DNA of 64,000 nucleotides from an uncultured Aquabacterium sp. (GCF_913773725.1 NZ_CAJYGK010000016.1:124001-188000); one strand, 5' to 3'. Shown: positions 1 through 64,000, numbered from the stretch's first letter. Program-made: numbers and translations. The notes: a model not told the origin generated them from the sequence alone.

Positions 1-59
1 TGCTTGAGCTCGCGCTGGGCGCCAATGCGCGGAAAGCCGAGGATATGGGTCTGGGTCAT
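1..59 (-). CDS. metE: MetE (cobalamin-independent methionine synthase), N-terminal fragment running off the window edge
   Basis: Reverse complement of 1-59 translates as MTQTHILGFPRIGAQRELK, the characteristic MetE N-terminus (LGFPRIGxxRELK). Confidence 0.9.
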   Translation of the reverse strand, partial: MTQTHILGFPRIGAQRELK

Positions 60-139
60 CGCAGGATTCAGGTTGGTCGATGGCCGGCAGTCTGGCCGGC
101 ACGAAACCATGAATCAAGCGATATGTTTTCAACGAGACA

Positions 140-152
140 TGAATGGAATTCA
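140..152. promoter_or_regulatory. MetR-box-like operator upstream of metE
   Basis: TGAATGGAATTCA is an exact match to the MetR consensus TGAA-N5-TTCA, about 80 bp upstream of the metE start. Confidence 0.65.
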
Positions 153-189
153 TCCATAAAGCGAGCGCTCGGGCCACCCCAATAAACAA

Positions 190-216
190 AAAGGGGGCCT
201 TCGGCAGGCCCCCTTT
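190..216 (-). terminator. Rho-independent terminator (minus strand)
   Basis: AAAGGGGGCC-TTCGGCA-GGCCCCCTTT, a 10-bp stem; read on the minus strand it is followed by TTTTTGTTTATT. Confidence 0.8.
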
Positions 217-252
217 GGAAGTGTCCATCGTGGCCCGGAATCGGGCCTGGCG

Positions 253-356
253 TCACCGCGCGCGCCGCGACGCCGCACTGCGGCCACGCCCAGCAGACCC
301 AGCGCCATCAGCCCCACCGAGGCCGGCTCGGGCACGGCCGTCACGCGCACCAGATC
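253..356 (-). other. PEP-CTERM sorting-signal segment in frame with, but separated by TAG from, CDS 357-929
   Basis: Same frame after TAG: DLVRVTAVPEPASVGLMALGLLGVAAVRRRGARG (VPEP, hydrophobic helix, Arg cluster). Confidence 0.8.
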
Positions 357-929
357 CTAGTAGCTGCTGTTGCTGAGCTTGTCCACCTTCACGAGCGACG
401 GGCCGGTCCAGTTGGCCGCGGCAGTGAGGTAGCTGTTGGCCAGGTTAGCGAGGCTCACACCGGCCGTCGTGGTGTCGTTCACGTAGAAGCTGCCCATGCC
501 GTAGCCCAGGCTCAGCTTGCTGTTCGACTCGTGCATGATCTCCCACACAGCGAGCTGCACAGCGGCGTACTCGGTGCTGGAGTCGACCTTGGTGGAGCCA
601 GTGAACGTGGCCACCGACGAGAACAGGCCCTCAAGCAGCTTCTGGTCGGCCAGACCGAAGGTTCCGACCGTGTAGGTCTGGAAGCTGCTGCTGGTGTACT
701 GGGTGATCTCGGCGCAGTACACCATGAAGCTCGCGCCCAGGTTGGTCGACACCTGGAAGGTGCCTGCGTCCACTTTCTCGGTGTTCCAGCCGTTCGTCAC
801 GGTGGTGACGGCATGCGTGCCGGTGCTGGTGTAGCCGTCCGTTTTCAGCGTGAGCGTGGTGCCGGTGGCGTGGGCGAGGCTGACGCCGGCCAGAAGGGCG
901 AGCGCTGCAGCGCGTTGCGCGTATGCCAT
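357..929 (-). CDS. Secreted PEP-CTERM-family protein body with thioester-domain-like Cys and Gln motifs; ends at an in-frame TAG before its sorting signal
   Basis: Signal peptide MAYAQRAAALALLAGVSLAHA; motifs VYCAEI and AVQLAVWEI; TAG at 359-357 directly before an in-frame PEP-CTERM segment. Confidence 0.7.
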   Translation of the reverse strand: MAYAQRAAALALLAGVSLAHATGTTLTLKTDGYTSTGTHAVTTVTNGWNTEKVDAGTFQVSTNLGASFMVYCAEITQYTSSSFQTYTVGTFGLADQKLLEGLFSSVATFTGSTKVDSSTEYAAVQLAVWEIMHESNSKLSLGYGMGSFYVNDTTTAGVSLANLANSYLTAAANWTGPSLVKVDKLSNSSY

Positions 930-1028
930 GTGAGTACTTCCCGAGATGACTGCCAATACCCCACAAATGTAAGGGGCAGAGCTGTCGGGGAACCATCCCT
1001 CAGGCCCGGGTGCGACCTAAACACAGGG

Positions 1029-2971
<1,943 letters not shown>

Positions 2972-2974
2972 GCC

Positions 2975-4234
2975 TCAGCGCGCAGCGGGCGACGGCGCAG
3001 CACCCGCGGGCTGCACGCGCGTCCGCACACGGGTGCCTGGCGCAAGGGTGGCATCCAGCAGGACCAGATCCCCCTCGTTCAGGCCGCTGCGCACCTCGGC
3101 GGCATCCAGCGTGCGCAGGCCCAGGGTGACCTCGCGCACGGCCGCACGGCCCGACTCGGCCACGAGCACCGTGGCTCGCTCACCCGATGAGCCGGCGGCC
3201 GGTTCGCGCAGGGCCTTCAACGGCACGGCGCGCGCCGATTTCCGGGTTCCGGTGCCCACCTCGATGGACAAGGTCATGTCTTCGCGCAAAAAGGAAGGGG
3301 CTTGCGACGGCACGACGAAGGTGACCTCGACCGCCCCGCTCTGCGCATCGACAGAAGGCGCCAGCCGGGCCAGCCGGGCTTCGAACGGGGCATCCGGATA
3401 GGCATCGGCCAGCACGCGCGCCACCTGGTCGGCCTGCAGTTGCCCCAGAAAACGCTCGTCGACCTGCGCCACCAGCTCCAGCGGCCCTTGCACCGCCAGC
3501 GTCAACAGCCCCTTGCCAGCCTGCACGATCTGACCGGGCTCGACCTGGCGCAGCAGCACGCGGCCCGGCCCGGGTGCGCGCACCACCAGCTGATCGAGCC
3601 GGGCCTGCGCCACCTGCAGCGCAGCCTGTGCCGTCGCCACCTGGGCCTGCGCAGCACTGCGCTCGGCGCCCCGGCCCTCGTTGGCCTGCACCTGGGCGCG
3701 GGCGGCGTCCCGTTGGGCCCGTGCGACCTCGGTGGCACGGCGGGCCTCGTCCAGCCGGGACTGGCTGAAGAACTGCTGCGCCACCAGCGCCTGTGTCCGC
3801 GCCAGGTCGCGTTCGGCCGCGCGCAAGGTGGCCTCGGCCTGGCCCAGCGCCGCCTCGGCGTTCGCCAGGGCCAGGGTCTGCTGGCTGCCCAGGCGGGCTT
3901 CGGCCTGCGTCAGGCTCGCGCGGGCCTGGGCCACGGCAGCACGCGCCTCGTCCGGTTCCAGCAGGATCAAGGGCTGCCCCGCGCGGACCGCATCGCCCTC
4001 GTCCACGCGCACTTCGGCAACCCGCCCCGTGAGGGTGACGCCCACCTCCACGCGCGCCGGGGTCTTGACCCGCCCGGTGAACTGCAGCGTGCGCACCAGG
4101 TCGCGCGCCTGCACGGGCACGGCGTCCACCGCCACCGGCCGCAGCTTCACCCAGCCCAGCCCACCCAGTGCGAGGGCCGCCAGCACGATCCACACGACAT
4201 GGCGCCGCCACGCAGGGCGTCGAACAACAGACAT
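2975..4234 (-). CDS. HlyD/MacA-like periplasmic adaptor subunit
   Basis: MSVVRRPAWRRHVVWIVLAALALGG N-terminal anchor, coiled coil, biotinyl-lipoyl-like region (VRVDEGDAVRAGQPLILLEPDEA). Confidence 0.88.
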   Translation of the reverse strand: MSVVRRPAWRRHVVWIVLAALALGGLGWVKLRPVAVDAVPVQARDLVRTLQFTGRVKTPARVEVGVTLTGRVAEVRVDEGDAVRAGQPLILLEPDEARAAVAQARASLTQAEARLGSQQTLALANAEAALGQAEATLRAAERDLARTQALVAQQFFSQSRLDEARRATEVARAQRDAARAQVQANEGRGAERSAAQAQVATAQAALQVAQARLDQLVVRAPGPGRVLLRQVEPGQIVQAGKGLLTLAVQGPLELVAQVDERFLGQLQADQVARVLADAYPDAPFEARLARLAPSVDAQSGAVEVTFVVPSQAPSFLREDMTLSIEVGTGTRKSARAVPLKALREPAAGSSGERATVLVAESGRAAVREVTLGLRTLDAAEVRSGLNEGDLVLLDATLAPGTRVRTRVQPAGAAPSPAAR

Positions 4235-4356
4235 GAATCCGACTCCGATCAAGACACCGCAGTGTGCCGCATCCTCGAGACCACACCGGCCGTCACCCAC
4301 CGGGCGAAACGACGACAATCCCGGGTTTCCCCGCAACCCCTGATTGTCCTTCGAAC

Positions 4357-5841
4357 ATGGTTTCTGAGCGCCTTGATGTGCTGATCGTGGGCGCCGGCCT
4401 GTCCGGCATCGGCGCTGCCGCCGAGATCCTGCGCGCACTGCCCACCACCCGGCTGGCCGTGCTCGAAGCGCGCGAGGCCCTGGGCGGCACCTGGGATGTG
4501 TTCCGCTACCCCGGCATGCGCTCGGACTCCGACATGCACACGCTGGGCTACCGCTTTCGCGCCTGGACAGGGTCGGGGCGCACCGCGTCGGGCGACGAGA
4601 TCCGGCGCTACCTGCAGGACACCGTGGCCGAGCACGACCTGACGCGTCACATCCATCTGCGGCACCGGGTGGTCGCCGCACACTGGCACACCGATGAGGC
4701 CTGCTGGCATGTCGAGGTCGAAGTGAGCGGTGGGGACGACGAACAGCCCCTGCGACGCACCGTCCGCACGCGCTTTCTGTACGCGTGCACGGGCTACTAC
4801 CGCATGGACCAGGGCCACCGACCTGCTTGGGAAGGCGAACACGCATTCACGGGCACCTGGGTGCACCCGCAACACTGGCCAGCCGCACTGGAAGTGAGCG
4901 GCCGGCGCGTGGTGGTGATCGGCTCCGGCGCGACGGCGGTGACGCTGGTGCCTGCCCTCGCGGCCCGGGGCGCCCGCGTGACGATGCTGCAACGCTCGCC
5001 CTCGTATGTGGACGTGCGCAGCCAGCAGGATCCCGTGGCCCGCGCGCTGCTGAACGGGCTGCCGCCCCGCATGGCCGGCACGCTGCTGCGGCATCTCCAT
5101 GCGGCGCGTCAGGTGCTGGTGCACCGGCTGTCGCGCCTCTGGCCCGAGACCGCCCGCCGGCATCTGCTGCGCGGCGTGTCGCGGGCGCTGGGCCCCCGGC
5201 AGGATCTGCTGCCGCACTTCACCCCGAGCTACCGCCCCTGGGATCAGCGCGTGTGTCTTGCCCCGGACGGCGACCTGTTCACGGCACTGCGCGAAGGCCG
5301 GGCCGAGGTGATCACCGACCGGATCGCCTGCGTGCGGCCCGACGGGCTGGAGCTGGCGTCGGGGCGCCACCTGCCCGCCGACATCCTCGTGACGGCCACC
5401 GGGCTGGATCTGCTGGCCCTGGGTGGCATGAGCCTGACGGTGGATGGCACGCCAGTGGTCTTGCGCCGCACCTTCAGCCACCGAGGCATGATGCTGGCCG
5501 GCGTGCCGAACTTCGCCTATGCCTTCGGCTACACGCATGCGTCGTGGACTCTGCGCGCAGAGCTGGCGACCGATCAGGTCGTGCGTGTGCTGCGCCACTT
5601 GACGCGCACCGGCCTGCGGCAATGCACGCCCCGCGCCCCGGCCGACCTGCGCACCGACCGCCGCCTGGACTTCACCCCCGGCTATGTGCTGCGCAACCTG
5701 CACTGCTTCCCGAAGGCCGGCGATCAGGGCCCGTGGCGCACACCGGACAACGCGCTGCTCGACCGCTGGCGCCTGCGGCTGGCGGGCGTAGACGACGGCG
5801 CCCTCGTGTTCGACAACCCTACGCCCCGCACGTCGCGCTGA
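4357..5841 (+). CDS. Flavin-containing monooxygenase, Baeyer-Villiger type
   Basis: GAGLSGIGAAAEI Rossmann motif and FTGTWVHPQHWP, matching the BVMO fingerprint FxGxxxHxxxWP. Confidence 0.88.
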   Translation: MVSERLDVLIVGAGLSGIGAAAEILRALPTTRLAVLEAREALGGTWDVFRYPGMRSDSDMHTLGYRFRAWTGSGRTASGDEIRRYLQDTVAEHDLTRHIHLRHRVVAAHWHTDEACWHVEVEVSGGDDEQPLRRTVRTRFLYACTGYYRMDQGHRPAWEGEHAFTGTWVHPQHWPAALEVSGRRVVVIGSGATAVTLVPALAARGARVTMLQRSPSYVDVRSQQDPVARALLNGLPPRMAGTLLRHLHAARQVLVHRLSRLWPETARRHLLRGVSRALGPRQDLLPHFTPSYRPWDQRVCLAPDGDLFTALREGRAEVITDRIACVRPDGLELASGRHLPADILVTATGLDLLALGGMSLTVDGTPVVLRRTFSHRGMMLAGVPNFAYAFGYTHASWTLRAELATDQVVRVLRHLTRTGLRQCTPRAPADLRTDRRLDFTPGYVLRNLHCFPKAGDQGPWRTPDNALLDRWRLRLAGVDDGALVFDNPTPRTSR

Positions 5842-5853
5842 GCGCCGGAGGCG

Positions 5854-6774
5854 TCAGCCTTCCAGCGCGGTCACGCGCGCGGCCAGCATCGCATTCTGGT
5901 TGCGCAGCGTGCGCACGGTGTCCACCAGCCGGGCAATGGTCTCGTCCGGGGTTTCGCCCGGGCGCGGGCCATCGTCGGCAGCATCGATGGCCTCCCACGA
6001 GGCAGCCTGCTCGGCAGGCGGTGCTGCACCATCGAGCATCTCGTTGACCTCGGCATGGCGGCCCTCGCGGGCCTGGCGCCGGGCCTCGCGCACCTGGCGC
6101 GCCGCCTGCTGCAGCTCCTTGCGCCCGCCCGCGGCCGCGGCCACCTGCTCCTCAATGGGCAGCGTGGCCACGGTGGCTGCGGCATTGATCGAAATCGTGC
6201 CCTGTTTGACCGCCTCGACCAGCTCGGGCGCAGCGTGCTTCTGAATCTTCTCGATCTGGGCCACCGTGGTCGGGCTGATGCGGGCGGCCCGCGCCAGGGC
6301 CTCGCGGCTGGCCAGCGCTTCGGCGGCCGCGCGCTCTTCTTCCGTCATGACCGCAGGTGCGGCCGAGGCCGCGCCATCCGTAGGCACGCCAGCCACATCG
6401 TCCGGCGATGCGGCCACCGCCTGGGCGGCAGGCTGCGCCGCGGCTTCAGCCCGTGCCTGCAGGATGGCCTTCTTGCGCAGCGCCAGCACACCGCGCTGGA
6501 AATCGGACACGCTGCGCCGCCCCAGATGCTGGTCGATCATCCACAGGTGCACGTCTTCCATCGACTTGAACCGCGGGTTCTGCACCGTCTGGAACGGGAT
6601 GCCGTGCTTCGTGCAGATGCCGTAGCGGTTGTGCCCATCGACCAGCACATTGCCCCACAGCACCAGTGCGTCGCGGCAGCCTTCGGCCAGGATGCTGCGC
6701 TCGAGCGCATCGTGCTCTTCAGGCGTCAGCGGGTCGATGTAGGCACGCAGTTCCTCTTTGACGATGATGTCCAT
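5854..6774 (-). CDS. ParB/Srx N-terminal-like domain protein (orphan, no ParA partner)
   Basis: EHDALERSILAEGCRDALVLWGNVLVDGHNRYGICTKHGIPF resembles ParB-type N-terminal domains; C-terminal coiled coil. Confidence 0.75.
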   Translation of the reverse strand: MDIIVKEELRAYIDPLTPEEHDALERSILAEGCRDALVLWGNVLVDGHNRYGICTKHGIPFQTVQNPRFKSMEDVHLWMIDQHLGRRSVSDFQRGVLALRKKAILQARAEAAAQPAAQAVAASPDDVAGVPTDGAASAAPAVMTEEERAAAEALASREALARAARISPTTVAQIEKIQKHAAPELVEAVKQGTISINAAATVATLPIEEQVAAAAGGRKELQQAARQVREARRQAREGRHAEVNEMLDGAAPPAEQAASWEAIDAADDGPRPGETPDETIARLVDTVRTLRNQNAMLAARVTALEG

Positions 6775-6831
6775 CTGGGGCTTCTTTCGGTCTGTCCCAC
6801 AAGGGGATCGGGGGGCGCTATTCTAGGCAGC

Positions 6832-7494
6832 ATGCTCGAGACGCTTGAACTGAACCCCGCCGACGCCCCGCGCGCCACGCTCATCATCCTGCACGGCCTG
6901 GGCGCCGATGGCAGCGACTTTCTGCAACTGTGCCGCGCGCTCGACCTGTCGGCCGTGGGGCCGGTGCGGTACGTCATGCCGAATGCGCCGGTGCGGCCCG
7001 TCACCATCAACAATGGACACGTGATGCCGGCCTGGTACGACATCATCGCCACGCCGGGCGGCGGTCGCATTGAAGACGAACCGGGACTGCGTGCGTCACA
7101 GACGCAGATTGCGGCGCTGATCGACCGCGAGGTGGCGCGCGGCGTGCCCGCCGAACGCATCGTGTTGATGGGCTTTTCGCAAGGCTGCGCGATGACCTTG
7201 TTGACGGGGCTGCGTTACCCGGCGCGACTGGCTGGGCTGGCTGCGCTGTCGGGCTACCTGCCGCTGCCTGACACGACCGAGGCCGAGCGGCACGCGGCCA
7301 ACCTGAGCACGCCCATCTTCCTGGCGCACGGCGATGACGACGACGTGGTGGTGCCGGCCCGCGGCGCGGCTGCGCGCGACCGGCTGCGTGCCTTGGGCCA
7401 CACAGTCGACTGGCACACCTACCCCATGGGACACAGCCTGTGCATGGAGGAGGTCGAGGACCTGAATGCGTGGTTGCTGAAGACACTGGCCTGA
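6832..7494 (+). CDS. Alpha/beta hydrolase, phospholipase/carboxylesterase family
   Basis: LHGLGADGSDF, GFSQGCAM nucleophile elbow, HGDDDDVV and late GHS histidine motif. Confidence 0.92.
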   Translation: MLETLELNPADAPRATLIILHGLGADGSDFLQLCRALDLSAVGPVRYVMPNAPVRPVTINNGHVMPAWYDIIATPGGGRIEDEPGLRASQTQIAALIDREVARGVPAERIVLMGFSQGCAMTLLTGLRYPARLAGLAALSGYLPLPDTTEAERHAANLSTPIFLAHGDDDDVVVPARGAAARDRLRALGHTVDWHTYPMGHSLCMEEVEDLNAWLLKTLA

Positions 7495-7548
7495 GCATCC
7501 GGGTATGAATCCTTCACATGAGAGGGGCGCCATGCGATCATTCGGCTC

Positions 7549-8460
7549 ATGCTCGACCTGCGCCACCTCCGCTCGCTTGCCGCCATTGCCGACACCGGCA
7601 AGCTGACCACCGCCGCCGAGCGCGTGCATCTGACCCAATCGGCGCTGTCGCACCAGATCCGCGCGCTGGAAGACCACCACGGCCTGACACTGTTCGAGCG
7701 TACGCGTGAAGGCCTGCGCTTCACACCTGCGGGCGAGCGGCTGCTGGCCCTGGCCCGCACGGTCCTGAACGAGGTGGATGCAGCCGAGCGCGACCTGCAG
7801 CGTCTGAAAGGCCAGACCGGGGGCGAACTGCGCATCGCGCTCGAATGCCACACCTGCTTCGACTGGCTGATGCCGGTGATGCACACCTTCCGCCAACGCT
7901 GGCCCGAGGTCGAAGTCGATCTGGTGGCGGGCTTTCACGCCGACCCGCTGGCCCTGCTCAAGGAGGGCAAGGCCGACCTGGTGATCGGCTCGAAGCCGCG
8001 TGCGATGCGGCCGTGGTCGGTGCAGCCGCTGTTCCGCTTCGAGATCCTGGCCGTGGTGGCCAACGACCACCCCCTGCGCCACAAGCGCAGCCTGAGCGCG
8101 CGCGATTTCGCCGACGAGACGCTGATCACCTACCCGGTGCCCGAGCAGCGCATCGACCTGATCCGCGAGGTGCTGCAGCCCGCTGGCGTGGCGCCGGACC
8201 GCCGCACGGCCGAGCTCACCGTGGCCATCGTGCAGCTGGTGGCCAGCCGCCGCGGCGTGGCCGCCCTGCCCAGCTGGGGTCTGCAGAGCTACCTGCAGCA
8301 TGACTATGTGCAGGCCGTGCGCATCGGCCCCAAAGGCCTGTGGAGCGAGCTGCACGCGGTGTGCCCGAAGGCGCTGGCCAATCGGCCTTACATGCAGGAC
8401 ATGGCGCAGATCATCCGCACTGAATGTGCGCAGCTGCCGGGCATCGAGTGGCTGGCGTAA
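7549..8460 (+). CDS. metR: LysR-family transcriptional regulator MetR
   Basis: N-terminal LysR HTH (LTTAAERVHLTQSALSHQIRALE) and the MetR-like ALECHTCFDWLMPVM segment. Confidence 0.85.
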   Translation: MLDLRHLRSLAAIADTGKLTTAAERVHLTQSALSHQIRALEDHHGLTLFERTREGLRFTPAGERLLALARTVLNEVDAAERDLQRLKGQTGGELRIALECHTCFDWLMPVMHTFRQRWPEVEVDLVAGFHADPLALLKEGKADLVIGSKPRAMRPWSVQPLFRFEILAVVANDHPLRHKRSLSARDFADETLITYPVPEQRIDLIREVLQPAGVAPDRRTAELTVAIVQLVASRRGVAALPSWGLQSYLQHDYVQAVRIGPKGLWSELHAVCPKALANRPYMQDMAQIIRTECAQLPGIEWLA

Positions 8461-8471
8461 ACCACGGCCAG

Positions 8472-9383
8472 TCAGGCCGGCTCGGTGTCGTCCTGAGCCT
8501 GCCGCGCTCGGCCCAGCATGAACTCGATGAACGTGGCCGCCGCCCGCGTGTGATGGCGGTTGGGCATGTAGAGCATCTGCATGCGCATGCCGAAGATGCG
8601 CAGCTTCCAGTCGTCGAGCACGGTGATCACATGGCCGCGCGTCACCTCGTCGTGCACGACGTAATCGGGCACGATGCCCACGCCCAGACCGGCCACGATG
8701 GCCTCACGCAGGAAGAGGAAGTTCTCTGACGTGAGCGTGGGCCGCAGCGGCACCTCGTGGCGCTCGCCATGCAGCGTGGCGGCCAGACGCAGCTCGCGCC
8801 CCACCACCGCCGACGTGATCACGGGGGCCTCGGCCAGGTCCGTGAGCGCATGCGGCACGCCGTGGGCCTCGGCATAGGCTGGCGTCATGCAGGCCACATA
8901 ACGCACCGGCCCCATGTCGCGGGCCACCAGGTTCTCGGGCGGGTCGCTGATCACGCGCACGGCAATGTCGACCTCGTCGCGCAGCAGGTCGACCACGCGG
9001 TTCTCGAACACCACATCGAGCACGACGCCCGGGTGGGCACGCTTGAAGTCGATCAGCCACGGTGACATCACCAGCTGCCCATAGCCGCTGGGCACACTGA
9101 GGCGCACGCGCCCTTGCAGATGCTGGCTCAGCGCGGCCACCGAATCCCGCGCGGCCGTCAGTTCGTCGCGGATGGCGCGGCCATGCTCGTACAGGCGCAG
9201 GCCGATCTCGGTGGGCTCGATGCGGCGGGTGGTGCGGCGCACCAGCTGCTGCCCCACCGACCGCTCGAACTGGTTGAGGTGGTAGCTGACGTTGGCCCGG
9301 CTCATCTTCAGCCGCCGGGCGGCCTCGCTGAGGTTGCCGGCATCGAGGATCTCGACCAGCAGGGTGAGGGCTTGCAGATCCAT
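8472..9383 (-). CDS. LysR-family transcriptional regulator divergent from the beta-oxidation operon
   Basis: LSEAARRLKMSRANVSYHLNQFERSVGQQLVRRTTRRIEPTEIG LysR HTH. Confidence 0.9.
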   Translation of the reverse strand: MDLQALTLLVEILDAGNLSEAARRLKMSRANVSYHLNQFERSVGQQLVRRTTRRIEPTEIGLRLYEHGRAIRDELTAARDSVAALSQHLQGRVRLSVPSGYGQLVMSPWLIDFKRAHPGVVLDVVFENRVVDLLRDEVDIAVRVISDPPENLVARDMGPVRYVACMTPAYAEAHGVPHALTDLAEAPVITSAVVGRELRLAATLHGERHEVPLRPTLTSENFLFLREAIVAGLGVGIVPDYVVHDEVTRGHVITVLDDWKLRIFGMRMQMLYMPNRHHTRAAATFIEFMLGRARQAQDDTEPA

Positions 9384-9412
9384 CGCAGCACGGGTCGATT
9401 GTCAAAAAGTGC

Positions 9413-9427
9413 TTGACAGTCTGTCAA
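9413..9427. promoter_or_regulatory. Perfect 15-bp palindrome, candidate LysR operator
   Basis: TTGACAGTCTGTCAA, flanked by direct TGTCAA copies at 9400-9405 and 9441-9446, in the divergent 9384-9474 intergenic region. Confidence 0.6.
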
Positions 9428-9474
9428 TGCCACCCCGGATTGTCAAGAACAGAGCCGGTGCCAAGAATGAGGCC

Positions 9475-11595
9475 ATGCCCGCCCATACCGACTCCCTCCC
9501 GGCCGTTCGCGTCCAACGCGACGGCGCCATCGCCCTGGTCACCCTGCACAACCCGCCGGTGAACGCGCTGAGCACCGCGGTGCGCCAGGGCCTGCAGCAG
9601 GCCTTTGCCGAACTGAGCCACGACGCCGACGTGCACGCCATCGTGATCGCGGGCTCGGGCGCCAACTTCATCGCCGGCGCCGACATCCGCGAGTTCGGCC
9701 AGCCGCCCCAGGCGCCTTCGCTGCCCGAGGTCTGCAACCAGATCGAAGCCAGCGACAAGCTGGTGATCGCGGCCATCCATGGCGCCGCGCTCGGTGGCGG
9801 CCTGGAGATCGCGCTGTCAGCCCATTACCGCGTGGCCGTCGACACCGCCAAGGTGGGGCTGCCCGAAGTCGCCCTGGGGCTGCTTCCCGGCGCGGGCGGC
9901 ACCCAACGCGCGCCCCGCCTGATCGGCGCCGCCGCCGCGCTCGACCTGATGCTCAGCGGCCGCCACGCGAGCGCCAAGGAAGCGCTGCGCCTGGGCCTGA
10001 TCGACCACATTGCGACCAGCAACGACATCGCCGCTGAAGGCGTGGCCTACGCCCGCAGCCTGCTGGCCGACGGCGCCCCGATCCGCCGCACCGGTGAACA
10101 GACTGCGGCGCTGGCCGACCGGGCTGCGCAACAGGCCGCGATCGACGCGGCCCGCGCCGAGGTGGCGAAGAAGAAGGGCCTGTTCTCGCCGAGCAAGATC
10201 GTCGACTGCGTGCAGGCCGCGCTGGACCAGCCCTTTGCCGACGGCCTGGCCACCGAGCGCGACCTGTTCACGCAGTGCCTGCACAGTCCGCAGCGCGCCG
10301 GCCTGGTCCACCTGTTCTTTGCCGAGCGTGAAGTCACCAAGTCGCCCGAGACCCAGTCGGCCAAGCCCCGCCCCTTCGAGAAGGTTGGCGTGATCGGCGG
10401 CGGCACCATGGGCGCCGGCATCGCCGTGTCCCTGCTGGATGCGGGCCTGAACGTGACGATGATCGAGCGCGATGACGCGGCCCTGGCCCTCGGCCAGTCG
10501 CGCGTGGCCAAGGTGTACGACGGGGCCATGGCCAAGGGCCGCCTGACCGAAGAGGGCAAGGCCGCCATCCTGACGCGCTTCCAGGGCTCGACGCACTACG
10601 ACGCGCTCGCCGATGCCGACCTGGTGATCGAAGCGGTGTTCGAAGACATGGCCGTGAAGAAGGCGGTGTTTGCCGAGCTGGATCGCGTCTGCCGACCCGG
10701 TGCCGTGCTGGCCACCAACACGTCCTACCTGGACATCAACGAGATCGCAGGCAGCATCTCGCGCCCGCAGGATGTCCTCGGCCTGCACTTCTTCTCGCCG
10801 GCCAATATCATGAAGCTGCTGGAGATCGTGGTGCCCGCCAAGGTGAGCGCCGACGTGGTCGCCACCGGCTTTGCGCTGGCCAAGAAGCTCAAGAAGGTGC
10901 CGGTGCGCGCCGGCGTGTGCGACGGCTTCATCGGCAACCGCATCCTGGCCGTGTACCGCACGGCGGCCGACCACATGATGGAAGACGGGGCCTCGCCGTT
11001 CGAGATCGACGCCATGGTGCGCGCCTTCGGCTACCCCATGGGCCCGTACGAGATGAGCGACCTGGCCGGGGGCGACATCGGCTGGGCCACGCGCAAGCGC
11101 CGTGCCGCAACCCGCGACCCGAAGGCCCGCTACGTGCACATTGCCGACCGGCTGTGCGAGCGCGGCTGGTTCGGCCAGAAGACCGGCCAGGGCTGGTATG
11201 TGTACGAAGCCGGCAGCCGCAGCGGCAAGCCCAATCCGGCCGTCGAGCCCCTCATCGCCGAAGAGCGCGCCAAGGCCGGCGTGACGCCGCGCCCCTTCAC
11301 CCGCGAAGAGCTGGAGCGCCGCTATGTGGCCGCCATGGTCAACGAAGGCGCCCGGGTGGTCGAAGAGGGCATTGCCTTGCGGCCGCTCGACGTCGATGTC
11401 ACGCTGGTGCACGGCTACGGCTTCCCCCGCCACAAGGGGGGCCCGATGAAGTACGCCGACCTCGTCGGCCTGCCGCAGATCCTGGCCGACATCCAGTCGT
11501 TTGCCAAAGAAGACCCGCTGTTCTGGCAACCGGCCCCGCTGCTGGTCAGGCTGGTGCAGGAAGGCAAGAACTTCGACAGCCTCAACCACGGCTGA
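9475..11595 (+). CDS. Bifunctional enoyl-CoA hydratase / 3-hydroxyacyl-CoA dehydrogenase (FadB/PimF-like)
   Basis: Enoyl-CoA hydratase motifs (GSGANFIAGADI, GAALGGGLEIAL) fused to an HAD Rossmann motif (VGVIGGGTMGAGIA). Confidence 0.93.
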   Translation: MPAHTDSLPAVRVQRDGAIALVTLHNPPVNALSTAVRQGLQQAFAELSHDADVHAIVIAGSGANFIAGADIREFGQPPQAPSLPEVCNQIEASDKLVIAAIHGAALGGGLEIALSAHYRVAVDTAKVGLPEVALGLLPGAGGTQRAPRLIGAAAALDLMLSGRHASAKEALRLGLIDHIATSNDIAAEGVAYARSLLADGAPIRRTGEQTAALADRAAQQAAIDAARAEVAKKKGLFSPSKIVDCVQAALDQPFADGLATERDLFTQCLHSPQRAGLVHLFFAEREVTKSPETQSAKPRPFEKVGVIGGGTMGAGIAVSLLDAGLNVTMIERDDAALALGQSRVAKVYDGAMAKGRLTEEGKAAILTRFQGSTHYDALADADLVIEAVFEDMAVKKAVFAELDRVCRPGAVLATNTSYLDINEIAGSISRPQDVLGLHFFSPANIMKLLEIVVPAKVSADVVATGFALAKKLKKVPVRAGVCDGFIGNRILAVYRTAADHMMEDGASPFEIDAMVRAFGYPMGPYEMSDLAGGDIGWATRKRRAATRDPKARYVHIADRLCERGWFGQKTGQGWYVYEAGSRSGKPNPAVEPLIAEERAKAGVTPRPFTREELERRYVAAMVNEGARVVEEGIALRPLDVDVTLVHGYGFPRHKGGPMKYADLVGLPQILADIQSFAKEDPLFWQPAPLLVRLVQEGKNFDSLNHG

Positions 11596-11622
11596 CCCGA
11601 CCTCATTTCAGGAGACAACCCC

Positions 11623-12819
11623 ATGCGTGAAGCCGTCATCGTGTCCACCGCACGGACCCCGCTCACCAAGTCGCACCGCGGCGAGTTCAACATCGTGCCC
11701 GGCCCCACCCTCGCGTCGTTCGCCGTCCGGGCGGCCGTCGACCGCGCCGGCATCGAATCCGACCTGATCGAGGATGCCATCCTCGGCTGCGGCTACCCCG
11801 AAGGCCGCACCGGCCGCAACATCGGCCGCCAGGCCGTGCTCCGCGCGGGCCTGCCGCTGTCGATCGCCGGCACCACGGTCAACCGCTTCTGTGCATCGGG
11901 CCTGCAGGCCGTGGCCATGGCCGCCAGCCGCATCATCGTGGACGGTGCCCCGGCCATGATCGCCGGCGGCATCGAGAGCATCTCGGGCATCCGCACCCGT
12001 GAAGACGGCGACAGCGGCATCGACCCATGGATCCAGGCGCACAAGCCGGCGCTCTACATGACGATGATCGAGACCGCCGACATCGTGGCGCAGCGATATG
12101 GCATCAGCCGGGAGGCCCAGGACCGCTTCTCGGTGGAGAGCCAGCGCAAGACGGCCGAAGCCCAGGCAGCCGGTCGGTATGCCGACGAGATCATCCCGGT
12201 GACCACGACGATGGCCGTGGTCGACAAGGACACCAAGGCCGTGTCGCACCGCGACGTGACGGTGGACCACGACACCTGCAACCGCCCAGGCACCACCTAC
12301 GAATCGCTCGCGAAGCTGGAGCCGGTGCGGGGCGCCGAACAGTTCATCACCGCGGGCAACGCCTCGCAGTTGAGCGACGGCGCCTCGGCCTGCGTGCTGA
12401 TGGACAGCCGGGAGGCCGAGCGCCACGGCCTGCAGCCGCTGGGTGCCTTCCGCGGCATGGCCGTGGCCGGCTGCGAGCCCGATGAAATGGGCATCGGCCC
12501 GGTGTTTGCCGTGCCCAAGCTGCTGGCGCGCCACGGCCTCACGGTCGACGACATCGACCTGTGGGAGCTCAACGAGGCGTTTGCATCGCAGTCGGTGTAC
12601 TGCCAGCAGCGCCTGGGCATCCCCGACGAACGCCTGAACGTCAACGGCGGTGCCATCTCGATCGGCCACCCCTTCGGCATGACCGGTGCGCGGCTGGTGG
12701 GCCACGTGCTGCTGGAAGGCCGCCGCCGCAAGGCGCAGAACCCGAACGTGAAGTGGGCCGTGGTGACGATGTGCATCGCGGGTGGCATGGGCGCCGCCGG
12801 CCTCTTCGAAATCTTCTGA
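11623..12819 (+). CDS. Acetyl-CoA C-acyltransferase (thiolase; PimB/FadA-like)
   Basis: [16 protein letters not shown] active Cys; [32 protein letters not shown]. Confidence 0.94.
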
Positions 12820-12843
12820 AGCCCCTCAACCGAGAACGACCCC

Positions 12844-14043
12844 ATGGACCTGAACCTGACCCCCGAAGAGCAGGCCTTTCGCGCCGAGGTGCGCCGCTTC
12901 ATCGCTGAGAAGGTGCCGGCCCGGCTCACGGACAAGGTGCGCCACGGCCAGCACCTGACCAAGGCCGATTACGAAGAATGGCACGCCATCCTCCATGCGC
13001 AGGGCTGGCTGGCCAACCACTGGCCCCAGGCATGGGGCGGCACCGGCTGGAATGCCGTCGAGAAGTTCATCTTCGAAAACGAATGCGCGCTGGCGTGGTG
13101 CCCCCGCACGGTGCCCTTCGGCGTGAACATGCTGGGCCCGGTGCTGATCAAGTACGGCAACGAAGCGCAGAAGCGGTACTGGCTGCCGCGCATCCTCAGC
13201 GGTGAGGACTGGTGGTGCCAGGGCTATTCCGAGCCCGGCGCCGGCTCCGACCTCGCCTCGGTCAAGACCAGCGCCGTGCGCCAGGGCGACCACTACATCG
13301 TCAACGGCCAGAAGACCTGGACCACGCTGGGCCACCACGCCAACATGATCTTCTGCCTGGTTCGCACCAACCGCGAAGCCAAGCAGCAGGAGGGCATCAG
13401 CTTCCTGCTGATCGACATGACCAGCCCGGGCATCGAAGTGCGCCCCATCATCACGCTGGACGGCGAGCACGAGGTCAACGAAGTCTTCTTCACCGACGTG
13501 AAGGTGCCGGTCGAGAACCTGGTCGGCGAAGAGAACAAGGGCTGGACCTGCGCCAAGTACCTCCTGACCTACGAGCGCACCAACATTGCGGGCGTGGGCT
13601 TCTCGGTGGCTGCGCTGGCACGCCTGAAGGTGATTGCGCAGAAGGTGATGAAGAACGGCCGCCCGCTGGCCCAGGACCCGCTGTTCGCGGCCCGCCTGGC
13701 CAAGGTCGAGATCGACCTGGAGAACATGAAGACCACCAACCTGCGCGTGATCGCCGCGGTGGCCGGCGGGGGCGCGCCTGGCGCGGAAAGCTCGATGCTG
13801 AAGATCAAGGGCACCGAGATCCGCCAGGAGATCAACGCCCTGACGCGCCGCGCCATGGGCCCGTATGCCCTGCCCTTCCTGCCCGAGGCGCTGGAGGGCG
13901 GTGCCGATGACGACGCCCGCGTCGGCCCGCGCGATGCCGCCTACGCCGCGGCGCAGTACTTCAACAACCGCAAGCTGTCGATCTTCGGCGGCTCCAACGA
14001 AATCCAGAAGAACATCATCTCCAAGATGATCCTGGGCCTGTGA
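12844..14043 (+). CDS. Acyl-CoA dehydrogenase, PimC-like large subunit
   Basis: YSEPGAGSDLASVKTSAV and IFGGSNEIQKNIISKMILGL acyl-CoA dehydrogenase motifs. Confidence 0.88.
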   Translation: MDLNLTPEEQAFRAEVRRFIAEKVPARLTDKVRHGQHLTKADYEEWHAILHAQGWLANHWPQAWGGTGWNAVEKFIFENECALAWCPRTVPFGVNMLGPVLIKYGNEAQKRYWLPRILSGEDWWCQGYSEPGAGSDLASVKTSAVRQGDHYIVNGQKTWTTLGHHANMIFCLVRTNREAKQQEGISFLLIDMTSPGIEVRPIITLDGEHEVNEVFFTDVKVPVENLVGEENKGWTCAKYLLTYERTNIAGVGFSVAALARLKVIAQKVMKNGRPLAQDPLFAARLAKVEIDLENMKTTNLRVIAAVAGGGAPGAESSMLKIKGTEIRQEINALTRRAMGPYALPFLPEALEGGADDDARVGPRDAAYAAAQYFNNRKLSIFGGSNEIQKNIISKMILGL

Positions 14044-14057
14044 GCTCGGAGGCGAAC

Positions 14058-15215
14058 ATGAACTTCATCCACACCGAAGACCGCCGCATGCTGGCCGACC
14101 TGCTGGACCGCTATGTGGCCGAGCAGTACCCGATCGACACCCGCCACGCCATCACCGCCTCGCCCACGGGCTACAGCGCCAGCCACTGGGCACAGTTCGC
14201 CGAGCTGGGCGCCATTGGTGCGTTGTTCTCTGAAGCGGATGGCGGCTTTGGCGGCACCGGCTTCGACCTGGCGGTCGTGTTCGAGTCGCTCGGGCGCGGC
14301 CTGGTGGTCGAGCCCTTTCTGGCGAGCGCCGTGCTGGCCGGCAGCGCCCTGGCCCACGCCGGCAACGCCGCCCAGCGCGAGCAACTGGCCAGTCTGATCG
14401 ACGGCAGTCTGGTCGCCACGCTGGCCCACGAAGAGGCCGATGCTTATTACGCACCCAACCATGTCTCGACCACCGCCACCCGCGATGCCGAAGGCTACGT
14501 CCTGAACGGTGCCAAGGCGGTGGTTCCGTTCGCCGACCAGGCTCACACGCTGATCCTGTCGGCCCGCACCGCCGGCCACGTGGCCGACGCGGACGGCATC
14601 TCGCTGTTCATCGTGCCGTCGCAGACCCCCGGTCTCACGCTGCGCGCCTACACCAACATCGACGGCACCCGCGCGGCTGAAGTGACGCTCAACCAGGTTC
14701 GCCTGCCGGCCACCGCGCTGCTGGGCGCAGAAGGCCAGGGCCTGGCCACGCTGGAGCACGCCATCGGCCGCGGCATCGTGGCCCTGTGCGCCGAGAGCCT
14801 GGGCGCGATGGAAGTGGCCAAGCGCCAGACCATCGACTACCTGCAGACCCGCAAGCAGTTCGGCAAGCCCATCGGCAGCTTCCAGGCGCTGCAGCACCGC
14901 ATGGCCACCGTGCTGCTGGAGATCGAGCAGGCCCGATCGGCCGTGATCAACGCCGCGGCGGCGCTGGACAACCCCGACCGCACCGAGCGTGAACGCGCAC
15001 TGTCGGCCGCCAAGTACAGCATCGGCCGCATCGGCACCCTGGTGGCCGAAGAGGCGATCCAGTTGCACGGCGGCATCGGCATGACCTGGGAACTGCCCTT
15101 GCCGCACTACGCCAAGCGCCTCATCATGATCGACCACCAGCTGGGCGACGAGGACCACCACCTGGCGCGCTTCATCGCGTTGGGCCAGCAGGCCGACGCC
15201 ACACTGGCCGCCTGA
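14058..15215 (+). CDS. Acyl-CoA dehydrogenase, PimD-like small subunit
   Basis: RKQFGKPIGSFQALQHRMA and QLHGGIGMTWELPLPHYAKRL. Confidence 0.87.
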   Translation: MNFIHTEDRRMLADLLDRYVAEQYPIDTRHAITASPTGYSASHWAQFAELGAIGALFSEADGGFGGTGFDLAVVFESLGRGLVVEPFLASAVLAGSALAHAGNAAQREQLASLIDGSLVATLAHEEADAYYAPNHVSTTATRDAEGYVLNGAKAVVPFADQAHTLILSARTAGHVADADGISLFIVPSQTPGLTLRAYTNIDGTRAAEVTLNQVRLPATALLGAEGQGLATLEHAIGRGIVALCAESLGAMEVAKRQTIDYLQTRKQFGKPIGSFQALQHRMATVLLEIEQARSAVINAAAALDNPDRTERERALSAAKYSIGRIGTLVAEEAIQLHGGIGMTWELPLPHYAKRLIMIDHQLGDEDHHLARFIALGQQADATLAA

Positions 15216-15251
15216 AGCGGGCACGTCCCAGCATCACCACGGGATCACGAC

Positions 15252-16445
15252 ATGAGCCAGAACAAAGCCACCTTCAACTGGGCCGACCCGCTGCTGCTGG
15301 ACGACCAGCTGACCGACGAGGAACGCATGGTGCGCGACGCCGCGCGCGCCTATGCGCAGGACAAGCTGCTGCCCCGCGTGCTCGAGGCCTTTCGCCACGA
15401 GCGCACCGACCCGGCCATCTTCCGAGAAATGGGTGAGCTGGGCCTGCTTGGCCCCACCATCCCGACCGAGTACGGCGGCGCCGGCCTGAACTACGTGAGC
15501 TACGGCCTGATCGCGCGCGAGGTGGAGCGCGTGGACAGCGGCTACCGCTCGATGATGAGCGTGCAGTCCTCGCTGGTCATGGTGCCCATCAACGCGTTCG
15601 GCAACGAAGCAACCAAGCGGAAGTACCTGCCGAAACTCGCCACGGGCGAATTCATCGGCTGCTTCGGCCTGACCGAGCCCAACCACGGCTCCGACCCGGC
15701 CAGCATGCTGACGCGCGCCACCCGGGTGGACGGCGGCTACACGCTGCGCGGCAGCAAGATGTGGATCAGCAATTCGCCGATTGCCGACGTGTTCGTGGTG
15801 TGGGCGCAGTGTGAAGAGAACGGCAAAGACCAGATCCGCGGCTTCGTGCTGGAGAAGGGCTGGAAGGGCCTGAGTGCGCCGGCCATCCACGGCAAGGTGG
15901 GGCTGCGTGCCAGCATCACCGGTGAGATCGTGATGGACGACGTCTTCGTGCCGGAAGAAAACGCCTTCCCCGAGGTGCGTGGCCTCAAGGGCCCCTTCAC
16001 CTGCCTGAACAGCGCACGCTACGGGATCTCGTGGGGCGCGATGGGCGCGGCCGAAGACTGCTGGTTCCGCGCACGCCAGTATGTGCTCGACCGCAAGCAG
16101 TTCGGCAAGCCGCTGGCGGCCAACCAGCTGATCCAGAAGAAGCTGGCCGACATGCAGACCGAGATCGCGCTGGGCCTGCAGGGCAGCCTGCGCCTGGGCC
16201 GCCTCAAGGACGAAGGCAAGGCCGCGGTCGAGATCACCTCGATCATGAAGCGCAACAACTGCGGCAAGGCGCTCGACATCGCCCGGCTGGCGCGCGACAT
16301 GATGGGCGGCAACGGCATCAGCGACGAGTTCGGTGTGGCGCGGCACCTCGTCAACCTCGAGGTGGTCAACACCTACGAAGGCACGCACGACATCCACGCG
16401 CTGATCCTGGGCCGCGCCCAGACGGGCATCCAGGCCTTCTTCTGA
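15252..16445 (+). CDS. gcdH: Glutaryl-CoA dehydrogenase
   Basis: GcdH-type sequence: [77 protein letters not shown]. Confidence 0.92.
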
Positions 16446-16460
16446 TCGGCCCCGCGAAGG

Positions 16461-17111
16461 TCAGCCCCCGCGCAGATAGGCGCTGACCGCCGCCTTCACC
16501 TCATCCCGCAAGGCTTCGCCATCCACCGCTGGCCCTTGGGTGATGAGGCTCTGCGTCATCCAGCCATAGACGATGGCGTGGATCATCCGCGCCTTCTGCG
16601 GCTGCAGCGCCACCGGCATGGCGTCGCTGGCCGACGCCAGAGCCTGCTGCCACAACGACACGAACTGCTCGTAGTGCTTGCTGTAGGCCGTGCGGCTGGA
16701 CACCTGGCGCTCCAGCACGAACAGTTCGGCCCACCGGGGGATGTCACTCAGGATGCGATCGACCTGATCGTCTATCAGGGCAGCCGCCAGCACCTGCGTC
16801 GGCACGCCACGGTGCCGCTCGGCACACGCCGCCATCGCGATGGCGAGCTGCTTGACGTGCATGTGGATCGTCAGAGCCGCCAGCGCGTCCTTGTTGGCAA
16901 CGTAGTCGTAAAACGTGCCGATGCCGACACCGGCCACCGCCGCGATCTCGCGGATCGTCGCCTTCGCGTAGCCCTTGTCCATCAAAACCCGAACAAAGGC
17001 CTCCTGCAGCGCCTCGGAGCTCAGGTGCGCGCGCTGCTGGCGCGGCTTGCGGCGCGTGGGGCCCGAAAGCCGAACACCTGACTCGGTCGCCTTTCCTAGA
17101 ATTTTTGCCAT
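16461..17111 (-). CDS. TetR-family regulator
   Basis: MDKGYAKATIREIAAVAGVGIGTFYDYVANKDALAA HTH; divergent from aidB. Confidence 0.9.
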   Translation of the reverse strand: MAKILGKATESGVRLSGPTRRKPRQQRAHLSSEALQEAFVRVLMDKGYAKATIREIAAVAGVGIGTFYDYVANKDALAALTIHMHVKQLAIAMAACAERHRGVPTQVLAAALIDDQVDRILSDIPRWAELFVLERQVSSRTAYSKHYEQFVSLWQQALASASDAMPVALQPQKARMIHAIVYGWMTQSLITQGPAVDGEALRDEVKAAVSAYLRGG

Positions 17112-17179
17112 GACAACAAGCCCGATCGGAGGGATGCGCGGTGTGCAGGCCCCGATCATGAAGCAAGCCGGAGACAAGC

Positions 17180-18823
17180 ATGGATTGGCACACACACGAA
17201 GTCAGCAACCAGTTCGACGAGTGGACGGACTACAACCTGCTCACCACCGACCGCCCCATGCTGGACGCGCTGGAGCGTGCCGGCGCGCAGGCCTTCACCG
17301 CCGACCTGACGCAGTACGCCGCACGGCTCGGTCAGGCCGACACCTTTGCACTGGGTGACGAGGCCAACCGCCACACGCCCGAGCTCAAGGCCTTCGATGC
17401 GCGCGGCCGCCGCATCAACCAGGTCACCTTCCACCCCAGCTGGCACGCGCTGATGGCGATGTACCGCGAGCAGGGCCTCATCGCCATGCCCTTTGCCAGC
17501 GGGGCCCGAGGCCGCTGGACGGCCTGGGCGGCGGGCTTCTACCTGCACACCCAGGTGGAAGCGGGCACCCTGTGCCCCGCGACGATGACCCAGGCCGCCA
17601 TCCCGCTGCTGGCGCGCGAGCCCCTGTTGCGCGACACCTGCCTGCCCTTGCTGATGAGCACCGCCTACGACCCGCGCGACCTGCCGCTGGCGCAGAAGCA
17701 GTCCATCTGGATCGGCATGGGCATGACCGAAAAGCAGGGCGGCTCCGACGTGCGCGCCAACACCACGCAGGCCACGCCCATCGGCACGTCTGAGCGCGAG
17801 TTCACGCTGCGCGGGCACAAGTGGTTCTTCTCGGCGCCGATGTGCGATGCCCACCTGGTGGTCGCCAAGACCCCGGACGGCAGCCCCTCGTGCTTCTTCG
17901 TGCCGCGCTGGCGCCCCGATGGCACGCGCAACGCGGTCGAGGTGCAGCGCCTGAAAAGCAAGGTGGGCAACCGCAGCAACTCGAGCAGCGAGGTCGAGTT
18001 CAAGGACGCGTACGGGGTGCTGATGGGCGAGCCGGGCCGTGGCATCCCGACCATCATCGAGATGGCCACCTACACGCGCCTGAACTGCGTGGTGGGCAGC
18101 GCGGGCATGGTGCGGCAGGGCCTCGTGCAGAGCCTGGCCTACACACGGCGGCGCCGTGCCTTCGGCCGCCTGCTGGCCGACCAGCCGCTGATGCAATCGG
18201 TGCTGACCGACCTGGCGCTGGAGAACGAGGCCAACGTGGTGCTGATGACGCGGCTGGCCCAGGCCTACGAGCGGGACGACACGCCGCTGGACAAGGCCTG
18301 GAAGCGCATCATGACGCCGGCCGCCAAGTTCTGGGTCTGCAAGCGCGCCGTCGAGGTCACCGGCGAGACCATGGAGGTGTTCGGCGGCAACGGCTACGTC
18401 GAAGACGGCCAGATGGGCCGGCTGTTCCGCGAGGCCCCGGTCAATTCGATCTGGGAGGGCTCGGGCAACGTGATGTGCCTGGATGTGCTGCGCGCGATTG
18501 CCAAGGACCCCGCCTCGGCGCAGGCCCTGCTCGACGACCTGCTGCGGATGGCGCACGACGACCGGGCGCTGAGGCAGGAGCTGCGCGCGCTGCAGGCCCT
18601 GCTGCAGACCGATCCCGCACAGCTTGAGGCCCTCGGCCGCGTTCTGGCCCAGCGCCTGGCCGTCGCGGCGCAGGCCTGCCTGCTGCGGCAGCACGCGCCC
18701 GGCTTCGTGGCCGATGCCTTCATCGCCACGCGGCTGGGTGAGCGCTGGGGCAGCGTGGTCGGCAGCATCGACACGCGGAGCCTGGCTGTGCGCGAACTGC
18801 TGGAGCGCGCGCTGCCCGCCTGA
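17180..18823 (+). CDS. aidB: AidB-like acyl-CoA dehydrogenase family protein
   Basis: 547 aa; GMGMTEKQGGSDVRANTT, GHKWFFSAPMCDAHLVVA, FGGNGYVEDGQMGRLFREAPVNSIWEGSGNVMCLDVLRA. Confidence 0.88.
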   Translation: MDWHTHEVSNQFDEWTDYNLLTTDRPMLDALERAGAQAFTADLTQYAARLGQADTFALGDEANRHTPELKAFDARGRRINQVTFHPSWHALMAMYREQGLIAMPFASGARGRWTAWAAGFYLHTQVEAGTLCPATMTQAAIPLLAREPLLRDTCLPLLMSTAYDPRDLPLAQKQSIWIGMGMTEKQGGSDVRANTTQATPIGTSEREFTLRGHKWFFSAPMCDAHLVVAKTPDGSPSCFFVPRWRPDGTRNAVEVQRLKSKVGNRSNSSSEVEFKDAYGVLMGEPGRGIPTIIEMATYTRLNCVVGSAGMVRQGLVQSLAYTRRRRAFGRLLADQPLMQSVLTDLALENEANVVLMTRLAQAYERDDTPLDKAWKRIMTPAAKFWVCKRAVEVTGETMEVFGGNGYVEDGQMGRLFREAPVNSIWEGSGNVMCLDVLRAIAKDPASAQALLDDLLRMAHDDRALRQELRALQALLQTDPAQLEALGRVLAQRLAVAAQACLLRQHAPGFVADAFIATRLGERWGSVVGSIDTRSLAVRELLERALPA

Positions 18824-18967
18824 GGAGGCCGTGTGCAGGCGGTGGTGGCGCCTGGGACGCGCGCGGCGACCAGACCGCTCTGGCAGTGGGGATGATGAAG
18901 GCGATTCAGCGGCACAGGCCCACACTGCCAGGTGGTTTTCAACATGAACTCACCTTCAGGGCCCGCC

Positions 18968-19693
18968 ATGAAACCTCTGCTCGCCACCCTCACCCTCTGC
19001 CTGTCCACGCTCCCTGCCATGGCCACCACGACCCTGGCCCGCTGGGACTTCAACAGCGACGACGGACTCGTCAACACGGGCTCGCTCACACCGTCCGAAG
19101 GCGCCGGCACGCTGTCGCTGACGGGGGGCACGAGCGGCCTGTTCACCTCCGGTTCACCGATCGACCCGGCCGGCTTCCCGCTCGACAGTGGCGGGTCTGT
19201 CGGCGGCTATCCGGCACAAGGCACGTTGTCGGGCACGGCCGGGTTCGAGGGGCGCGTCTCCTCGGTCGGATACCAGCAGCTGACGCTGTCGTTCGATTAC
19301 AAGACGCAGCCGAGCGGCAACAAGTGGTTTCTGACGCAGGCCACCGCCGATGACGGCATCTCATGGACCGACGTGGCCACCTTCGGCGTGGCCGCGGCCG
19401 ACCAGTGGTTCACGGCCAGTTTCGACGTGTCTGCCGCATTGCCGGCCATGGCAAACCAGGCCGGCTTCGGCTTCCGCGTGGTCGCGGTCTTCGAGCCCGG
19501 CACCCTGGCGTACGAGGCCGCAGAGGCCGGCTACAACGGCGACTTCGGGCTGGTGATCGACCGGCTGACCGTGCAGGCCACGGCGGTGCCGGAAAGCCAG
19601 GCCGCCTGGATGGCCCTTGCGGGGCTGGGCCTGGTCGGGGGCCTGCGCCGGCGCCGGCATGCAGCTCCCGCGCCGGCACCGACCTGCGCTTGA
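18968..19693 (+). CDS. PEP-CTERM-type secreted protein with variant sorting motif (VPES)
   Basis: Signal peptide MKPLLATLTLCLSTLPAMA; C-terminus AVPESQAAWMALAGLGLVGGLRRRRHA. Confidence 0.78.
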   Translation: MKPLLATLTLCLSTLPAMATTTLARWDFNSDDGLVNTGSLTPSEGAGTLSLTGGTSGLFTSGSPIDPAGFPLDSGGSVGGYPAQGTLSGTAGFEGRVSSVGYQQLTLSFDYKTQPSGNKWFLTQATADDGISWTDVATFGVAAADQWFTASFDVSAALPAMANQAGFGFRVVAVFEPGTLAYEAAEAGYNGDFGLVIDRLTVQATAVPESQAAWMALAGLGLVGGLRRRRHAAPAPAPTCA

Positions 19694-19800
19694 CCTTGCC
19701 CGTGGTCGCCTTTGGAGGAGAATCGCGATATCGCCCACCCAACCGGCATCGAGTCAAGGACCTTTCCTGGACGCGACCTGTGGCACACGGACATCGCGAC

Positions 19801-22800
19801 ATGGAAATCCATGACATACCGGGCTCGGTCACGCCGGACTTCACTGGTCAGCCGCCAGACTTGTCTGCGCTCTCGCTGGCCGTCTTCGAATCCTCCTCGG
19901 ATGTCATCTACGCGAAGGACCGTGCGGGGCGCATGCTGTACGCCAATCCCGCGGCGCTGGCCCTGATCGGGAAATCCGCCAGGCAGGTGGTCGGGCGGAC
20001 CGACCGCGAGTTTCTGGAAGATGCCGCGGCCGCCGAGCTCGTCATGGCGAACGACCGGCGCATCATGCTGTCCGGTGTGGCCGAAGAGGTCGAGGAAACG
20101 GTGCCGCTCCCCGATGGGACCGTCCGGATATGGGCCTCCCGCAAGGTGCCTTATCGAGACAGCCAGGGCAAGGTGATCGGCCTGCTCGGCATCTCGCGGG
20201 ACATCACGGCACGCAAGCAGCTGGAAGCCGAATTGCGCGCCTCCCGCGACCGCCTCAGCGAGGTCCTCAGCAGCATCACCGACGGCCTGGCCGTCATCGA
20301 CACCGACTGGCGCTGCACCTACCTGAACGCGGCCGGAGCCGACCTCCTCGGCGTCGCGCCAGATACGTTGGTGGGCCAGGTCGTCTGGGATCTCTACCCC
20401 GAGGCCGAAGCCCTGAACTTCGGGCCCGCGTATCGACGCGCCATGCAGACCCAGCAGGCCGAGCACTTCGAGGCCTTCTATCCCGCCCCGTTGAACAAGT
20501 GGCTGGAGTGCCATGCCTATCCCTCACCGAACGGCGTGTCGGTGTTCTTCCGCGACGTGACCCATCGGCACCGCGACCGGCAGGCCCTGGAGCGAAGCGA
20601 AGAGCGCTTCCGCCGGATGTTTGCGCGCAACCCGATCGGGGTCGTCACGGGCGATTCGTCCGGCCAGCTGCTGGACGCCAACGAGGCCTTCCTCCGCATC
20701 ATCGGGCGCACGTCGGACGAGCTACAGGCGGGCCGCATCCGCTGGGACGAACTCACGCCGCCCGAGCACCTGCCCCAGGACGCCAAGGCGATCGAAGAGG
20801 TCCGCGCGCAAGGCGTCTCATCGGTGTACGAGAAGGAGTACCTGCGGCCGGACGGCACCCGCGTGCCCGTCATGCTGGCGTGCACGCAGTTCGGCGGGGA
20901 CACGGAAGAACTGCTGGCGTTCGTGATCGACATCTCGGAGCGCAAGCAGGCCGAGGAGCGACTCCGCCAGCGCGAAGCCGAGGCCCTGTCGGCGGCCCGG
21001 CGCCTGGCCCTGCAGCAAAAGCAGATGGCAGCGGTGATGACCGCCGCGCCAGTGGGCATCTATCTGGCCGACCGGGACGGTGCACTGCTGTTGAGCAGCG
21101 CCGAGAACAACCGCCTCTGGGGCGAGCACCCGATGTCCCGCAGCGTGGCGGAGTACCGCGCGTGGAAGGGCTGGTGGGCCGACGGCAGCGAGCGCCACGG
21201 CCAGCCCGTGCAGCCGCATGAATGGGCCCTGGCCCGCGCGCTTCAGGGCGAGCACGTCATGCACGATCTGGTCGAAATCGAGGCCTTCGGCTCCTCGCAG
21301 CGCAAGACCGTTCTGCTGCGGGCGCGGCCCATCCACGACGAGGATGGCCGCATCGTCAACGCCGTCGTCACCCAGATCGACATCACGCCGCAGGTCGAAG
21401 CCGAGCGGGCCCTGCGCGACAGCGAGGCCCGCTTCCGCGCCCTGGCCGACAACCTGCCCCAACTCGCGTGGATGGCGGACCGCCACGGCGAGGTGTACTG
21501 GTACAACAACCGCTGGCTGGACTACACCGGCGCGACAGCAGAGACGCTGCGCAACGGGGCCTGGCGGCAGCTGCATCACCCGGACCACGTCGAGCGCGTG
21601 GCCGACAAGCTGCAACGGCATTTCGAGAACGGCGAAGTCTGGGAAGACACCTTCCCTTTGCGCGCTCGCAGCGGCGAGTACCGGTGGTTCCTCTCCCGCG
21701 CCGTGCCCATCCGGGATGACGAGGGGCAGGTCGTGCGCTGGTTCGGCACCAACACCGACGTGACCGAGCAGCGCGCGGCGCAGGAATCGCTGCGGGACAT
21801 GGACCGCCGCAAGGACGAGTTCCTCGCCATGCTGGCCCACGAGCTGCGCAACCCGCTCGCGCCCATCACCTCGTCGGCCTCGTTGCTGCCCCTGGTGGCC
21901 GACGACGCCGACCGGGTGCGCAAGCTGGCCGAGGTGATCGGCCGTCAGGCGGGCCACATGCGTGAGCTGATCGACGACCTTCTGGACGTGTCGCGCGTGA
22001 CCCGCGGCCTGGTCGTGCTCGAGTGCGAACGCGTGGACCTGCGCCGCGTGCTGACCGAGGCCATCGAGCAGACGCGCGTGCTGATGGAAGCGCGCCAGCA
22101 CCGCCTCCATGTGTCCACGCCGCTGGAGCTGCCCGTCGTGATGGGCGACGGCAAGCGCCTGGTGCAGGTCTTTGCCAACATCCTGTCGAACGCTGCGAAG
22201 TACACGCCCGTGGGCGGCGAGGTGACGGTCACGGTCGCGTGCACCGCGCAACACGTCGAGGTCGCCGTGCAGGACAACGGCCAGGGCATGTCACCGGCGT
22301 TGCTGGCCCACGCCTTCGATCTGTTCGCCCAGGGCGAACGCACGCCCGACCGCAGCCAGGGCGGACTCGGGCTGGGCCTGGCCCTCGTCAAGCGGCTGAT
22401 CGAGCTGCACCACGGCCAGGTCATCGCCAGCAGCGCCGGGGTCGGCCTGGGCAGCGAGTTCAGGATCACCCTGCCGCGGGTTCCAGGAAGCGCGGACAGC
22501 ATGGACCCGACGGGCGCGATGGCGCACGAAGCGGAGGCGGCCACCCGCATCCTCATCGTCGACGACAACCAGGATGCCGCCTCGGTGCTGGCCATGCTGC
22601 TGCAGGCCATCGGTCACCAGGCGCACGTCGAAGACTCGGCCTTCAACGCGCTGAAAGCCGCCCGGGTCATGCAGCCCGGGGTCTGCCTGCTGGACATCGG
22701 CCTGCCCGACATGGACGGCCGGCAGCTGGCGGCCGAGCTTCGCCGCCTGCCCGGCATGGAAGGGGCCCAGATGGCCGCCGTCACGGGCTACGGCCAGCCC

Positions 22801-22926
22801 GCCGACATCGAGGCGGCGCACCAGGCGGGCTTTGCCCGCCACTTCGTCAAGCCGGTGGACATTCAGCAGTTGTCCGCGTGGCTGGCGGAGGTACAGGCCG
22901 GCGCACGGAAGGACGCGCCAGCATGA
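19801..22926 (+). CDS. Multi-PAS hybrid sensor histidine kinase with C-terminal receiver
   Basis: Multiple PAS/PAC repeats, H-box FLAMLAHELRNPLAP, N/G boxes, receiver ILIVDDNQDAAS...LLDIGLPDMDG. Confidence 0.92.
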   Translation: MEIHDIPGSVTPDFTGQPPDLSALSLAVFESSSDVIYAKDRAGRMLYANPAALALIGKSARQVVGRTDREFLEDAAAAELVMANDRRIMLSGVAEEVEETVPLPDGTVRIWASRKVPYRDSQGKVIGLLGISRDITARKQLEAELRASRDRLSEVLSSITDGLAVIDTDWRCTYLNAAGADLLGVAPDTLVGQVVWDLYPEAEALNFGPAYRRAMQTQQAEHFEAFYPAPLNKWLECHAYPSPNGVSVFFRDVTHRHRDRQALERSEERFRRMFARNPIGVVTGDSSGQLLDANEAFLRIIGRTSDELQAGRIRWDELTPPEHLPQDAKAIEEVRAQGVSSVYEKEYLRPDGTRVPVMLACTQFGGDTEELLAFVIDISERKQAEERLRQREAEALSAARRLALQQKQMAAVMTAAPVGIYLADRDGALLLSSAENNRLWGEHPMSRSVAEYRAWKGWWADGSERHGQPVQPHEWALARALQGEHVMHDLVEIEAFGSSQRKTVLLRARPIHDEDGRIVNAVVTQIDITPQVEAERALRDSEARFRALADNLPQLAWMADRHGEVYWYNNRWLDYTGATAETLRNGAWRQLHHPDHVERVADKLQRHFENGEVWEDTFPLRARSGEYRWFLSRAVPIRDDEGQVVRWFGTNTDVTEQRAAQESLRDMDRRKDEFLAMLAHELRNPLAPITSSASLLPLVADDADRVRKLAEVIGRQAGHMRELIDDLLDVSRVTRGLVVLECERVDLRRVLTEAIEQTRVLMEARQHRLHVSTPLELPVVMGDGKRLVQVFANILSNAAKYTPVGGEVTVTVACTAQHVEVAVQDNGQGMSPALLAHAFDLFAQGERTPDRSQGGLGLGLALVKRLIELHHGQVIASSAGVGLGSEFRITLPRVPGSADSMDPTGAMAHEAEAATRILIVDDNQDAASVLAMLLQAIGHQAHVEDSAFNALKAARVMQPGVCLLDIGLPDMDGRQLAAELRRLPGMEGAQMAAVTGYGQPADIEAAHQAGFARHFVKPVDIQQLSAWLAEVQAGARKDAPA

Positions 22927-22956
22927 GCCGCGGTGCGCTGCCCGCCCGCCCGTGGA

Positions 22957-24408
22957 TTACAGCGCCCGCACCTTCACCGACTTGCCCTTGACCTTGCCGC
23001 CCTGCAGGCCCTTCAAGGCCTTGTCGGCAATGGCCCGGTCCACGGCCACATAGGTCGAGAACTCGTTGACGTTGATCTTGCCGATCTGGGCACCATCGAA
23101 GCAGAGGTCCTTGGTCAGCGCGCCCAGCACGTCGCCCGGGCGGATCTTTTCCTTGCGCCCGCCGAGGATCTGCAGGGTCACGCGCGGCGGGCGCAGCGGC
23201 TCGCGCTCCGTCGAGGGTGTCAGTTCGCTCAAGGGGTGCCATTCGCTGGCACGGCCTTGCATCTCGTCGATGCGGCCCACGCGGCCCATCTCGTCCATGC
23301 TGGCCAGGCTGAAGGCCCAGCCCGATTCACCGGCGCGGCCGGTGCGGCCCACGCGGTGGGTGTGCACCTCGGGGTCGGGCGTGATGTCGACGTTGATGAC
23401 CGCTTCCAGCTGGGCGATGTCGAGCCCGCGCGCGGCCACGTCGGTCGCCACCAGCACGCTGCAGCTGCCGTTGGCGAAGCGCACCAGCACCTGATCGCGC
23501 TCACGCTGGTCGAGGTCGCCATGCAGCTCAAGGGCCACGATGCCCTGCGCCTGCAGCACGTCCACCAGGTCGCGGCACTGCTGCTTGGTGTTGCAGAACG
23601 CGATGGTGCTGGCCGGGCGGAAATGATCGAGCAGCAGGCCCACAGCGTGCAGGCGCTCCGAATCCTTGACCTCGTAGAAGCGCTGGCGGATGCGCGACGT
23701 GTCGTGTCGCTCGGCCAGCTTCACCTCCTGCGGATCACGCATGAAGCGGCGCGCCAGCTTGTCCACGCCCTCGGGGTAGGTGGCCGAGAACAGCAGCGTC
23801 TGGCGCTGCTTCGGGGCGTGCGCCACCACCTGCGCGATGTCCTCGGCAAAGCCCATGTCCAGCATGCGATCGGCCTCGTCCAGCACCAGCGTCTTCAAGG
23901 CATCGAGGTTCAGCGTTTCGCGTGCCAAGTGATCCAGCACGCGGCCGGGCGTGCCCACCACGATGTGGGCGCCGTGCTCGAGGCTGGCCAGCTGCGGTCG
24001 GATGGGGCTGCCACCGCACAGCGTCACGACCTTGATGTTGTCTTCGGCGCGCGCCAGGCGGCGAATCTCGGTGGTGACCTGGTCGGCCAGCTCCCGCGTG
24101 GGGCACAGCACCAGCGCCTGCACGGCAAAGTGCCGCGGGTTGAGCGAAGTCAGCAGCGGCAGGCCGAAGGCCACCGTCTTGCCACTGCCGGTCTTGGCCT
24201 GCGCGATCAGGTCCTTGCCGGCCAGCGCCAGCGGCAGGCTGGCCGCCTGGATGGGCGTCATGGCCAGATAGCCCAGCGTCTGCAGGTTGGCCTGCATGGC
24301 CTCCGACAGGGACAGTTGCTGGAAGGAGGGGCCGCTGACGGCGGCGGGCGTGGCCGGATGGGCCGACGCCGGGGCCGCCGGGTTGGCCGGCGAAGAAGAG
24401 GAGTTCAT
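22957..24408 (-). CDS. dbpA: ATP-dependent RNA helicase DbpA
   Basis: DEAD-box motifs AKTGSGKT, VLDEADRML, SATYP, HRVGRTGRAG; C-terminal RNA-binding domain resembling DbpA. Confidence 0.88.
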   Translation of the reverse strand: MNSSSSPANPAAPASAHPATPAAVSGPSFQQLSLSEAMQANLQTLGYLAMTPIQAASLPLALAGKDLIAQAKTGSGKTVAFGLPLLTSLNPRHFAVQALVLCPTRELADQVTTEIRRLARAEDNIKVVTLCGGSPIRPQLASLEHGAHIVVGTPGRVLDHLARETLNLDALKTLVLDEADRMLDMGFAEDIAQVVAHAPKQRQTLLFSATYPEGVDKLARRFMRDPQEVKLAERHDTSRIRQRFYEVKDSERLHAVGLLLDHFRPASTIAFCNTKQQCRDLVDVLQAQGIVALELHGDLDQRERDQVLVRFANGSCSVLVATDVAARGLDIAQLEAVINVDITPDPEVHTHRVGRTGRAGESGWAFSLASMDEMGRVGRIDEMQGRASEWHPLSELTPSTEREPLRPPRVTLQILGGRKEKIRPGDVLGALTKDLCFDGAQIGKINVNEFSTYVAVDRAIADKALKGLQGGKVKGKSVKVRAL

Positions 24409-24454
24409 GCGCGATTATCCGGGATCGGGCGCCGCGCAGGGGGCCCGCGGCGAT

Positions 24455-25351
24455 TCACCCCCAATGCGCCGGCGCGTCGGTCGAGATCGCCTCGGTGCGG
24501 TGCCGCGGCATCTCGCACACTCCCTCGCCGTCGAGCAGGGCCCGCACATGGATCACCGGCGGCTGCGATTGCACTGAACCGAAGATCGTGGCGAACGACA
24601 CGTCGGCCGCGTCGCGCCCGGTGCCGAATCGCACGAAGCCCATCGGAATGGCCGTGCCCGAAGGGTCGAAGATGTACCAGCGCCCGCCGAGAAACACCTC
24701 GACATAGGCGTGGAAGTCGGTCGGCCCCAGCGCCGGGTCGGCCCCAAAGTCGATGCCAGTGGCAAAGCGCGCCGGGATGTTGAGGGCCCGGCACAGCGCG
24801 ATCATCAGGTGCGCAAAATCACGGCACACCCCGCGGCCTTCGTTGAGCGTGTCCATGGCCGAGGTGGCGCTGGTGGTGGTGTTGCCCTCGAAGCGCACGT
24901 GCTGGCGCACCCAGTTCTGGATGGCCACCACACGGGCATGGCCCTGCGGCAGGTGCCCGAACTCCCGCATCACCAGGGCGCCCATCAGGTCGGACTGGCA
25001 GTAACGGCTGGGGTAGATGTAGCCCAGGGTCTCGGGCGGCAGGCTCGCCACCGGCGTCTCGGCAATCAGCTCGGGCGCGCACAGGTGGTGATGCAGGTCG
25101 ACCACCGCGCTGTAGCTCACCTTCAGCGGGCCGGCGGCGGCACCCAGCCGCAGGTAGCGGTTGTGGCTGACCGGGTCGGTGAAGATCTGCGGCAGCAGCG
25201 GCTGGCTGATGTCGAGCCGCTCACTGCGAATCACCTGGCAGCGGGTGTGCGCGCCATGGATGTTGAAGATGAAGTCCGCCCCCGGCGGGGTCACCTCGTA
25301 TTGCAGGTCGACGGACAGTTCGATGCGGACCACGGGAATCTCCAGGGCCAC
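24455..25351 (-). CDS. Transglutaminase-like family protein
   Basis: GRGVCRDFAHLMIALCR, DFHAYVEVFLGGRWYIFDPSG catalytic Cys-His-Asp motifs. Confidence 0.9.
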   Translation of the reverse strand: MALEIPVVRIELSVDLQYEVTPPGADFIFNIHGAHTRCQVIRSERLDISQPLLPQIFTDPVSHNRYLRLGAAAGPLKVSYSAVVDLHHHLCAPELIAETPVASLPPETLGYIYPSRYCQSDLMGALVMREFGHLPQGHARVVAIQNWVRQHVRFEGNTTTSATSAMDTLNEGRGVCRDFAHLMIALCRALNIPARFATGIDFGADPALGPTDFHAYVEVFLGGRWYIFDPSGTAIPMGFVRFGTGRDAADVSFATIFGSVQSQPPVIHVRALLDGEGVCEMPRHRTEAISTDAPAHWG

Positions 25352-25422
25352 ACGGGATCGCGACCAACTTTGTCAGGCCATTGTGGGGCCTCATGGCTCC
25401 CCGCGGGGGCATCCCCCGCCTG

Positions 25423-25704
25423 TCAGCCCGAGATCTCGACGCCCGGCATGAAGGCCACGCGCCCCTTGATCTCCTGGGCGGCCTCGGTGGGCTCGGGGTA
25501 GAACCACACGGCGTCGGGCTTCATTTCGCCATTGACGAACAGGCTCAGCCACAACGCCTGACCCTTCCAGACGCAGCTGCTGCGGTGGTTGCTGAAGGTC
25601 ACGTAGGCCTCGTTCAGGGCCTCGCGTGGGAAGTAGTGGTTGCCTTCGAGGGTGACGATGTCGTCGCTTTCGGCGATGACGACGCCGTTCCAGATCGCTT
25701 TCAT
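25423..25704 (-). CDS. DUF427 domain protein
   Basis: 93 aa; MKAIWNGVVIAESDDIVTLEGNHYFPREAL, DUF427-like. Confidence 0.85.
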   Translation of the reverse strand: MKAIWNGVVIAESDDIVTLEGNHYFPREALNEAYVTFSNHRSSCVWKGQALWLSLFVNGEMKPDAVWFYPEPTEAAQEIKGRVAFMPGVEISG

Positions 25705-25743
25705 GGGGGCCCTTGAGATGAGTGGAAGCGCAAGGGCCCCATG

Positions 25744-26025
25744 CTACGCCGGATGGCGCCGCGCGACCCAGTAGGTGGCGCCGGTCGGGCCATAGCGCTC
25801 TGCATGCGGAACGCCGGCCTCGAGCGCGAAAGTGTCGCCGGGTTTCAGATGCCGCGTGCAGCCGTTCACGATCAGCGACATTTCGCCTGCGACCACCAGG
25901 GCCTCCAGCCCGAACTCGTGCGTGTGGGTGGCCAGCGTCGTGTCGGGCGCCCAGGTGCGTGCAATGACCTCGTCAAAGCCACGGGACCGCATCTCCGCCT
26001 TGTAGGCGTCAAACTCAGGCTGCAT
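25744..26025 (-). CDS. Small cupin-domain protein
   Basis: THTHEFGLEALVVAGEM and HLKPGDTFALEAGVPHAERYG cupin motifs. Confidence 0.85.
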   Translation of the reverse strand: MQPEFDAYKAEMRSRGFDEVIARTWAPDTTLATHTHEFGLEALVVAGEMSLIVNGCTRHLKPGDTFALEAGVPHAERYGPTGATYWVARRHPA

Positions 26026-26119
26026 GATCGAAGATTGTTGCCGGCGCTCCCATCTTCGCACGCCCGCGCTATCCTAGAAGACTTTGACCTGGCCGCGCCT
26101 GCTGCCGCTGCTCCACACC

Positions 26120-26875
26120 ATGGAATTCCTGCTCGACCCCAACACCTGGATTGCCTTTGCCATGCTCACGACCCTGGAAATCGTCCTGGGCGTGGACAAC
26201 ATCATCTTCATCTCGATCCTGGTGGGGCGACTGCCTGCCGACGTGCGCGACAAGGCTCGCCGCCTGGGCCTGGGTTTCGCGATGCTTTCGCGCCTGGCGC
26301 TGCTGTTTTCGCTCAGCTGGGTCATGGGCCTGAAGGCCGACCTGTTTCACGTGTTCGGTCAGGGCATCAGCGGACGCGACCTGGTGCTGCTGAGCGGTGG
26401 CCTGTTCCTGCTGTGGAAGGCCTCGCACGAAATCTTCGTGGAGGTCGAAGCCCGTGACATGGATGGCCCTCCCGCGGCCGACCCTGCCGCCTTGAAGGCT
26501 GCCGGCCAGCGCCTGTTCTGGGCCACGATCGGTCAGATCGCCGTGATCGACATCGTGTTCTCGCTGGACTCGGTCATCACCGCCGTCGGCATGGTGGACC
26601 ACCTCGGCGTGATGGTGGCCGCCGTCATTGCGGCCGTGGGGGTGATGCTGTTTGCCGCGAAGCCCATCGGCGAGTTCGTGGATCGCCATCCGTCGGTCAA
26701 GGTGCTGGCCCTGGCCTTCCTTGTGATGGTCGGCATGGCCCTGACGGCCGAGGCCTTCGACGCCCACGTGCCCAAGGGCTACATCTACGCCGCGATGTCG
26801 TTCTCGCTGGTGGTCGAGGCACTCAACATCCGCGCCCGGGCCAAGCGCATTGCCGCGCAGCCTGAAGAGGCCTGA
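26120..26875 (+). CDS. TerC-family integral membrane protein
   Basis: LEIVLGVDNIIFISILVGRLP and IDIVFSLDSVITAVGMV. Confidence 0.92.
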   Translation: MEFLLDPNTWIAFAMLTTLEIVLGVDNIIFISILVGRLPADVRDKARRLGLGFAMLSRLALLFSLSWVMGLKADLFHVFGQGISGRDLVLLSGGLFLLWKASHEIFVEVEARDMDGPPAADPAALKAAGQRLFWATIGQIAVIDIVFSLDSVITAVGMVDHLGVMVAAVIAAVGVMLFAAKPIGEFVDRHPSVKVLALAFLVMVGMALTAEAFDAHVPKGYIYAAMSFSLVVEALNIRARAKRIAAQPEEA

Positions 26876-26905
26876 GTCACACGCCCGCCCCGGGGCGGGA
26901 CCGCG

Positions 26906-27094
26906 TCAGTTCGGCAACCCGCCTTCGACGTCCACGTCCATCAACAGACTGGCCATTTCGAGGGCGCGCCACAGGTGGGGCGGCATGCCCATGATGCGCT
27001 CTGGCGTGCGGGCACCCCGCACCCAGCACCGGATCTCGGCGTGCTGCTCGGGCGTGAGCAGCTTGAGTGACAGCATTTCGTCCAGCAGCATCAT
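26906..27094 (-). CDS. Hypothetical small protein (62 aa)
   Basis: ORF with AGGAGG six nt upstream of ATG; MMLLDEMLSLKLLTPEQHAEIRCWVRG. Confidence 0.5.
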   Translation of the reverse strand: MMLLDEMLSLKLLTPEQHAEIRCWVRGARTPERIMGMPPHLWRALEMASLLMDVDVEGGLPN

Positions 27095-27204
27095 GACGGC
27101 CTCCTGTCGGTGATGGGCCACACCGTGGCCTCGCCTTCAATATGGCACGTCGGCTCGTCGCATGGGCGAGAATCTACCCCTCACCTGGGGGCCAGTCAGA
27201 CCGA

Positions 27205-28539
27205 TCAGCCCGCGCTGTGGCGGCCAGCCGACGCCCACCACGCCAGCACACCCTGCCCTGCCACCCGACCGCTTGCCATGCTGGCGGTGAGGAGATAGCC
27301 GCCCGTCGGTGCTTCCCAGTCCAGCATCTCTCCCGCACAGAACACGCCGGGCACATCGCGCAGCATCAGGTGCTCGTCCAGCGACTCCAGCCTTACCCCA
27401 CCAGCGGTGCTGATCGCCTCGTCGATGGGGCGCGGCGCTGTCAGGGTCAGGGGCAGGCATTTCAGAGCCTGGGCCAGGCGCTCGGGCTGGGCCAAGGCCT
27501 CCGGGCTCAGGCATTCGTGCAACAACGCCAGCTTCAGGCCCGCGATGCCGAGACGGCTCTTGAGGTGGGTGGCCAGGCTGCGGGGGCCGCGCGGCCGGCA
27601 GACCTCGGTGCGCACCTGTTCGGCCGTGTGATCGGGCAGCAGATCGAGCGTGAAGGTGGCGTGTCCCGCAGCCTCGATCTGGTCACGCAGGCGCGCCGAG
27701 AACGCATACACCAGGCTGCCTTCGATGCCGGTGTCCGTGAGCACGAACTCGCCCTGCTGGCGGTGAACCTGCCCCTGCGCATCGGTGACGCTGGCCACGA
27801 CCGGCTTGACCGGCTGCCCGGCAAAGCGCTGGCGCAGGTAATCGCTCCAACCCGCGCGACCAGGTGCGGTGGGGGCCACGTCGAACCCGCAATTGGCCGG
27901 CCGCAAGGAGGCCAGGGCCACGCCGCGCGCAGCGAGCAGCGGCACCCAGGCGCCGTCCGACCCGAGGCGGGCCCAGCTGGCTCCGCCCAGCGCCAGCACG
28001 GTGGCATCGGCCCGCACCGCCTGCTCGCCGTCCGGCCCGTGCAGGCGCAAGTCGCCTTCGGTCGTCCACCCCAGCCAGCGGTGTCGCCCATGCACCGCGA
28101 CGCCGGCCGCGCGCAGCCGGTGCAGCCACGCCCGCAGCAGGGGGGCCGCCTTCATGTCGGTTGGAAACACCCGCCCGGAGGACCCCACAAAGGTCTCGAC
28201 GCCCAGGCCCTGGGCCCAGTCGCGCACGGCCTGCGCGCCAAAGGCTGTCAGCCAGGGTCGCACGGCGTCGGCTCGATCGGCATAGCGGTGAACAAAGGGT
28301 TCGAACGGCTCGGAGTGGGTGAGATTGAGCCCCCCGCGACCGGCCAGCAGGAACTTGCGCCCGACGGAGGGCATGGCGTCATAGACCGACACGCGGGCGC
28401 CGCCGGCCGCCAGCACCTCGGCAGCCATGAGTCCGGCAGGGCCGCCGCCGATCACCGCCACGCGGGGTCCGGTCGGGCCTGGCTGGGCGGCGGGGTGAGA
28501 GGCGGACTCGGGCATCGGGCGGCTTTCAGGTGTCGGCAA
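27205..28539 (-). CDS. NAD(P)/FAD-dependent oxidoreductase, HI0933/TIGR03862-type flavoprotein
   Basis: VAVIGGGPAGLMAAEVLAAGGARVSVYDAMPSVGRKFLLAGRGGLNLTHSE and GVFCAGEMLDWEAPTGGYLL. Confidence 0.9.
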   Translation of the reverse strand: MPTPESRPMPESASHPAAQPGPTGPRVAVIGGGPAGLMAAEVLAAGGARVSVYDAMPSVGRKFLLAGRGGLNLTHSEPFEPFVHRYADRADAVRPWLTAFGAQAVRDWAQGLGVETFVGSSGRVFPTDMKAAPLLRAWLHRLRAAGVAVHGRHRWLGWTTEGDLRLHGPDGEQAVRADATVLALGGASWARLGSDGAWVPLLAARGVALASLRPANCGFDVAPTAPGRAGWSDYLRQRFAGQPVKPVVASVTDAQGQVHRQQGEFVLTDTGIEGSLVYAFSARLRDQIEAAGHATFTLDLLPDHTAEQVRTEVCRPRGPRSLATHLKSRLGIAGLKLALLHECLSPEALAQPERLAQALKCLPLTLTAPRPIDEAISTAGGVRLESLDEHLMLRDVPGVFCAGEMLDWEAPTGGYLLTASMASGRVAGQGVLAWWASAGRHSAG

Positions 28540-28599
28540 GGCGGGTGGCGATGGTAGTGGGATTTTCCGTCTCCCGTGACCGCTTCACGCTTTGAACGA

Positions 28600-28627
28600 T
28601 CAAGCGCATTGCGCACCGTGCCGACAA
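28600..28627 (+). promoter_or_regulatory. Candidate sigma-28 (FliA) promoter for the downstream MCP
   Basis: TCAA-N16-GCCGACAA resembles TAAA-N15-GCCGATAA, 55 bp upstream of the MCP start. Confidence 0.4.
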
Positions 28628-28681
28628 CACGGCATTGAATCGGCCCGCCAGACGGAGCGGGCCCTGCACCGAGGATCCCTC

Positions 28682-30232
28682 ATGAGTCTGGATCACCTGT
28701 CCATCGGACAACGCATGACCGTGGGCTTCGGCCTGCTGCTGGCCTGCCTGCTGGGCACCATCGCGCTGTCCTTGTGGCAGCAGATGCGGCTGGCCGAGCT
28801 GACGACCATCCAGTACGAACGTCCTTTCATGGTGGCCACCGCCGTGGCCCATGCGGACGCGAACATCGCCCGGATGAACCGAGCCCTGCGGGACGTGGTG
28901 CTGGCCGAAACCCCACAGGCCGTGGACGAGCGCGCCACCGAAATGGCCGCACTGGACGAGGCGGTCCGCAAGGACCTGATGCTGGCCCGCGCTCGTATTC
29001 CGGCCATGCAAAAGGATGCGGACACGCTGCTTGCCCGGCTCGATGGCTGGCGCCCCCTGCGCGACGAGGTCGTCCGACTGAAACGCGACGGGGAATACCA
29101 GGATGCCGTGGCCCTGGTGCAGGGGCGTGTCGCGGCGGCCGCCGCCGACATGGCGACTGCGCGCAAGGCCCTGTCGGCCCATGCCGAAGCGGAGGCCCTG
29201 CACTTTCTGGAAGAGGCCCGGCACACCCAGCGCACCAGCCTGCTGTGGACCATCACGCTGGGCCTGGCCACCTGCGGGCTCGCGCTGTTGGCAGCCTGGC
29301 GGATCACCCGGTCGATCACGCATCCGCTGCGCGAGGCCGTGGCCGTGGCGCGTGCCGTCGCAGGGGGCGACCTGCAGGCCCCGATCCCGCCGGCCAGCCG
29401 AAGTGAAACCGGCCAGTTGATGCAGGCGCTCGCCGACATGCGAGACGGTCTGGTCGGCGTGGTGTCCCAGGTTCGCGACAGCGCCCAGAGCGTCGCGCTG
29501 GCCAGCGCCGAGATCGCCCGCGGGAACATGGACCTGAGCCAGCGGACCGAGCAGCAGGCTGCGGCGCTGCAGGAAACGGCCGCGTCGATGGAGCAACTGG
29601 GCTCGACCGCTCACCACACAGCCGACCACGCCCGCGAGGCCGACCAGATGGCCAAAGGCGCGTCCAGTGTGGCCGGCGTCGGGGGTGCGGTCGTGGCCCA
29701 GGTGGTCGACACCATGCAGGGCATCCACGACAGCTCGCGCCAGATCGCCGACATCATTTCGGTGATCGACGGCATTGCGTTCCAGACGAACATCCTGGCG
29801 CTGAACGCCGCCGTCGAAGCTGCGCGCGCCGGTGAGCAGGGCCGCGGCTTTGCGGTCGTCGCCGGCGAGGTGCGCACCCTGGCGCAGCGCTCGGCCGATG
29901 CCGCGCGGGAAATCAAGGCGCTGATCGGCAACAGCGTCGACCGGGTCGAGCAGGGCGCGGGGCTGGTCAACGAAGCCGGCCGGACCATGCAGGACATCGT
30001 GCAGGCCATCGAGCGCGTGAGCCGCATCGTGGGCGACATCAGCGCCGCCAGCAGCGAGCAGAGCTCGGGCGTCGGGCAGGCCAGCCAGGCGCTCTCGCTG
30101 ATGGACCAGGGCACACAGCAGAACGCCGCCCTGGTGGAGGAGAGTGCCGCCGCTGCGGCAAGCCTCCGTCAGCAGGCCGAGCAACTGGTGTCCGTGGTGG
30201 CCGCATTCCGTCTGCCCCACCACGCCGGCTGA
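28682..30232 (+). CDS. Methyl-accepting chemotaxis protein
   Basis: Two TM segments, HAMP, and hairpin tip [38 protein letters not shown]-type motif (here [51 protein letters not shown]). Confidence 0.96.
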
Positions 30233-30267
30233 GGGCGGGGCGGTGCCATCCGGCACAATCCACCCCC

Positions 30268-31695
30268 ATGATGGAGGCTTCCCCGCCCGATGCTGCCGAA
30301 GCCGGCAGCTTTGAAGGCTATTTCCGCGATCCGGGCCTGGCCGCCGAACAGCCCCTGGCCTGGGCCCTGGGCCGTCGGCTCGACGCCCTTGACGCCCTGC
30401 GCGGCCTGTTCAACGGCCCGCAGGCCTTGGTGCAGCTGCGCCTGTGGTGTTTTCTGGAGTTGGCCGGCCAGCCCCAGGCGCGCCTGAGCCGCGACGACCT
30501 CAACCGCCTGTTCCACACCCTGCGCCCGGAGGCGCTCGACCTGGCCCTCAAGCGCCTGCGCGAGCTGAACCTGCTGGTGTGGGATGCCACCGCGCAGGAC
30601 CACCACCTTTCGCCCCTGGCGCAGCAGGTGCTCGCGCTGCTGGTGCCGCTGGGCACGCCGCCCGCCACCGACGGCAGCGAGGCCGACGAGGAAATGGGCG
30701 CCTTGCTGGCCCAGGTGGCCGGCGCACAGCAGCTCGGCCTCGTCAACGCCAGCCAGCTCAAGCACCTGCATGCGCAGCTGGCCCGCCTGCACGACGAGTT
30801 TGCCGAAGCCATTGCCAGCGGCTCGGAAGCCCGCCTGCGCCTGGCCCAGCCGCGCTTCGACCGCGCGCTGCAGCTCGTCGACCGTGCCGGCCAGGCCCTG
30901 ACGGCGCTGATCCGTGCCGATCACCTCGACCCGCGCCTGGAACGTGAGGCCCGCGCCATCGGCCAGGAGCAGGCCCGCCTGCTGGCCATGGCCAGCCAGT
31001 TCACCCGCGCCCTGCAGCAGGCCGACCGCCAGCGCGTGACGCTGGGCAGCACCGGCCTGACGACCTCGGACGTGCGCGCCTGGCTGCAGGGCCACCCCGC
31101 GCTGTACGAACTGCTGGGCGATGCGCTGCACACGCCCGTGCGCCCGGTCATGGTCAGCCAGCACGACCTGGTTGACGTCGCCGAAGGCGAATTCGAACGC
31201 GACCGCCCGAACGCGGGCGAGGCCGCCGGTCTGCCGCCCCCGGCCGAGGCCGCCACTGGCACGCTCGATGTGCTGAGCCTGCCCGCCGAACTCGGGGGTC
31301 TGATCGACCTGTTCGGGCGCTGGTCCGAACTGGCCACCGAGGCCGCGGCCGCCCAGGCGGCGTCCGGCGAGGCGGAGGACCCCAATGCGCCACCGCCCGG
31401 CACCCGCCCCCTGGCCGAGGCCGTGCTGGGCGGTCGCTTTGCGCAGGCCGCCTACCGCCTGCAGCTGCTGCCGCTGCTGGGCGATGCGCAGGCGCAGACC
31501 CTGAAAGGCCTGACCGGCGACCTGGCGCGCAGCCCGTGGCGCTGGGCGCCCACGCCGCGGCATGTGGCCACCGACGACGAGGCCGTGGCGCTGATCAGCG
31601 AAGGCCACCTGCGGCCCGATGCGGCCCTGCTGGCCACCGCGCCCTCCCCTGCCGCCTCGGACGCCATGCCGTCCGAGGCCCCCACCGCATCCTGA
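30268..31695 (+). CDS. Putative kleisin-like subunit of an SMC complex (MksF/JetA-like)
   Basis: 475 aa; N-terminal winged-helix-like region (RLSRDDLNRLFHTLRPEALDLALKRLRELNLLVWD), helical middle; first gene of a tight operon with an SMC ATPase. Confidence 0.6.
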   Translation: MMEASPPDAAEAGSFEGYFRDPGLAAEQPLAWALGRRLDALDALRGLFNGPQALVQLRLWCFLELAGQPQARLSRDDLNRLFHTLRPEALDLALKRLRELNLLVWDATAQDHHLSPLAQQVLALLVPLGTPPATDGSEADEEMGALLAQVAGAQQLGLVNASQLKHLHAQLARLHDEFAEAIASGSEARLRLAQPRFDRALQLVDRAGQALTALIRADHLDPRLEREARAIGQEQARLLAMASQFTRALQQADRQRVTLGSTGLTTSDVRAWLQGHPALYELLGDALHTPVRPVMVSQHDLVDVAEGEFERDRPNAGEAAGLPPPAEAATGTLDVLSLPAELGGLIDLFGRWSELATEAAAAQAASGEAEDPNAPPPGTRPLAEAVLGGRFAQAAYRLQLLPLLGDAQAQTLKGLTGDLARSPWRWAPTPRHVATDDEAVALISEGHLRPDAALLATAPSPAASDAMPSEAPTAS

Positions 31696-31703
31696 TCCAC
31701 CCG

Positions 31704-32516
31704 ATGAGCACTCTGGACGACGCGGCCCTGCTGGCCGCCGAACTGCTGGCCCGCCGATGGCTGCCGCGCCAACACCCCAAGGTCAAGCGCGCGCTGATCG
31801 ATGCCGACCTCTGGCAGGCCACGCAGGAGCGCCTGGCCCAGGTGGGCCTGCGCCTGATCGACAACCTGTATGCCGACCACGTCAGCGTGGCGCTGCTGCG
31901 CCCGGCCGAAGCCAGCGTGTTCGGCGAAGCGGGCCTCAACAGCCACAACAACATCGACCTGCCGCGCGACGCGGTGTCGCTGCTGGTGGTGCTTTGGGCG
32001 CTGATCGTGCTGCCCAAGCGCGAACGCCAGCAGGCCCGCGCCGCGAGCGCCGACGGCGAGCAGCAGAACGACATGTTCGGCAAGGAGCGCCCGCTGCCCA
32101 CCGCCGCCAGCGTCAGCCCGCTCGTGTCCTACCGCGCGCTGCTGGCCGACTTCGGCGTGCAGCTGGGCAAGAAGACCCGCATGGACGCCAACCTCAAGCG
32201 CCTGGAGAACCACGGCTTCATCACGCGCAAGGGCGAAGACATCGCCGAAGGCCCGCTGCTGGATCTGCTGCTGGATTACGACGCGCTGGCGCCGCGCATC
32301 CTGCAGGGCGCGCTGGGCGATGTGCTGGCCCAGGCCAAGCAGCTGGCCGGCGCGCTACCGTTGGCGCTCACGCAGCCCCCGCTGGAGGAGATCCCCGACG
32401 AGGACGAGCTGGCCGAGGACGCGCTGCTGGCCGCCGACGCCCCGGCGGCCATCGATGCAGCCCCGACAACAGGCTCACCCGATGAGCCTGCCGCCACCCC
32501 TGACACCCCGGCCTGA
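31704..32516 (+). CDS. Putative winged-helix accessory subunit of an SMC complex (MksE/JetB-like)
   Basis: 270 aa; FGVQLGKKTRMDANLKRLENHGFITRKGEDIAEGPLLDLLLDYDAL wHTH-like segment; 8-nt and 5-nt gaps to its neighbours. Confidence 0.65.
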   Translation: MSTLDDAALLAAELLARRWLPRQHPKVKRALIDADLWQATQERLAQVGLRLIDNLYADHVSVALLRPAEASVFGEAGLNSHNNIDLPRDAVSLLVVLWALIVLPKRERQQARAASADGEQQNDMFGKERPLPTAASVSPLVSYRALLADFGVQLGKKTRMDANLKRLENHGFITRKGEDIAEGPLLDLLLDYDALAPRILQGALGDVLAQAKQLAGALPLALTQPPLEEIPDEDELAEDALLAADAPAAIDAAPTTGSPDEPAATPDTPA

Positions 32517-32521
32517 TCGCG

Positions 32522-35347
32522 ATGTTTCACCTGCAAAGCCTTGAACTGCTGCACTGGGACTACTGCCAGCGCCTGACCCTGCCGCTCGACGGCGCCATCA
32601 TCACCGTGGCCGGGCCCAACGGCTCGGGCAAGACCACGCTGCTCGATGCCATGCGCACGCTGCTGGGCCTGGATTGCTCGGGCGGCCGCAACTACAAGAC
32701 CTACGCCCGCCACGCCAACGCCGACAGTGCCTGGCTGCGCGCCACGGTCGACAACCGCCCGCGCAACCGCCAGTCGAGCAACCGGCCGTTTGCGCGCTGC
32801 CTGCTCTACAGCGACGTCGTCACGCTGGTGTGCCGCATCGATCGCAATGGCGGCGACTGGACGCGCCGCTACCTGATGGTCGAAGACGACGTCAGCATCG
32901 AGCAGCTGATCGAGCGCGGCAGCCCCGGCGACCGCGACTGGCTGGGCATCGACAACTGGCGCAAGCGCCTCGAAGGCGCGGGCCTGTCGCGCGCCATCGC
33001 CAAGGTGCTGGCGCTTGAGCAGGGCCAGACCGACCGCCTGTGCGAATACAGCCCGCGTGAACTGCTGCGCCTGGTCTTCGACGTGTTCGGCGACCAGGAG
33101 GTGCTGGACCGCTACGACGAAGCCCGCAACCACCAGAAGCAGCTGCTGCAGGAAGTGGAAGCGGCCGAGCGCGAGCTCTCGCACGGCAAGGCCCAGCGCG
33201 CCGAGCTCGAATCGCGCGTGAACCTGTTCCGCCAGTACGAGCTGAAGTGCCACGAGCGTGAAACGCTGGCCACCGAGGTGGTGCCCGTGCTCAGCAGCCA
33301 CGAAACGCGCAGGAGCCTGGCCACCAAGCTGCGCGACCTGCACCGCCAGCGCCTGCAGTCCAGCGCCGACCGCCGCGCCCACGGGCAAGTCAAGGCCGAA
33401 CTGCTGCAGCGCCTGCAGGACCAGACCGACGCCGCCGCACGCGTCGAGGCCATCGAAGCCCAGGTGCGCACCGCCCGCCGCCTGCAGGAAGAAGCCCGCG
33501 ATGCCGAGCGCCCCATCGAGGCCCTGGTCAAGCGCGCCGACGAGCTGGCCGGCCTGGCCGTGGTCGAGGGCGATGCCGACAAGCTCACGCTGCGCATCAC
33601 CGAACTGAGCGAGCACAAGCAGAAGCTCTCGGCGCAATGGCAGCGCCTGAAGGACCAGCGCGACGACGCCCAGCGCGCGTACGACGCCCTCAAGGGCCAG
33701 CGACAGGCCCCGCCGCCACCCGACGTCAGCCGCTTCACGCGCACGCTGACCGAGGCCGGCATCGCGCACCACCTGATCGCCGACATCATCGAGATCACCG
33801 ACGAGAAGTGGCGCGCCGCGGCCGAAGGCGTGCTGCGAGGCAGCCGCTGGGTGGTGGTGCTGGCCAACCCGCGCCAGGAGGCTCAGGCCATGAGCCTGGC
33901 CGAGAAAGAGCGCTACCGCCACTACATCGTGGCCGATGCCGAAGACGCGCCCGCCAAGCCGGATGCCGAGAGCCTGCTGGCCGTGCTGAAGTTCAGCGCA
34001 CCGGCCCCGCGCTGGTTGCTGCACCAGCTGGAGAACATCCAGCGTGTGGCCAGCACCGAAGCCGGCGTCAAGCTCAAGGGCGAGTGGATCACGCCAGAGG
34101 CCTATCACCGCGATGGCCGTGGCGGCCGCTCGGTCTGGGTCGACCCGGGCCAGCACCAGTTCGGCGCCTCGGCCGTGGCCGCGCGCCGCGCGTCGATCGA
34201 AGCCCGCCTGGCCCAGCTCGATGAAGACATGACCCGCGTGGTGCGCGACCAGGCCTTCTTCGACCGGCAGTTGCAGGATGCCCGCAAGGCCACGCAAGGC
34301 TTCACCGCCGCGGCCGAGCTGGCCGAGCGCGAGGCCGAGTTCAGCGAAGCACGCCGCCAGCTGCCCATGCTCAAGCAGGCGCGCCAGGAAGCCGGCGAGC
34401 GCTGGCAGCAGGCCGAGGCCCAGCTCAAGCGCGCCGTGGTCGAGCAGACCAACGCGCAGCATGCCTACCGCCAGGCCCAGGAGCGACTCGCCCACATCGA
34501 GCAGCGCAGCGCCCAGCACGAGCGCGAATGGCAGGTTCGCTTCGACGACGTCATGGCCCAGGCCGTGATGGCGCGCGAGGTCAAGCTCTCGCTGCCCGCC
34601 GCGTGGCGCCGCCCGGCCCGCATCGCCGACATGCAGGCCCACTACGGCAACGCCACCCAGGCCCGCCTGCGCGCCGAGGCCGTTGAGCGCGAACTGAACG
34701 AAGGCCAGTGGGAGACCGATGGCACCGTGATCGAGCAGCTCACGCTGATGAACGCCAACGTGCTGCGCCAGGAAGACGAGCTGGGCCAGCGCAAGGCCAG
34801 CAACGTGGCCGCCGGCATCGCGGTCGACAACGCCCGCGCGCGCTACACCGACGTGCTCAAGGCCACGGTGCGCCGCTACCGCAAGAACATCATCGAACTG
34901 GGCCAGCTGGCCGGCGTGGAAGTCAACGCCGAACTGCCCCACCTGGATGGCGACGACAGCGTGCTGCGCCAGGCCGAGCTGCGCGTGCACTTCAACTTCG
35001 ACGGCAAGGGCGCCATCGGCCTGAACGACGGCGAGGCCTCGGGCGGGCAGCAGGTCATCAAGTCGCTCATCCTGCTGGTCGGCCTGATGAAGGACGACGA
35101 GACGCCGGGCGGCTTCGTCTTCATCGACGAACCCTTTGCCCACCTCGACGTGCGCAACATCCAGCTGGTCGGCCACTTCCTGCGCAGCACACGCGCCCAG
35201 TACGTGCTGACCACGCCGATCACGCACAACGTCGAGGTGTTCGAGCCCGCCGACATCACGCTGGTGACGGCCAAGAAGCCCAAGGGCGCACGCTGGGCGC
35301 CGCCGATCGGCGTGCTGCAGCGGCGCATCCCGGCCGACGTGTACTGA
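32522..35347 (+). CDS. SMC-like ATPase (MksB/JetC-like), 941 aa
   Basis: Walker A GPNGSGKTTLLDA, long coiled coils around a hinge-like segment (DEKWRAAAEGVLRGSRWVVVL), signature ASGGQQ, Walker B/D-loop GGFVFIDEPFAHLD. Confidence 0.88.
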   Translation: MFHLQSLELLHWDYCQRLTLPLDGAIITVAGPNGSGKTTLLDAMRTLLGLDCSGGRNYKTYARHANADSAWLRATVDNRPRNRQSSNRPFARCLLYSDVVTLVCRIDRNGGDWTRRYLMVEDDVSIEQLIERGSPGDRDWLGIDNWRKRLEGAGLSRAIAKVLALEQGQTDRLCEYSPRELLRLVFDVFGDQEVLDRYDEARNHQKQLLQEVEAAERELSHGKAQRAELESRVNLFRQYELKCHERETLATEVVPVLSSHETRRSLATKLRDLHRQRLQSSADRRAHGQVKAELLQRLQDQTDAAARVEAIEAQVRTARRLQEEARDAERPIEALVKRADELAGLAVVEGDADKLTLRITELSEHKQKLSAQWQRLKDQRDDAQRAYDALKGQRQAPPPPDVSRFTRTLTEAGIAHHLIADIIEITDEKWRAAAEGVLRGSRWVVVLANPRQEAQAMSLAEKERYRHYIVADAEDAPAKPDAESLLAVLKFSAPAPRWLLHQLENIQRVASTEAGVKLKGEWITPEAYHRDGRGGRSVWVDPGQHQFGASAVAARRASIEARLAQLDEDMTRVVRDQAFFDRQLQDARKATQGFTAAAELAEREAEFSEARRQLPMLKQARQEAGERWQQAEAQLKRAVVEQTNAQHAYRQAQERLAHIEQRSAQHEREWQVRFDDVMAQAVMAREVKLSLPAAWRRPARIADMQAHYGNATQARLRAEAVERELNEGQWETDGTVIEQLTLMNANVLRQEDELGQRKASNVAAGIAVDNARARYTDVLKATVRRYRKNIIELGQLAGVEVNAELPHLDGDDSVLRQAELRVHFNFDGKGAIGLNDGEASGGQQVIKSLILLVGLMKDDETPGGFVFIDEPFAHLDVRNIQLVGHFLRSTRAQYVLTTPITHNVEVFEPADITLVTAKKPKGARWAPPIGVLQRRIPADVY

Positions 35348-35380
35348 CGCGGCCACCAGCCGGCTGACGCCTCTCCGTGA

Positions 35381-35412
35381 CGAAGCCCGCGCCCTGCGGG
35401 CTTCGCGCTTTT
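35381..35412 (+). terminator. Rho-independent terminator after the SMC operon
   Basis: CGAAGCCCGC-GCCCT-GCGGGCTTCG followed by CGCTTTT. Confidence 0.75.
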
Positions 35413-35557
35413 AGGCCAGACGCGCCAGGCACGGCCCGCGGTGTCGGCCAATGCGCCCCTGCGTCGCCACGCGCAGCGCGGTCGCCCGCGTTTCCCCTGA
35501 AGGCAGTCCCGCAGGCGCCTCGGACACTCGCTCCAAACGACACCTCAGGAGCGAACC

Positions 35558-36823
35558 ATGATCCGCCTCATCTCTGCCCGCATGGCCGCCCGGGTGCTGG
35601 CCCTGGGCCTGCTCGGCGCCTCGGCCGCGCACGCCGGCTTCTTCCAATGGGAGGCCGTCGAACTGCCCGCCAGTTCGGGCGCCAGCTGCGGCAACGGCAC
35701 GCCCTACCGCTTCTTCGTCAACCGCACGCCCTTCACCAGCAAGACCGTGGTGATGTTCGAAGGCGGTGGCGCCTGCTGGGACCAGGCTGCGTGCAAGGGC
35801 GGCACGCTGCTCGATGCCGTCAACCCCGACGGCATCCCCGCGAATTACATGAGCGACTTCAACCGCCAGGCGCACTGGGGGCTCGTCACCCCGTTCACGG
35901 CACGCATCCACCCGCTGCAAGCCGTGCAGACGCAAAGCTGGAACATCGTCTACCTCACCTACTGCACGGGCGACGTGCACACCGGCAACAAGGTGGCCGT
36001 GTACGACAACGTCAACCCGAGCCAACCGCTGGCCTACTACCACCGCGGCGCCGTCAACGCCAAGGCTGTGGCCGCATGGATGGCCAAGAACATGAAGCAG
36101 CCCGAGCACCTCTTCCTCACCGGCTTTTCAGCAGGGGGCGTCGGCTCAGCGGCGCTGTACCCGGCCTTCCGCACTGCGCTGAACCCCAGGAAGATGGCGC
36201 TGCTGTCCGACTCCGGCCCGCTGTTCGATGTCCCGAAGAACGCCACGCCGGCCCAGGCGCCGTCCGTGCTGCTGCACAACAAGATCCGCACCGTGTGGGG
36301 ACTGGACGGCCCGCAAGGCCTGGTCACCGAGCTCATTGACAAGTACCCGCAGGCGGGCTCGGCCGACAACCTGGGCAGCATCACCGCAGGCCTGGGCAAG
36401 ATCTTCCCGAAGGACCGGATCGGCTACGCCAACTTCCAGGAGGACACGAACTTCTCGGCCTTCTCGTACCAGAAGTTCTACCCGGAAATTGCGAATGCGC
36501 CGGACGAGGCCACGCGGCTCAAGCTGCTGAACCAGAAGTGGCGCCAGGAGTTGACGCCCTGGGTAGCGCAGATGGAGACGCAGCCCAACATCGGCTACTA
36601 CATCCCCAACAAGCGCGAACTCAATGGCTCGCACTGCCTGACCATCGTGACCTTCGGGGGCACCAGCATCGTCGAGCGCGGCCTGAGCTCGGTGAAGTCC
36701 TTCGTCGACAACCTGCTCGATGGCACCGGGCCGGTGATGCGTGCGTGGGAATCGAATCCCACTTCGCAGCGCGTGCTGCTGTCCGACTGGTTCGCCGACT
36801 GGCTCGCCCCGCTGATTCCCTGA
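35558..36823 (+). CDS. Secreted pectin-acetylesterase-family protein
   Basis: Signal peptide; VVMFEGGGACWD, YCTGDVHTG, FLTGFSAGGVGSAALYPAF. Confidence 0.82.
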   Translation: MIRLISARMAARVLALGLLGASAAHAGFFQWEAVELPASSGASCGNGTPYRFFVNRTPFTSKTVVMFEGGGACWDQAACKGGTLLDAVNPDGIPANYMSDFNRQAHWGLVTPFTARIHPLQAVQTQSWNIVYLTYCTGDVHTGNKVAVYDNVNPSQPLAYYHRGAVNAKAVAAWMAKNMKQPEHLFLTGFSAGGVGSAALYPAFRTALNPRKMALLSDSGPLFDVPKNATPAQAPSVLLHNKIRTVWGLDGPQGLVTELIDKYPQAGSADNLGSITAGLGKIFPKDRIGYANFQEDTNFSAFSYQKFYPEIANAPDEATRLKLLNQKWRQELTPWVAQMETQPNIGYYIPNKRELNGSHCLTIVTFGGTSIVERGLSSVKSFVDNLLDGTGPVMRAWESNPTSQRVLLSDWFADWLAPLIP

Positions 36824-36845
36824 AACGCGACGCAGCGGGCAAGCT

Positions 36846-37514
36846 TCAGTTGGCTGCCCGCTTCACGAACACGAGCGAGGCGCCCAGCGCCATCAGCACG
36901 CCGCCGAACAGGCGATCGCGCACGCGGCGTGCCGAGGGGCGCTTCATCAGGCGCTGCAGGCCGGCCGCCACATGGGCATAGCCCAGCCGCATCACGATGA
37001 GGTCGATCACGACGCTGGTGGCTGAGCAGATGAGCAACTGCAGCCACAGCGGCCGGGCCGGGTCCAGGAACTGCGGCAGCACCGCGACCATGAAGACGAT
37101 GCCCTTGGGGTTGGTGACATTGGTGAGCACCCCCTGCGCGAAGCACACGCGCGCCGGCGTGGCCGCCGTCACCGCCATGCGCCAGGTGGCACCGGTGGCC
37201 GGCGTGTCGGCCACCACCTCGGGCTCGCGGGTGGCCGCGCGCCACTGGCCGATGCCCAGCCACACCAGGTAAGCAGCGCCGGCCCACTTCAAGGCGGTGA
37301 AAGCCTGCTCCGAAGCCAGCAGCACCGCGCCCAGCCCGACGCCCGACACCAGCAGCACGGCCACCAGCCCCACCTGCAGGCCCAGCACCCCGGGCATCAC
37401 ACCGCGCACGCCGCGCGCCATGCTGTGCGTCATCGTCAGCAAGGCGCCCGAGCCGGGCGACACCGAAATCAAGGTCATGGCCGCGACATAGGCCATCCAC
37501 ACGTGCAAGTCCAT
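36846..37514 (-). CDS. LysE/RhtB-family amino-acid exporter
   Basis: AMTLISVSPGSGALLTMTHSMARGVRGVMPGVLGLQVG and the multi-TM pattern. Confidence 0.9.
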   Translation of the reverse strand: MDLHVWMAYVAAMTLISVSPGSGALLTMTHSMARGVRGVMPGVLGLQVGLVAVLLVSGVGLGAVLLASEQAFTALKWAGAAYLVWLGIGQWRAATREPEVVADTPATGATWRMAVTAATPARVCFAQGVLTNVTNPKGIVFMVAVLPQFLDPARPLWLQLLICSATSVVIDLIVMRLGYAHVAAGLQRLMKRPSARRVRDRLFGGVLMALGASLVFVKRAAN

Positions 37515-37634
37515 GCCCGCACTCTAACCCGCCAGCGCCGGAAACGCAGGACAATGCGGGCCTGCCCGTGCGGCCCGCGCGCCTCCGCGCGACCGACACG
37601 GCGCAGCCCCCGCCGCCTCCGTCTGCCTCGCCTC

Positions 37635-39656
37635 GTGTCCACCGCCCTGCCCTCTCGCTCCGCCGCGCCCCAGATCCCCATCCTGCCTGCAGCCCCGGCA
37701 GGCAACGCGGCGCCCGGCCCGGACACTGGCACACTGAAGGCCGGGCAGCACCTCCGCGTGCTGGCGCTCATCCCGCCGATGACGCAGCTCAACACGCCCT
37801 ACCCGTCGACCGCCTACCTGACCGGCTTTCTGCGCTCGCGCGGTGTGGCCGCGTTCCAGGAAGACTTGGCGCTTGCGCTGGTGCTGAAACTGCTGTCGCC
37901 CGACGGGCTGACCCGGCTGCGGCCGCTTGCCGAGGCCGTGCCCGAGCGCCGCCGCAGCGCCACCCTGCAGCTGTTCCTGGCCGAGTTCGACCGCTATCAC
38001 GCCACCATCGGCCGCGTGATCGCTTTCCTGCAAGGCCGCGACCCCACGCTGGCGCACCGCATCAACACCCGCGGCTACCTGCCCGAAGGGCCGCGTTTCC
38101 AGAGCCTCGACAACTACGTCGACGACGAGGGCGGAGACCCGCTGTCGTGGGCCTTCGGCGCCCTGGGCCTGCAGGACCGTGCCCGGCATCTGGCCACGCT
38201 GTACCTCAACGACCTGGCCGACGTGCTGAAGCAGGCCGTCGACCCGCGCTTCGAGTTCGTGCGCTACGCCGAATCGATTGCCGCCAGCCAGCACAGCTTC
38301 GACCCGCTGGCCGAGGCCCTGGCCACCCCGCCCAACCTGATCGACACGACGCTGGCCGCGTTGACGCTGGACGCCGTGCAGCGCCACCAGCCCGACCTGG
38401 TGCTGCTGTCCGTGCCCTTCCCGGGCAGCGTGTATGCCGCATTGCGCATCGCGCAGACCATCAAGGCGCACCATCCCACAGTGCGCATCGGCCTGGGCGG
38501 CGGCTTCGTCAACACCGAGCTGCGCGAGCTGGCCGAGCCACGCCTGTTCGATTTCGTCGACTTCGTGACGCTGGACGCCGGCGAGCGCCCGCTGCTGGCC
38601 CTGCTGGAGCACCTGGCCGGCGCCCGACCCACCGAACAGCTGGTGCGCACCTTCGTGCGCGACGAGACGGGGGCCGTGCGGTTGATGCGCCACCCGGAGC
38701 CGGACGTGCCGTTCGAGCACGTTGGCACACCCACCTGGGACGGCCTGCCGTTGCACGACTACCTGTCGCTGCTCGACATGCTGAACCCGATGAACCGGCT
38801 GTGGTCGGACGGGCGCTGGAACAAGCTCACGGTGGCGCATGGCTGCTACTGGAAGAAGTGCAGCTTCTGCGACGTGAGCCTGGATTACATCTCGCGCTAC
38901 GAAGCGGCTTCGGCCGCCGAACTGGCCGACCGCATCGAGGCGATCGTGAAGGAGACCGGCCAGACCGGCTTTCACTTTGTGGACGAAGCCGCGCCCCCCA
39001 AGGTGCTGCGCGCACTGGCTCATGAACTGATCCAGCGCCAGCTCGGCATCTCGTGGTGGGGCAATGTGCGCTTCGAAAAATCGTTCACGCCCGAGCTGTG
39101 CCAGCTGCTGGCCGACAGCGGCTGCATCGCCATTTCCGGCGGGCTGGAAGTGGCCAGCGACCGCCTGCTGCAGCTGATGAAGAAGGGCGTCTCGGTGGAA
39201 CAAGTCGCGCGCGTGACCCGGGCCTTCAGCGACGCCGGCATCCTCGTGCATGCCTACCTGATGTACGGCTTTCCGACGCAGACCGTGCAGGACACGGTCG
39301 ATGCACTGGAGTACGTGCGCCAGCTGTTCGAGAACGGCTGCATCCAGTCCGGCTTCTTCCACCGCTTTGCGTGCACCGTGCACTCACCGGTGGGGCAGGA
39401 CCCGGCCGCCTATGGCGTGACGCTGCAGCCGCTGCCGGCCGGTGGCTTCGCGAAGAACGACGTGGCCTTCATCGACCCCACGGGCGTCGACCACGACGCG
39501 CTGGGCAAGGCGCTGAAAAAGGCCATCTACAACTTCATGCATGGCATCGGGCTGGACGCCGATGTGCGCAGCTGGTTCGATGTGCGCGTGCCGAAACCCA
39601 CGGTGGGGCGACACCGGATTGCCAAGGCGCTGACCCAACGCAGCGGGGGCCGCTGA
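37635..39656 (+). CDS. B12-binding-type radical SAM protein (GTG start tentative)
   Basis: N-terminal B12-binding-like fold (LVLLSVPFPGSVYAALRIAQTIKAHHPTVRIGLGGGFVN), cluster motif CYWKKCSFC, YLMYGFPTQTVQDTVDALE. Confidence 0.82.
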   Translation: MSTALPSRSAAPQIPILPAAPAGNAAPGPDTGTLKAGQHLRVLALIPPMTQLNTPYPSTAYLTGFLRSRGVAAFQEDLALALVLKLLSPDGLTRLRPLAEAVPERRRSATLQLFLAEFDRYHATIGRVIAFLQGRDPTLAHRINTRGYLPEGPRFQSLDNYVDDEGGDPLSWAFGALGLQDRARHLATLYLNDLADVLKQAVDPRFEFVRYAESIAASQHSFDPLAEALATPPNLIDTTLAALTLDAVQRHQPDLVLLSVPFPGSVYAALRIAQTIKAHHPTVRIGLGGGFVNTELRELAEPRLFDFVDFVTLDAGERPLLALLEHLAGARPTEQLVRTFVRDETGAVRLMRHPEPDVPFEHVGTPTWDGLPLHDYLSLLDMLNPMNRLWSDGRWNKLTVAHGCYWKKCSFCDVSLDYISRYEAASAAELADRIEAIVKETGQTGFHFVDEAAPPKVLRALAHELIQRQLGISWWGNVRFEKSFTPELCQLLADSGCIAISGGLEVASDRLLQLMKKGVSVEQVARVTRAFSDAGILVHAYLMYGFPTQTVQDTVDALEYVRQLFENGCIQSGFFHRFACTVHSPVGQDPAAYGVTLQPLPAGGFAKNDVAFIDPTGVDHDALGKALKKAIYNFMHGIGLDADVRSWFDVRVPKPTVGRHRIAKALTQRSGGR

Positions 39657-39663
39657 CAAGAAA

Positions 39664-39687
39664 AAAGCGGACCCGAAGGTCCGCTTT
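39664..39687. terminator. Bidirectional hairpin terminator between convergent genes
   Basis: AAAGCGGACC-CGAA-GGTCCGCTTT, a 10-bp stem. Confidence 0.8.
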
Positions 39688-39737
39688 GGAGAGAGGGCGC
39701 TGCGGGACGATGCCCGCGTAGGCGCACAGCGCGTCGA

Positions 39738-40226
39738 TCAGGCCGACTTGCGGCGGCGGGCCATCAGGCCGACCACGCCCAGACCCGCCAGCGTCATGGC
39801 GACGGAGCTGGCTTCCGGGACGGGGGGGATGTCCGGACCGACGTAGAACGTCAGGAACTGGGCCTGGGCCACCGAAGGCACAGACACCGACAGGGTGTAC
39901 GCGCCAGAGCCCAGAGAGTACACATAAGCGCCAGAAGCCGCTGGCGTGGCCGCGATGACCGTGCTGGAAGCGTCGGTGAGGGTGTGGGTTGCTGCGAACG
40001 ACAGGAACGTCACCGTCGAGGCATCCTCGGCAGCAATCGTGAACGTGTAGTCGTAATCACCCACCCCGATGAAGCTGGCCGGGGACGAGGAGGCGCCCGA
40101 GCCGGTCAGGTAAAAGGTCCCGAGGCCCAGTGTGCCCAGATTGACCGTCACAGCGGCCGACGCCGTGCCAGCCATCACGAAGGCTGCCGTGGCGGCCGCG
40201 TGCTTGATAAAAGATTTCACACTCAT
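39738..40226 (-). CDS. PEP-CTERM-type secreted protein
   Basis: Signal peptide MSVKSFIKHAAATAAFVMAGTASA; C-terminus PPVPEASSVAMTLAGLGVVGLMARRRKSA. Confidence 0.85.
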   Translation of the reverse strand: MSVKSFIKHAAATAAFVMAGTASAAVTVNLGTLGLGTFYLTGSGASSSPASFIGVGDYDYTFTIAAEDASTVTFLSFAATHTLTDASSTVIAATPAASGAYVYSLGSGAYTLSVSVPSVAQAQFLTFYVGPDIPPVPEASSVAMTLAGLGVVGLMARRRKSA

Positions 40227-40426
40227 CTTGAACTCCAGCAAAAGGTTGTTGCATTGAGACGAGCACCACCCTTGATTTAATTCGTTACTGCCTGTCAGGG
40301 CGCTCGCTGAGTGTGAATCTACGCCGCCCACTTCCCGGCACAACCCCCTAAGGGCTGAGACCCCCCTGTTCTGGTGGGTCAACCGGGGAACCTGGGCGTC
40401 TGAACCCCAGCGTGCAGGCATGAAAA

Positions 40427-40446
40427 AAGGGGGCTGACGCCCCCTT
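40427..40446 (-). terminator. Rho-independent terminator downstream of pckG
   Basis: Minus strand AAGGGGGC-GTCA-GCCCCCTT followed by TTTT. Confidence 0.8.
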
Positions 40447-40484
40447 GGTTTGTTCAGTCATCCGACTCAGTCGGATACCGCGTC

Positions 40485-42350
40485 TCACGCGGCCAGACGC
40501 TGCTCGAGCTTGGCCTTGGTGGCCGGCATGGCGGCGGGCAGGTTGTACGACAGCTGGGTGAACAGCTCGTCGTGCAGCTTCAACTCCTGCTGCCAGGCGG
40601 CCTTGTCGATGCCGATCACCGACTGGAACTGCTCCTTGGTGAAGTTCAGGCCGTTCCAGTTGATGTCTTCGTAGGTGGGGCTCACGCCGAAGGCGTTTTC
40701 CACGCCGCCGGCCTTGCCTTGCAGGCGACCCAGCATCCACTCCAGCACGCGCATGTTCTCGCTGTAGCCCGGCCAGACGAACTTGCCGTCGGCGCCCTTG
40801 CGGAACCAGTTCACGCAGAAGATCTTGGGCAGCGCGTGGCCGGCCCCCTGCAGCTTGGCGCCCAGGTCCAGCCAGTGCTGGAAGTAGTCGCTCATGTTGT
40901 AGCCCATGAAGGGCAGCATGGCGAACGGGTCGCGGCGCACCACGCCTTGCTGGCCGAAGGCCGCGGCGGTGGTTTCCGAACCCATGGTGGCGGCCATGTA
41001 GACGCCTTCGGTCCAGTCACGGGCCTCGGTCACCAGCGGCACGGTGGTCGAGCGGCGGCCGCCAAAGATGAAGGCGTCGATCGGCACACCGGCGGGGTTG
41101 TCCCATTCCGGGTCCAGCACCGGGTTGTTGGTGGCAGCCACGGTGAAGCGGGCGTTCGGGTGCGCAGCCTTGGTGCCCTTTTCCTTGGCGATGGCCGGGG
41201 TCCAGTCGTTGCCCTGCCAGTCGATCAGGTGAGCCGGGGCCTCGTCGGTCATCGACTCCCACCACACGTCGCCGTCGTCGGTCAGGGCCACGTTCGTGAA
41301 GATCACGTCGCGGTCCAGCGACTTCATACAGTTGAAGTTGGTCAGCGTGTTGGTGCCCGGGGCCACGCCGAAGTAGCCGGCTTCCGGGTTGATGGCGTAG
41401 AGCTTGCCGTCGGCACCCGGCTTGATCCAGGCGATGTCGTCACCGATGGTGGTGACCTTCCAGCCGTTGTAGCCCTCGGGCGGAATCAGCATCGAGAAGT
41501 TGGTCTTGCCGCAGGCAGACGGGAAGGCGGCGGCGACGTGGAACTTCTGGCCTTCAGGGTTGGTCACGCCCAGCAGCAGCATGTGCTCGGCCAGCCAGCC
41601 CTGGTCGCGGCCCATGGTCGAGGCGATGCGCAGCGCGAAGCACTTCTTGCCCAGCAGCGCGTTGCCGCCGTAGCCCGAGCCGTACGACCAGATCTCGCGC
41701 GTGGCAGGGTAGTGGACGATGTACTTGGTGTCGGGGTTGCACGGCCAGGCCACATCCTTCTGGCCTTCTTCCAGCGGTGCGCCCACGGTGTGCACGCACG
41801 GCACGAATTCGCCGTCGGTGCCCAGCACGTCGATCACGCCCTTGCCCATGCGGGTCATGAGCTTCATGTTGACGGCCACGTAGGCGCTGTCGGACAGCTC
41901 GACGCCGATGTGGGCGATGTTCGAACCCAGCGGGCCCATCGAGAAGGGCACGACATACATCGTGCGGCCCTTCATGGCGCCCTTGAACAGGGCGTTTTCG
42001 CCGGTCTGCAGCTTGGCGCGCATCTCGGCCGGGTCGCACCAGTTGTTGGTCGGGCCGGCGTCTTCCTTGCGGTCGGAGCAGATGAAGGTGCGGTCTTCCA
42101 CGCGGGCCACGTCGGACGGGTGGGTCCAGGCCAGGTAGGAGTTGGGGCGCAGCTCGGGGTTCAGCTTCTTGAACGAACCGGCTTCGACCAGCTTGGCGCA
42201 CAGGCGGTCGTATTCTTCGGTGCTGCCATCGCACCAGTAGATGTCCTTGGGCTGCAGCAGCGCAGCCATGTCGGCCACCCAGGCGACCAGTTTGGCGTTT
42301 TTGACGTACGCAGGTGCATTCACCTGCACGGCTTGTGCGGATGTGGACAT
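40485..42350 (-). CDS. pckG: Phosphoenolpyruvate carboxykinase (GTP)
   Basis: 621 aa; [17 protein letters not shown]-loop, [23 protein letters not shown]. Confidence 0.95.
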
Positions 42351-42719
42351 GAAGAAGCTCCGAAGTAAAAGACAGGGTCTCGACAACGCAAGCGGGCTCA
42401 GGCCAGGCCTGGCGGAATTGCGCTCTCGACACCCTGCTGGATCTGTGGCGTCCAGCAAGCAGCCGGCGGGTGGCCGGCACCCGGGGCGCGGCACGTAGGC
42501 ACTCCGGGGGGGTTCATGTCCTTCATCCGGGCAGGGTCGCCGCCAGGAGTCCAGCAAATCCGTCTCGCCGGTAGGGCTCGACAGGGCGCTCAGTGTAGTC
42601 CACTTGGCTCCATCTTGCTCCCCCCCTGGCGCGTGGGGTCATCCCCTACAGAACGAGAACGACGTCACAGCGACGACAGTCTTTTGTATGCTGACAAGCT
42701 CCATGAACATGACGCCCCG

Positions 42720-43535
42720 ATGTTTCCCCTCGATCGCCGAGCCGTTTTAAGGCGCCTTCCCACCCTCTTCTCTCCCTGCCTGGTGCCGGCGTTGGGGCAG
42801 GCCCGTCCAGCCGACAAGGCGCAGGACCAAGCGATGCAAATCGGGGTCGATCCGGCTCTGGCAGCAAGCGGCGTGCCTTCGCGCTGGTCTCAGGCACTGG
42901 CGCGCGACCTGGGCTGGACACCGAAGTGGCACGCCGAGCCCGCCGCGCGTCTGCTGGAACGGCTGGGTCAGGGCCAGCTGGATGCCGGGGTGTTTCTGTC
43001 CCATCCGATGGCAGACGTTCTCGTGCAGCAAGGGTTGGTTCACAACCGGACGCCGCTGGCCCGCACTGCGGTGTACCTGGTCGGCCCCCAGGCTGATCTG
43101 GCAGGCCTTCGACAGCAGGACGACCTGGCCGGGGCTCTCGCACAAGTTGTGCTGGCCCATCAGGCCGGCGCCGCGCGGTGGGCACCACCCGCTGCAGGCT
43201 CTTCGCTCGAGGCGCTCTCCAGCCGGTTGCTGCAGGGGCACGTCGTGTCGCAGTTGAGGGCCTCGGCCCCTCCCTCACGCCCGCGCAGCGACGACATCGA
43301 CCGTCACCCGGCCTACCGGCTGACGACCCGGGCGGAATGGGAGGCCGGAGGCGGCGCGCAGGCCGGCACACGGGTGTGGGTGGCCGGCGACGAAGAAGCG
43401 GCGTTGCTCGCTGAATTCGCGCTGCCGATGCGCCGCCGCCATCCTGCCGCCCGCTTGCTGTCCCAATGGCTGCAGGGTCGGATGGCAGAAGGCGCCTGGC
43501 GCCAAGGGCGCCCCGGCTGGGTGCCGGTGCGGTGA
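42720..43535 (+). CDS. Tungstate/molybdate-type ABC transporter substrate-binding-like protein (divergent)
   Basis: LLERLGQGQLDAGVFLSHPMADVLVQQGLVHNRTPLARTAVYLVGPQADLAGL resembles TupA-type binding proteins; first gene of an SBP-permease-ATPase operon. Confidence 0.6.
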   Translation: MFPLDRRAVLRRLPTLFSPCLVPALGQARPADKAQDQAMQIGVDPALAASGVPSRWSQALARDLGWTPKWHAEPAARLLERLGQGQLDAGVFLSHPMADVLVQQGLVHNRTPLARTAVYLVGPQADLAGLRQQDDLAGALAQVVLAHQAGAARWAPPAAGSSLEALSSRLLQGHVVSQLRASAPPSRPRSDDIDRHPAYRLTTRAEWEAGGGAQAGTRVWVAGDEEAALLAEFALPMRRRHPAARLLSQWLQGRMAEGAWRQGRPGWVPVR

Positions 43536-43569
43536 TGCAGCCTCGTCACCCACCCGGACGCCCGCGCCC

Positions 43570-44292
43570 ATGACGCCGACCGAACTGGCCGCGCTGCGGA
43601 CCAGCGCCCTGATTGCCTGCCTTGCCGTGACGTTGTGCACGCCCCTTGCCGTGGCCCTGGCGAACTGGACGAACCGGGTGCAAGGGCGGAGCGGCGTGTG
43701 GCTCAGCACGGTCCTGCTTGCGCCCATGGTGCTGTCACCCGCCATCGTGGGCCTGGGCCTCGCTGGCCTGCTCTCGCATCGCGCGCCCGTCGGCGCCTGG
43801 GCGGCGTCACTGCCCGGTGGTACCGCCGAATGGATGCCGACAGGGCTGACCCTGGCTGCCTGTGTCCTGACCCTGCCGCTGATGGTGCGCGCGCTGCGCC
43901 CGGCTTTCGCCGTACAGGATCCGATGCGGGTGCCGGTGGCACGCACGCTGGGCGCCAGTGCATGGCAAGCCTGGTGGACCGTGACCCTGCCAGCGGCCTG
44001 GCCGGCGGTGGTGTCTGCCATGGCCCTGGGGTGGGCAGCGGCCTGGGGGGAAACGGGGGCAGCCATCGTGCTCGTCACCCGGCTCCCTCAGGGCGCCGGA
44101 GACCTGCCCCTCTCGGTGCCCCTGGCATTGGCCAGCGAAATGGGACCAGCCGACAGCCCGCTGGGCAACCGCCTGGCATGGGTGGCGCTGGCCGTGTCCG
44201 TGCTGGCCACCCTGGTCAGCGAATGGAGCCGCGCGCGCTGGCAGCGGCTCGGCCGTGAGGCCTCAGCGGCCTGGAACGCCCACCATGGGTGA
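43570..44292 (+). CDS. ABC transporter permease (ModB-like)
   Basis: Multi-TM; EAA-loop region ARTLGASAWQAWWTVTLPAAWPAVVSAMALGWAAAWGETGA. Confidence 0.8.
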   Translation: MTPTELAALRTSALIACLAVTLCTPLAVALANWTNRVQGRSGVWLSTVLLAPMVLSPAIVGLGLAGLLSHRAPVGAWAASLPGGTAEWMPTGLTLAACVLTLPLMVRALRPAFAVQDPMRVPVARTLGASAWQAWWTVTLPAAWPAVVSAMALGWAAAWGETGAAIVLVTRLPQGAGDLPLSVPLALASEMGPADSPLGNRLAWVALAVSVLATLVSEWSRARWQRLGREASAAWNAHHG

Positions 44293-45439
44293 GCGCGGCC
44301 AGCCCTTGCCACGGGCCCTGGGCGTGGCCCTGCGCCTGCAGCGACCGGGGCTCGACATCCAGGCCCAGTTCCGCGTGCCCCCCGGGCGCGTGTGTGCACT
44401 TGTGGGCCGCCCCGGGGCCGGCAAGACCGCCCTGCTGATGGCAACGGCCGGGCTGCTGCCCGCCATCGGGGGGCGTGTGACGCTCGGCGCCGACCCGCTG
44501 TACGACGCGGCCACCGGCCTGAATCTGCCGCCCCATGTGCGCCGCCTGGGCTGGGTCGATGGGCAAGCGCATCTGTTCCCCCACCTGACCGTGCAGGGCA
44601 ACCTGATGTACGGCCACCGCGTGGGCGGGGGCGACCGGGGGCCGCGCCTGGAGGAGATCGCCCGCTGGCTGGCCATCGAACCCCTGTTGCAACACCGTGC
44701 CACCCAGCTGTCTGCGGCCGACGCCTTCCGGGTGGCGCTGGGCCGCGCCCTGCTGGCCCATCCCCATGCCCTGCTGCTGGACGACCCGCTGGCCCGTGTG
44801 CCGACCGAGGCGCGCCCGCCGCTGCTGGCCTTGCTGGCCCAGCTGCCCGCTCGCCAGCCCTTGCCCCTGGTGCTGGTGAGCCCGCGCATGGACGAGGTCA
44901 TCCAGCTCGCCGACGAGATCGTCGTGCTGCACGAAGGGCGCATGGCCAGCGCGGGGCCTGCCCCCCACATCCTGTCCGATGTCTCGCTGTCGTCCTTTCT
45001 GGAGGGCGAGCACGCCGGCACCGTGCTGGATGGGGTGGTGAAACGGCACGATGTCAGCTGGCTGCTCAGCGAGGTCGATGTCGGCGGCCAGCGCCTGACG
45101 GTGCCCGCCATGCTGCACCCCGTTGGCAGCCGGGTCCGGGTCAAGCTGCGGGCACGTGACGTCGCCTTGCATCGCCACCCCCCGAGCGACACCAGCGTGA
45201 GCAACCACCTGCGCGGGCGGGTCGCTCAGATCATGCTGGCCGGCGAGCACGGGATTTATGGTGCGGTGGTCGTCGAGCTCGACCGCGCGGCAGACCCGAG
45301 CGAGCCGACGCAGGCACCGCCCGCCACGCTGTGGGCCTTGCTGACCCGCAAATCCATCCAGCAGATGGGCTGGGCACCCGGGCAGCCGTGCGTGGTCGGC
45401 CTCAAGGCGATGGCGATCAACGTGTTCCCCTGGCGCTGA
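44285..45439 (+). CDS. ModC-like ABC ATPase with degenerate catalytic motifs and a C-terminal TOBE/MOP-like domain
   Basis: Walker A GRPGAGKTA intact; signature LSAAD, Walker B LLLDDP, D-loop ARVP, H-loop VSPRMDEV; C-terminal RVKLRARDVALHRH...LRGRVAQI. Confidence 0.8.
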   Translation: MGERGQPLPRALGVALRLQRPGLDIQAQFRVPPGRVCALVGRPGAGKTALLMATAGLLPAIGGRVTLGADPLYDAATGLNLPPHVRRLGWVDGQAHLFPHLTVQGNLMYGHRVGGGDRGPRLEEIARWLAIEPLLQHRATQLSAADAFRVALGRALLAHPHALLLDDPLARVPTEARPPLLALLAQLPARQPLPLVLVSPRMDEVIQLADEIVVLHEGRMASAGPAPHILSDVSLSSFLEGEHAGTVLDGVVKRHDVSWLLSEVDVGGQRLTVPAMLHPVGSRVRVKLRARDVALHRHPPSDTSVSNHLRGRVAQIMLAGEHGIYGAVVVELDRAADPSEPTQAPPATLWALLTRKSIQQMGWAPGQPCVVGLKAMAINVFPWR

Positions 45440-45517
45440 GCGGTGCATGGCAGGCGGCGCGCCGACGTCACGGGCGCGGCGGTTATGCTCGGCGCTCCGT
45501 TCGTGCAGGAGTTGCCC

Positions 45518-46120
45518 ATGTCCCTCGTTCGCCGCGTGCTGTCCGTCAACGTCGCCCAGACGCAGCCCATGATGATCGAGGGGCGGCGCATCCTCACCGG
45601 CATCGGCAAGCGCCCGGTCGGTTCGCCCGACATGCCCACGCGGGTGGCCGTGAAGGCGCTGGGCCTGGAGGGGGACGAGCAGGCCGACCTGACGGTGCAT
45701 GGCGGCGTCAGCAAGGCGGTGTACGCCTATCCGCACGAGCACTACGCCTTCTGGGAAACGGTGCGGGCGCAGGCCGGCGTGCAGGAGTGGGGTGCGCCCC
45801 TGCCCATCGGCCTGCCCGGCGAGAACCTCACGATCACCGGACTGCTGGAATCGGACGCCTACATCGGCGACCTGCTGAAGTTCCCGGACTGCACGCTGGC
45901 GATCAGCGAGCCCCGGCGGCCTTGCTACAAGTTCGCCGCGGTGATGGGCTTTCCGCAGGCGCTGAAGATGATGGCGCAGTCGGGCTGGTGCGGCTTCTAC
46001 CTGTCGGTGCGGGTGCCCGGCACGATCGCGGCCGGCGAGCCCTTCGAGCTGATCCGCGGGCCGCAGGAGGTGAGCATTGCCGACCTGTTCCGCGCGAAGA
46101 TGCGCAAGGAAGCGGCCTGA
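45518..46120 (+). CDS. MOSC-domain protein (YiiM-like)
   Basis: GLEGDEQADLTVHGGVSKAVYAYPHEHYAFW and LPGENLTITGLLESDAYIGD. Confidence 0.88.
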   Translation: MSLVRRVLSVNVAQTQPMMIEGRRILTGIGKRPVGSPDMPTRVAVKALGLEGDEQADLTVHGGVSKAVYAYPHEHYAFWETVRAQAGVQEWGAPLPIGLPGENLTITGLLESDAYIGDLLKFPDCTLAISEPRRPCYKFAAVMGFPQALKMMAQSGWCGFYLSVRVPGTIAAGEPFELIRGPQEVSIADLFRAKMRKEAA

Positions 46121-46145
46121 GCCACTCTCGGCGGGGCTGAGGCCG

Positions 46146-46466
46146 TCAGTCGTCGTGGTCCCAGCGGGCCAGCGCGCGGCGTACTTCGTCCAGCCACTGC
46201 CGCTGTTCGGCCGATGAGGCCAGGGGGCGCCGTACCCAGTCCGGCCGCTGGGCCGGGCGCTTGACCAGCGCCACCGACAGGGTAGGCGCACCTTCGGTGC
46301 GGGCCAACTCGATCGCCGGCAGCCCCTGCCACGTGAAGCGCACCGGGGTGCTGCCCGGCTGCTCGACCAGCGGGCGGCACTCGCGCAGCGCGCGCCGCAG
46401 CGTCACCAATGCTTCGTCGGGCTTGTAGGCGGGCATGGCAAAGAAATCACCGAGGTCATCCGGCAT
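46146..46466 (-). CDS. Hypothetical protein (106 aa), start overlapping the end of the nucleotidase gene
   Basis: ORF MPDDLGDFFAMPAYKPDEALVTLRRALRECRPL; 11-nt overlap suggests translational coupling. Confidence 0.6.
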   Translation of the reverse strand: MPDDLGDFFAMPAYKPDEALVTLRRALRECRPLVEQPGSTPVRFTWQGLPAIELARTEGAPTLSVALVKRPAQRPDWVRRPLASSAEQRQWLDEVRRALARWDHDD

Positions 46467-47406
46467 GGTGGGCCTCCAGGTTGCGCACGCCGGCCGCCAC
46501 GTGTCCGGCGGGCACATGGGGTGCGGCATTGTCGACATGACCGGTCTGGTCGTCGAAGAAGAAATCGGGCTCGAACTCGCGCAGGAAGGCGCCCTTGGGC
46601 AGCCCGCCCAGGAACATGGCCTCGTCCACGTCGATGCCCCAGTTCATCAGGGTGCGCAGCGCACGCTCGTGCGCCGGGGCACCCCGCGCGGTGACCAGTG
46701 CCGTGCGCACGCGCATGGGCGCCAGTTGCGCCGCCTGACCGGTGGCCGCTTCATGGTCGGCCGGGGCCTGCTGCAAGGCATGCAGCGCCAACAGCAGCGG
46801 TTTGAAAGGGCCGTCCGGCAGGGGCAAGGCGGCGCGTTCCACCTCATGGCGCTGGAAGGCGTCGAGCCCGTCCTGCGCATAGACCAACTCCGCCTCGTCG
46901 GAAAACAGCACGGCGTCGCCGTCGAAGGCGATGCGGACTTCGTTCGGGTGGGCCTCGCCCGCGCGGGCGGCGTGCGGCAGCACCCGCGCGGCCGGCACGC
47001 CCGCGCCCAGGGCCTGACGCACATCGGCCTCGTTGGCCGACAGGAACAGGTTGGCGTGCAGGGGACGCAGATAGCGCCAGGGGGCCTCACCGCGGGTGAA
47101 CACGCCACGCTCGATCGGCAGACCGTAATGGCGGGCCGATCGGAACACGCGCATGCCCGAGACCGGGTCGTTGCGCGAGAGGATCACGACCTCGACCCGC
47201 GGCCGGCCGGGTGCATTGAAGGCCAGCAGCTTGCGCACGAGCGAGAACGCCACGCCCGGCCGCGCAGGCTCGTCGAGCCGTTGCTGCTGGAGGCGCATGT
47301 AGGCGCGGTCGTCACTGCCTTCAAAGAGGCGGTTCTCCTCTTCGAAATCGAACAGCGCACGCGATGAGATGGCGACGACCAGCTGGCCGTCCAGAGAGGC
47401 AGGCAT
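46456..47406 (-). CDS. 5'-nucleotidase (cytosolic 5'-nucleotidase-I-like)
   Basis: VVAISSRALFDFEEENRLFEG...YMRLQQQRLDEPARPGVAFSLVRKLLAFN; VEVVILSRNDPVSGMRVFRS; IAFDGDAVLFSDEAE. Confidence 0.85.
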   Translation of the reverse strand: MPASLDGQLVVAISSRALFDFEEENRLFEGSDDRAYMRLQQQRLDEPARPGVAFSLVRKLLAFNAPGRPRVEVVILSRNDPVSGMRVFRSARHYGLPIERGVFTRGEAPWRYLRPLHANLFLSANEADVRQALGAGVPAARVLPHAARAGEAHPNEVRIAFDGDAVLFSDEAELVYAQDGLDAFQRHEVERAALPLPDGPFKPLLLALHALQQAPADHEAATGQAAQLAPMRVRTALVTARGAPAHERALRTLMNWGIDVDEAMFLGGLPKGAFLREFEPDFFFDDQTGHVDNAAPHVPAGHVAAGVRNLEAHHAG

Positions 47407-47463
47407 GACCCCATGATAGCCCCCTGGTCGCTCAACAGACGAGCCAGGGGCGACGCAAACGCC

Positions 47464-48474
47464 TCAGTGCATGAAGCCGATCGGACTGCGCTTGCCGCCC
47501 TGCTCCGGCAGGTCGCGCGGCTCGATGGCATCGCGCCCGTCGAGCTTGGCGTTGCCGAAGGCGGTCATCAGCGCGCGCCGCATCTCACGCGGCGCCAGCC
47601 GGCCCAGGGCCTCCAGCACGACCTCGCCGGGCTCGGAGGCGAAGCGCGAACCCCAATCGTGGTGGTCGCGGATGCTGCGGTACAGGCGCGCAGCGATCTT
47701 GCGGGCCGCGTCCTCGTCCGGCATGGCCACCTCGAACACGTTCATCCGGTTGAGGATGGGGTCCGGGATCTGGCGCGCGTCGTTGGCGGTGGCCACCCAG
47801 ATCACCTGGCTGGCATCGACCGGCACCTCGGCGAACTCGTCGGTGAAGCTGCCGGCGGTGTCGTGCTCCAGCAGGCTGTAGAGCGAGCCCAGCGGGTCGT
47901 AGGCGTGCTCGCCACCGGCCTTGTCGATCTCGTCGACCACCATGACGGGGTTGGCGTACTGCCCATCGACCAGGGTTTCGAAAACCTTGCCCGGGCGCGC
48001 GCCCTTCCACTGGCTCGACGCCCCGGACAGCACCCAGCCAGCCGTCATCGAGCTCATGGAGACAAAGCCAAGGCCGGTGCCCAGCAGCTGGGCCACCTCG
48101 CGGGCGAAATGGGTCTTGCCCACGCCGGGCGGCCCGAGCAGCAGCATGGGCGTGATCTCGAGGGCGTCCCGGCTGTCGCTGCACAGCGCCAGCTGGCGCC
48201 GCAGGTCGTCGAGCACCTCGTGGAAGTTGGGCAGCTCGTCATACAGGTGGGACATCGCCGGCAGCCCGGAGGGCTTGACCTGGAAGCGTTCGGCGCCTTT
48301 TTCCAGCATGCGCTCGTAGGTGGCGCGCAGGCTTTCGTGGTCGCGCGGGGGCAATTTGCCCAGCCTGCGCTCCACCTCGTCGAGCCGGTAGACCGGCCGC
48401 ATGTGGGCGATCGGGATGCGCCCCCGGGGGGATGCCTCGTTCGCGATGGGAACCAGTTCGGTGCAATGGCTCAT
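47464..48474 (-). CDS. AAA+ ATPase resembling the Lon ATPase module, without a protease domain
   Basis: LLGPPGVGKTHFAREVAQLLG, VMVVDEIDKAGG, WVATANDARQIPDPILNRM; ends after the AAA+ lid (337 codons). Confidence 0.83.
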   Translation of the reverse strand: MSHCTELVPIANEASPRGRIPIAHMRPVYRLDEVERRLGKLPPRDHESLRATYERMLEKGAERFQVKPSGLPAMSHLYDELPNFHEVLDDLRRQLALCSDSRDALEITPMLLLGPPGVGKTHFAREVAQLLGTGLGFVSMSSMTAGWVLSGASSQWKGARPGKVFETLVDGQYANPVMVVDEIDKAGGEHAYDPLGSLYSLLEHDTAGSFTDEFAEVPVDASQVIWVATANDARQIPDPILNRMNVFEVAMPDEDAARKIAARLYRSIRDHHDWGSRFASEPGEVVLEALGRLAPREMRRALMTAFGNAKLDGRDAIEPRDLPEQGGKRSPIGFMH

Positions 48475-48681
48475 GCCAGTCCTCCAGACAACCAGGTGCT
48501 CACGTCGACATTGAAGCAAGCGCTGCGCCATGCTGTCATGTCGACTTGGGGGCCTGATTCCCGTCATATCACCAGACTGACGGCCGATCCACCGGGTTGG
48601 CCCGAAGCTGCCGCGCTGCTGTACGCACAATGGAGGGTGGGCCGTGCGCAACCGCACAGCCCGTCAGGGAGCAACAACACA

Positions 48682-51051
48682 GTGACAAAGACCGAGACCG
48701 TGGCGGCCCAGCCGTATGCCGCCACGCGGATGCTGGACCGGCTGGGGCGATGGTGGTGGTGGGTGATGCTGGGCATTGCGGTGCTGTGGGCCATGGCGGC
48801 CTGGCCCGGCCACCGCGACACGCAGGGATCGGTACCGTGGCTGTCACACGAACTGACGGCCGCCCCGCCGGATGGCCTGCCTGTACAGCGCAATGTGACC
48901 CTGCCGCACGTCTGGCGGCAGGACGGCCTGCCCACGACGGGCAGGGCCCGCTATGCCTCGCGCTTCCTGGTGACGCCGGCGCAGCTTGCGGATGCGCGCG
49001 TGCGCCCCTGGTCGCTGCGACTCGACCGGCTGTGTCAGTCGCACATCATCCGGCTCAACGGCGAACACCTGCACGTCACGATGAACGAGACGGGGGCCCT
49101 GTCCTTTCCGTCGGGCTACCTGATCGCCGTCCCGGCCGCCCTGCTGCGCACTGGCGAGAACACGCTGGTGGTGGACGTCGGGTGCAAGACGCAAGGGGGC
49201 ATGCTGGCGCCAGCCATCGGGCCTCGCGCCCTGCTTGCTCCCGACTTTGCCCGCCTTCAGGCGCTGCAACGCTGGGTGCCGGTGGGCCTGAATGTCGCCT
49301 GCGTGGCCTTTTCCGTGTTCCTGATTGCGCTGTGGTGGCAGCGGCGGGAAGAGCGGGCCATCGGTCTGTTCGGGCTGCTGTACATGATCACCGCCGGCCG
49401 CAACATCAGCTATTTCGTCGAGTTGGATCTGGTCTCGCCCCAGGTGAACTCATGGCTGCATCTCACGGCCCACGCCTTCAGCGTCTGGCTGATGGGGTGG
49501 TTTGCCATGACCTTCACCCGTCGGCGTCAGCGCTGGTACGGGCTGCTGCTGTACCTGGCCGTGCCCGTCATTCCGCTCCTGGGCCTGCTGACGCTGCCCT
49601 GGGACCCGATGCTCGACACCACCCGCCGCGTCCTGCAGCCGCTGCTGATCGCCATGGCCCTGCCTTCGCTGCCCCTGCTGCTGCGGACCGGGGCCCCCGA
49701 GCAGGCCGTTCCGCAGCGCTACCTCGCCCTGGGCCTGGCCTGCGTGCTGGGCGCCGGGCTGCATGACTACCTTGCCATCCGACAGATGGGGCATGTCGAA
49801 GCCGTCAACTGGCTGGCTTGGGCCATCCCGCTGGCGCTCGCCCCCTTCACCCTGGTCGTCGTCGGTCGGGTGGTTCACGCCTTCAACACCATCGAAGCGA
49901 ACAACGCCACGCTGGAGCAGAAGGTGGCCGAACGCACCCGGGAACTCGCCGAGGCCAACGCCGCCAAGAGCCGATTCCTGGCCGCCGCCAGCCACGACCT
50001 GCGCCAGCCGGTTGCCGCCATCGGCCTGCTGAACGACCTGCTGCGAGACCGGCTGACCGACCCACAGGCCCGCGACCTCAGCGACCGGCTCACCCACGCG
50101 GTGGTGTCGATGGAAAGCCTGCTCAAGGGCCTGCTGGACCTGTCCCGGCTGGACGCCGGCACGGTCGAAGTCCAACCCCGCGCGGTCCGCCTGGCCGAGC
50201 TGATCAGCAGCATCGCGAGCCACGAGGCCGACGCCGCGCAGCACAAGGGACTGTCGTTGCGCGTGCGGGTCGGGGGGCAGCGTGCCTGGAGTGACCCGGT
50301 GCTGCTGGAGCAGGTCCTGCGCAACCTGGTGGGCAATGCGGTGAGACACACCGAACGAGGCAGCGTCCTGGTTTCCGTCCGACGCCGGCGCGGACGTTTG
50401 CAGATCCAGGTGCGCGACACCGGCCCCGGCATCCCGGCCGCCGATCAGGCCCGGGTGTTCGAGGAATTCGTGCAATTGGGCAACCCGGCCCGCGACCGCC
50501 ACCAGGGGCTGGGGTTGGGCCTGGCCATCGTCCGCCGTGCCGTGCAACTGCTGGGGCACGAGCTGAGCCTGGTGTCCGTGCCAGGCCGGGGCACCTGCTT
50601 CACGCTGACCGTGCCCGAAGCGGCCGACCTGGCAGCGCAGCCGTCCCTGCACCCGGCCCGCGACGCCACAGCCCCGGAGCGCAGCGCACTGCCTCCCTGG
50701 CGCGTGCTGCTGGTGGAAGACGAAGCCGAGATACGCGCGAGCCTGACGCATTTGCTGTCAGGCTGGGGACTGCAGGTTCAGGCGACCGCCAGCCTGGACG
50801 AAACACGCCCGCTGCTGGCCCGCCCCTGGGATCTCGCCATCAGCGACCACCGCCTGCCCGATGGCACTGCCCGGGAGCTGGCGGGCTGGTTGAGGGCGCG
50901 ACAACCGCAGACGCCGCTGATCGTCATCACCGGCGACACGGCGCCCGAGCGGCTGACCGAGTTGGCGCGCTCCGGCCTACCCGTGCTGCACAAACCCTTC
51001 AGCGCCATAAAAATGCGGGCCATGATCCAGGAGACCATGGCCCGCGTGTGA
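48682..51051 (+). CDS. 7TM-type hybrid sensor histidine kinase with C-terminal receiver (GTG start tentative)
   Basis: Periplasmic jelly-roll-like region, 7 TM helices, H-box RFLAAASHDLRQPVAA, HATPase, receiver VLLVEDEAEIRAS...ISDHRLPDG. Confidence 0.88.
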   Translation: MTKTETVAAQPYAATRMLDRLGRWWWWVMLGIAVLWAMAAWPGHRDTQGSVPWLSHELTAAPPDGLPVQRNVTLPHVWRQDGLPTTGRARYASRFLVTPAQLADARVRPWSLRLDRLCQSHIIRLNGEHLHVTMNETGALSFPSGYLIAVPAALLRTGENTLVVDVGCKTQGGMLAPAIGPRALLAPDFARLQALQRWVPVGLNVACVAFSVFLIALWWQRREERAIGLFGLLYMITAGRNISYFVELDLVSPQVNSWLHLTAHAFSVWLMGWFAMTFTRRRQRWYGLLLYLAVPVIPLLGLLTLPWDPMLDTTRRVLQPLLIAMALPSLPLLLRTGAPEQAVPQRYLALGLACVLGAGLHDYLAIRQMGHVEAVNWLAWAIPLALAPFTLVVVGRVVHAFNTIEANNATLEQKVAERTRELAEANAAKSRFLAAASHDLRQPVAAIGLLNDLLRDRLTDPQARDLSDRLTHAVVSMESLLKGLLDLSRLDAGTVEVQPRAVRLAELISSIASHEADAAQHKGLSLRVRVGGQRAWSDPVLLEQVLRNLVGNAVRHTERGSVLVSVRRRRGRLQIQVRDTGPGIPAADQARVFEEFVQLGNPARDRHQGLGLGLAIVRRAVQLLGHELSLVSVPGRGTCFTLTVPEAADLAAQPSLHPARDATAPERSALPPWRVLLVEDEAEIRASLTHLLSGWGLQVQATASLDETRPLLARPWDLAISDHRLPDGTARELAGWLRARQPQTPLIVITGDTAPERLTELARSGLPVLHKPFSAIKMRAMIQETMARV

Positions 51052-51135
51052 CGTGATGACAGCGTCCGAAACAGCTTCCAGAGTAACGTCGGGCGGCGCC
51101 GCCCACCATCCGCCATTCGGCCGATGCCAATGAAA

Positions 51136-51810
51136 TCAGGTCTTGAGGCTCAACCCCGCCTTGGCCACTGCCACCACCGCCTGGGTACGTGAGTTCACCT
51201 TCAGCTTGCGGAAGATGGCTGCCAGGTGGGTCTTGACTGTGGACTCCGACAGGCTCAGCTGCCGGCAGATCTCCTTGTTGGCCTTGCCCTCGACCAGCAG
51301 GCGCAGCACGTCGATCTGGCGGCTCGACAGCCCCATCGCATTGAGCGGCCCGTCCTCGCTGAGGTCGTCGTCCCAGTCGTTGTGGCCCACGCCAATGCCA
51401 TAGCTGCCCGGCAAGGGGGGCAGGTAAACACCGCCCGCCACCACGCGCGACAGTGCCTCCTGCATCACGCTGGCCTGCACCGTCTTGGGGATGAAGCCCG
51501 ACGCCCCGGCATCGATGGCCGAGATGATGGTGTCCGGCCTGTCATCGGCAGAGAGCACCACGACCGGAATGCCGGGCGCCATGCCACGCCAACGCTCCAG
51601 CGTGCGCACCCCGTGGCAGTCTGGCGGCAGGCTCAGGTCGAGCAGGGCCAGCCCCACGTCCGGGTGCTCGTCCAGGACACGCGCAGCCTGCTGCAGGTCC
51701 CCCGCCTGCAGCACCTGCAAGGCCCCGCCCGGCAGGCTGAGGCGATGGGTAATCAGCATGCTCAGCCCGTCACGGAAAAGCGGATGGTCGTCGATCAACA
51801 GGAGTTTCAT
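51136..51810 (-). CDS. LuxR/NarL-family response regulator
   Basis: Receiver LLLIDDHPLFRDGL...LALLDLSLP; HTH LSSRQIDVLRLLVEGKANKEICRQLSLSESTVKTHLAAIFRKL. Confidence 0.94.
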   Translation of the reverse strand: MKLLLIDDHPLFRDGLSMLITHRLSLPGGALQVLQAGDLQQAARVLDEHPDVGLALLDLSLPPDCHGVRTLERWRGMAPGIPVVVLSADDRPDTIISAIDAGASGFIPKTVQASVMQEALSRVVAGGVYLPPLPGSYGIGVGHNDWDDDLSEDGPLNAMGLSSRQIDVLRLLVEGKANKEICRQLSLSESTVKTHLAAIFRKLKVNSRTQAVVAVAKAGLSLKT

Positions 51811-51873
51811 GCCGGCACAGGCGAGACAAAAAATTACATTTGCCGCGATGCTAACGGAGAAAGCGAAGAGGAC

Positions 51874-53100
51874 TCACTTCACCCACGTGTTCATTTGCAT
51901 GATCGGCAACATCACCGACATCACGATCAGCATCACGATCAGCCCCATGGCGACAATGAGCAAGGGCTCGAGCACGGTCGCGATGGCGAGCGCCCGGCGC
52001 TGCACTTCGGCCCCGAGCTGGTTGGCCGCCCGCTGCAGCATCAGGGGCAACTGACCGGTCTGCTCTCCCAGACGCGCGAACATGGCCAGCAAGCCGGGAA
52101 AGCGCTTCTTGGCCGCCAGCGCGGAGGCCAGCGGTGCGCCCTCGCGCACCTGCACCAGCGCGTCCATGGCATCGGCCCGCATCGCCCGGTTCGACAGCGT
52201 TTCGGCCGCGGCCTGCAGCGCCTTGAGGATGGGCACCCCGGAACCCGCCAGCATGGCCAGCGTGCCGGCAAAGCGGGCGGCGTTGTAGCCACGGGCCAGC
52301 CGGCCCAGGATGGGCAGGCCCAGCCAGAAGGCATCGAACTTGAGCCGGAAGCCCTCGTTGCGACGCCCGGCCAGGATGCCCCCCAGTCCTGCGCCCAGCA
52401 CCAGCGCCAGCAACCAGCCCCACTGGCGCATGAAAGCACTCAGGCCCAGCATGAACTGGGTCAGCATGGGCAGCGCCCGTTTGCTGCTGGAAAACACCTG
52501 GGCCACCTGCGGCACCACGAACACCAGCAGCGCCACCACGATCACCACCGCAAACAGCGACACGATGGCCGGGTACAGCGTGGCCCCCACCAGCCGGGCC
52601 TTCAGGGCCTGCTGTTCTTCAAGGTCGGTGGCCAGCTTGTCCAGCACCGCACCGAGCTGGCCGCTCTGCTCGCCGGCGGCCACCACACCGCGGTAGACGT
52701 CGTCGAATTCACGCGGAGAACCCGACAACGCCTGCGCAAAGGGGGCACCCGCGTTGACCTCGGCACGCAGGTGCGACACCAGCTCGCGCTGGCGCGGGTC
52801 TTCGGCCTCGTCGGCCAGCGCGGTGAGCGCGCGCTCCAGCGGCAGGCCGGCCACGACCAGGCCCGAGAGCTGGCGCGTCCAGATCGCCAGCGCCGAGGCG
52901 TTGAACACCCGGCGGCTGAACAAGGCCCGGCCACCGCCTTCGCCACCGGCCTTGTCGGCATGGACCACCGGCTCGACCTTGAGCGGCACCAGCGCCTGTC
53001 CGCGCAGCTGGCTGCGGGCAGACTTGGGGTTGTCGGCATCGACCAGGCCGTTGACGGTCTTGCCGGCGGCATCCAGCGCTTCGAAACGGTAGGCGGGCAT
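51874..53100 (-). CDS. gspF: Type II secretion inner-membrane protein GspF
   Basis: GspF/PilC family: YRFEALDAAGKTVNGLVDADNPKSARSQLRGQAL...; terminal MQMNTWVK. Confidence 0.93.
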   Translation of the reverse strand: MPAYRFEALDAAGKTVNGLVDADNPKSARSQLRGQALVPLKVEPVVHADKAGGEGGGRALFSRRVFNASALAIWTRQLSGLVVAGLPLERALTALADEAEDPRQRELVSHLRAEVNAGAPFAQALSGSPREFDDVYRGVVAAGEQSGQLGAVLDKLATDLEEQQALKARLVGATLYPAIVSLFAVVIVVALLVFVVPQVAQVFSSSKRALPMLTQFMLGLSAFMRQWGWLLALVLGAGLGGILAGRRNEGFRLKFDAFWLGLPILGRLARGYNAARFAGTLAMLAGSGVPILKALQAAAETLSNRAMRADAMDALVQVREGAPLASALAAKKRFPGLLAMFARLGEQTGQLPLMLQRAANQLGAEVQRRALAIATVLEPLLIVAMGLIVMLIVMSVMLPIMQMNTWVK

Positions 53101-53121
53101 GGTGGTCGTTCCGTGGGGCGC

Positions 53122-54546
53122 TTACTCGCGGGTCACCCGCAGGACTTCTTCCAGCGAGGTCACGCCTTCGGCGACCAGGCGGTCGCCGTCGTCGCGCATG
53201 GTCTTCATGCCGTGGCGCTGGGCGTGCTCGAACAGCGTGGCCTCCGCCGCCTGTGCATGGATGAGCGCGCGCAACTCGTCGTCGGCCACCATCAGCTCAT
53301 ACACACCGGTTCGGCCCTTGTAGCCGCTCATGCCGCATTCGGGGCAGCCGACCGGGTGCCAGCGGCCCTGCTCGTCCTCGCGCTTGCAGTGCACGCACAG
53401 CTTGCGCACCAGGCGCTGGCCCAGCACACCCAGCAGCGAGCTCGACAGCAGGAAGGGCTCGATGCCCATGTCGGTCAGGCGCGTGACGGCGCTGGGTGCG
53501 TCGTTGGTGTGCAGCGTGGCCAGCACCAGGTGGCCCGTGAGGGACGCCTGCACAGCGATCTGCGCGGTTTCGAAGTCGCGGATTTCACCGATCATGATGA
53601 CGTCCGGGTCCTGGCGCAGGATGGCGCGCAGGGCCTTGGCGAACGTCAGCTCGATCTTGGCGTTGACCTGGGTCTGGCCGATGCCGGGCAGCTCGTATTC
53701 GACCGGGTCTTCCACGGTCAGCACGTTGGTGGTCGCGGCATCGACCGTGCTCAGGCCCGCGTACAGCGTCGTCGTCTTGCCGGAACCGGTGGGGCCCGTC
53801 ACCAGCACGATGCCGTGCGGCTGGCGCAGCAGGCGCTTGAACTGCGCCAGCGACTCGCCGCTCATGCCCAGTGACTCGAGCGTGAACTTGCTGGTGTCGC
53901 CCTTGTCCAGGATCCGCAGCACCGCGCGTTCGCCATGGGCGGACGGCAGGGTCGACACCCGCACGTCCACCGCGCGGCCGCCGATGCGCAGGCTGATGCG
54001 GCCGTCCTGCGGCAGGCGTTTCTCGGAGATGTCGAGCTCGGCCATGATCTTCAGGCGCGAGATCAGTGCCGCGTGCAGCGCCTTGTTGGGTTGCACCACC
54101 TCGCGCAGCGTGCCGTCCACCCGGAAGCGCACGGCCGACGAGCGCTCGTACGGCTCGATGTGGATGTCGGACGCGCCGTCCTTGGCCGCCTGCGTCAGCA
54201 AGGCGTTGAGCATGCGGATGATGGGCGCATCGTTGCTGGACTCCAGCAGGTCTTCGACCGCGGGCAGGTCCTGCATCATGCGCGACAGGTCGACCGCGCT
54301 TTCCACCTCGCCGACCACCGCGGCCGCGCTGCCCTCGCCCGCGGCATAGGCCGCGGCAATGCGCTGCCCCAGCGTCTCGGCGGGCTCCTGCTCGATCGCA
54401 TGCACGACGTAGCGACGCATCACCTCGGACAGCGCCGAAGGCGACACGCCCGGGCTGGCCCACAGTGTGGTACGCGACTCGCCCGCCTCCAGCAGGACGC
54501 CGTGGGCCTTGGCAAACGCGTAAGGAAGGGGGTGGCGGGCGCCCAT
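53122..54546 (-). CDS. gspE: Type II secretion ATPase GspE
   Basis: [68 protein letters not shown]...CPEC zinc motif. Confidence 0.95.
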
Positions 54547-54561
54547 GTCATCGACCTCCGC

Positions 54562-56835
54562 TCACTGCGCGCCACCCGCCGGGGCGGACGGCTGGGGCGC
54601 CAGCTTCGGCGCAAAGCGCGAATCGGGCGGGACAACCACCGTCGGGGTCGGGGCGTTCGGGTCGTCCAGCGGCTGGCGCACCGAGGGCATGGTCAGCTCG
54701 CTGCTGAACTTCAGCGGGTCCATCACGGGCGCGTCACGCACCTGCAGCACCGCATTCGGCGGCGGCCCTACCTCGGCCTGGCGCTGGCGCATGTAGTCGT
54801 AGCGATTCAGGGTCACCTCGTTGCTCGCATCCTGCGAACGCAACACCACCGGCCGCAGGAACACCATCAGGTTGGTCTTGCTGCGCGCCCGCGAGCGGCT
54901 CTTGAACAGGTTGCCGAGCACCGGGATGTCGGCCAGCAACGGCACCTGCGACTCGTCGTTGCCATACTGGTCCTTGAGCAGGCCGCCCAGGATCAGCGTC
55001 TGACCGTCGTCCACGACCACGGTCGTCTCGATCGAGCTCTTGGTCGTGGTCGGCCCCTGCGTGGAGCTGACGGACTCGACATCGGATTTTTCCTGGAACA
55101 CCGTCATGCGCACGGTGCCGCCCTCGCCCACCTGCGGCTTCACCCGCAGCGTCAGGCCTACATCGCGGCGTTCGATGGTGGTGAAGGGGTTGACCGAGCC
55201 GGAGCTGTTGGTCGTCGCGTTGGTGTAGGAGCCCGTCACGAAGGGCACGTTGCGGCCCACGACGATCTTGGCCTCTTCGTTGTCCAGCGCCACCATGTTG
55301 GGCTTGGAGAGGATGTTGGCGTCGGCCTTGGTCTCCAGGAAGGTGGCCAGCGCACCCAGATTGTAGGTGCCGTCCGACATCTTGTGCAGGTAGCCGACGT
55401 TGAAGCCGCTCAGGCTGGCCACCGCCGAGCGCGAGGCCCCGGCCAACGAGAACAGGCCCGGCACCCCGCCGGAGGCCAGGCTGGTGCCCGCGGCCACGAT
55501 GTTGTTCGTGCCGGTGGCCGCGGCCCACTGGAAGCCGGCTTCGGCCAGCTTGTTCTCGTTGACCTCGACGATCATCGCCTCGATGTAGATCTGGGCACGC
55601 CGGCCATCGAGCTGGTCGATCACCGCACGCAGCTGGCGATACAGCGCATCGGTGGCGGTGATGATCAGCGAATTGGTGCTCGGGTCGGCCTGGATGAAGC
55701 CACCCGTGGACGGTTGGGCCGAGGCGGCCACCGGGGCCGTGGACTGGGCAGAAGCCCCGCTGGTGCCACTGCTGTTGCCCAGCGAACCGAGGCCGGTCTG
55801 CATGCCCGTGGCGCCGGTCACCGGCGTGCCGCCCGGAGTCGGGTTGCCGCTGGTGCCTGCGCTGCCACTGGCCGCACCACCTCCGCCGGGGAAGGATGCG
55901 CGCAGCACCTGGGCGAGCTTCACCGCATCCGCATTGCGCAGGTAGACCACATGGATGCCGCTGCCGCCCAGGCCGCTCGTGCCCGGTCGGTCCAGACGCT
56001 GTATCAGGTTGCGCACGAGCGCCATCCGCGCCGCATTCGGCGCCCGCACCATCAGGGTGTTGGTGCGGACATCGGCCATGACCAGGGTGCTTTGACCCCC
56101 TGCACCGCCGCCCGCCACCGCCCCCCCGCCCGCACTGTTGTCGGCCAGCTTCTGCACCACCGGAGCGAGGTCGGAGGCGATCGCGTACTGCAGCGGAATC
56201 GCCTCCATGTCTGTGGCCTGCGGCACGTCCAGCGCGGCAATCATCTGTCCGAACCGCTTGAGGTTGTCGGCGTAATCGGTGATGACCAGGGTGTTCGAAC
56301 CCGGGTTGGCGTTGATGGTGTTGTTCGGGCTGATCAGCGGCCGCAGCACGGCAACCAGGTTGTTGGCGTTCTCGTACTGGATGCGGAAGATCTGGGTCAG
56401 CACCTGGTCGCCCTGACGCTTGACGGTGCCGACATCCACCGTCCCGGTCTGCAGCTTGGCCTCGGCCTCGGGCACCACCTTGAGCAGCCCCTGCACCTCG
56501 ACCACGGCAAAGCCCTGCCCGCGCAGCGCCGCCAGGAAATTCAGATAGGCCTCACGCGGGGTCAGCGGCTGCTCGCTGTAGAGCGTGATCGTGCCCTTGA
56601 CCCGGGGGTCGACCATGATCTGGCGCTCGGTGATGGCCGCCATGGCACGGGCCACCCCTTCGATCTCGGCATTGACGAAGTTGAGCGTGACCGACGGCGC
56701 CGCCTTCTTCACGGTCGACGGGGTGGCGGCGTGCGCATATCCGATCGGGATCAGACCGCCGGGGCCCAGGCCGACGGCGAGCGCCGTGACCAGCGCCGTC
56801 GCGCGGGGACGATTCAGCAGGTGGGGTTTCTTCAT
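54562..56835 (-). CDS. gspD: Type II secretion secretin GspD
   Basis: VTLNFVNAEIEGVARAMA N-domains, GSNTLVITDYADNL, secretin core VGRNVPFVTGSY...GLTLRVKPQV. Confidence 0.95.
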   Translation of the reverse strand: MKKPHLLNRPRATALVTALAVGLGPGGLIPIGYAHAATPSTVKKAAPSVTLNFVNAEIEGVARAMAAITERQIMVDPRVKGTITLYSEQPLTPREAYLNFLAALRGQGFAVVEVQGLLKVVPEAEAKLQTGTVDVGTVKRQGDQVLTQIFRIQYENANNLVAVLRPLISPNNTINANPGSNTLVITDYADNLKRFGQMIAALDVPQATDMEAIPLQYAIASDLAPVVQKLADNSAGGGAVAGGGAGGQSTLVMADVRTNTLMVRAPNAARMALVRNLIQRLDRPGTSGLGGSGIHVVYLRNADAVKLAQVLRASFPGGGGAASGSAGTSGNPTPGGTPVTGATGMQTGLGSLGNSSGTSGASAQSTAPVAASAQPSTGGFIQADPSTNSLIITATDALYRQLRAVIDQLDGRRAQIYIEAMIVEVNENKLAEAGFQWAAATGTNNIVAAGTSLASGGVPGLFSLAGASRSAVASLSGFNVGYLHKMSDGTYNLGALATFLETKADANILSKPNMVALDNEEAKIVVGRNVPFVTGSYTNATTNSSGSVNPFTTIERRDVGLTLRVKPQVGEGGTVRMTVFQEKSDVESVSSTQGPTTTKSSIETTVVVDDGQTLILGGLLKDQYGNDESQVPLLADIPVLGNLFKSRSRARSKTNLMVFLRPVVLRSQDASNEVTLNRYDYMRQRQAEVGPPPNAVLQVRDAPVMDPLKFSSELTMPSVRQPLDDPNAPTPTVVVPPDSRFAPKLAPQPSAPAGGAQ

Positions 56836-56838
56836 GCC

Positions 56839-57759
56839 TTATCCGATCGAAATGACAGACCGGTCGCCTTCGCGCCGACCGATGATGTTCAACAAGTTGT
56901 CCAGTGCGCCCTGCTCGGCGGGCGTCGCCCGCGCCTCGCCCCGAAAGCGCACACCGCCCGGACCACTGCTGCCCTCGCCGGACAGCAGCAGGGCGCCATC
57001 CAGGGTCGTGAGCCGCATCTGCAACTGCCCTTGCGCGTCACCGACCACGTCCAGCCGGTACGACCCCAGGCGGGTGAGCGTTGTCACGCGCGACGACACG
57101 TTGTCCAGCGACACCGCGGCCGAGCCGTCGATGCGCGCGCGCCCCTGCACCCACTCCAGCGTCAGCCCGCGCGATTCCAGGCGGAGCACGCCGCCCAGCG
57201 CCAGCGTATTCCACGGGGTACCCAGGCCGCTCAGCCAGGCCGCAGGCCAGTGCCCCACGGAGCCGGCGTCACGCGGCGGAGCCGTGCCGCCCTCGTCCAT
57301 CAGCACGCGCGCCTGCACGCGCCCCCACCCCGGACGGATCTGCACCAGCACCGGCGTAGGCATGCAGCACCCCTGCTGCAATCGCAGCTGCAACCCCGTC
57401 CACGTGGGACGCAAGGTCCAGTTCAATCGGCCGGGCAAGGCCCGCGCATCCCGGCTGCCCGCCCCGCCGGTCAGCACGGCCACGGCCTCGCCGCGCCACA
57501 CCGTGCCACGGGCATCGGCCAGCAACAGCCGCCCGTCGGTGGCCCCGCTCACAAGCTGAGCCAGCCACGGGGCCGGAGCAAACACGGACAGTCCCAGCAG
57601 CATGCCGAGCGCACCGCCCCACCAGCCCCACAGGCGCCCCGCCTTGCGCATCTTTTCCCAACGCGCCACCTCCAATGTGGACTCCATCCAGCGCGTCGTG
57701 AGCGCACTTGTGCCCTTGAAACGGGAGGGCGGGCGACGCGCGGATGACAGCCAGGCCAT
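56839..57759 (-). CDS. gspN: Type II secretion protein GspN
   Basis: GspN-like APAPWLAQLVSGATDGRLLLADARGTVWRGEA; operon position. Confidence 0.82.
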   Translation of the reverse strand: MAWLSSARRPPSRFKGTSALTTRWMESTLEVARWEKMRKAGRLWGWWGGALGMLLGLSVFAPAPWLAQLVSGATDGRLLLADARGTVWRGEAVAVLTGGAGSRDARALPGRLNWTLRPTWTGLQLRLQQGCCMPTPVLVQIRPGWGRVQARVLMDEGGTAPPRDAGSVGHWPAAWLSGLGTPWNTLALGGVLRLESRGLTLEWVQGRARIDGSAAVSLDNVSSRVTTLTRLGSYRLDVVGDAQGQLQMRLTTLDGALLLSGEGSSGPGGVRFRGEARATPAEQGALDNLLNIIGRREGDRSVISIG

Positions 57760-57769
57760 GGGGCGATCC

Positions 57770-58291
57770 TCAGCGTGCGGTCGGGCCGGGCGCCAGGCCC
57801 ACCACCACATTGCCCGCGTACGTGCCTGGCGAGGTCTGCGTCAGGGTGGCCTCCAGCGGGCGCACCCGGGCACCGGCACGGGCCTCCTCAAGCCAGGTGG
57901 CCAGCGCGTCACCCGACACGCCGTCGAGCATCAACGTGGCGCGGTCCCCCTGCATCATCAGGCGGGCGCGTCCGCCCAGGCGCTCACTGGCCGCGCGCAG
58001 CGCCGCCTCGGCCTGGGCCGGCGGCACCGGTGGGCGCCCCCGCAGCGCCTGGGCCTCGTCGGCCAGCCGGCGCATCTGGTCGAGTTGCACGCCAAGTTCA
58101 CGCTGTTGCGCGGGCACCTGCTGCAGGGTGCGCCAGGCCGGGCGGATGCCCACCAGCACCAGCACGGCCAAGGCGGCCAGCCACAGGGCCACCGTCACCA
58201 GGCGACGCTCGCGTGCCGCCATCGTCGCCCAGCGCGCGTGGAAGGCCTCGCGGAAGCCCTGGAGAGAGGTGGATGCATCGATCGAAGCCAT
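57770..58291 (-). CDS. gspM: Type II secretion protein GspM
   Basis: Short single-TM protein between gspL and gspN; WATMAARERRLVTVALWLAALAVLVLV. Confidence 0.82.
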   Translation of the reverse strand: MASIDASTSLQGFREAFHARWATMAARERRLVTVALWLAALAVLVLVGIRPAWRTLQQVPAQQRELGVQLDQMRRLADEAQALRGRPPVPPAQAEAALRAASERLGGRARLMMQGDRATLMLDGVSGDALATWLEEARAGARVRPLEATLTQTSPGTYAGNVVVGLAPGPTAR

Positions 58292-58319
58292 CGTGGGGGT
58301 CCTGCAGGATCAAACGGGA

Positions 58320-59582
58320 TCAGGCGCGCGGCACCCGGCGCACGGTGAAACGCCCCCCGGCCGGGTCGACCTCGAGCTCGACACCGGCTGCTAGGAGTCG
58401 CTCGCGCAGCGCCTCGATCTCGGGGGCACCCCAGCCCGCCGGCGCGCCCAGCGTCAGGCTGTTGCCGTCGTACTGCAAGGAGGGGGAGGCCTGCTCGGCC
58501 GGCCAGGCCGCCGCCACCGCACCCATCAGCGACTCCAGGTCGTTGTCCCCCGGCTCGCCGGCAGCGGCACGCAGCAGTTCGGTTTCCTTCTGCATCTGAA
58601 CGGGCGCGTCCAGCACGACCTGCACCTGCGGATGGGCCTGCCTCAGCAGCTGCACCATCTCGGAACGCTGACGCTGCACATCCCGCTTTTCATGCCAGGC
58701 CCACAGGTTGAGGCCCAGGACCTGCACCGCCACCAGCGCGGCGAGGCCGGCTCGCACCGGTCGCCATTGCGGGCTCATCAGGCGGCGCCACTGATCGCGC
58801 AGGGCATGCAGCCCCTTGCTGCGCGGCGTCAGCTCGAACTGCAGCAGGTTCCACAGCGAACGCGCGGCCTGCAGCATGTGCTCGGCAGGTGTCTGCACGA
58901 TGACAGGCCGCCCCAGCCAGCGCTCGGCCGGCGCAGCCACGGCCGGGGTCGCAAACCAGCGAGCGTCGTCAGGCGCGGGATCCGGCAGCAGCGCGCGGGC
59001 CAGTGAACCGTCCGCCGGCCACGTGGCCACCCCCTCGGCGGACGACCAGGTGATCACCGTGTCGCTGCTCTCGCCGCCGTCCGGGTCGCCATCCAGCTGA
59101 TGAAAGTAGGCCGACGCCGGCTCGTCCGGCCAGACAGCGGGGACGACCCGGTCCACCCGCACCTTGGCCTTCTCCAGCGCCATGATCTGACCTGTGAGCC
59201 AGGTGTGGTCGCACACCGCCACCCAGGTCGGCTGACCAGGTCTGGCAGCCGGGGCAACGGCGAGGTGCACGTCGTCGGGCTCGTCCAGCAAGGCCTCTTC
59301 GAGCAGGCTCGCCAGCGCCGCCCGCAGGCGGCCGGCGGGCGCACGGGGCAGCGTCAGGCGGTGCCAGCTCAGGTCCTGAGGCGGCATGACCGCGACCACG
59401 TTGTCGGCGCGGGGCAGCATGGGGGCCACGCACCGCCCCTGACGGGTCACGCTCACGCCATCGCCGCTGAGCACGTAGGCAAACTCCCGGGCCGTCGCCC
59501 CGGGCAGGGTGCCGGCAGCGTCCTGCTCCGCGTCGGCACGAAGGCGGACACGCGCGGGCAGTTGGATGATCAGGGTGCTCAT
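58320..59582 (-). CDS. gspL: Type II secretion protein GspL
   Basis: MSTLIIQLPARVRL..., actin-like cytoplasmic domain plus a single TM; operon position. Confidence 0.86.
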   Translation of the reverse strand: MSTLIIQLPARVRLRADAEQDAAGTLPGATAREFAYVLSGDGVSVTRQGRCVAPMLPRADNVVAVMPPQDLSWHRLTLPRAPAGRLRAALASLLEEALLDEPDDVHLAVAPAARPGQPTWVAVCDHTWLTGQIMALEKAKVRVDRVVPAVWPDEPASAYFHQLDGDPDGGESSDTVITWSSAEGVATWPADGSLARALLPDPAPDDARWFATPAVAAPAERWLGRPVIVQTPAEHMLQAARSLWNLLQFELTPRSKGLHALRDQWRRLMSPQWRPVRAGLAALVAVQVLGLNLWAWHEKRDVQRQRSEMVQLLRQAHPQVQVVLDAPVQMQKETELLRAAAGEPGDNDLESLMGAVAAAWPAEQASPSLQYDGNSLTLGAPAGWGAPEIEALRERLLAAGVELEVDPAGGRFTVRRVPRA

Positions 59583-59721
59583 GCCGTAATGCGGGGGTCA
59601 GGCTGGGTCGGGTACGAAGGTTGCACCAGCATAGGTGCTTGCGCATTGTAGGAGCGCCGAAATAGCACCCCTTTACGGATTGATACGCGGATGACGGCCG
59701 GTCGTCCCATCCCCCCACGAG

Positions 59722-60750
59722 TCAAGGCCGGGTCTGCCCGGAGCCGGCCGTGGGCTCCAGTCCGGAGAAGCGGGTCTGGTGCCGCACGAGCACGTCCATG
59801 CCCACGCGCTGCACCAGGTGCCGCTGCTCGATCACGTTGTCCTCGAGGCGCAGCCGCCCGCGCACCTCGAAGAAGTCCGAGTTCACGCGCAGCCGCGACA
59901 GGTCGAGCGTGCGCGCATCCAGCACACGGGACAACTCGGCCACATCCTTGAAGGCGCTGCGCTGGCGCGCCTGCACCAACCGCTCTGCGGTGGCCAGGTC
60001 GAGCCGCTCGACGACGGCCGCGATCACCTCCTTGGGGGCGGTGTTGACGTTCACGCCCGTCGAGTCCGGCAGCAGTGTCAGATAAGGTCGGAGCCGCTCT
60101 ACCGTGGCGGCGTCGAAGCCCAGCCACACGAGCTGGTCCACATGCTGCGGCATCAGCGGCGCCTGCGCCTGCTCCGACTCCCCGCCCAGCTTGGCCAGCA
60201 TCGTGCCATCGCCGGTCTGCTGAGCCAGCCAGGCGCGCCGGAAGCTCGCCGCCAGCCCGTCGCCCAGAGACGGCGACAGCCCCAGCATCTCGCACAGGCG
60301 ACGCAGCACCGCGACCTCGCGCACGTCCAGTTCACCGGCGCCGTCGACCACGTTGCGCAGGTTGTAGCGCGCGGTCGCGTCCTCGACCCGCCCGGAGAGA
60401 AAGGCCTCCGGGGCGTCGTCGGTGTTGCTCGCATCGGCAGCCAGAAAGGTCGACAGCCGGGCCTCGGCCAGCGGGGTGGCCCATGCCTCACCCAGGTGGT
60501 CAGGCCCGCCGTTGCGCGCGTCCTCACGGAGGATCAGCCGAGCCCAGTCCAGTGCCCCACTGAGCACCCACATGGCCTGGCTGCGCACCCGCTCCGCGCC
60601 CTCCACCTGCACGGCGCGCCACTGCTGCCACACCATCGAGGCGGCAAACGTGGCCACCAGCGTCACAATCACCATGGCCATCAGCAAGGCCGCGCCCCGC
60701 TGGTTGCGGCGCGAACGGCTGGCAGAACGAGGCATCCACGGCACTGGCAT
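59722..60750 (-). CDS. gspK: Type II secretion minor pseudopilin GspK
   Basis: NQRGAALLMAMVIVTLVATFAASMVWQQWRAVQVE; VNVNTAPKEVIAAVV. Confidence 0.93.
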   Translation of the reverse strand: MPVPWMPRSASRSRRNQRGAALLMAMVIVTLVATFAASMVWQQWRAVQVEGAERVRSQAMWVLSGALDWARLILREDARNGGPDHLGEAWATPLAEARLSTFLAADASNTDDAPEAFLSGRVEDATARYNLRNVVDGAGELDVREVAVLRRLCEMLGLSPSLGDGLAASFRRAWLAQQTGDGTMLAKLGGESEQAQAPLMPQHVDQLVWLGFDAATVERLRPYLTLLPDSTGVNVNTAPKEVIAAVVERLDLATAERLVQARQRSAFKDVAELSRVLDARTLDLSRLRVNSDFFEVRGRLRLEDNVIEQRHLVQRVGMDVLVRHQTRFSGLEPTAGSGQTRP

Positions 60751-60756
60751 GGCTCC

Positions 60757-61446
60757 TCAGTTCGGCTGAGGCGACAGCATCACGTCGCGCTGCAGCCGGC
60801 CATTCAGCCCACTGCCCTCGGCAAACACGAGCTGCAGCCGCACCGCCTCGGGCAGCTGCTGGCGCGCCGCCGCGGGCACGCCGGACGCCGAAGGCGCGGC
60901 TGGCGCGACATTGCCGGTGGACTGGCAGTTGGTCAACGAGCCATTGCGAAAGCAGTAGACCTGCCACTGCTCGACGCCCGACAAGGCCGTCAAGGCCCCC
61001 GGCTCGGTTCCTTGCAGCTGGTAGGTCGTGCGCCAGGCCTGCTTGAGCTCACCCACCCGCGTCACCGCCGGGCTGGCCCACCGCACCCAGCGGCCACCCC
61101 GCACCACCCACGCCACCACGCGCACACCGGCAGGATCCCGCCGCGTGAACCGCATCGCCCCACCGTCGTACTCCAGTCCCGGCACCACCTGGGTGTCCAG
61201 CACCTGGGCCATGTCGGCCTCCCACTGCACCATGACCGACTGCAGGCGCAGCGTGCGACGCAGGTTGTCGTCCGCCACAGCACGGGCGCTGCTGATGGCA
61301 TCCAGCCCTTTCCATGCGGTGGCCGCCAGCACGGACAGGATCATCAAGGCGACCAGCACCTCGACCAGCGTGAACCCGCTCACCCGGCGGGCGGGGAGCA
61401 CCCTGGACGAGGCCAGGAACGAAGGGCTGCGCGGCATGGCGGACAT
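60757..61446 (-). CDS. gspJ: Type II secretion minor pseudopilin GspJ
   Basis: VSGFTLVEVLVALMILSVLAATAWKGLDAI prepilin motif. Confidence 0.9.
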   Translation of the reverse strand: MSAMPRSPSFLASSRVLPARRVSGFTLVEVLVALMILSVLAATAWKGLDAISSARAVADDNLRRTLRLQSVMVQWEADMAQVLDTQVVPGLEYDGGAMRFTRRDPAGVRVVAWVVRGGRWVRWASPAVTRVGELKQAWRTTYQLQGTEPGALTALSGVEQWQVYCFRNGSLTNCQSTGNVAPAAPSASGVPAAARQQLPEAVRLQLVFAEGSGLNGRLQRDVMLSPQPN

Positions 61447-61447
61447 G

Positions 61448-61843
61448 TCAGAACCGCGGCAGGATGGTCGACAGCTTGACGATGGGCTGGTTCGCCTCAT
61501 CCATCACCTGTGCATCGACCCGCCGGAAGTTGAGGTTGGGCGTGGGGCGCACCACCAGCCGCCCGGGCAGGGTGCGGCCCATTTCCTGGCAACTGAAGTC
61601 GCTGTCGCCCACAGCCGGGAACAGCCGCGAGAGCTTCATCGACGTCAACTGGTTTTCGGCGCACATCTGCGCCAGGGTCAGATCGGCCATGCGCTGGGCG
61701 TTGATCCCCAGCCCGCCGGCCGCCTTGATGCCCGCCGACAGCGTGACCGCCACGATGGCGAGCGCCACCAGCACCTCGATCAGCGTCATGCCCGGCGCAG
61801 GAGCAGGCCGCTGCCGCACGCCGCGCGGGTCAGCGACCGCCAT
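61448..61843 (-). CDS. gspI: Type II secretion minor pseudopilin GspI
   Basis: PGMTLIEVLVALAIVAVTLSAGIKA prepilin motif. Confidence 0.9.
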   Translation of the reverse strand: MAVADPRGVRQRPAPAPGMTLIEVLVALAIVAVTLSAGIKAAGGLGINAQRMADLTLAQMCAENQLTSMKLSRLFPAVGDSDFSCQEMGRTLPGRLVVRPTPNLNFRRVDAQVMDEANQPIVKLSTILPRF

Positions 61844-62330
61844 TCGCGCTCCCCCCTTGTGCACTGGCATCGTCGGTCACCACATCGAAGGGCGACAGCC
61901 CGTCCGTGGCGATCACCAGGCGGCGGTCTTCCAGGCTCAGCACGACGCTCTGCGGGCCGATGACCGGCTCGGGACCCAGCACGATGCTGCGCGCCCCGAT
62001 CACTTCGGCTCGCACCTCGCGCGCCTGCCACTGCAGCGGCGGCATGAAGGCGGGCGGCAGACCGAGGAACTGGTAATCGGCATCCGGTCCGTTGGGCTGC
62101 GGTACCCACAGCACGGTCAGGGCACCGGCCCGTGCCTGCGTGCGCGCCGACTCGAGCACGGCCACGAGGCGCGCGGCCTCCCGGTCCAGACGTGTGGCGG
62201 CCGGATCCGGAATCGCCAGCGAAATCACGGCCGTGGTCAGGCCGATCATCGCGATCACGACCATCAACTCCAGCAGCGTGAAACCACGCGACCGGCGCCG
62301 AAGCTCACTGCCAGGAACCGACGTCCGCAT
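61830..62330 (-). CDS. gspH: Type II secretion minor pseudopilin GspH
   Basis: SRGFTLLELMVVIAMIGLTTAVISLAIP prepilin motif. Confidence 0.88.
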   Translation of the reverse strand: MRTSVPGSELRRRSRGFTLLELMVVIAMIGLTTAVISLAIPDPAATRLDREAARLVAVLESARTQARAGALTVLWVPQPNGPDADYQFLGLPPAFMPPLQWQAREVRAEVIGARSIVLGPEPVIGPQSVVLSLEDRRLVIATDGLSPFDVVTDDASAQGGSANGGR

Positions 62331-62763
62331 CACGGCCTTCGCCGCCGCTCTGGCCATCGGCCCCGAAGCTGAAGACGTCGACCTGGCCCTTCACGCCCGG
62401 GTTCACATACTGGTAGGCATTGCCCCACGGATCGGTGGGCAGCTTTTCCAGATACGGCTTCCAGTTCGGCGGAATGGGACCGGTGGTGGGCTTGGCCACC
62501 AGGGCCTTGAGCCCCTGCTCGGCTGTCGGGTAGCGCTGGTTGTCCAACCGGTACAGCTTGAGCGCCTGCATCAGGTTGCCGACGTCCGTGCGCGCTGCGG
62601 TGACCCGGGCGTCATCCGCACGGTCCAGCACGTTCGGCACGATCAGCGCCGCCAGCAGGCCGATGATCACCAGCACCACCATCAGTTCGATCAGCGTGAA
62701 ACCACGCTGCACCAGTTGGCCCGCACGCTGACGGGCCCGGGACATCATCTGAAACTTGCTCAT
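62305..62763 (-). CDS. gspG: Type II secretion major pseudopilin GspG
   Basis: RGFTLIELMVVLVIIGLLAALIVPNVL; DPWGNAYQYVNPG calcium-loop-like C-terminus. Confidence 0.96.
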   Translation of the reverse strand: MSKFQMMSRARQRAGQLVQRGFTLIELMVVLVIIGLLAALIVPNVLDRADDARVTAARTDVGNLMQALKLYRLDNQRYPTAEQGLKALVAKPTTGPIPPNWKPYLEKLPTDPWGNAYQYVNPGVKGQVDVFSFGADGQSGGEGRDADVGSWQ

Positions 62764-62924
62764 CTTGCTTTCCGAATAAGACGCTGGCGCCCTCCGGACC
62801 GTCCGGCACCACAAGCCACACCAGCATGCCGCAGCCCGGGCCGCCTCCGGCGCCGGATGTACCCGGGGTTGCCCCCGCAGTTTCCGTCACGCCACCACAT
62901 CGGCAACCATCATAATGGGGCGAT

Positions 62925-63557
62925 ATGGCATCTCGCTTCTTCGCCCTCCTGACCTGGGCCGCCGTCGCGGCGAGCCTGGCTTACTGGGGTCTGCGCTGGC
63001 TCGCGCCCCCTTCGGCCGTGCCGACCAACGCCACCCTGGTGTCGCCCGACACGGCTGCGCGGGGCGACCTGCGCCGATTGCTGAGCGGGCCGGCGCGCAC
63101 GGTCGAGGCCGCAGCCCCGGTCAGTGCCTCGGCCGAGCTGCTCGCCCGCATCAAGCTGCTGGGCGTGGTTGCGCCGCGAACGCCGGGTGGCCAGGGGGTG
63201 GCGCTGGTGTCGGTGGACGGCAAGCCGCCCCGCGCCCTCCGCCTGGGCGACCGCGTGGACGGCGACTTCGTTCTCAAAGGCCTGACGCAGCGCGGCGCTG
63301 ACATCGGTCCGGCCGCGGGCGAGGGGGTGGTGACCCTCGATCTGCCCTTGATGCCCCCACCGGCTGCCGGCAGCCTGCCACCCATCAGCGGCTTCGAGCG
63401 CAACAGCGCGCCTCGCGTGCCGATCGATGGGCCTGTGCAGGCCGCGCCCGCGGCGCGCGGCAGCCTGACGTCCCCCGAACAGGCTCCGCCCCCCGGCGCA
63501 GGCGGGGTGCCCGCGCCCCCGAGCCCGGTGAACCCGGGACAACGCGGGCCGGACTGA
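62925..63557 (+). CDS. gspC: Type II secretion protein GspC, divergent from the main gsp operon
   Basis: Single TM, HR-domain-like LLGVVAPRTPGGQGVALVSVDGKPPRALRLGDRVDGDFVLKGL; Pro-rich C-terminus. Confidence 0.8.
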   Translation: MASRFFALLTWAAVAASLAYWGLRWLAPPSAVPTNATLVSPDTAARGDLRRLLSGPARTVEAAAPVSASAELLARIKLLGVVAPRTPGGQGVALVSVDGKPPRALRLGDRVDGDFVLKGLTQRGADIGPAAGEGVVTLDLPLMPPPAAGSLPPISGFERNSAPRVPIDGPVQAAPAARGSLTSPEQAPPPGAGGVPAPPSPVNPGQRGPD

Positions 63558-63598
63558 ATGCACCGCACGACGCCACCCTCCACGGGGCGGCGCGGCGA

Positions 63599-64000
63599 TC
63601 AGCGCAGGAACAGCCGGTAGACCGGGTTGCGCGTCTCGTCCACGTAGGGATAGCCCAGGCGCGACAGCAGGGCATCGATCCCCTTGATCTCGGCCTTGGG
63701 CACCTGCAGGCCCACCAGGATGCGACCGTAGTCGGCGCCCTGGTTGCGGTAGTGGAACAGGCTGATGTTCCACCCGGGTGGCAGGCTGGTCAGGAAGTTC
63801 ATCAACGCACCGGGCCGCTCCGGGAAGACGAAGCTGTAGAGCCGCTCGCCTTCCGCCAGCGATGACCGCCCGCCCACCATGTGGCGGATGTGCGTCTTGG
63901 CCAGCTCGTCGTGCGTCAGGTCCACCGTGGCGAAGCCCTGCTGCTCGAACGCCTTGGCGATCTTCTTCGACTCGCCCTTTTCGCGCGTCGTCAGCCCCAC
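63599..64000 (-). CDS. ilvA: Threonine ammonia-lyase, biosynthetic: C-terminal ACT-like region (partial, runs off edge)
   Basis: SFVFPERPGALMNFLTSLPPGWNISLFHYRNQGADYGRILVGLQVP...LGYPYVDETRNPVYRLFLR. Confidence 0.93.
   Translation of the reverse strand: MGLTTREKGESKKIAKAFEQQGFATVDLTHDELAKTHIRHMVGGRSSLAEGERLYSFVFPERPGALMNFLTSLPPGWNISLFHYRNQGADYGRILVGLQVPKAEIKGIDALLSRLGYPYVDETRNPVYRLFLR

What the first reader, a model, noticed from the sequence alone, without database searches (positions are those of the whole stretch)
30268..35347. Compact three-gene SMC/condensin cassette (MksF-E-B / JetABC-like) with no JetD/MksG nuclease
Seen: three co-directional genes with 8-nt and 5-nt gaps encode 475, 270 and 941 aa proteins. 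The third has a full SMC-type head (Walker A GPNGSGKTT, signature ASGGQQ, Walker B/D-loop FVFIDEPFAHLD, TTPITHN) and two coiled-coil stretches around a hinge-like segment. The first two have winged-helix-like segments, as expected of kleisin and KITE/MksE-type partners. A strong terminator follows at 35381-35412 and an MCP lies upstream, so the cassette looks self-contained. Known: Wadjet (JetABCD) needs the TOPRIM nuclease JetD for plasmid restriction, while MksBEF without MksG acts as an alternative condensin. Inference: this is either a housekeeping MksBEF or a divergent, possibly undescribed, SMC system. The SMC is short and the kleisin candidate is weakly recognisable.
Basis: partly seen in the sequence, partly recalled or inferred. 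Interest (0 to 1): 0.75.

Follow-up and report, generated by a model that had tools for sequence, protein, structure and literature searches.

The report
Wadjet-like SMC complex lacking its nuclease
Three linked bacterial genes encode a DNA-organising motor related to the plasmid-destroying Wadjet defence machine; close relatives still carry the DNA-cutting fourth gene, but this lineage and most others have lost it while keeping the motor intact, so the motor probably does a job of its own.

Summary
In detail: three co-directional genes (475, 270, 941 aa; gaps 8 and 5 nt) encode a kleisin, a KITE protein and an SMC ATPase. Foldseek's best PDB matches are JetB for the 270-aa model (E 6e-6) and, more weakly, MukF for the 475-aa model. 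The 941-aa protein has a full SMC head and a hinge-like segment.

The host is Aquabacterium. The cassette occurs in 54 of 301 sampled genomes of its family and 34 of 42 of its genus.

The new finding is a fourth gene missing from the window. In a minority of relatives (8 of 57 cassette genomes; 4 of 42 Aquabacterium) a divergent JetD nuclease (PADLOC JetD E down to 4e-14; conserved TOPRIM acidic residues) directly follows the SMC gene. Its tree is broadly congruent with the SMC tree, its scattered presence needs at least 8 changes, one genome keeps a fragment, and two pairs differ by its presence or absence between conserved flanks. The three core genes stay under purifying selection without it.

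Best reading: a divergent Wadjet/MksBEF-type subfamily that has repeatedly lost its nuclease and probably works as an MksBEF-like condensin. Identity and loss are well supported; function is inferred.

The parts
30268..31695 (+). Gene K: kleisin (MksF/JetA/MukF-like), 475 aa; N-terminal winged helix (about 52-114), helical middle (138-258), low-confidence linker (about 286-338), C-terminal winged helix (about 391-450)
   Evidence: No Pfam or PADLOC match and no convincing NCBIfam match. AlphaFold2 model pLDDT 72.5, pTM 0.38. The top 7 Foldseek PDB matches are all MukF chains (probability 0.80-0.99, but E only 0.015-0.22). Conserved in 28 aligned homologues.
31704..32516 (+). Gene E: KITE subunit (MksE/JetB-like), 270 aa, winged-helix segments and a disordered C-terminal tail
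   Evidence: 26 of 28 homologues match DUF4194 weakly (best 9.7e-5; window copy 0.0027, below cut-off). PADLOC JetB1 E 0.022. Foldseek best hits are E. coli and P. aeruginosa JetB (6e-6 to 5e-4), then Nse1/ScpB/MukE with weaker scores; model pLDDT 60.
32522..35347 (+). Gene B: SMC ATPase (MksB/JetC-like), 941 aa; N-head about 1-200, coiled coil, hinge-like segment about 395-560, coiled coil, C-head about 790-941 with signature, Walker B, D-loop
   Evidence: Pfam SMC_N 1.6e-13; PADLOC JetC1 models 5e-21 and weaker, mostly over coiled coil; SMC, Rad50 and JetC chains in PDB, including an SMC hinge (4rsj) at profile positions 348-588, E 0.0036; invariant ATPase motifs.
35377..35412 (+). Terminator-like hairpin after the cassette
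   Evidence: -24.3 kcal/mol, z -3.2, then GCGCTTTT.
35348..35557 (.). Place where relatives carry the JetD-like nuclease gene; no trace of it was found here (210 nt to the next gene)
   Evidence: tblastn with 8 JetD-like proteins finds nothing in the window; six-frame profile search finds nothing downstream of B in the window locus.

Best explanation
The cassette encodes a kleisin-KITE-SMC complex of the MukBEF/MksBEF/JetABC class. It is a divergent subfamily, poorly recognised by the family models used here, whose original operon was kleisin-KITE-SMC-nuclease (JetABCD-like). In the Aquabacterium lineage of the window the JetD nuclease gene has been lost, as it has repeatedly elsewhere, while the three core genes stay under purifying selection. 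Most likely mechanism: the SMC dimer, bridged by the kleisin and its KITE subunits, hydrolyses ATP to extrude or compact DNA loops, but without JetD it cannot cut plasmids. It therefore acts as an auxiliary MksBEF-like condensin beside the genome's canonical SMC. Shown by sequence or structure comparison: subunit classes, operon, absence of JetD, JetD in relatives, purifying selection. Inferred: loss rather than gain, loop extrusion, the condensin role.
For: Subunit classes. K and E were found next to B in every family locus with enough flank. JetD-like gene behind B in relatives, recognised by PADLOC JetD1 (best match per protein 4e-14 to 1e-9) and by DUF2399 in one member (3e-9), with invariant E270 and D319/D321. 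Full-length D in 8 of 57 cassette genomes, always next to B. Fragments in G284 in the expected order with a stop codon. D and B trees correlate (Mantel r 0.80, 0 of 5000 permutations). At least 8 changes of D presence. Conserved flanks on both sides with and without D in L022/L012 and L036/L035. Omega in 12 nuclease-less pairs: B 0.02-0.21, K 0.04-0.26, E 0-0.34. Constraint on K, E and B is about the same with and without D. A canonical SMC is present in all 31 genomes tested. P. [quoted passage not shown]
Against: The kleisin assignment rests on a moderate model (pTM 0.38) with no Foldseek match below E 0.001. Profile-profile comparison with JetA/JetB/MukF/MukE was uninformative, and so were its positive controls. 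8 of 42 Aquabacterium genomes lack the cassette, so it is not essential to the genus. D and B trees share only 4 of 8 splits, the unshared D splits being mostly weakly supported. K/E and B differ in divergence between L012 and L022, so recombination has probably moved parts of the operon. No experiment shows any activity.
Confidence: 0.66

Rival explanations
1. The nuclease-less complex is still a defence or plasmid-control system: it compacts or silences small circular DNA without cutting it (as proposed for Smc5/6 on viral circles), or uses an unlinked host nuclease.
For: Its four-gene relatives look like Wadjet; the distribution is patchy like that of defence genes (54 of 301 in the family); conserved positions of K, E and B do not change when D is lost, as if the DNA-handling job were unchanged.
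Against: No other gene is shared next to the cassette across the family; neither canonical JetD_C nor the family's own JetD is found in the window's genome; the known nuclease-less MksBEF acts on the chromosome (PMC7485682, PMC10586767).
Confidence: 0.22
2. JetD was gained repeatedly behind an originally three-gene condensin, turning it into a defence system, rather than lost.
For: Most cassettes lack D, and unweighted parsimony does not fix the direction.
Against: D tracks the SMC tree, sits in the same place even in the distant G713, overlaps the SMC stop codon in L022 and L036, and a fragment exists in G284.
Confidence: 0.12
3. The cassette is a decaying remnant of a defence operon without function.
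For: The nuclease is gone, and one genome (G432) has the SMC gene split into two frames.
Against: Low omega in all three genes in nuclease-less pairs, intact ORFs in nearly all copies, 34 of 42 Aquabacterium genomes carry it.
Confidence: 0.05
4. The 941-aa protein is a RecN/SbcC/Rad50-type repair ATPase and its neighbours are unrelated winged-helix proteins.
For: Sequence search alone ranks a Rad50 chain first in PDB (4e-6).
Against: MukF-like and JetB-like structural matches of the partners, SMC hinge match, fixed three-gene operon, JetD-like gene attached in relatives.
Confidence: 0.02

Closest known systems
Wadjet (JetABCD; MksBEFG/EptABCD)
   Same: Gene order kleisin-KITE-SMC(-nuclease); KITE model matches JetB best; relatives carry a JetD-like TOPRIM gene behind the SMC gene.
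   Different: The window has no nuclease; the kleisin has no JetA model match and the KITE only sub-threshold ones; the SMC heads form their own 100/100 clade on a long stem outside the JetC sequences sampled; the SMC is 941 aa against about 1000-1200 for those JetC.
MksBEF of Pseudomonas (nuclease-less condensin)
   Same: Three genes, no nuclease, SMC of nearly equal length (941 vs 944 aa), present beside canonical SMC.
   Different: No firm grouping with Pseudomonas-type MksB (weakly placed, long branches); the window family keeps close relatives with the nuclease.
MukBEF
   Same: The kleisin model's best structural matches are MukF; same subunit plan.
   Different: MukB is 1486 aa and its heads branch elsewhere; the window's genome also has canonical SMC.
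SMC-ScpAB
   Same: SMC head and hinge type; THN near the H-loop as in canonical SMC.
   Different: A separate, canonical smc gene is present in the same genome.

Membership tests
Wadjet (JetABCD) | SMC ATPase (JetC) with kleisin (JetA) and KITE (JetB) in one operon | tested here: met
   Operon in every family locus with enough flank; JetB-type fold, MukF-like fold of the kleisin with weak E-values, SMC motifs.
Wadjet (JetABCD) | JetD TOPRIM nuclease, the plasmid-cutting effector | tested here: not met
   Not found in the cassette or in the window's genome, though present in a minority of relatives. The window cassette is therefore not filed as a complete Wadjet system.
Wadjet (JetABCD) | Family models for JetA and JetB reach their cut-offs | tested here: not met
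   JetA: no hit; JetB/DUF4194: 17.9 bits against cut-off 32.7; K and E of distant members L083 and L084 hit no PADLOC model.
Wadjet (JetABCD) | Cleaves small circular DNA | not testable with these tools
   Needs transformation or in vitro assays.
MksBEF (nuclease-less MukBEF-like condensin) | Kleisin, KITE and short-armed SMC without MksG/JetD | tested here: met
   SMC 941 aa vs 944.
MksBEF (nuclease-less MukBEF-like condensin) | Found together with SMC-ScpAB or MukBEF | tested here: met
   Canonical SMC in all 31 genomes tested, including the window's; ScpA and ScpB were not searched.
MksBEF (nuclease-less MukBEF-like condensin) | SMC groups with characterised MksB | tested here: inconclusive
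   Placement weak and flagged for long-branch attraction.
MksBEF (nuclease-less MukBEF-like condensin) | Role in chromosome organisation | not testable with these tools
   Needs deletion and Hi-C.
RecN/SbcC/Rad50 ATPases | No kleisin/KITE partners; zinc hook or short hinge | tested here: not met
   Kleisin and KITE partners; SMC hinge match.

The most novel reading that the evidence does not exclude
This family is a natural series of defence-to-condensin conversions in progress: one distinct Wadjet-like subfamily in which the nuclease is an optional, quickly lost module, while the motor has a nuclease-independent job, kept under the same constraint with and without JetD.
Probability: 0.45. Interest if true: 0.72.

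Novelty: new variant of a known kind. Interest (0 to 1): 0.52.

Why it matters
It has been suggested that MksBEF, and perhaps MukBEF, arose from Wadjet-type defence systems by loss of JetD (PMC10586767). Here related species differ by presence or absence of the nuclease gene between conserved flanks, and the core stays constrained without it. That makes 'what does a Wadjet motor do without its nuclease?' testable with closely matched natural pairs. The subfamily also largely escapes the Pfam, NCBIfam and PADLOC models used here, so such systems are probably under-counted.

Tried and rejected
(1) Profile-profile comparison (hhalign) of the kleisin, KITE and JetD-like families with JetA/JetB/JetD/MukF/MukE references: nothing significant, but JetA vs MukF and JetB vs MukE also failed, so uninformative. 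(2) Sequence searches of PDB with the kleisin, KITE and JetD-like profiles: no useful hits. (3) A replacement effector behind the SMC gene: no gene family is shared downstream beyond JetD and species-level synteny. (4) JetD in trans: JetD_C hits in G307, G846 and G310 lie elsewhere in those genomes; G846 and G310 have a JetC-like gene beside it, that of G307 lies near gyrB with no JetABC seen. (5) Further JetD fragments behind other cassettes: only G284 has one. (6) Residues in K, E or B that mark loss of JetD: no convincing set. (7) Plasmid or phage carriage: only partial matches on two large Variovorax replicons, none in phages. (8) Genes inserted between E and B in L011, L018 and L037 were checked as candidate nucleases; by sequence they look like a TetR-type regulator and a 414-438-aa protein unlike JetD.

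Full report
WHAT IS THERE. The window belongs to an Aquabacterium genome: an uncultured Aquabacterium record carries the SMC gene at 99% identity. The ATPase motifs quoted are present and invariant in 16 homologues. A terminator-like hairpin follows the cassette. The MCP gene ends 35 nt upstream on the same strand, so co-transcription is not excluded, but relatives have other upstream genes.

WHAT THE PROTEINS ARE. The 941-aa protein is an SMC ATPase: SMC_N 1.6e-13, SMC, Rad50 and JetC chains in PDB, and an SMC hinge match in the middle. The 270-aa protein matches DUF4194 (JetB/MksE) below cut-off, as do 26 of 28 homologues. Its AlphaFold2 model is of low-moderate confidence (pLDDT 60), yet Foldseek puts E. 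coli and P. aeruginosa JetB first among 350,542 PDB chains (E 6e-6 to 5e-4), followed by other KITE proteins. The 475-aa protein has no family match, but its model (pLDDT 72.5) shows winged helix, helical middle, linker and winged helix. Its first seven Foldseek matches are all MukF; the E-values are weak (0.015-0.22), so the argument rests on the consistent top ranking and the operon context.

DISTRIBUTION. With the SMC profile, 54 of 301 genomes of the family match (26 of 141 genera), as do 34 of 42 Aquabacterium genomes. With the KITE profile, 3 genomes outside the family match in a phylum-wide sample of 349. Kleisin and KITE genes were found next to the SMC gene wherever enough flank was held, except that a few Aquabacterium have two genes inserted between KITE and SMC. 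A canonical SMC was found in all 31 genomes tested, with or without the cassette, so this is a second SMC system.

THE MISSING FOURTH GENE. Clustering the flanking genes of 62 loci gave one family that sits directly behind the SMC gene on the same strand in distant members. It encodes about 400 aa and matches PADLOC JetD models (4e-14 to 1e-9 for the best match of each of six proteins). One member exceeds the DUF2399 cut-off. Acidic residues expected of a TOPRIM domain (E270, D319, D321 in L112 numbering) are invariant in nine sequences. In L022 and L036 its ATG overlaps the SMC stop codon. In a search of 57 cassette genomes and 14 others, 8 have a full-length copy, always behind the SMC gene, and G284 has ordered fragments with a stop codon there. 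In Aquabacterium 4 of 42 genomes have it, and the window's does not.

LOSS OR GAIN. On the tree of the three core proteins the gene's presence needs 9 changes, 8 forced by supported branches. For the 11 taxa compared, the JetD-like tree correlates with the SMC tree (Mantel r 0.80; none of 5000 permutations as high), with 4 of 8 splits shared and the rest mostly weak. Two pairs (L022/L012 and L036/L035) have conserved sequence on both sides of the gene's presence or absence. Together with the fragment in G284 this favours repeated loss from a four-gene ancestor. Recombination may also play a part: between L012 and L022 the SMC gene is more diverged than K and E.

THE CORE IS KEPT. In twelve nuclease-less pairs omega is at most 0.21 for the SMC, 0.26 for the kleisin and 0.34 for the KITE gene. 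In nine matched pairs of JetD-bearing and JetD-less loci, the number of invariant columns is about equal (K 61 vs 65, E 62 vs 63, B 231 vs 242). The core is therefore probably doing work that does not need the nuclease. By analogy with P. [quoted passage not shown] This last step is inference; in C. glutamicum the nuclease-bearing MksBEFG acts on plasmids and not on chromosome folding (PMC7083940, PMC10123090).

KNOWN OR NEW. The SMC heads form their own fully supported clade on a long stem, separate from the JetC sequences sampled; the join with two Pseudomonas-type MksB is flagged as possible long-branch attraction. Several MksBEF families with distant homology are already recognised (PMC7485682, citing Petrushenko 2011, which I did not read), so this clade may overlap with one of them. 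I therefore call it a new variant of a known kind, not a new kind.

Noticed in passing
L011:6012-7909, L018:5847-7872, L037:5818-7807: Two genes, a TetR-like regulator on the opposite strand and a 414-438-aa protein, are inserted between the KITE and SMC genes of the otherwise tightly packed operon in some Aquabacterium; the cassette's genes stay intact.
   Followed up: partly
L022, SMC protein about residues 600-780: This stretch is only 57-77% identical to the nearest relative L012 while the flanks are 83-100%, suggesting recombination or rapid change next to the JetD-bearing end of the operon.
   Followed up: partly
G432:C63:8898-11700 (L172): The SMC gene is split into two frames, possibly a decaying copy or an assembly error.
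   Followed up: no
L103:9999-10868 (G307): An Aquabacterium with the nuclease-less cassette has a separate JetD_C-type gene near gyrB without JetABC neighbours.
   Followed up: partly
NZ_LR594690.1:542580-544502 and NZ_LR594663.1:180817-182181: Parts of the cassette lie on two large Variovorax replicons listed as plasmids, each matching only about half of the SMC protein in one piece.
   Followed up: no
window 39738-40421, strand -: A protein ending in a PEP-CTERM-like sorting signal (VPEASSVAMTLAGLGVVGLMARRRKSA), near a radical-SAM-like gene (37425-39656).
   Followed up: no
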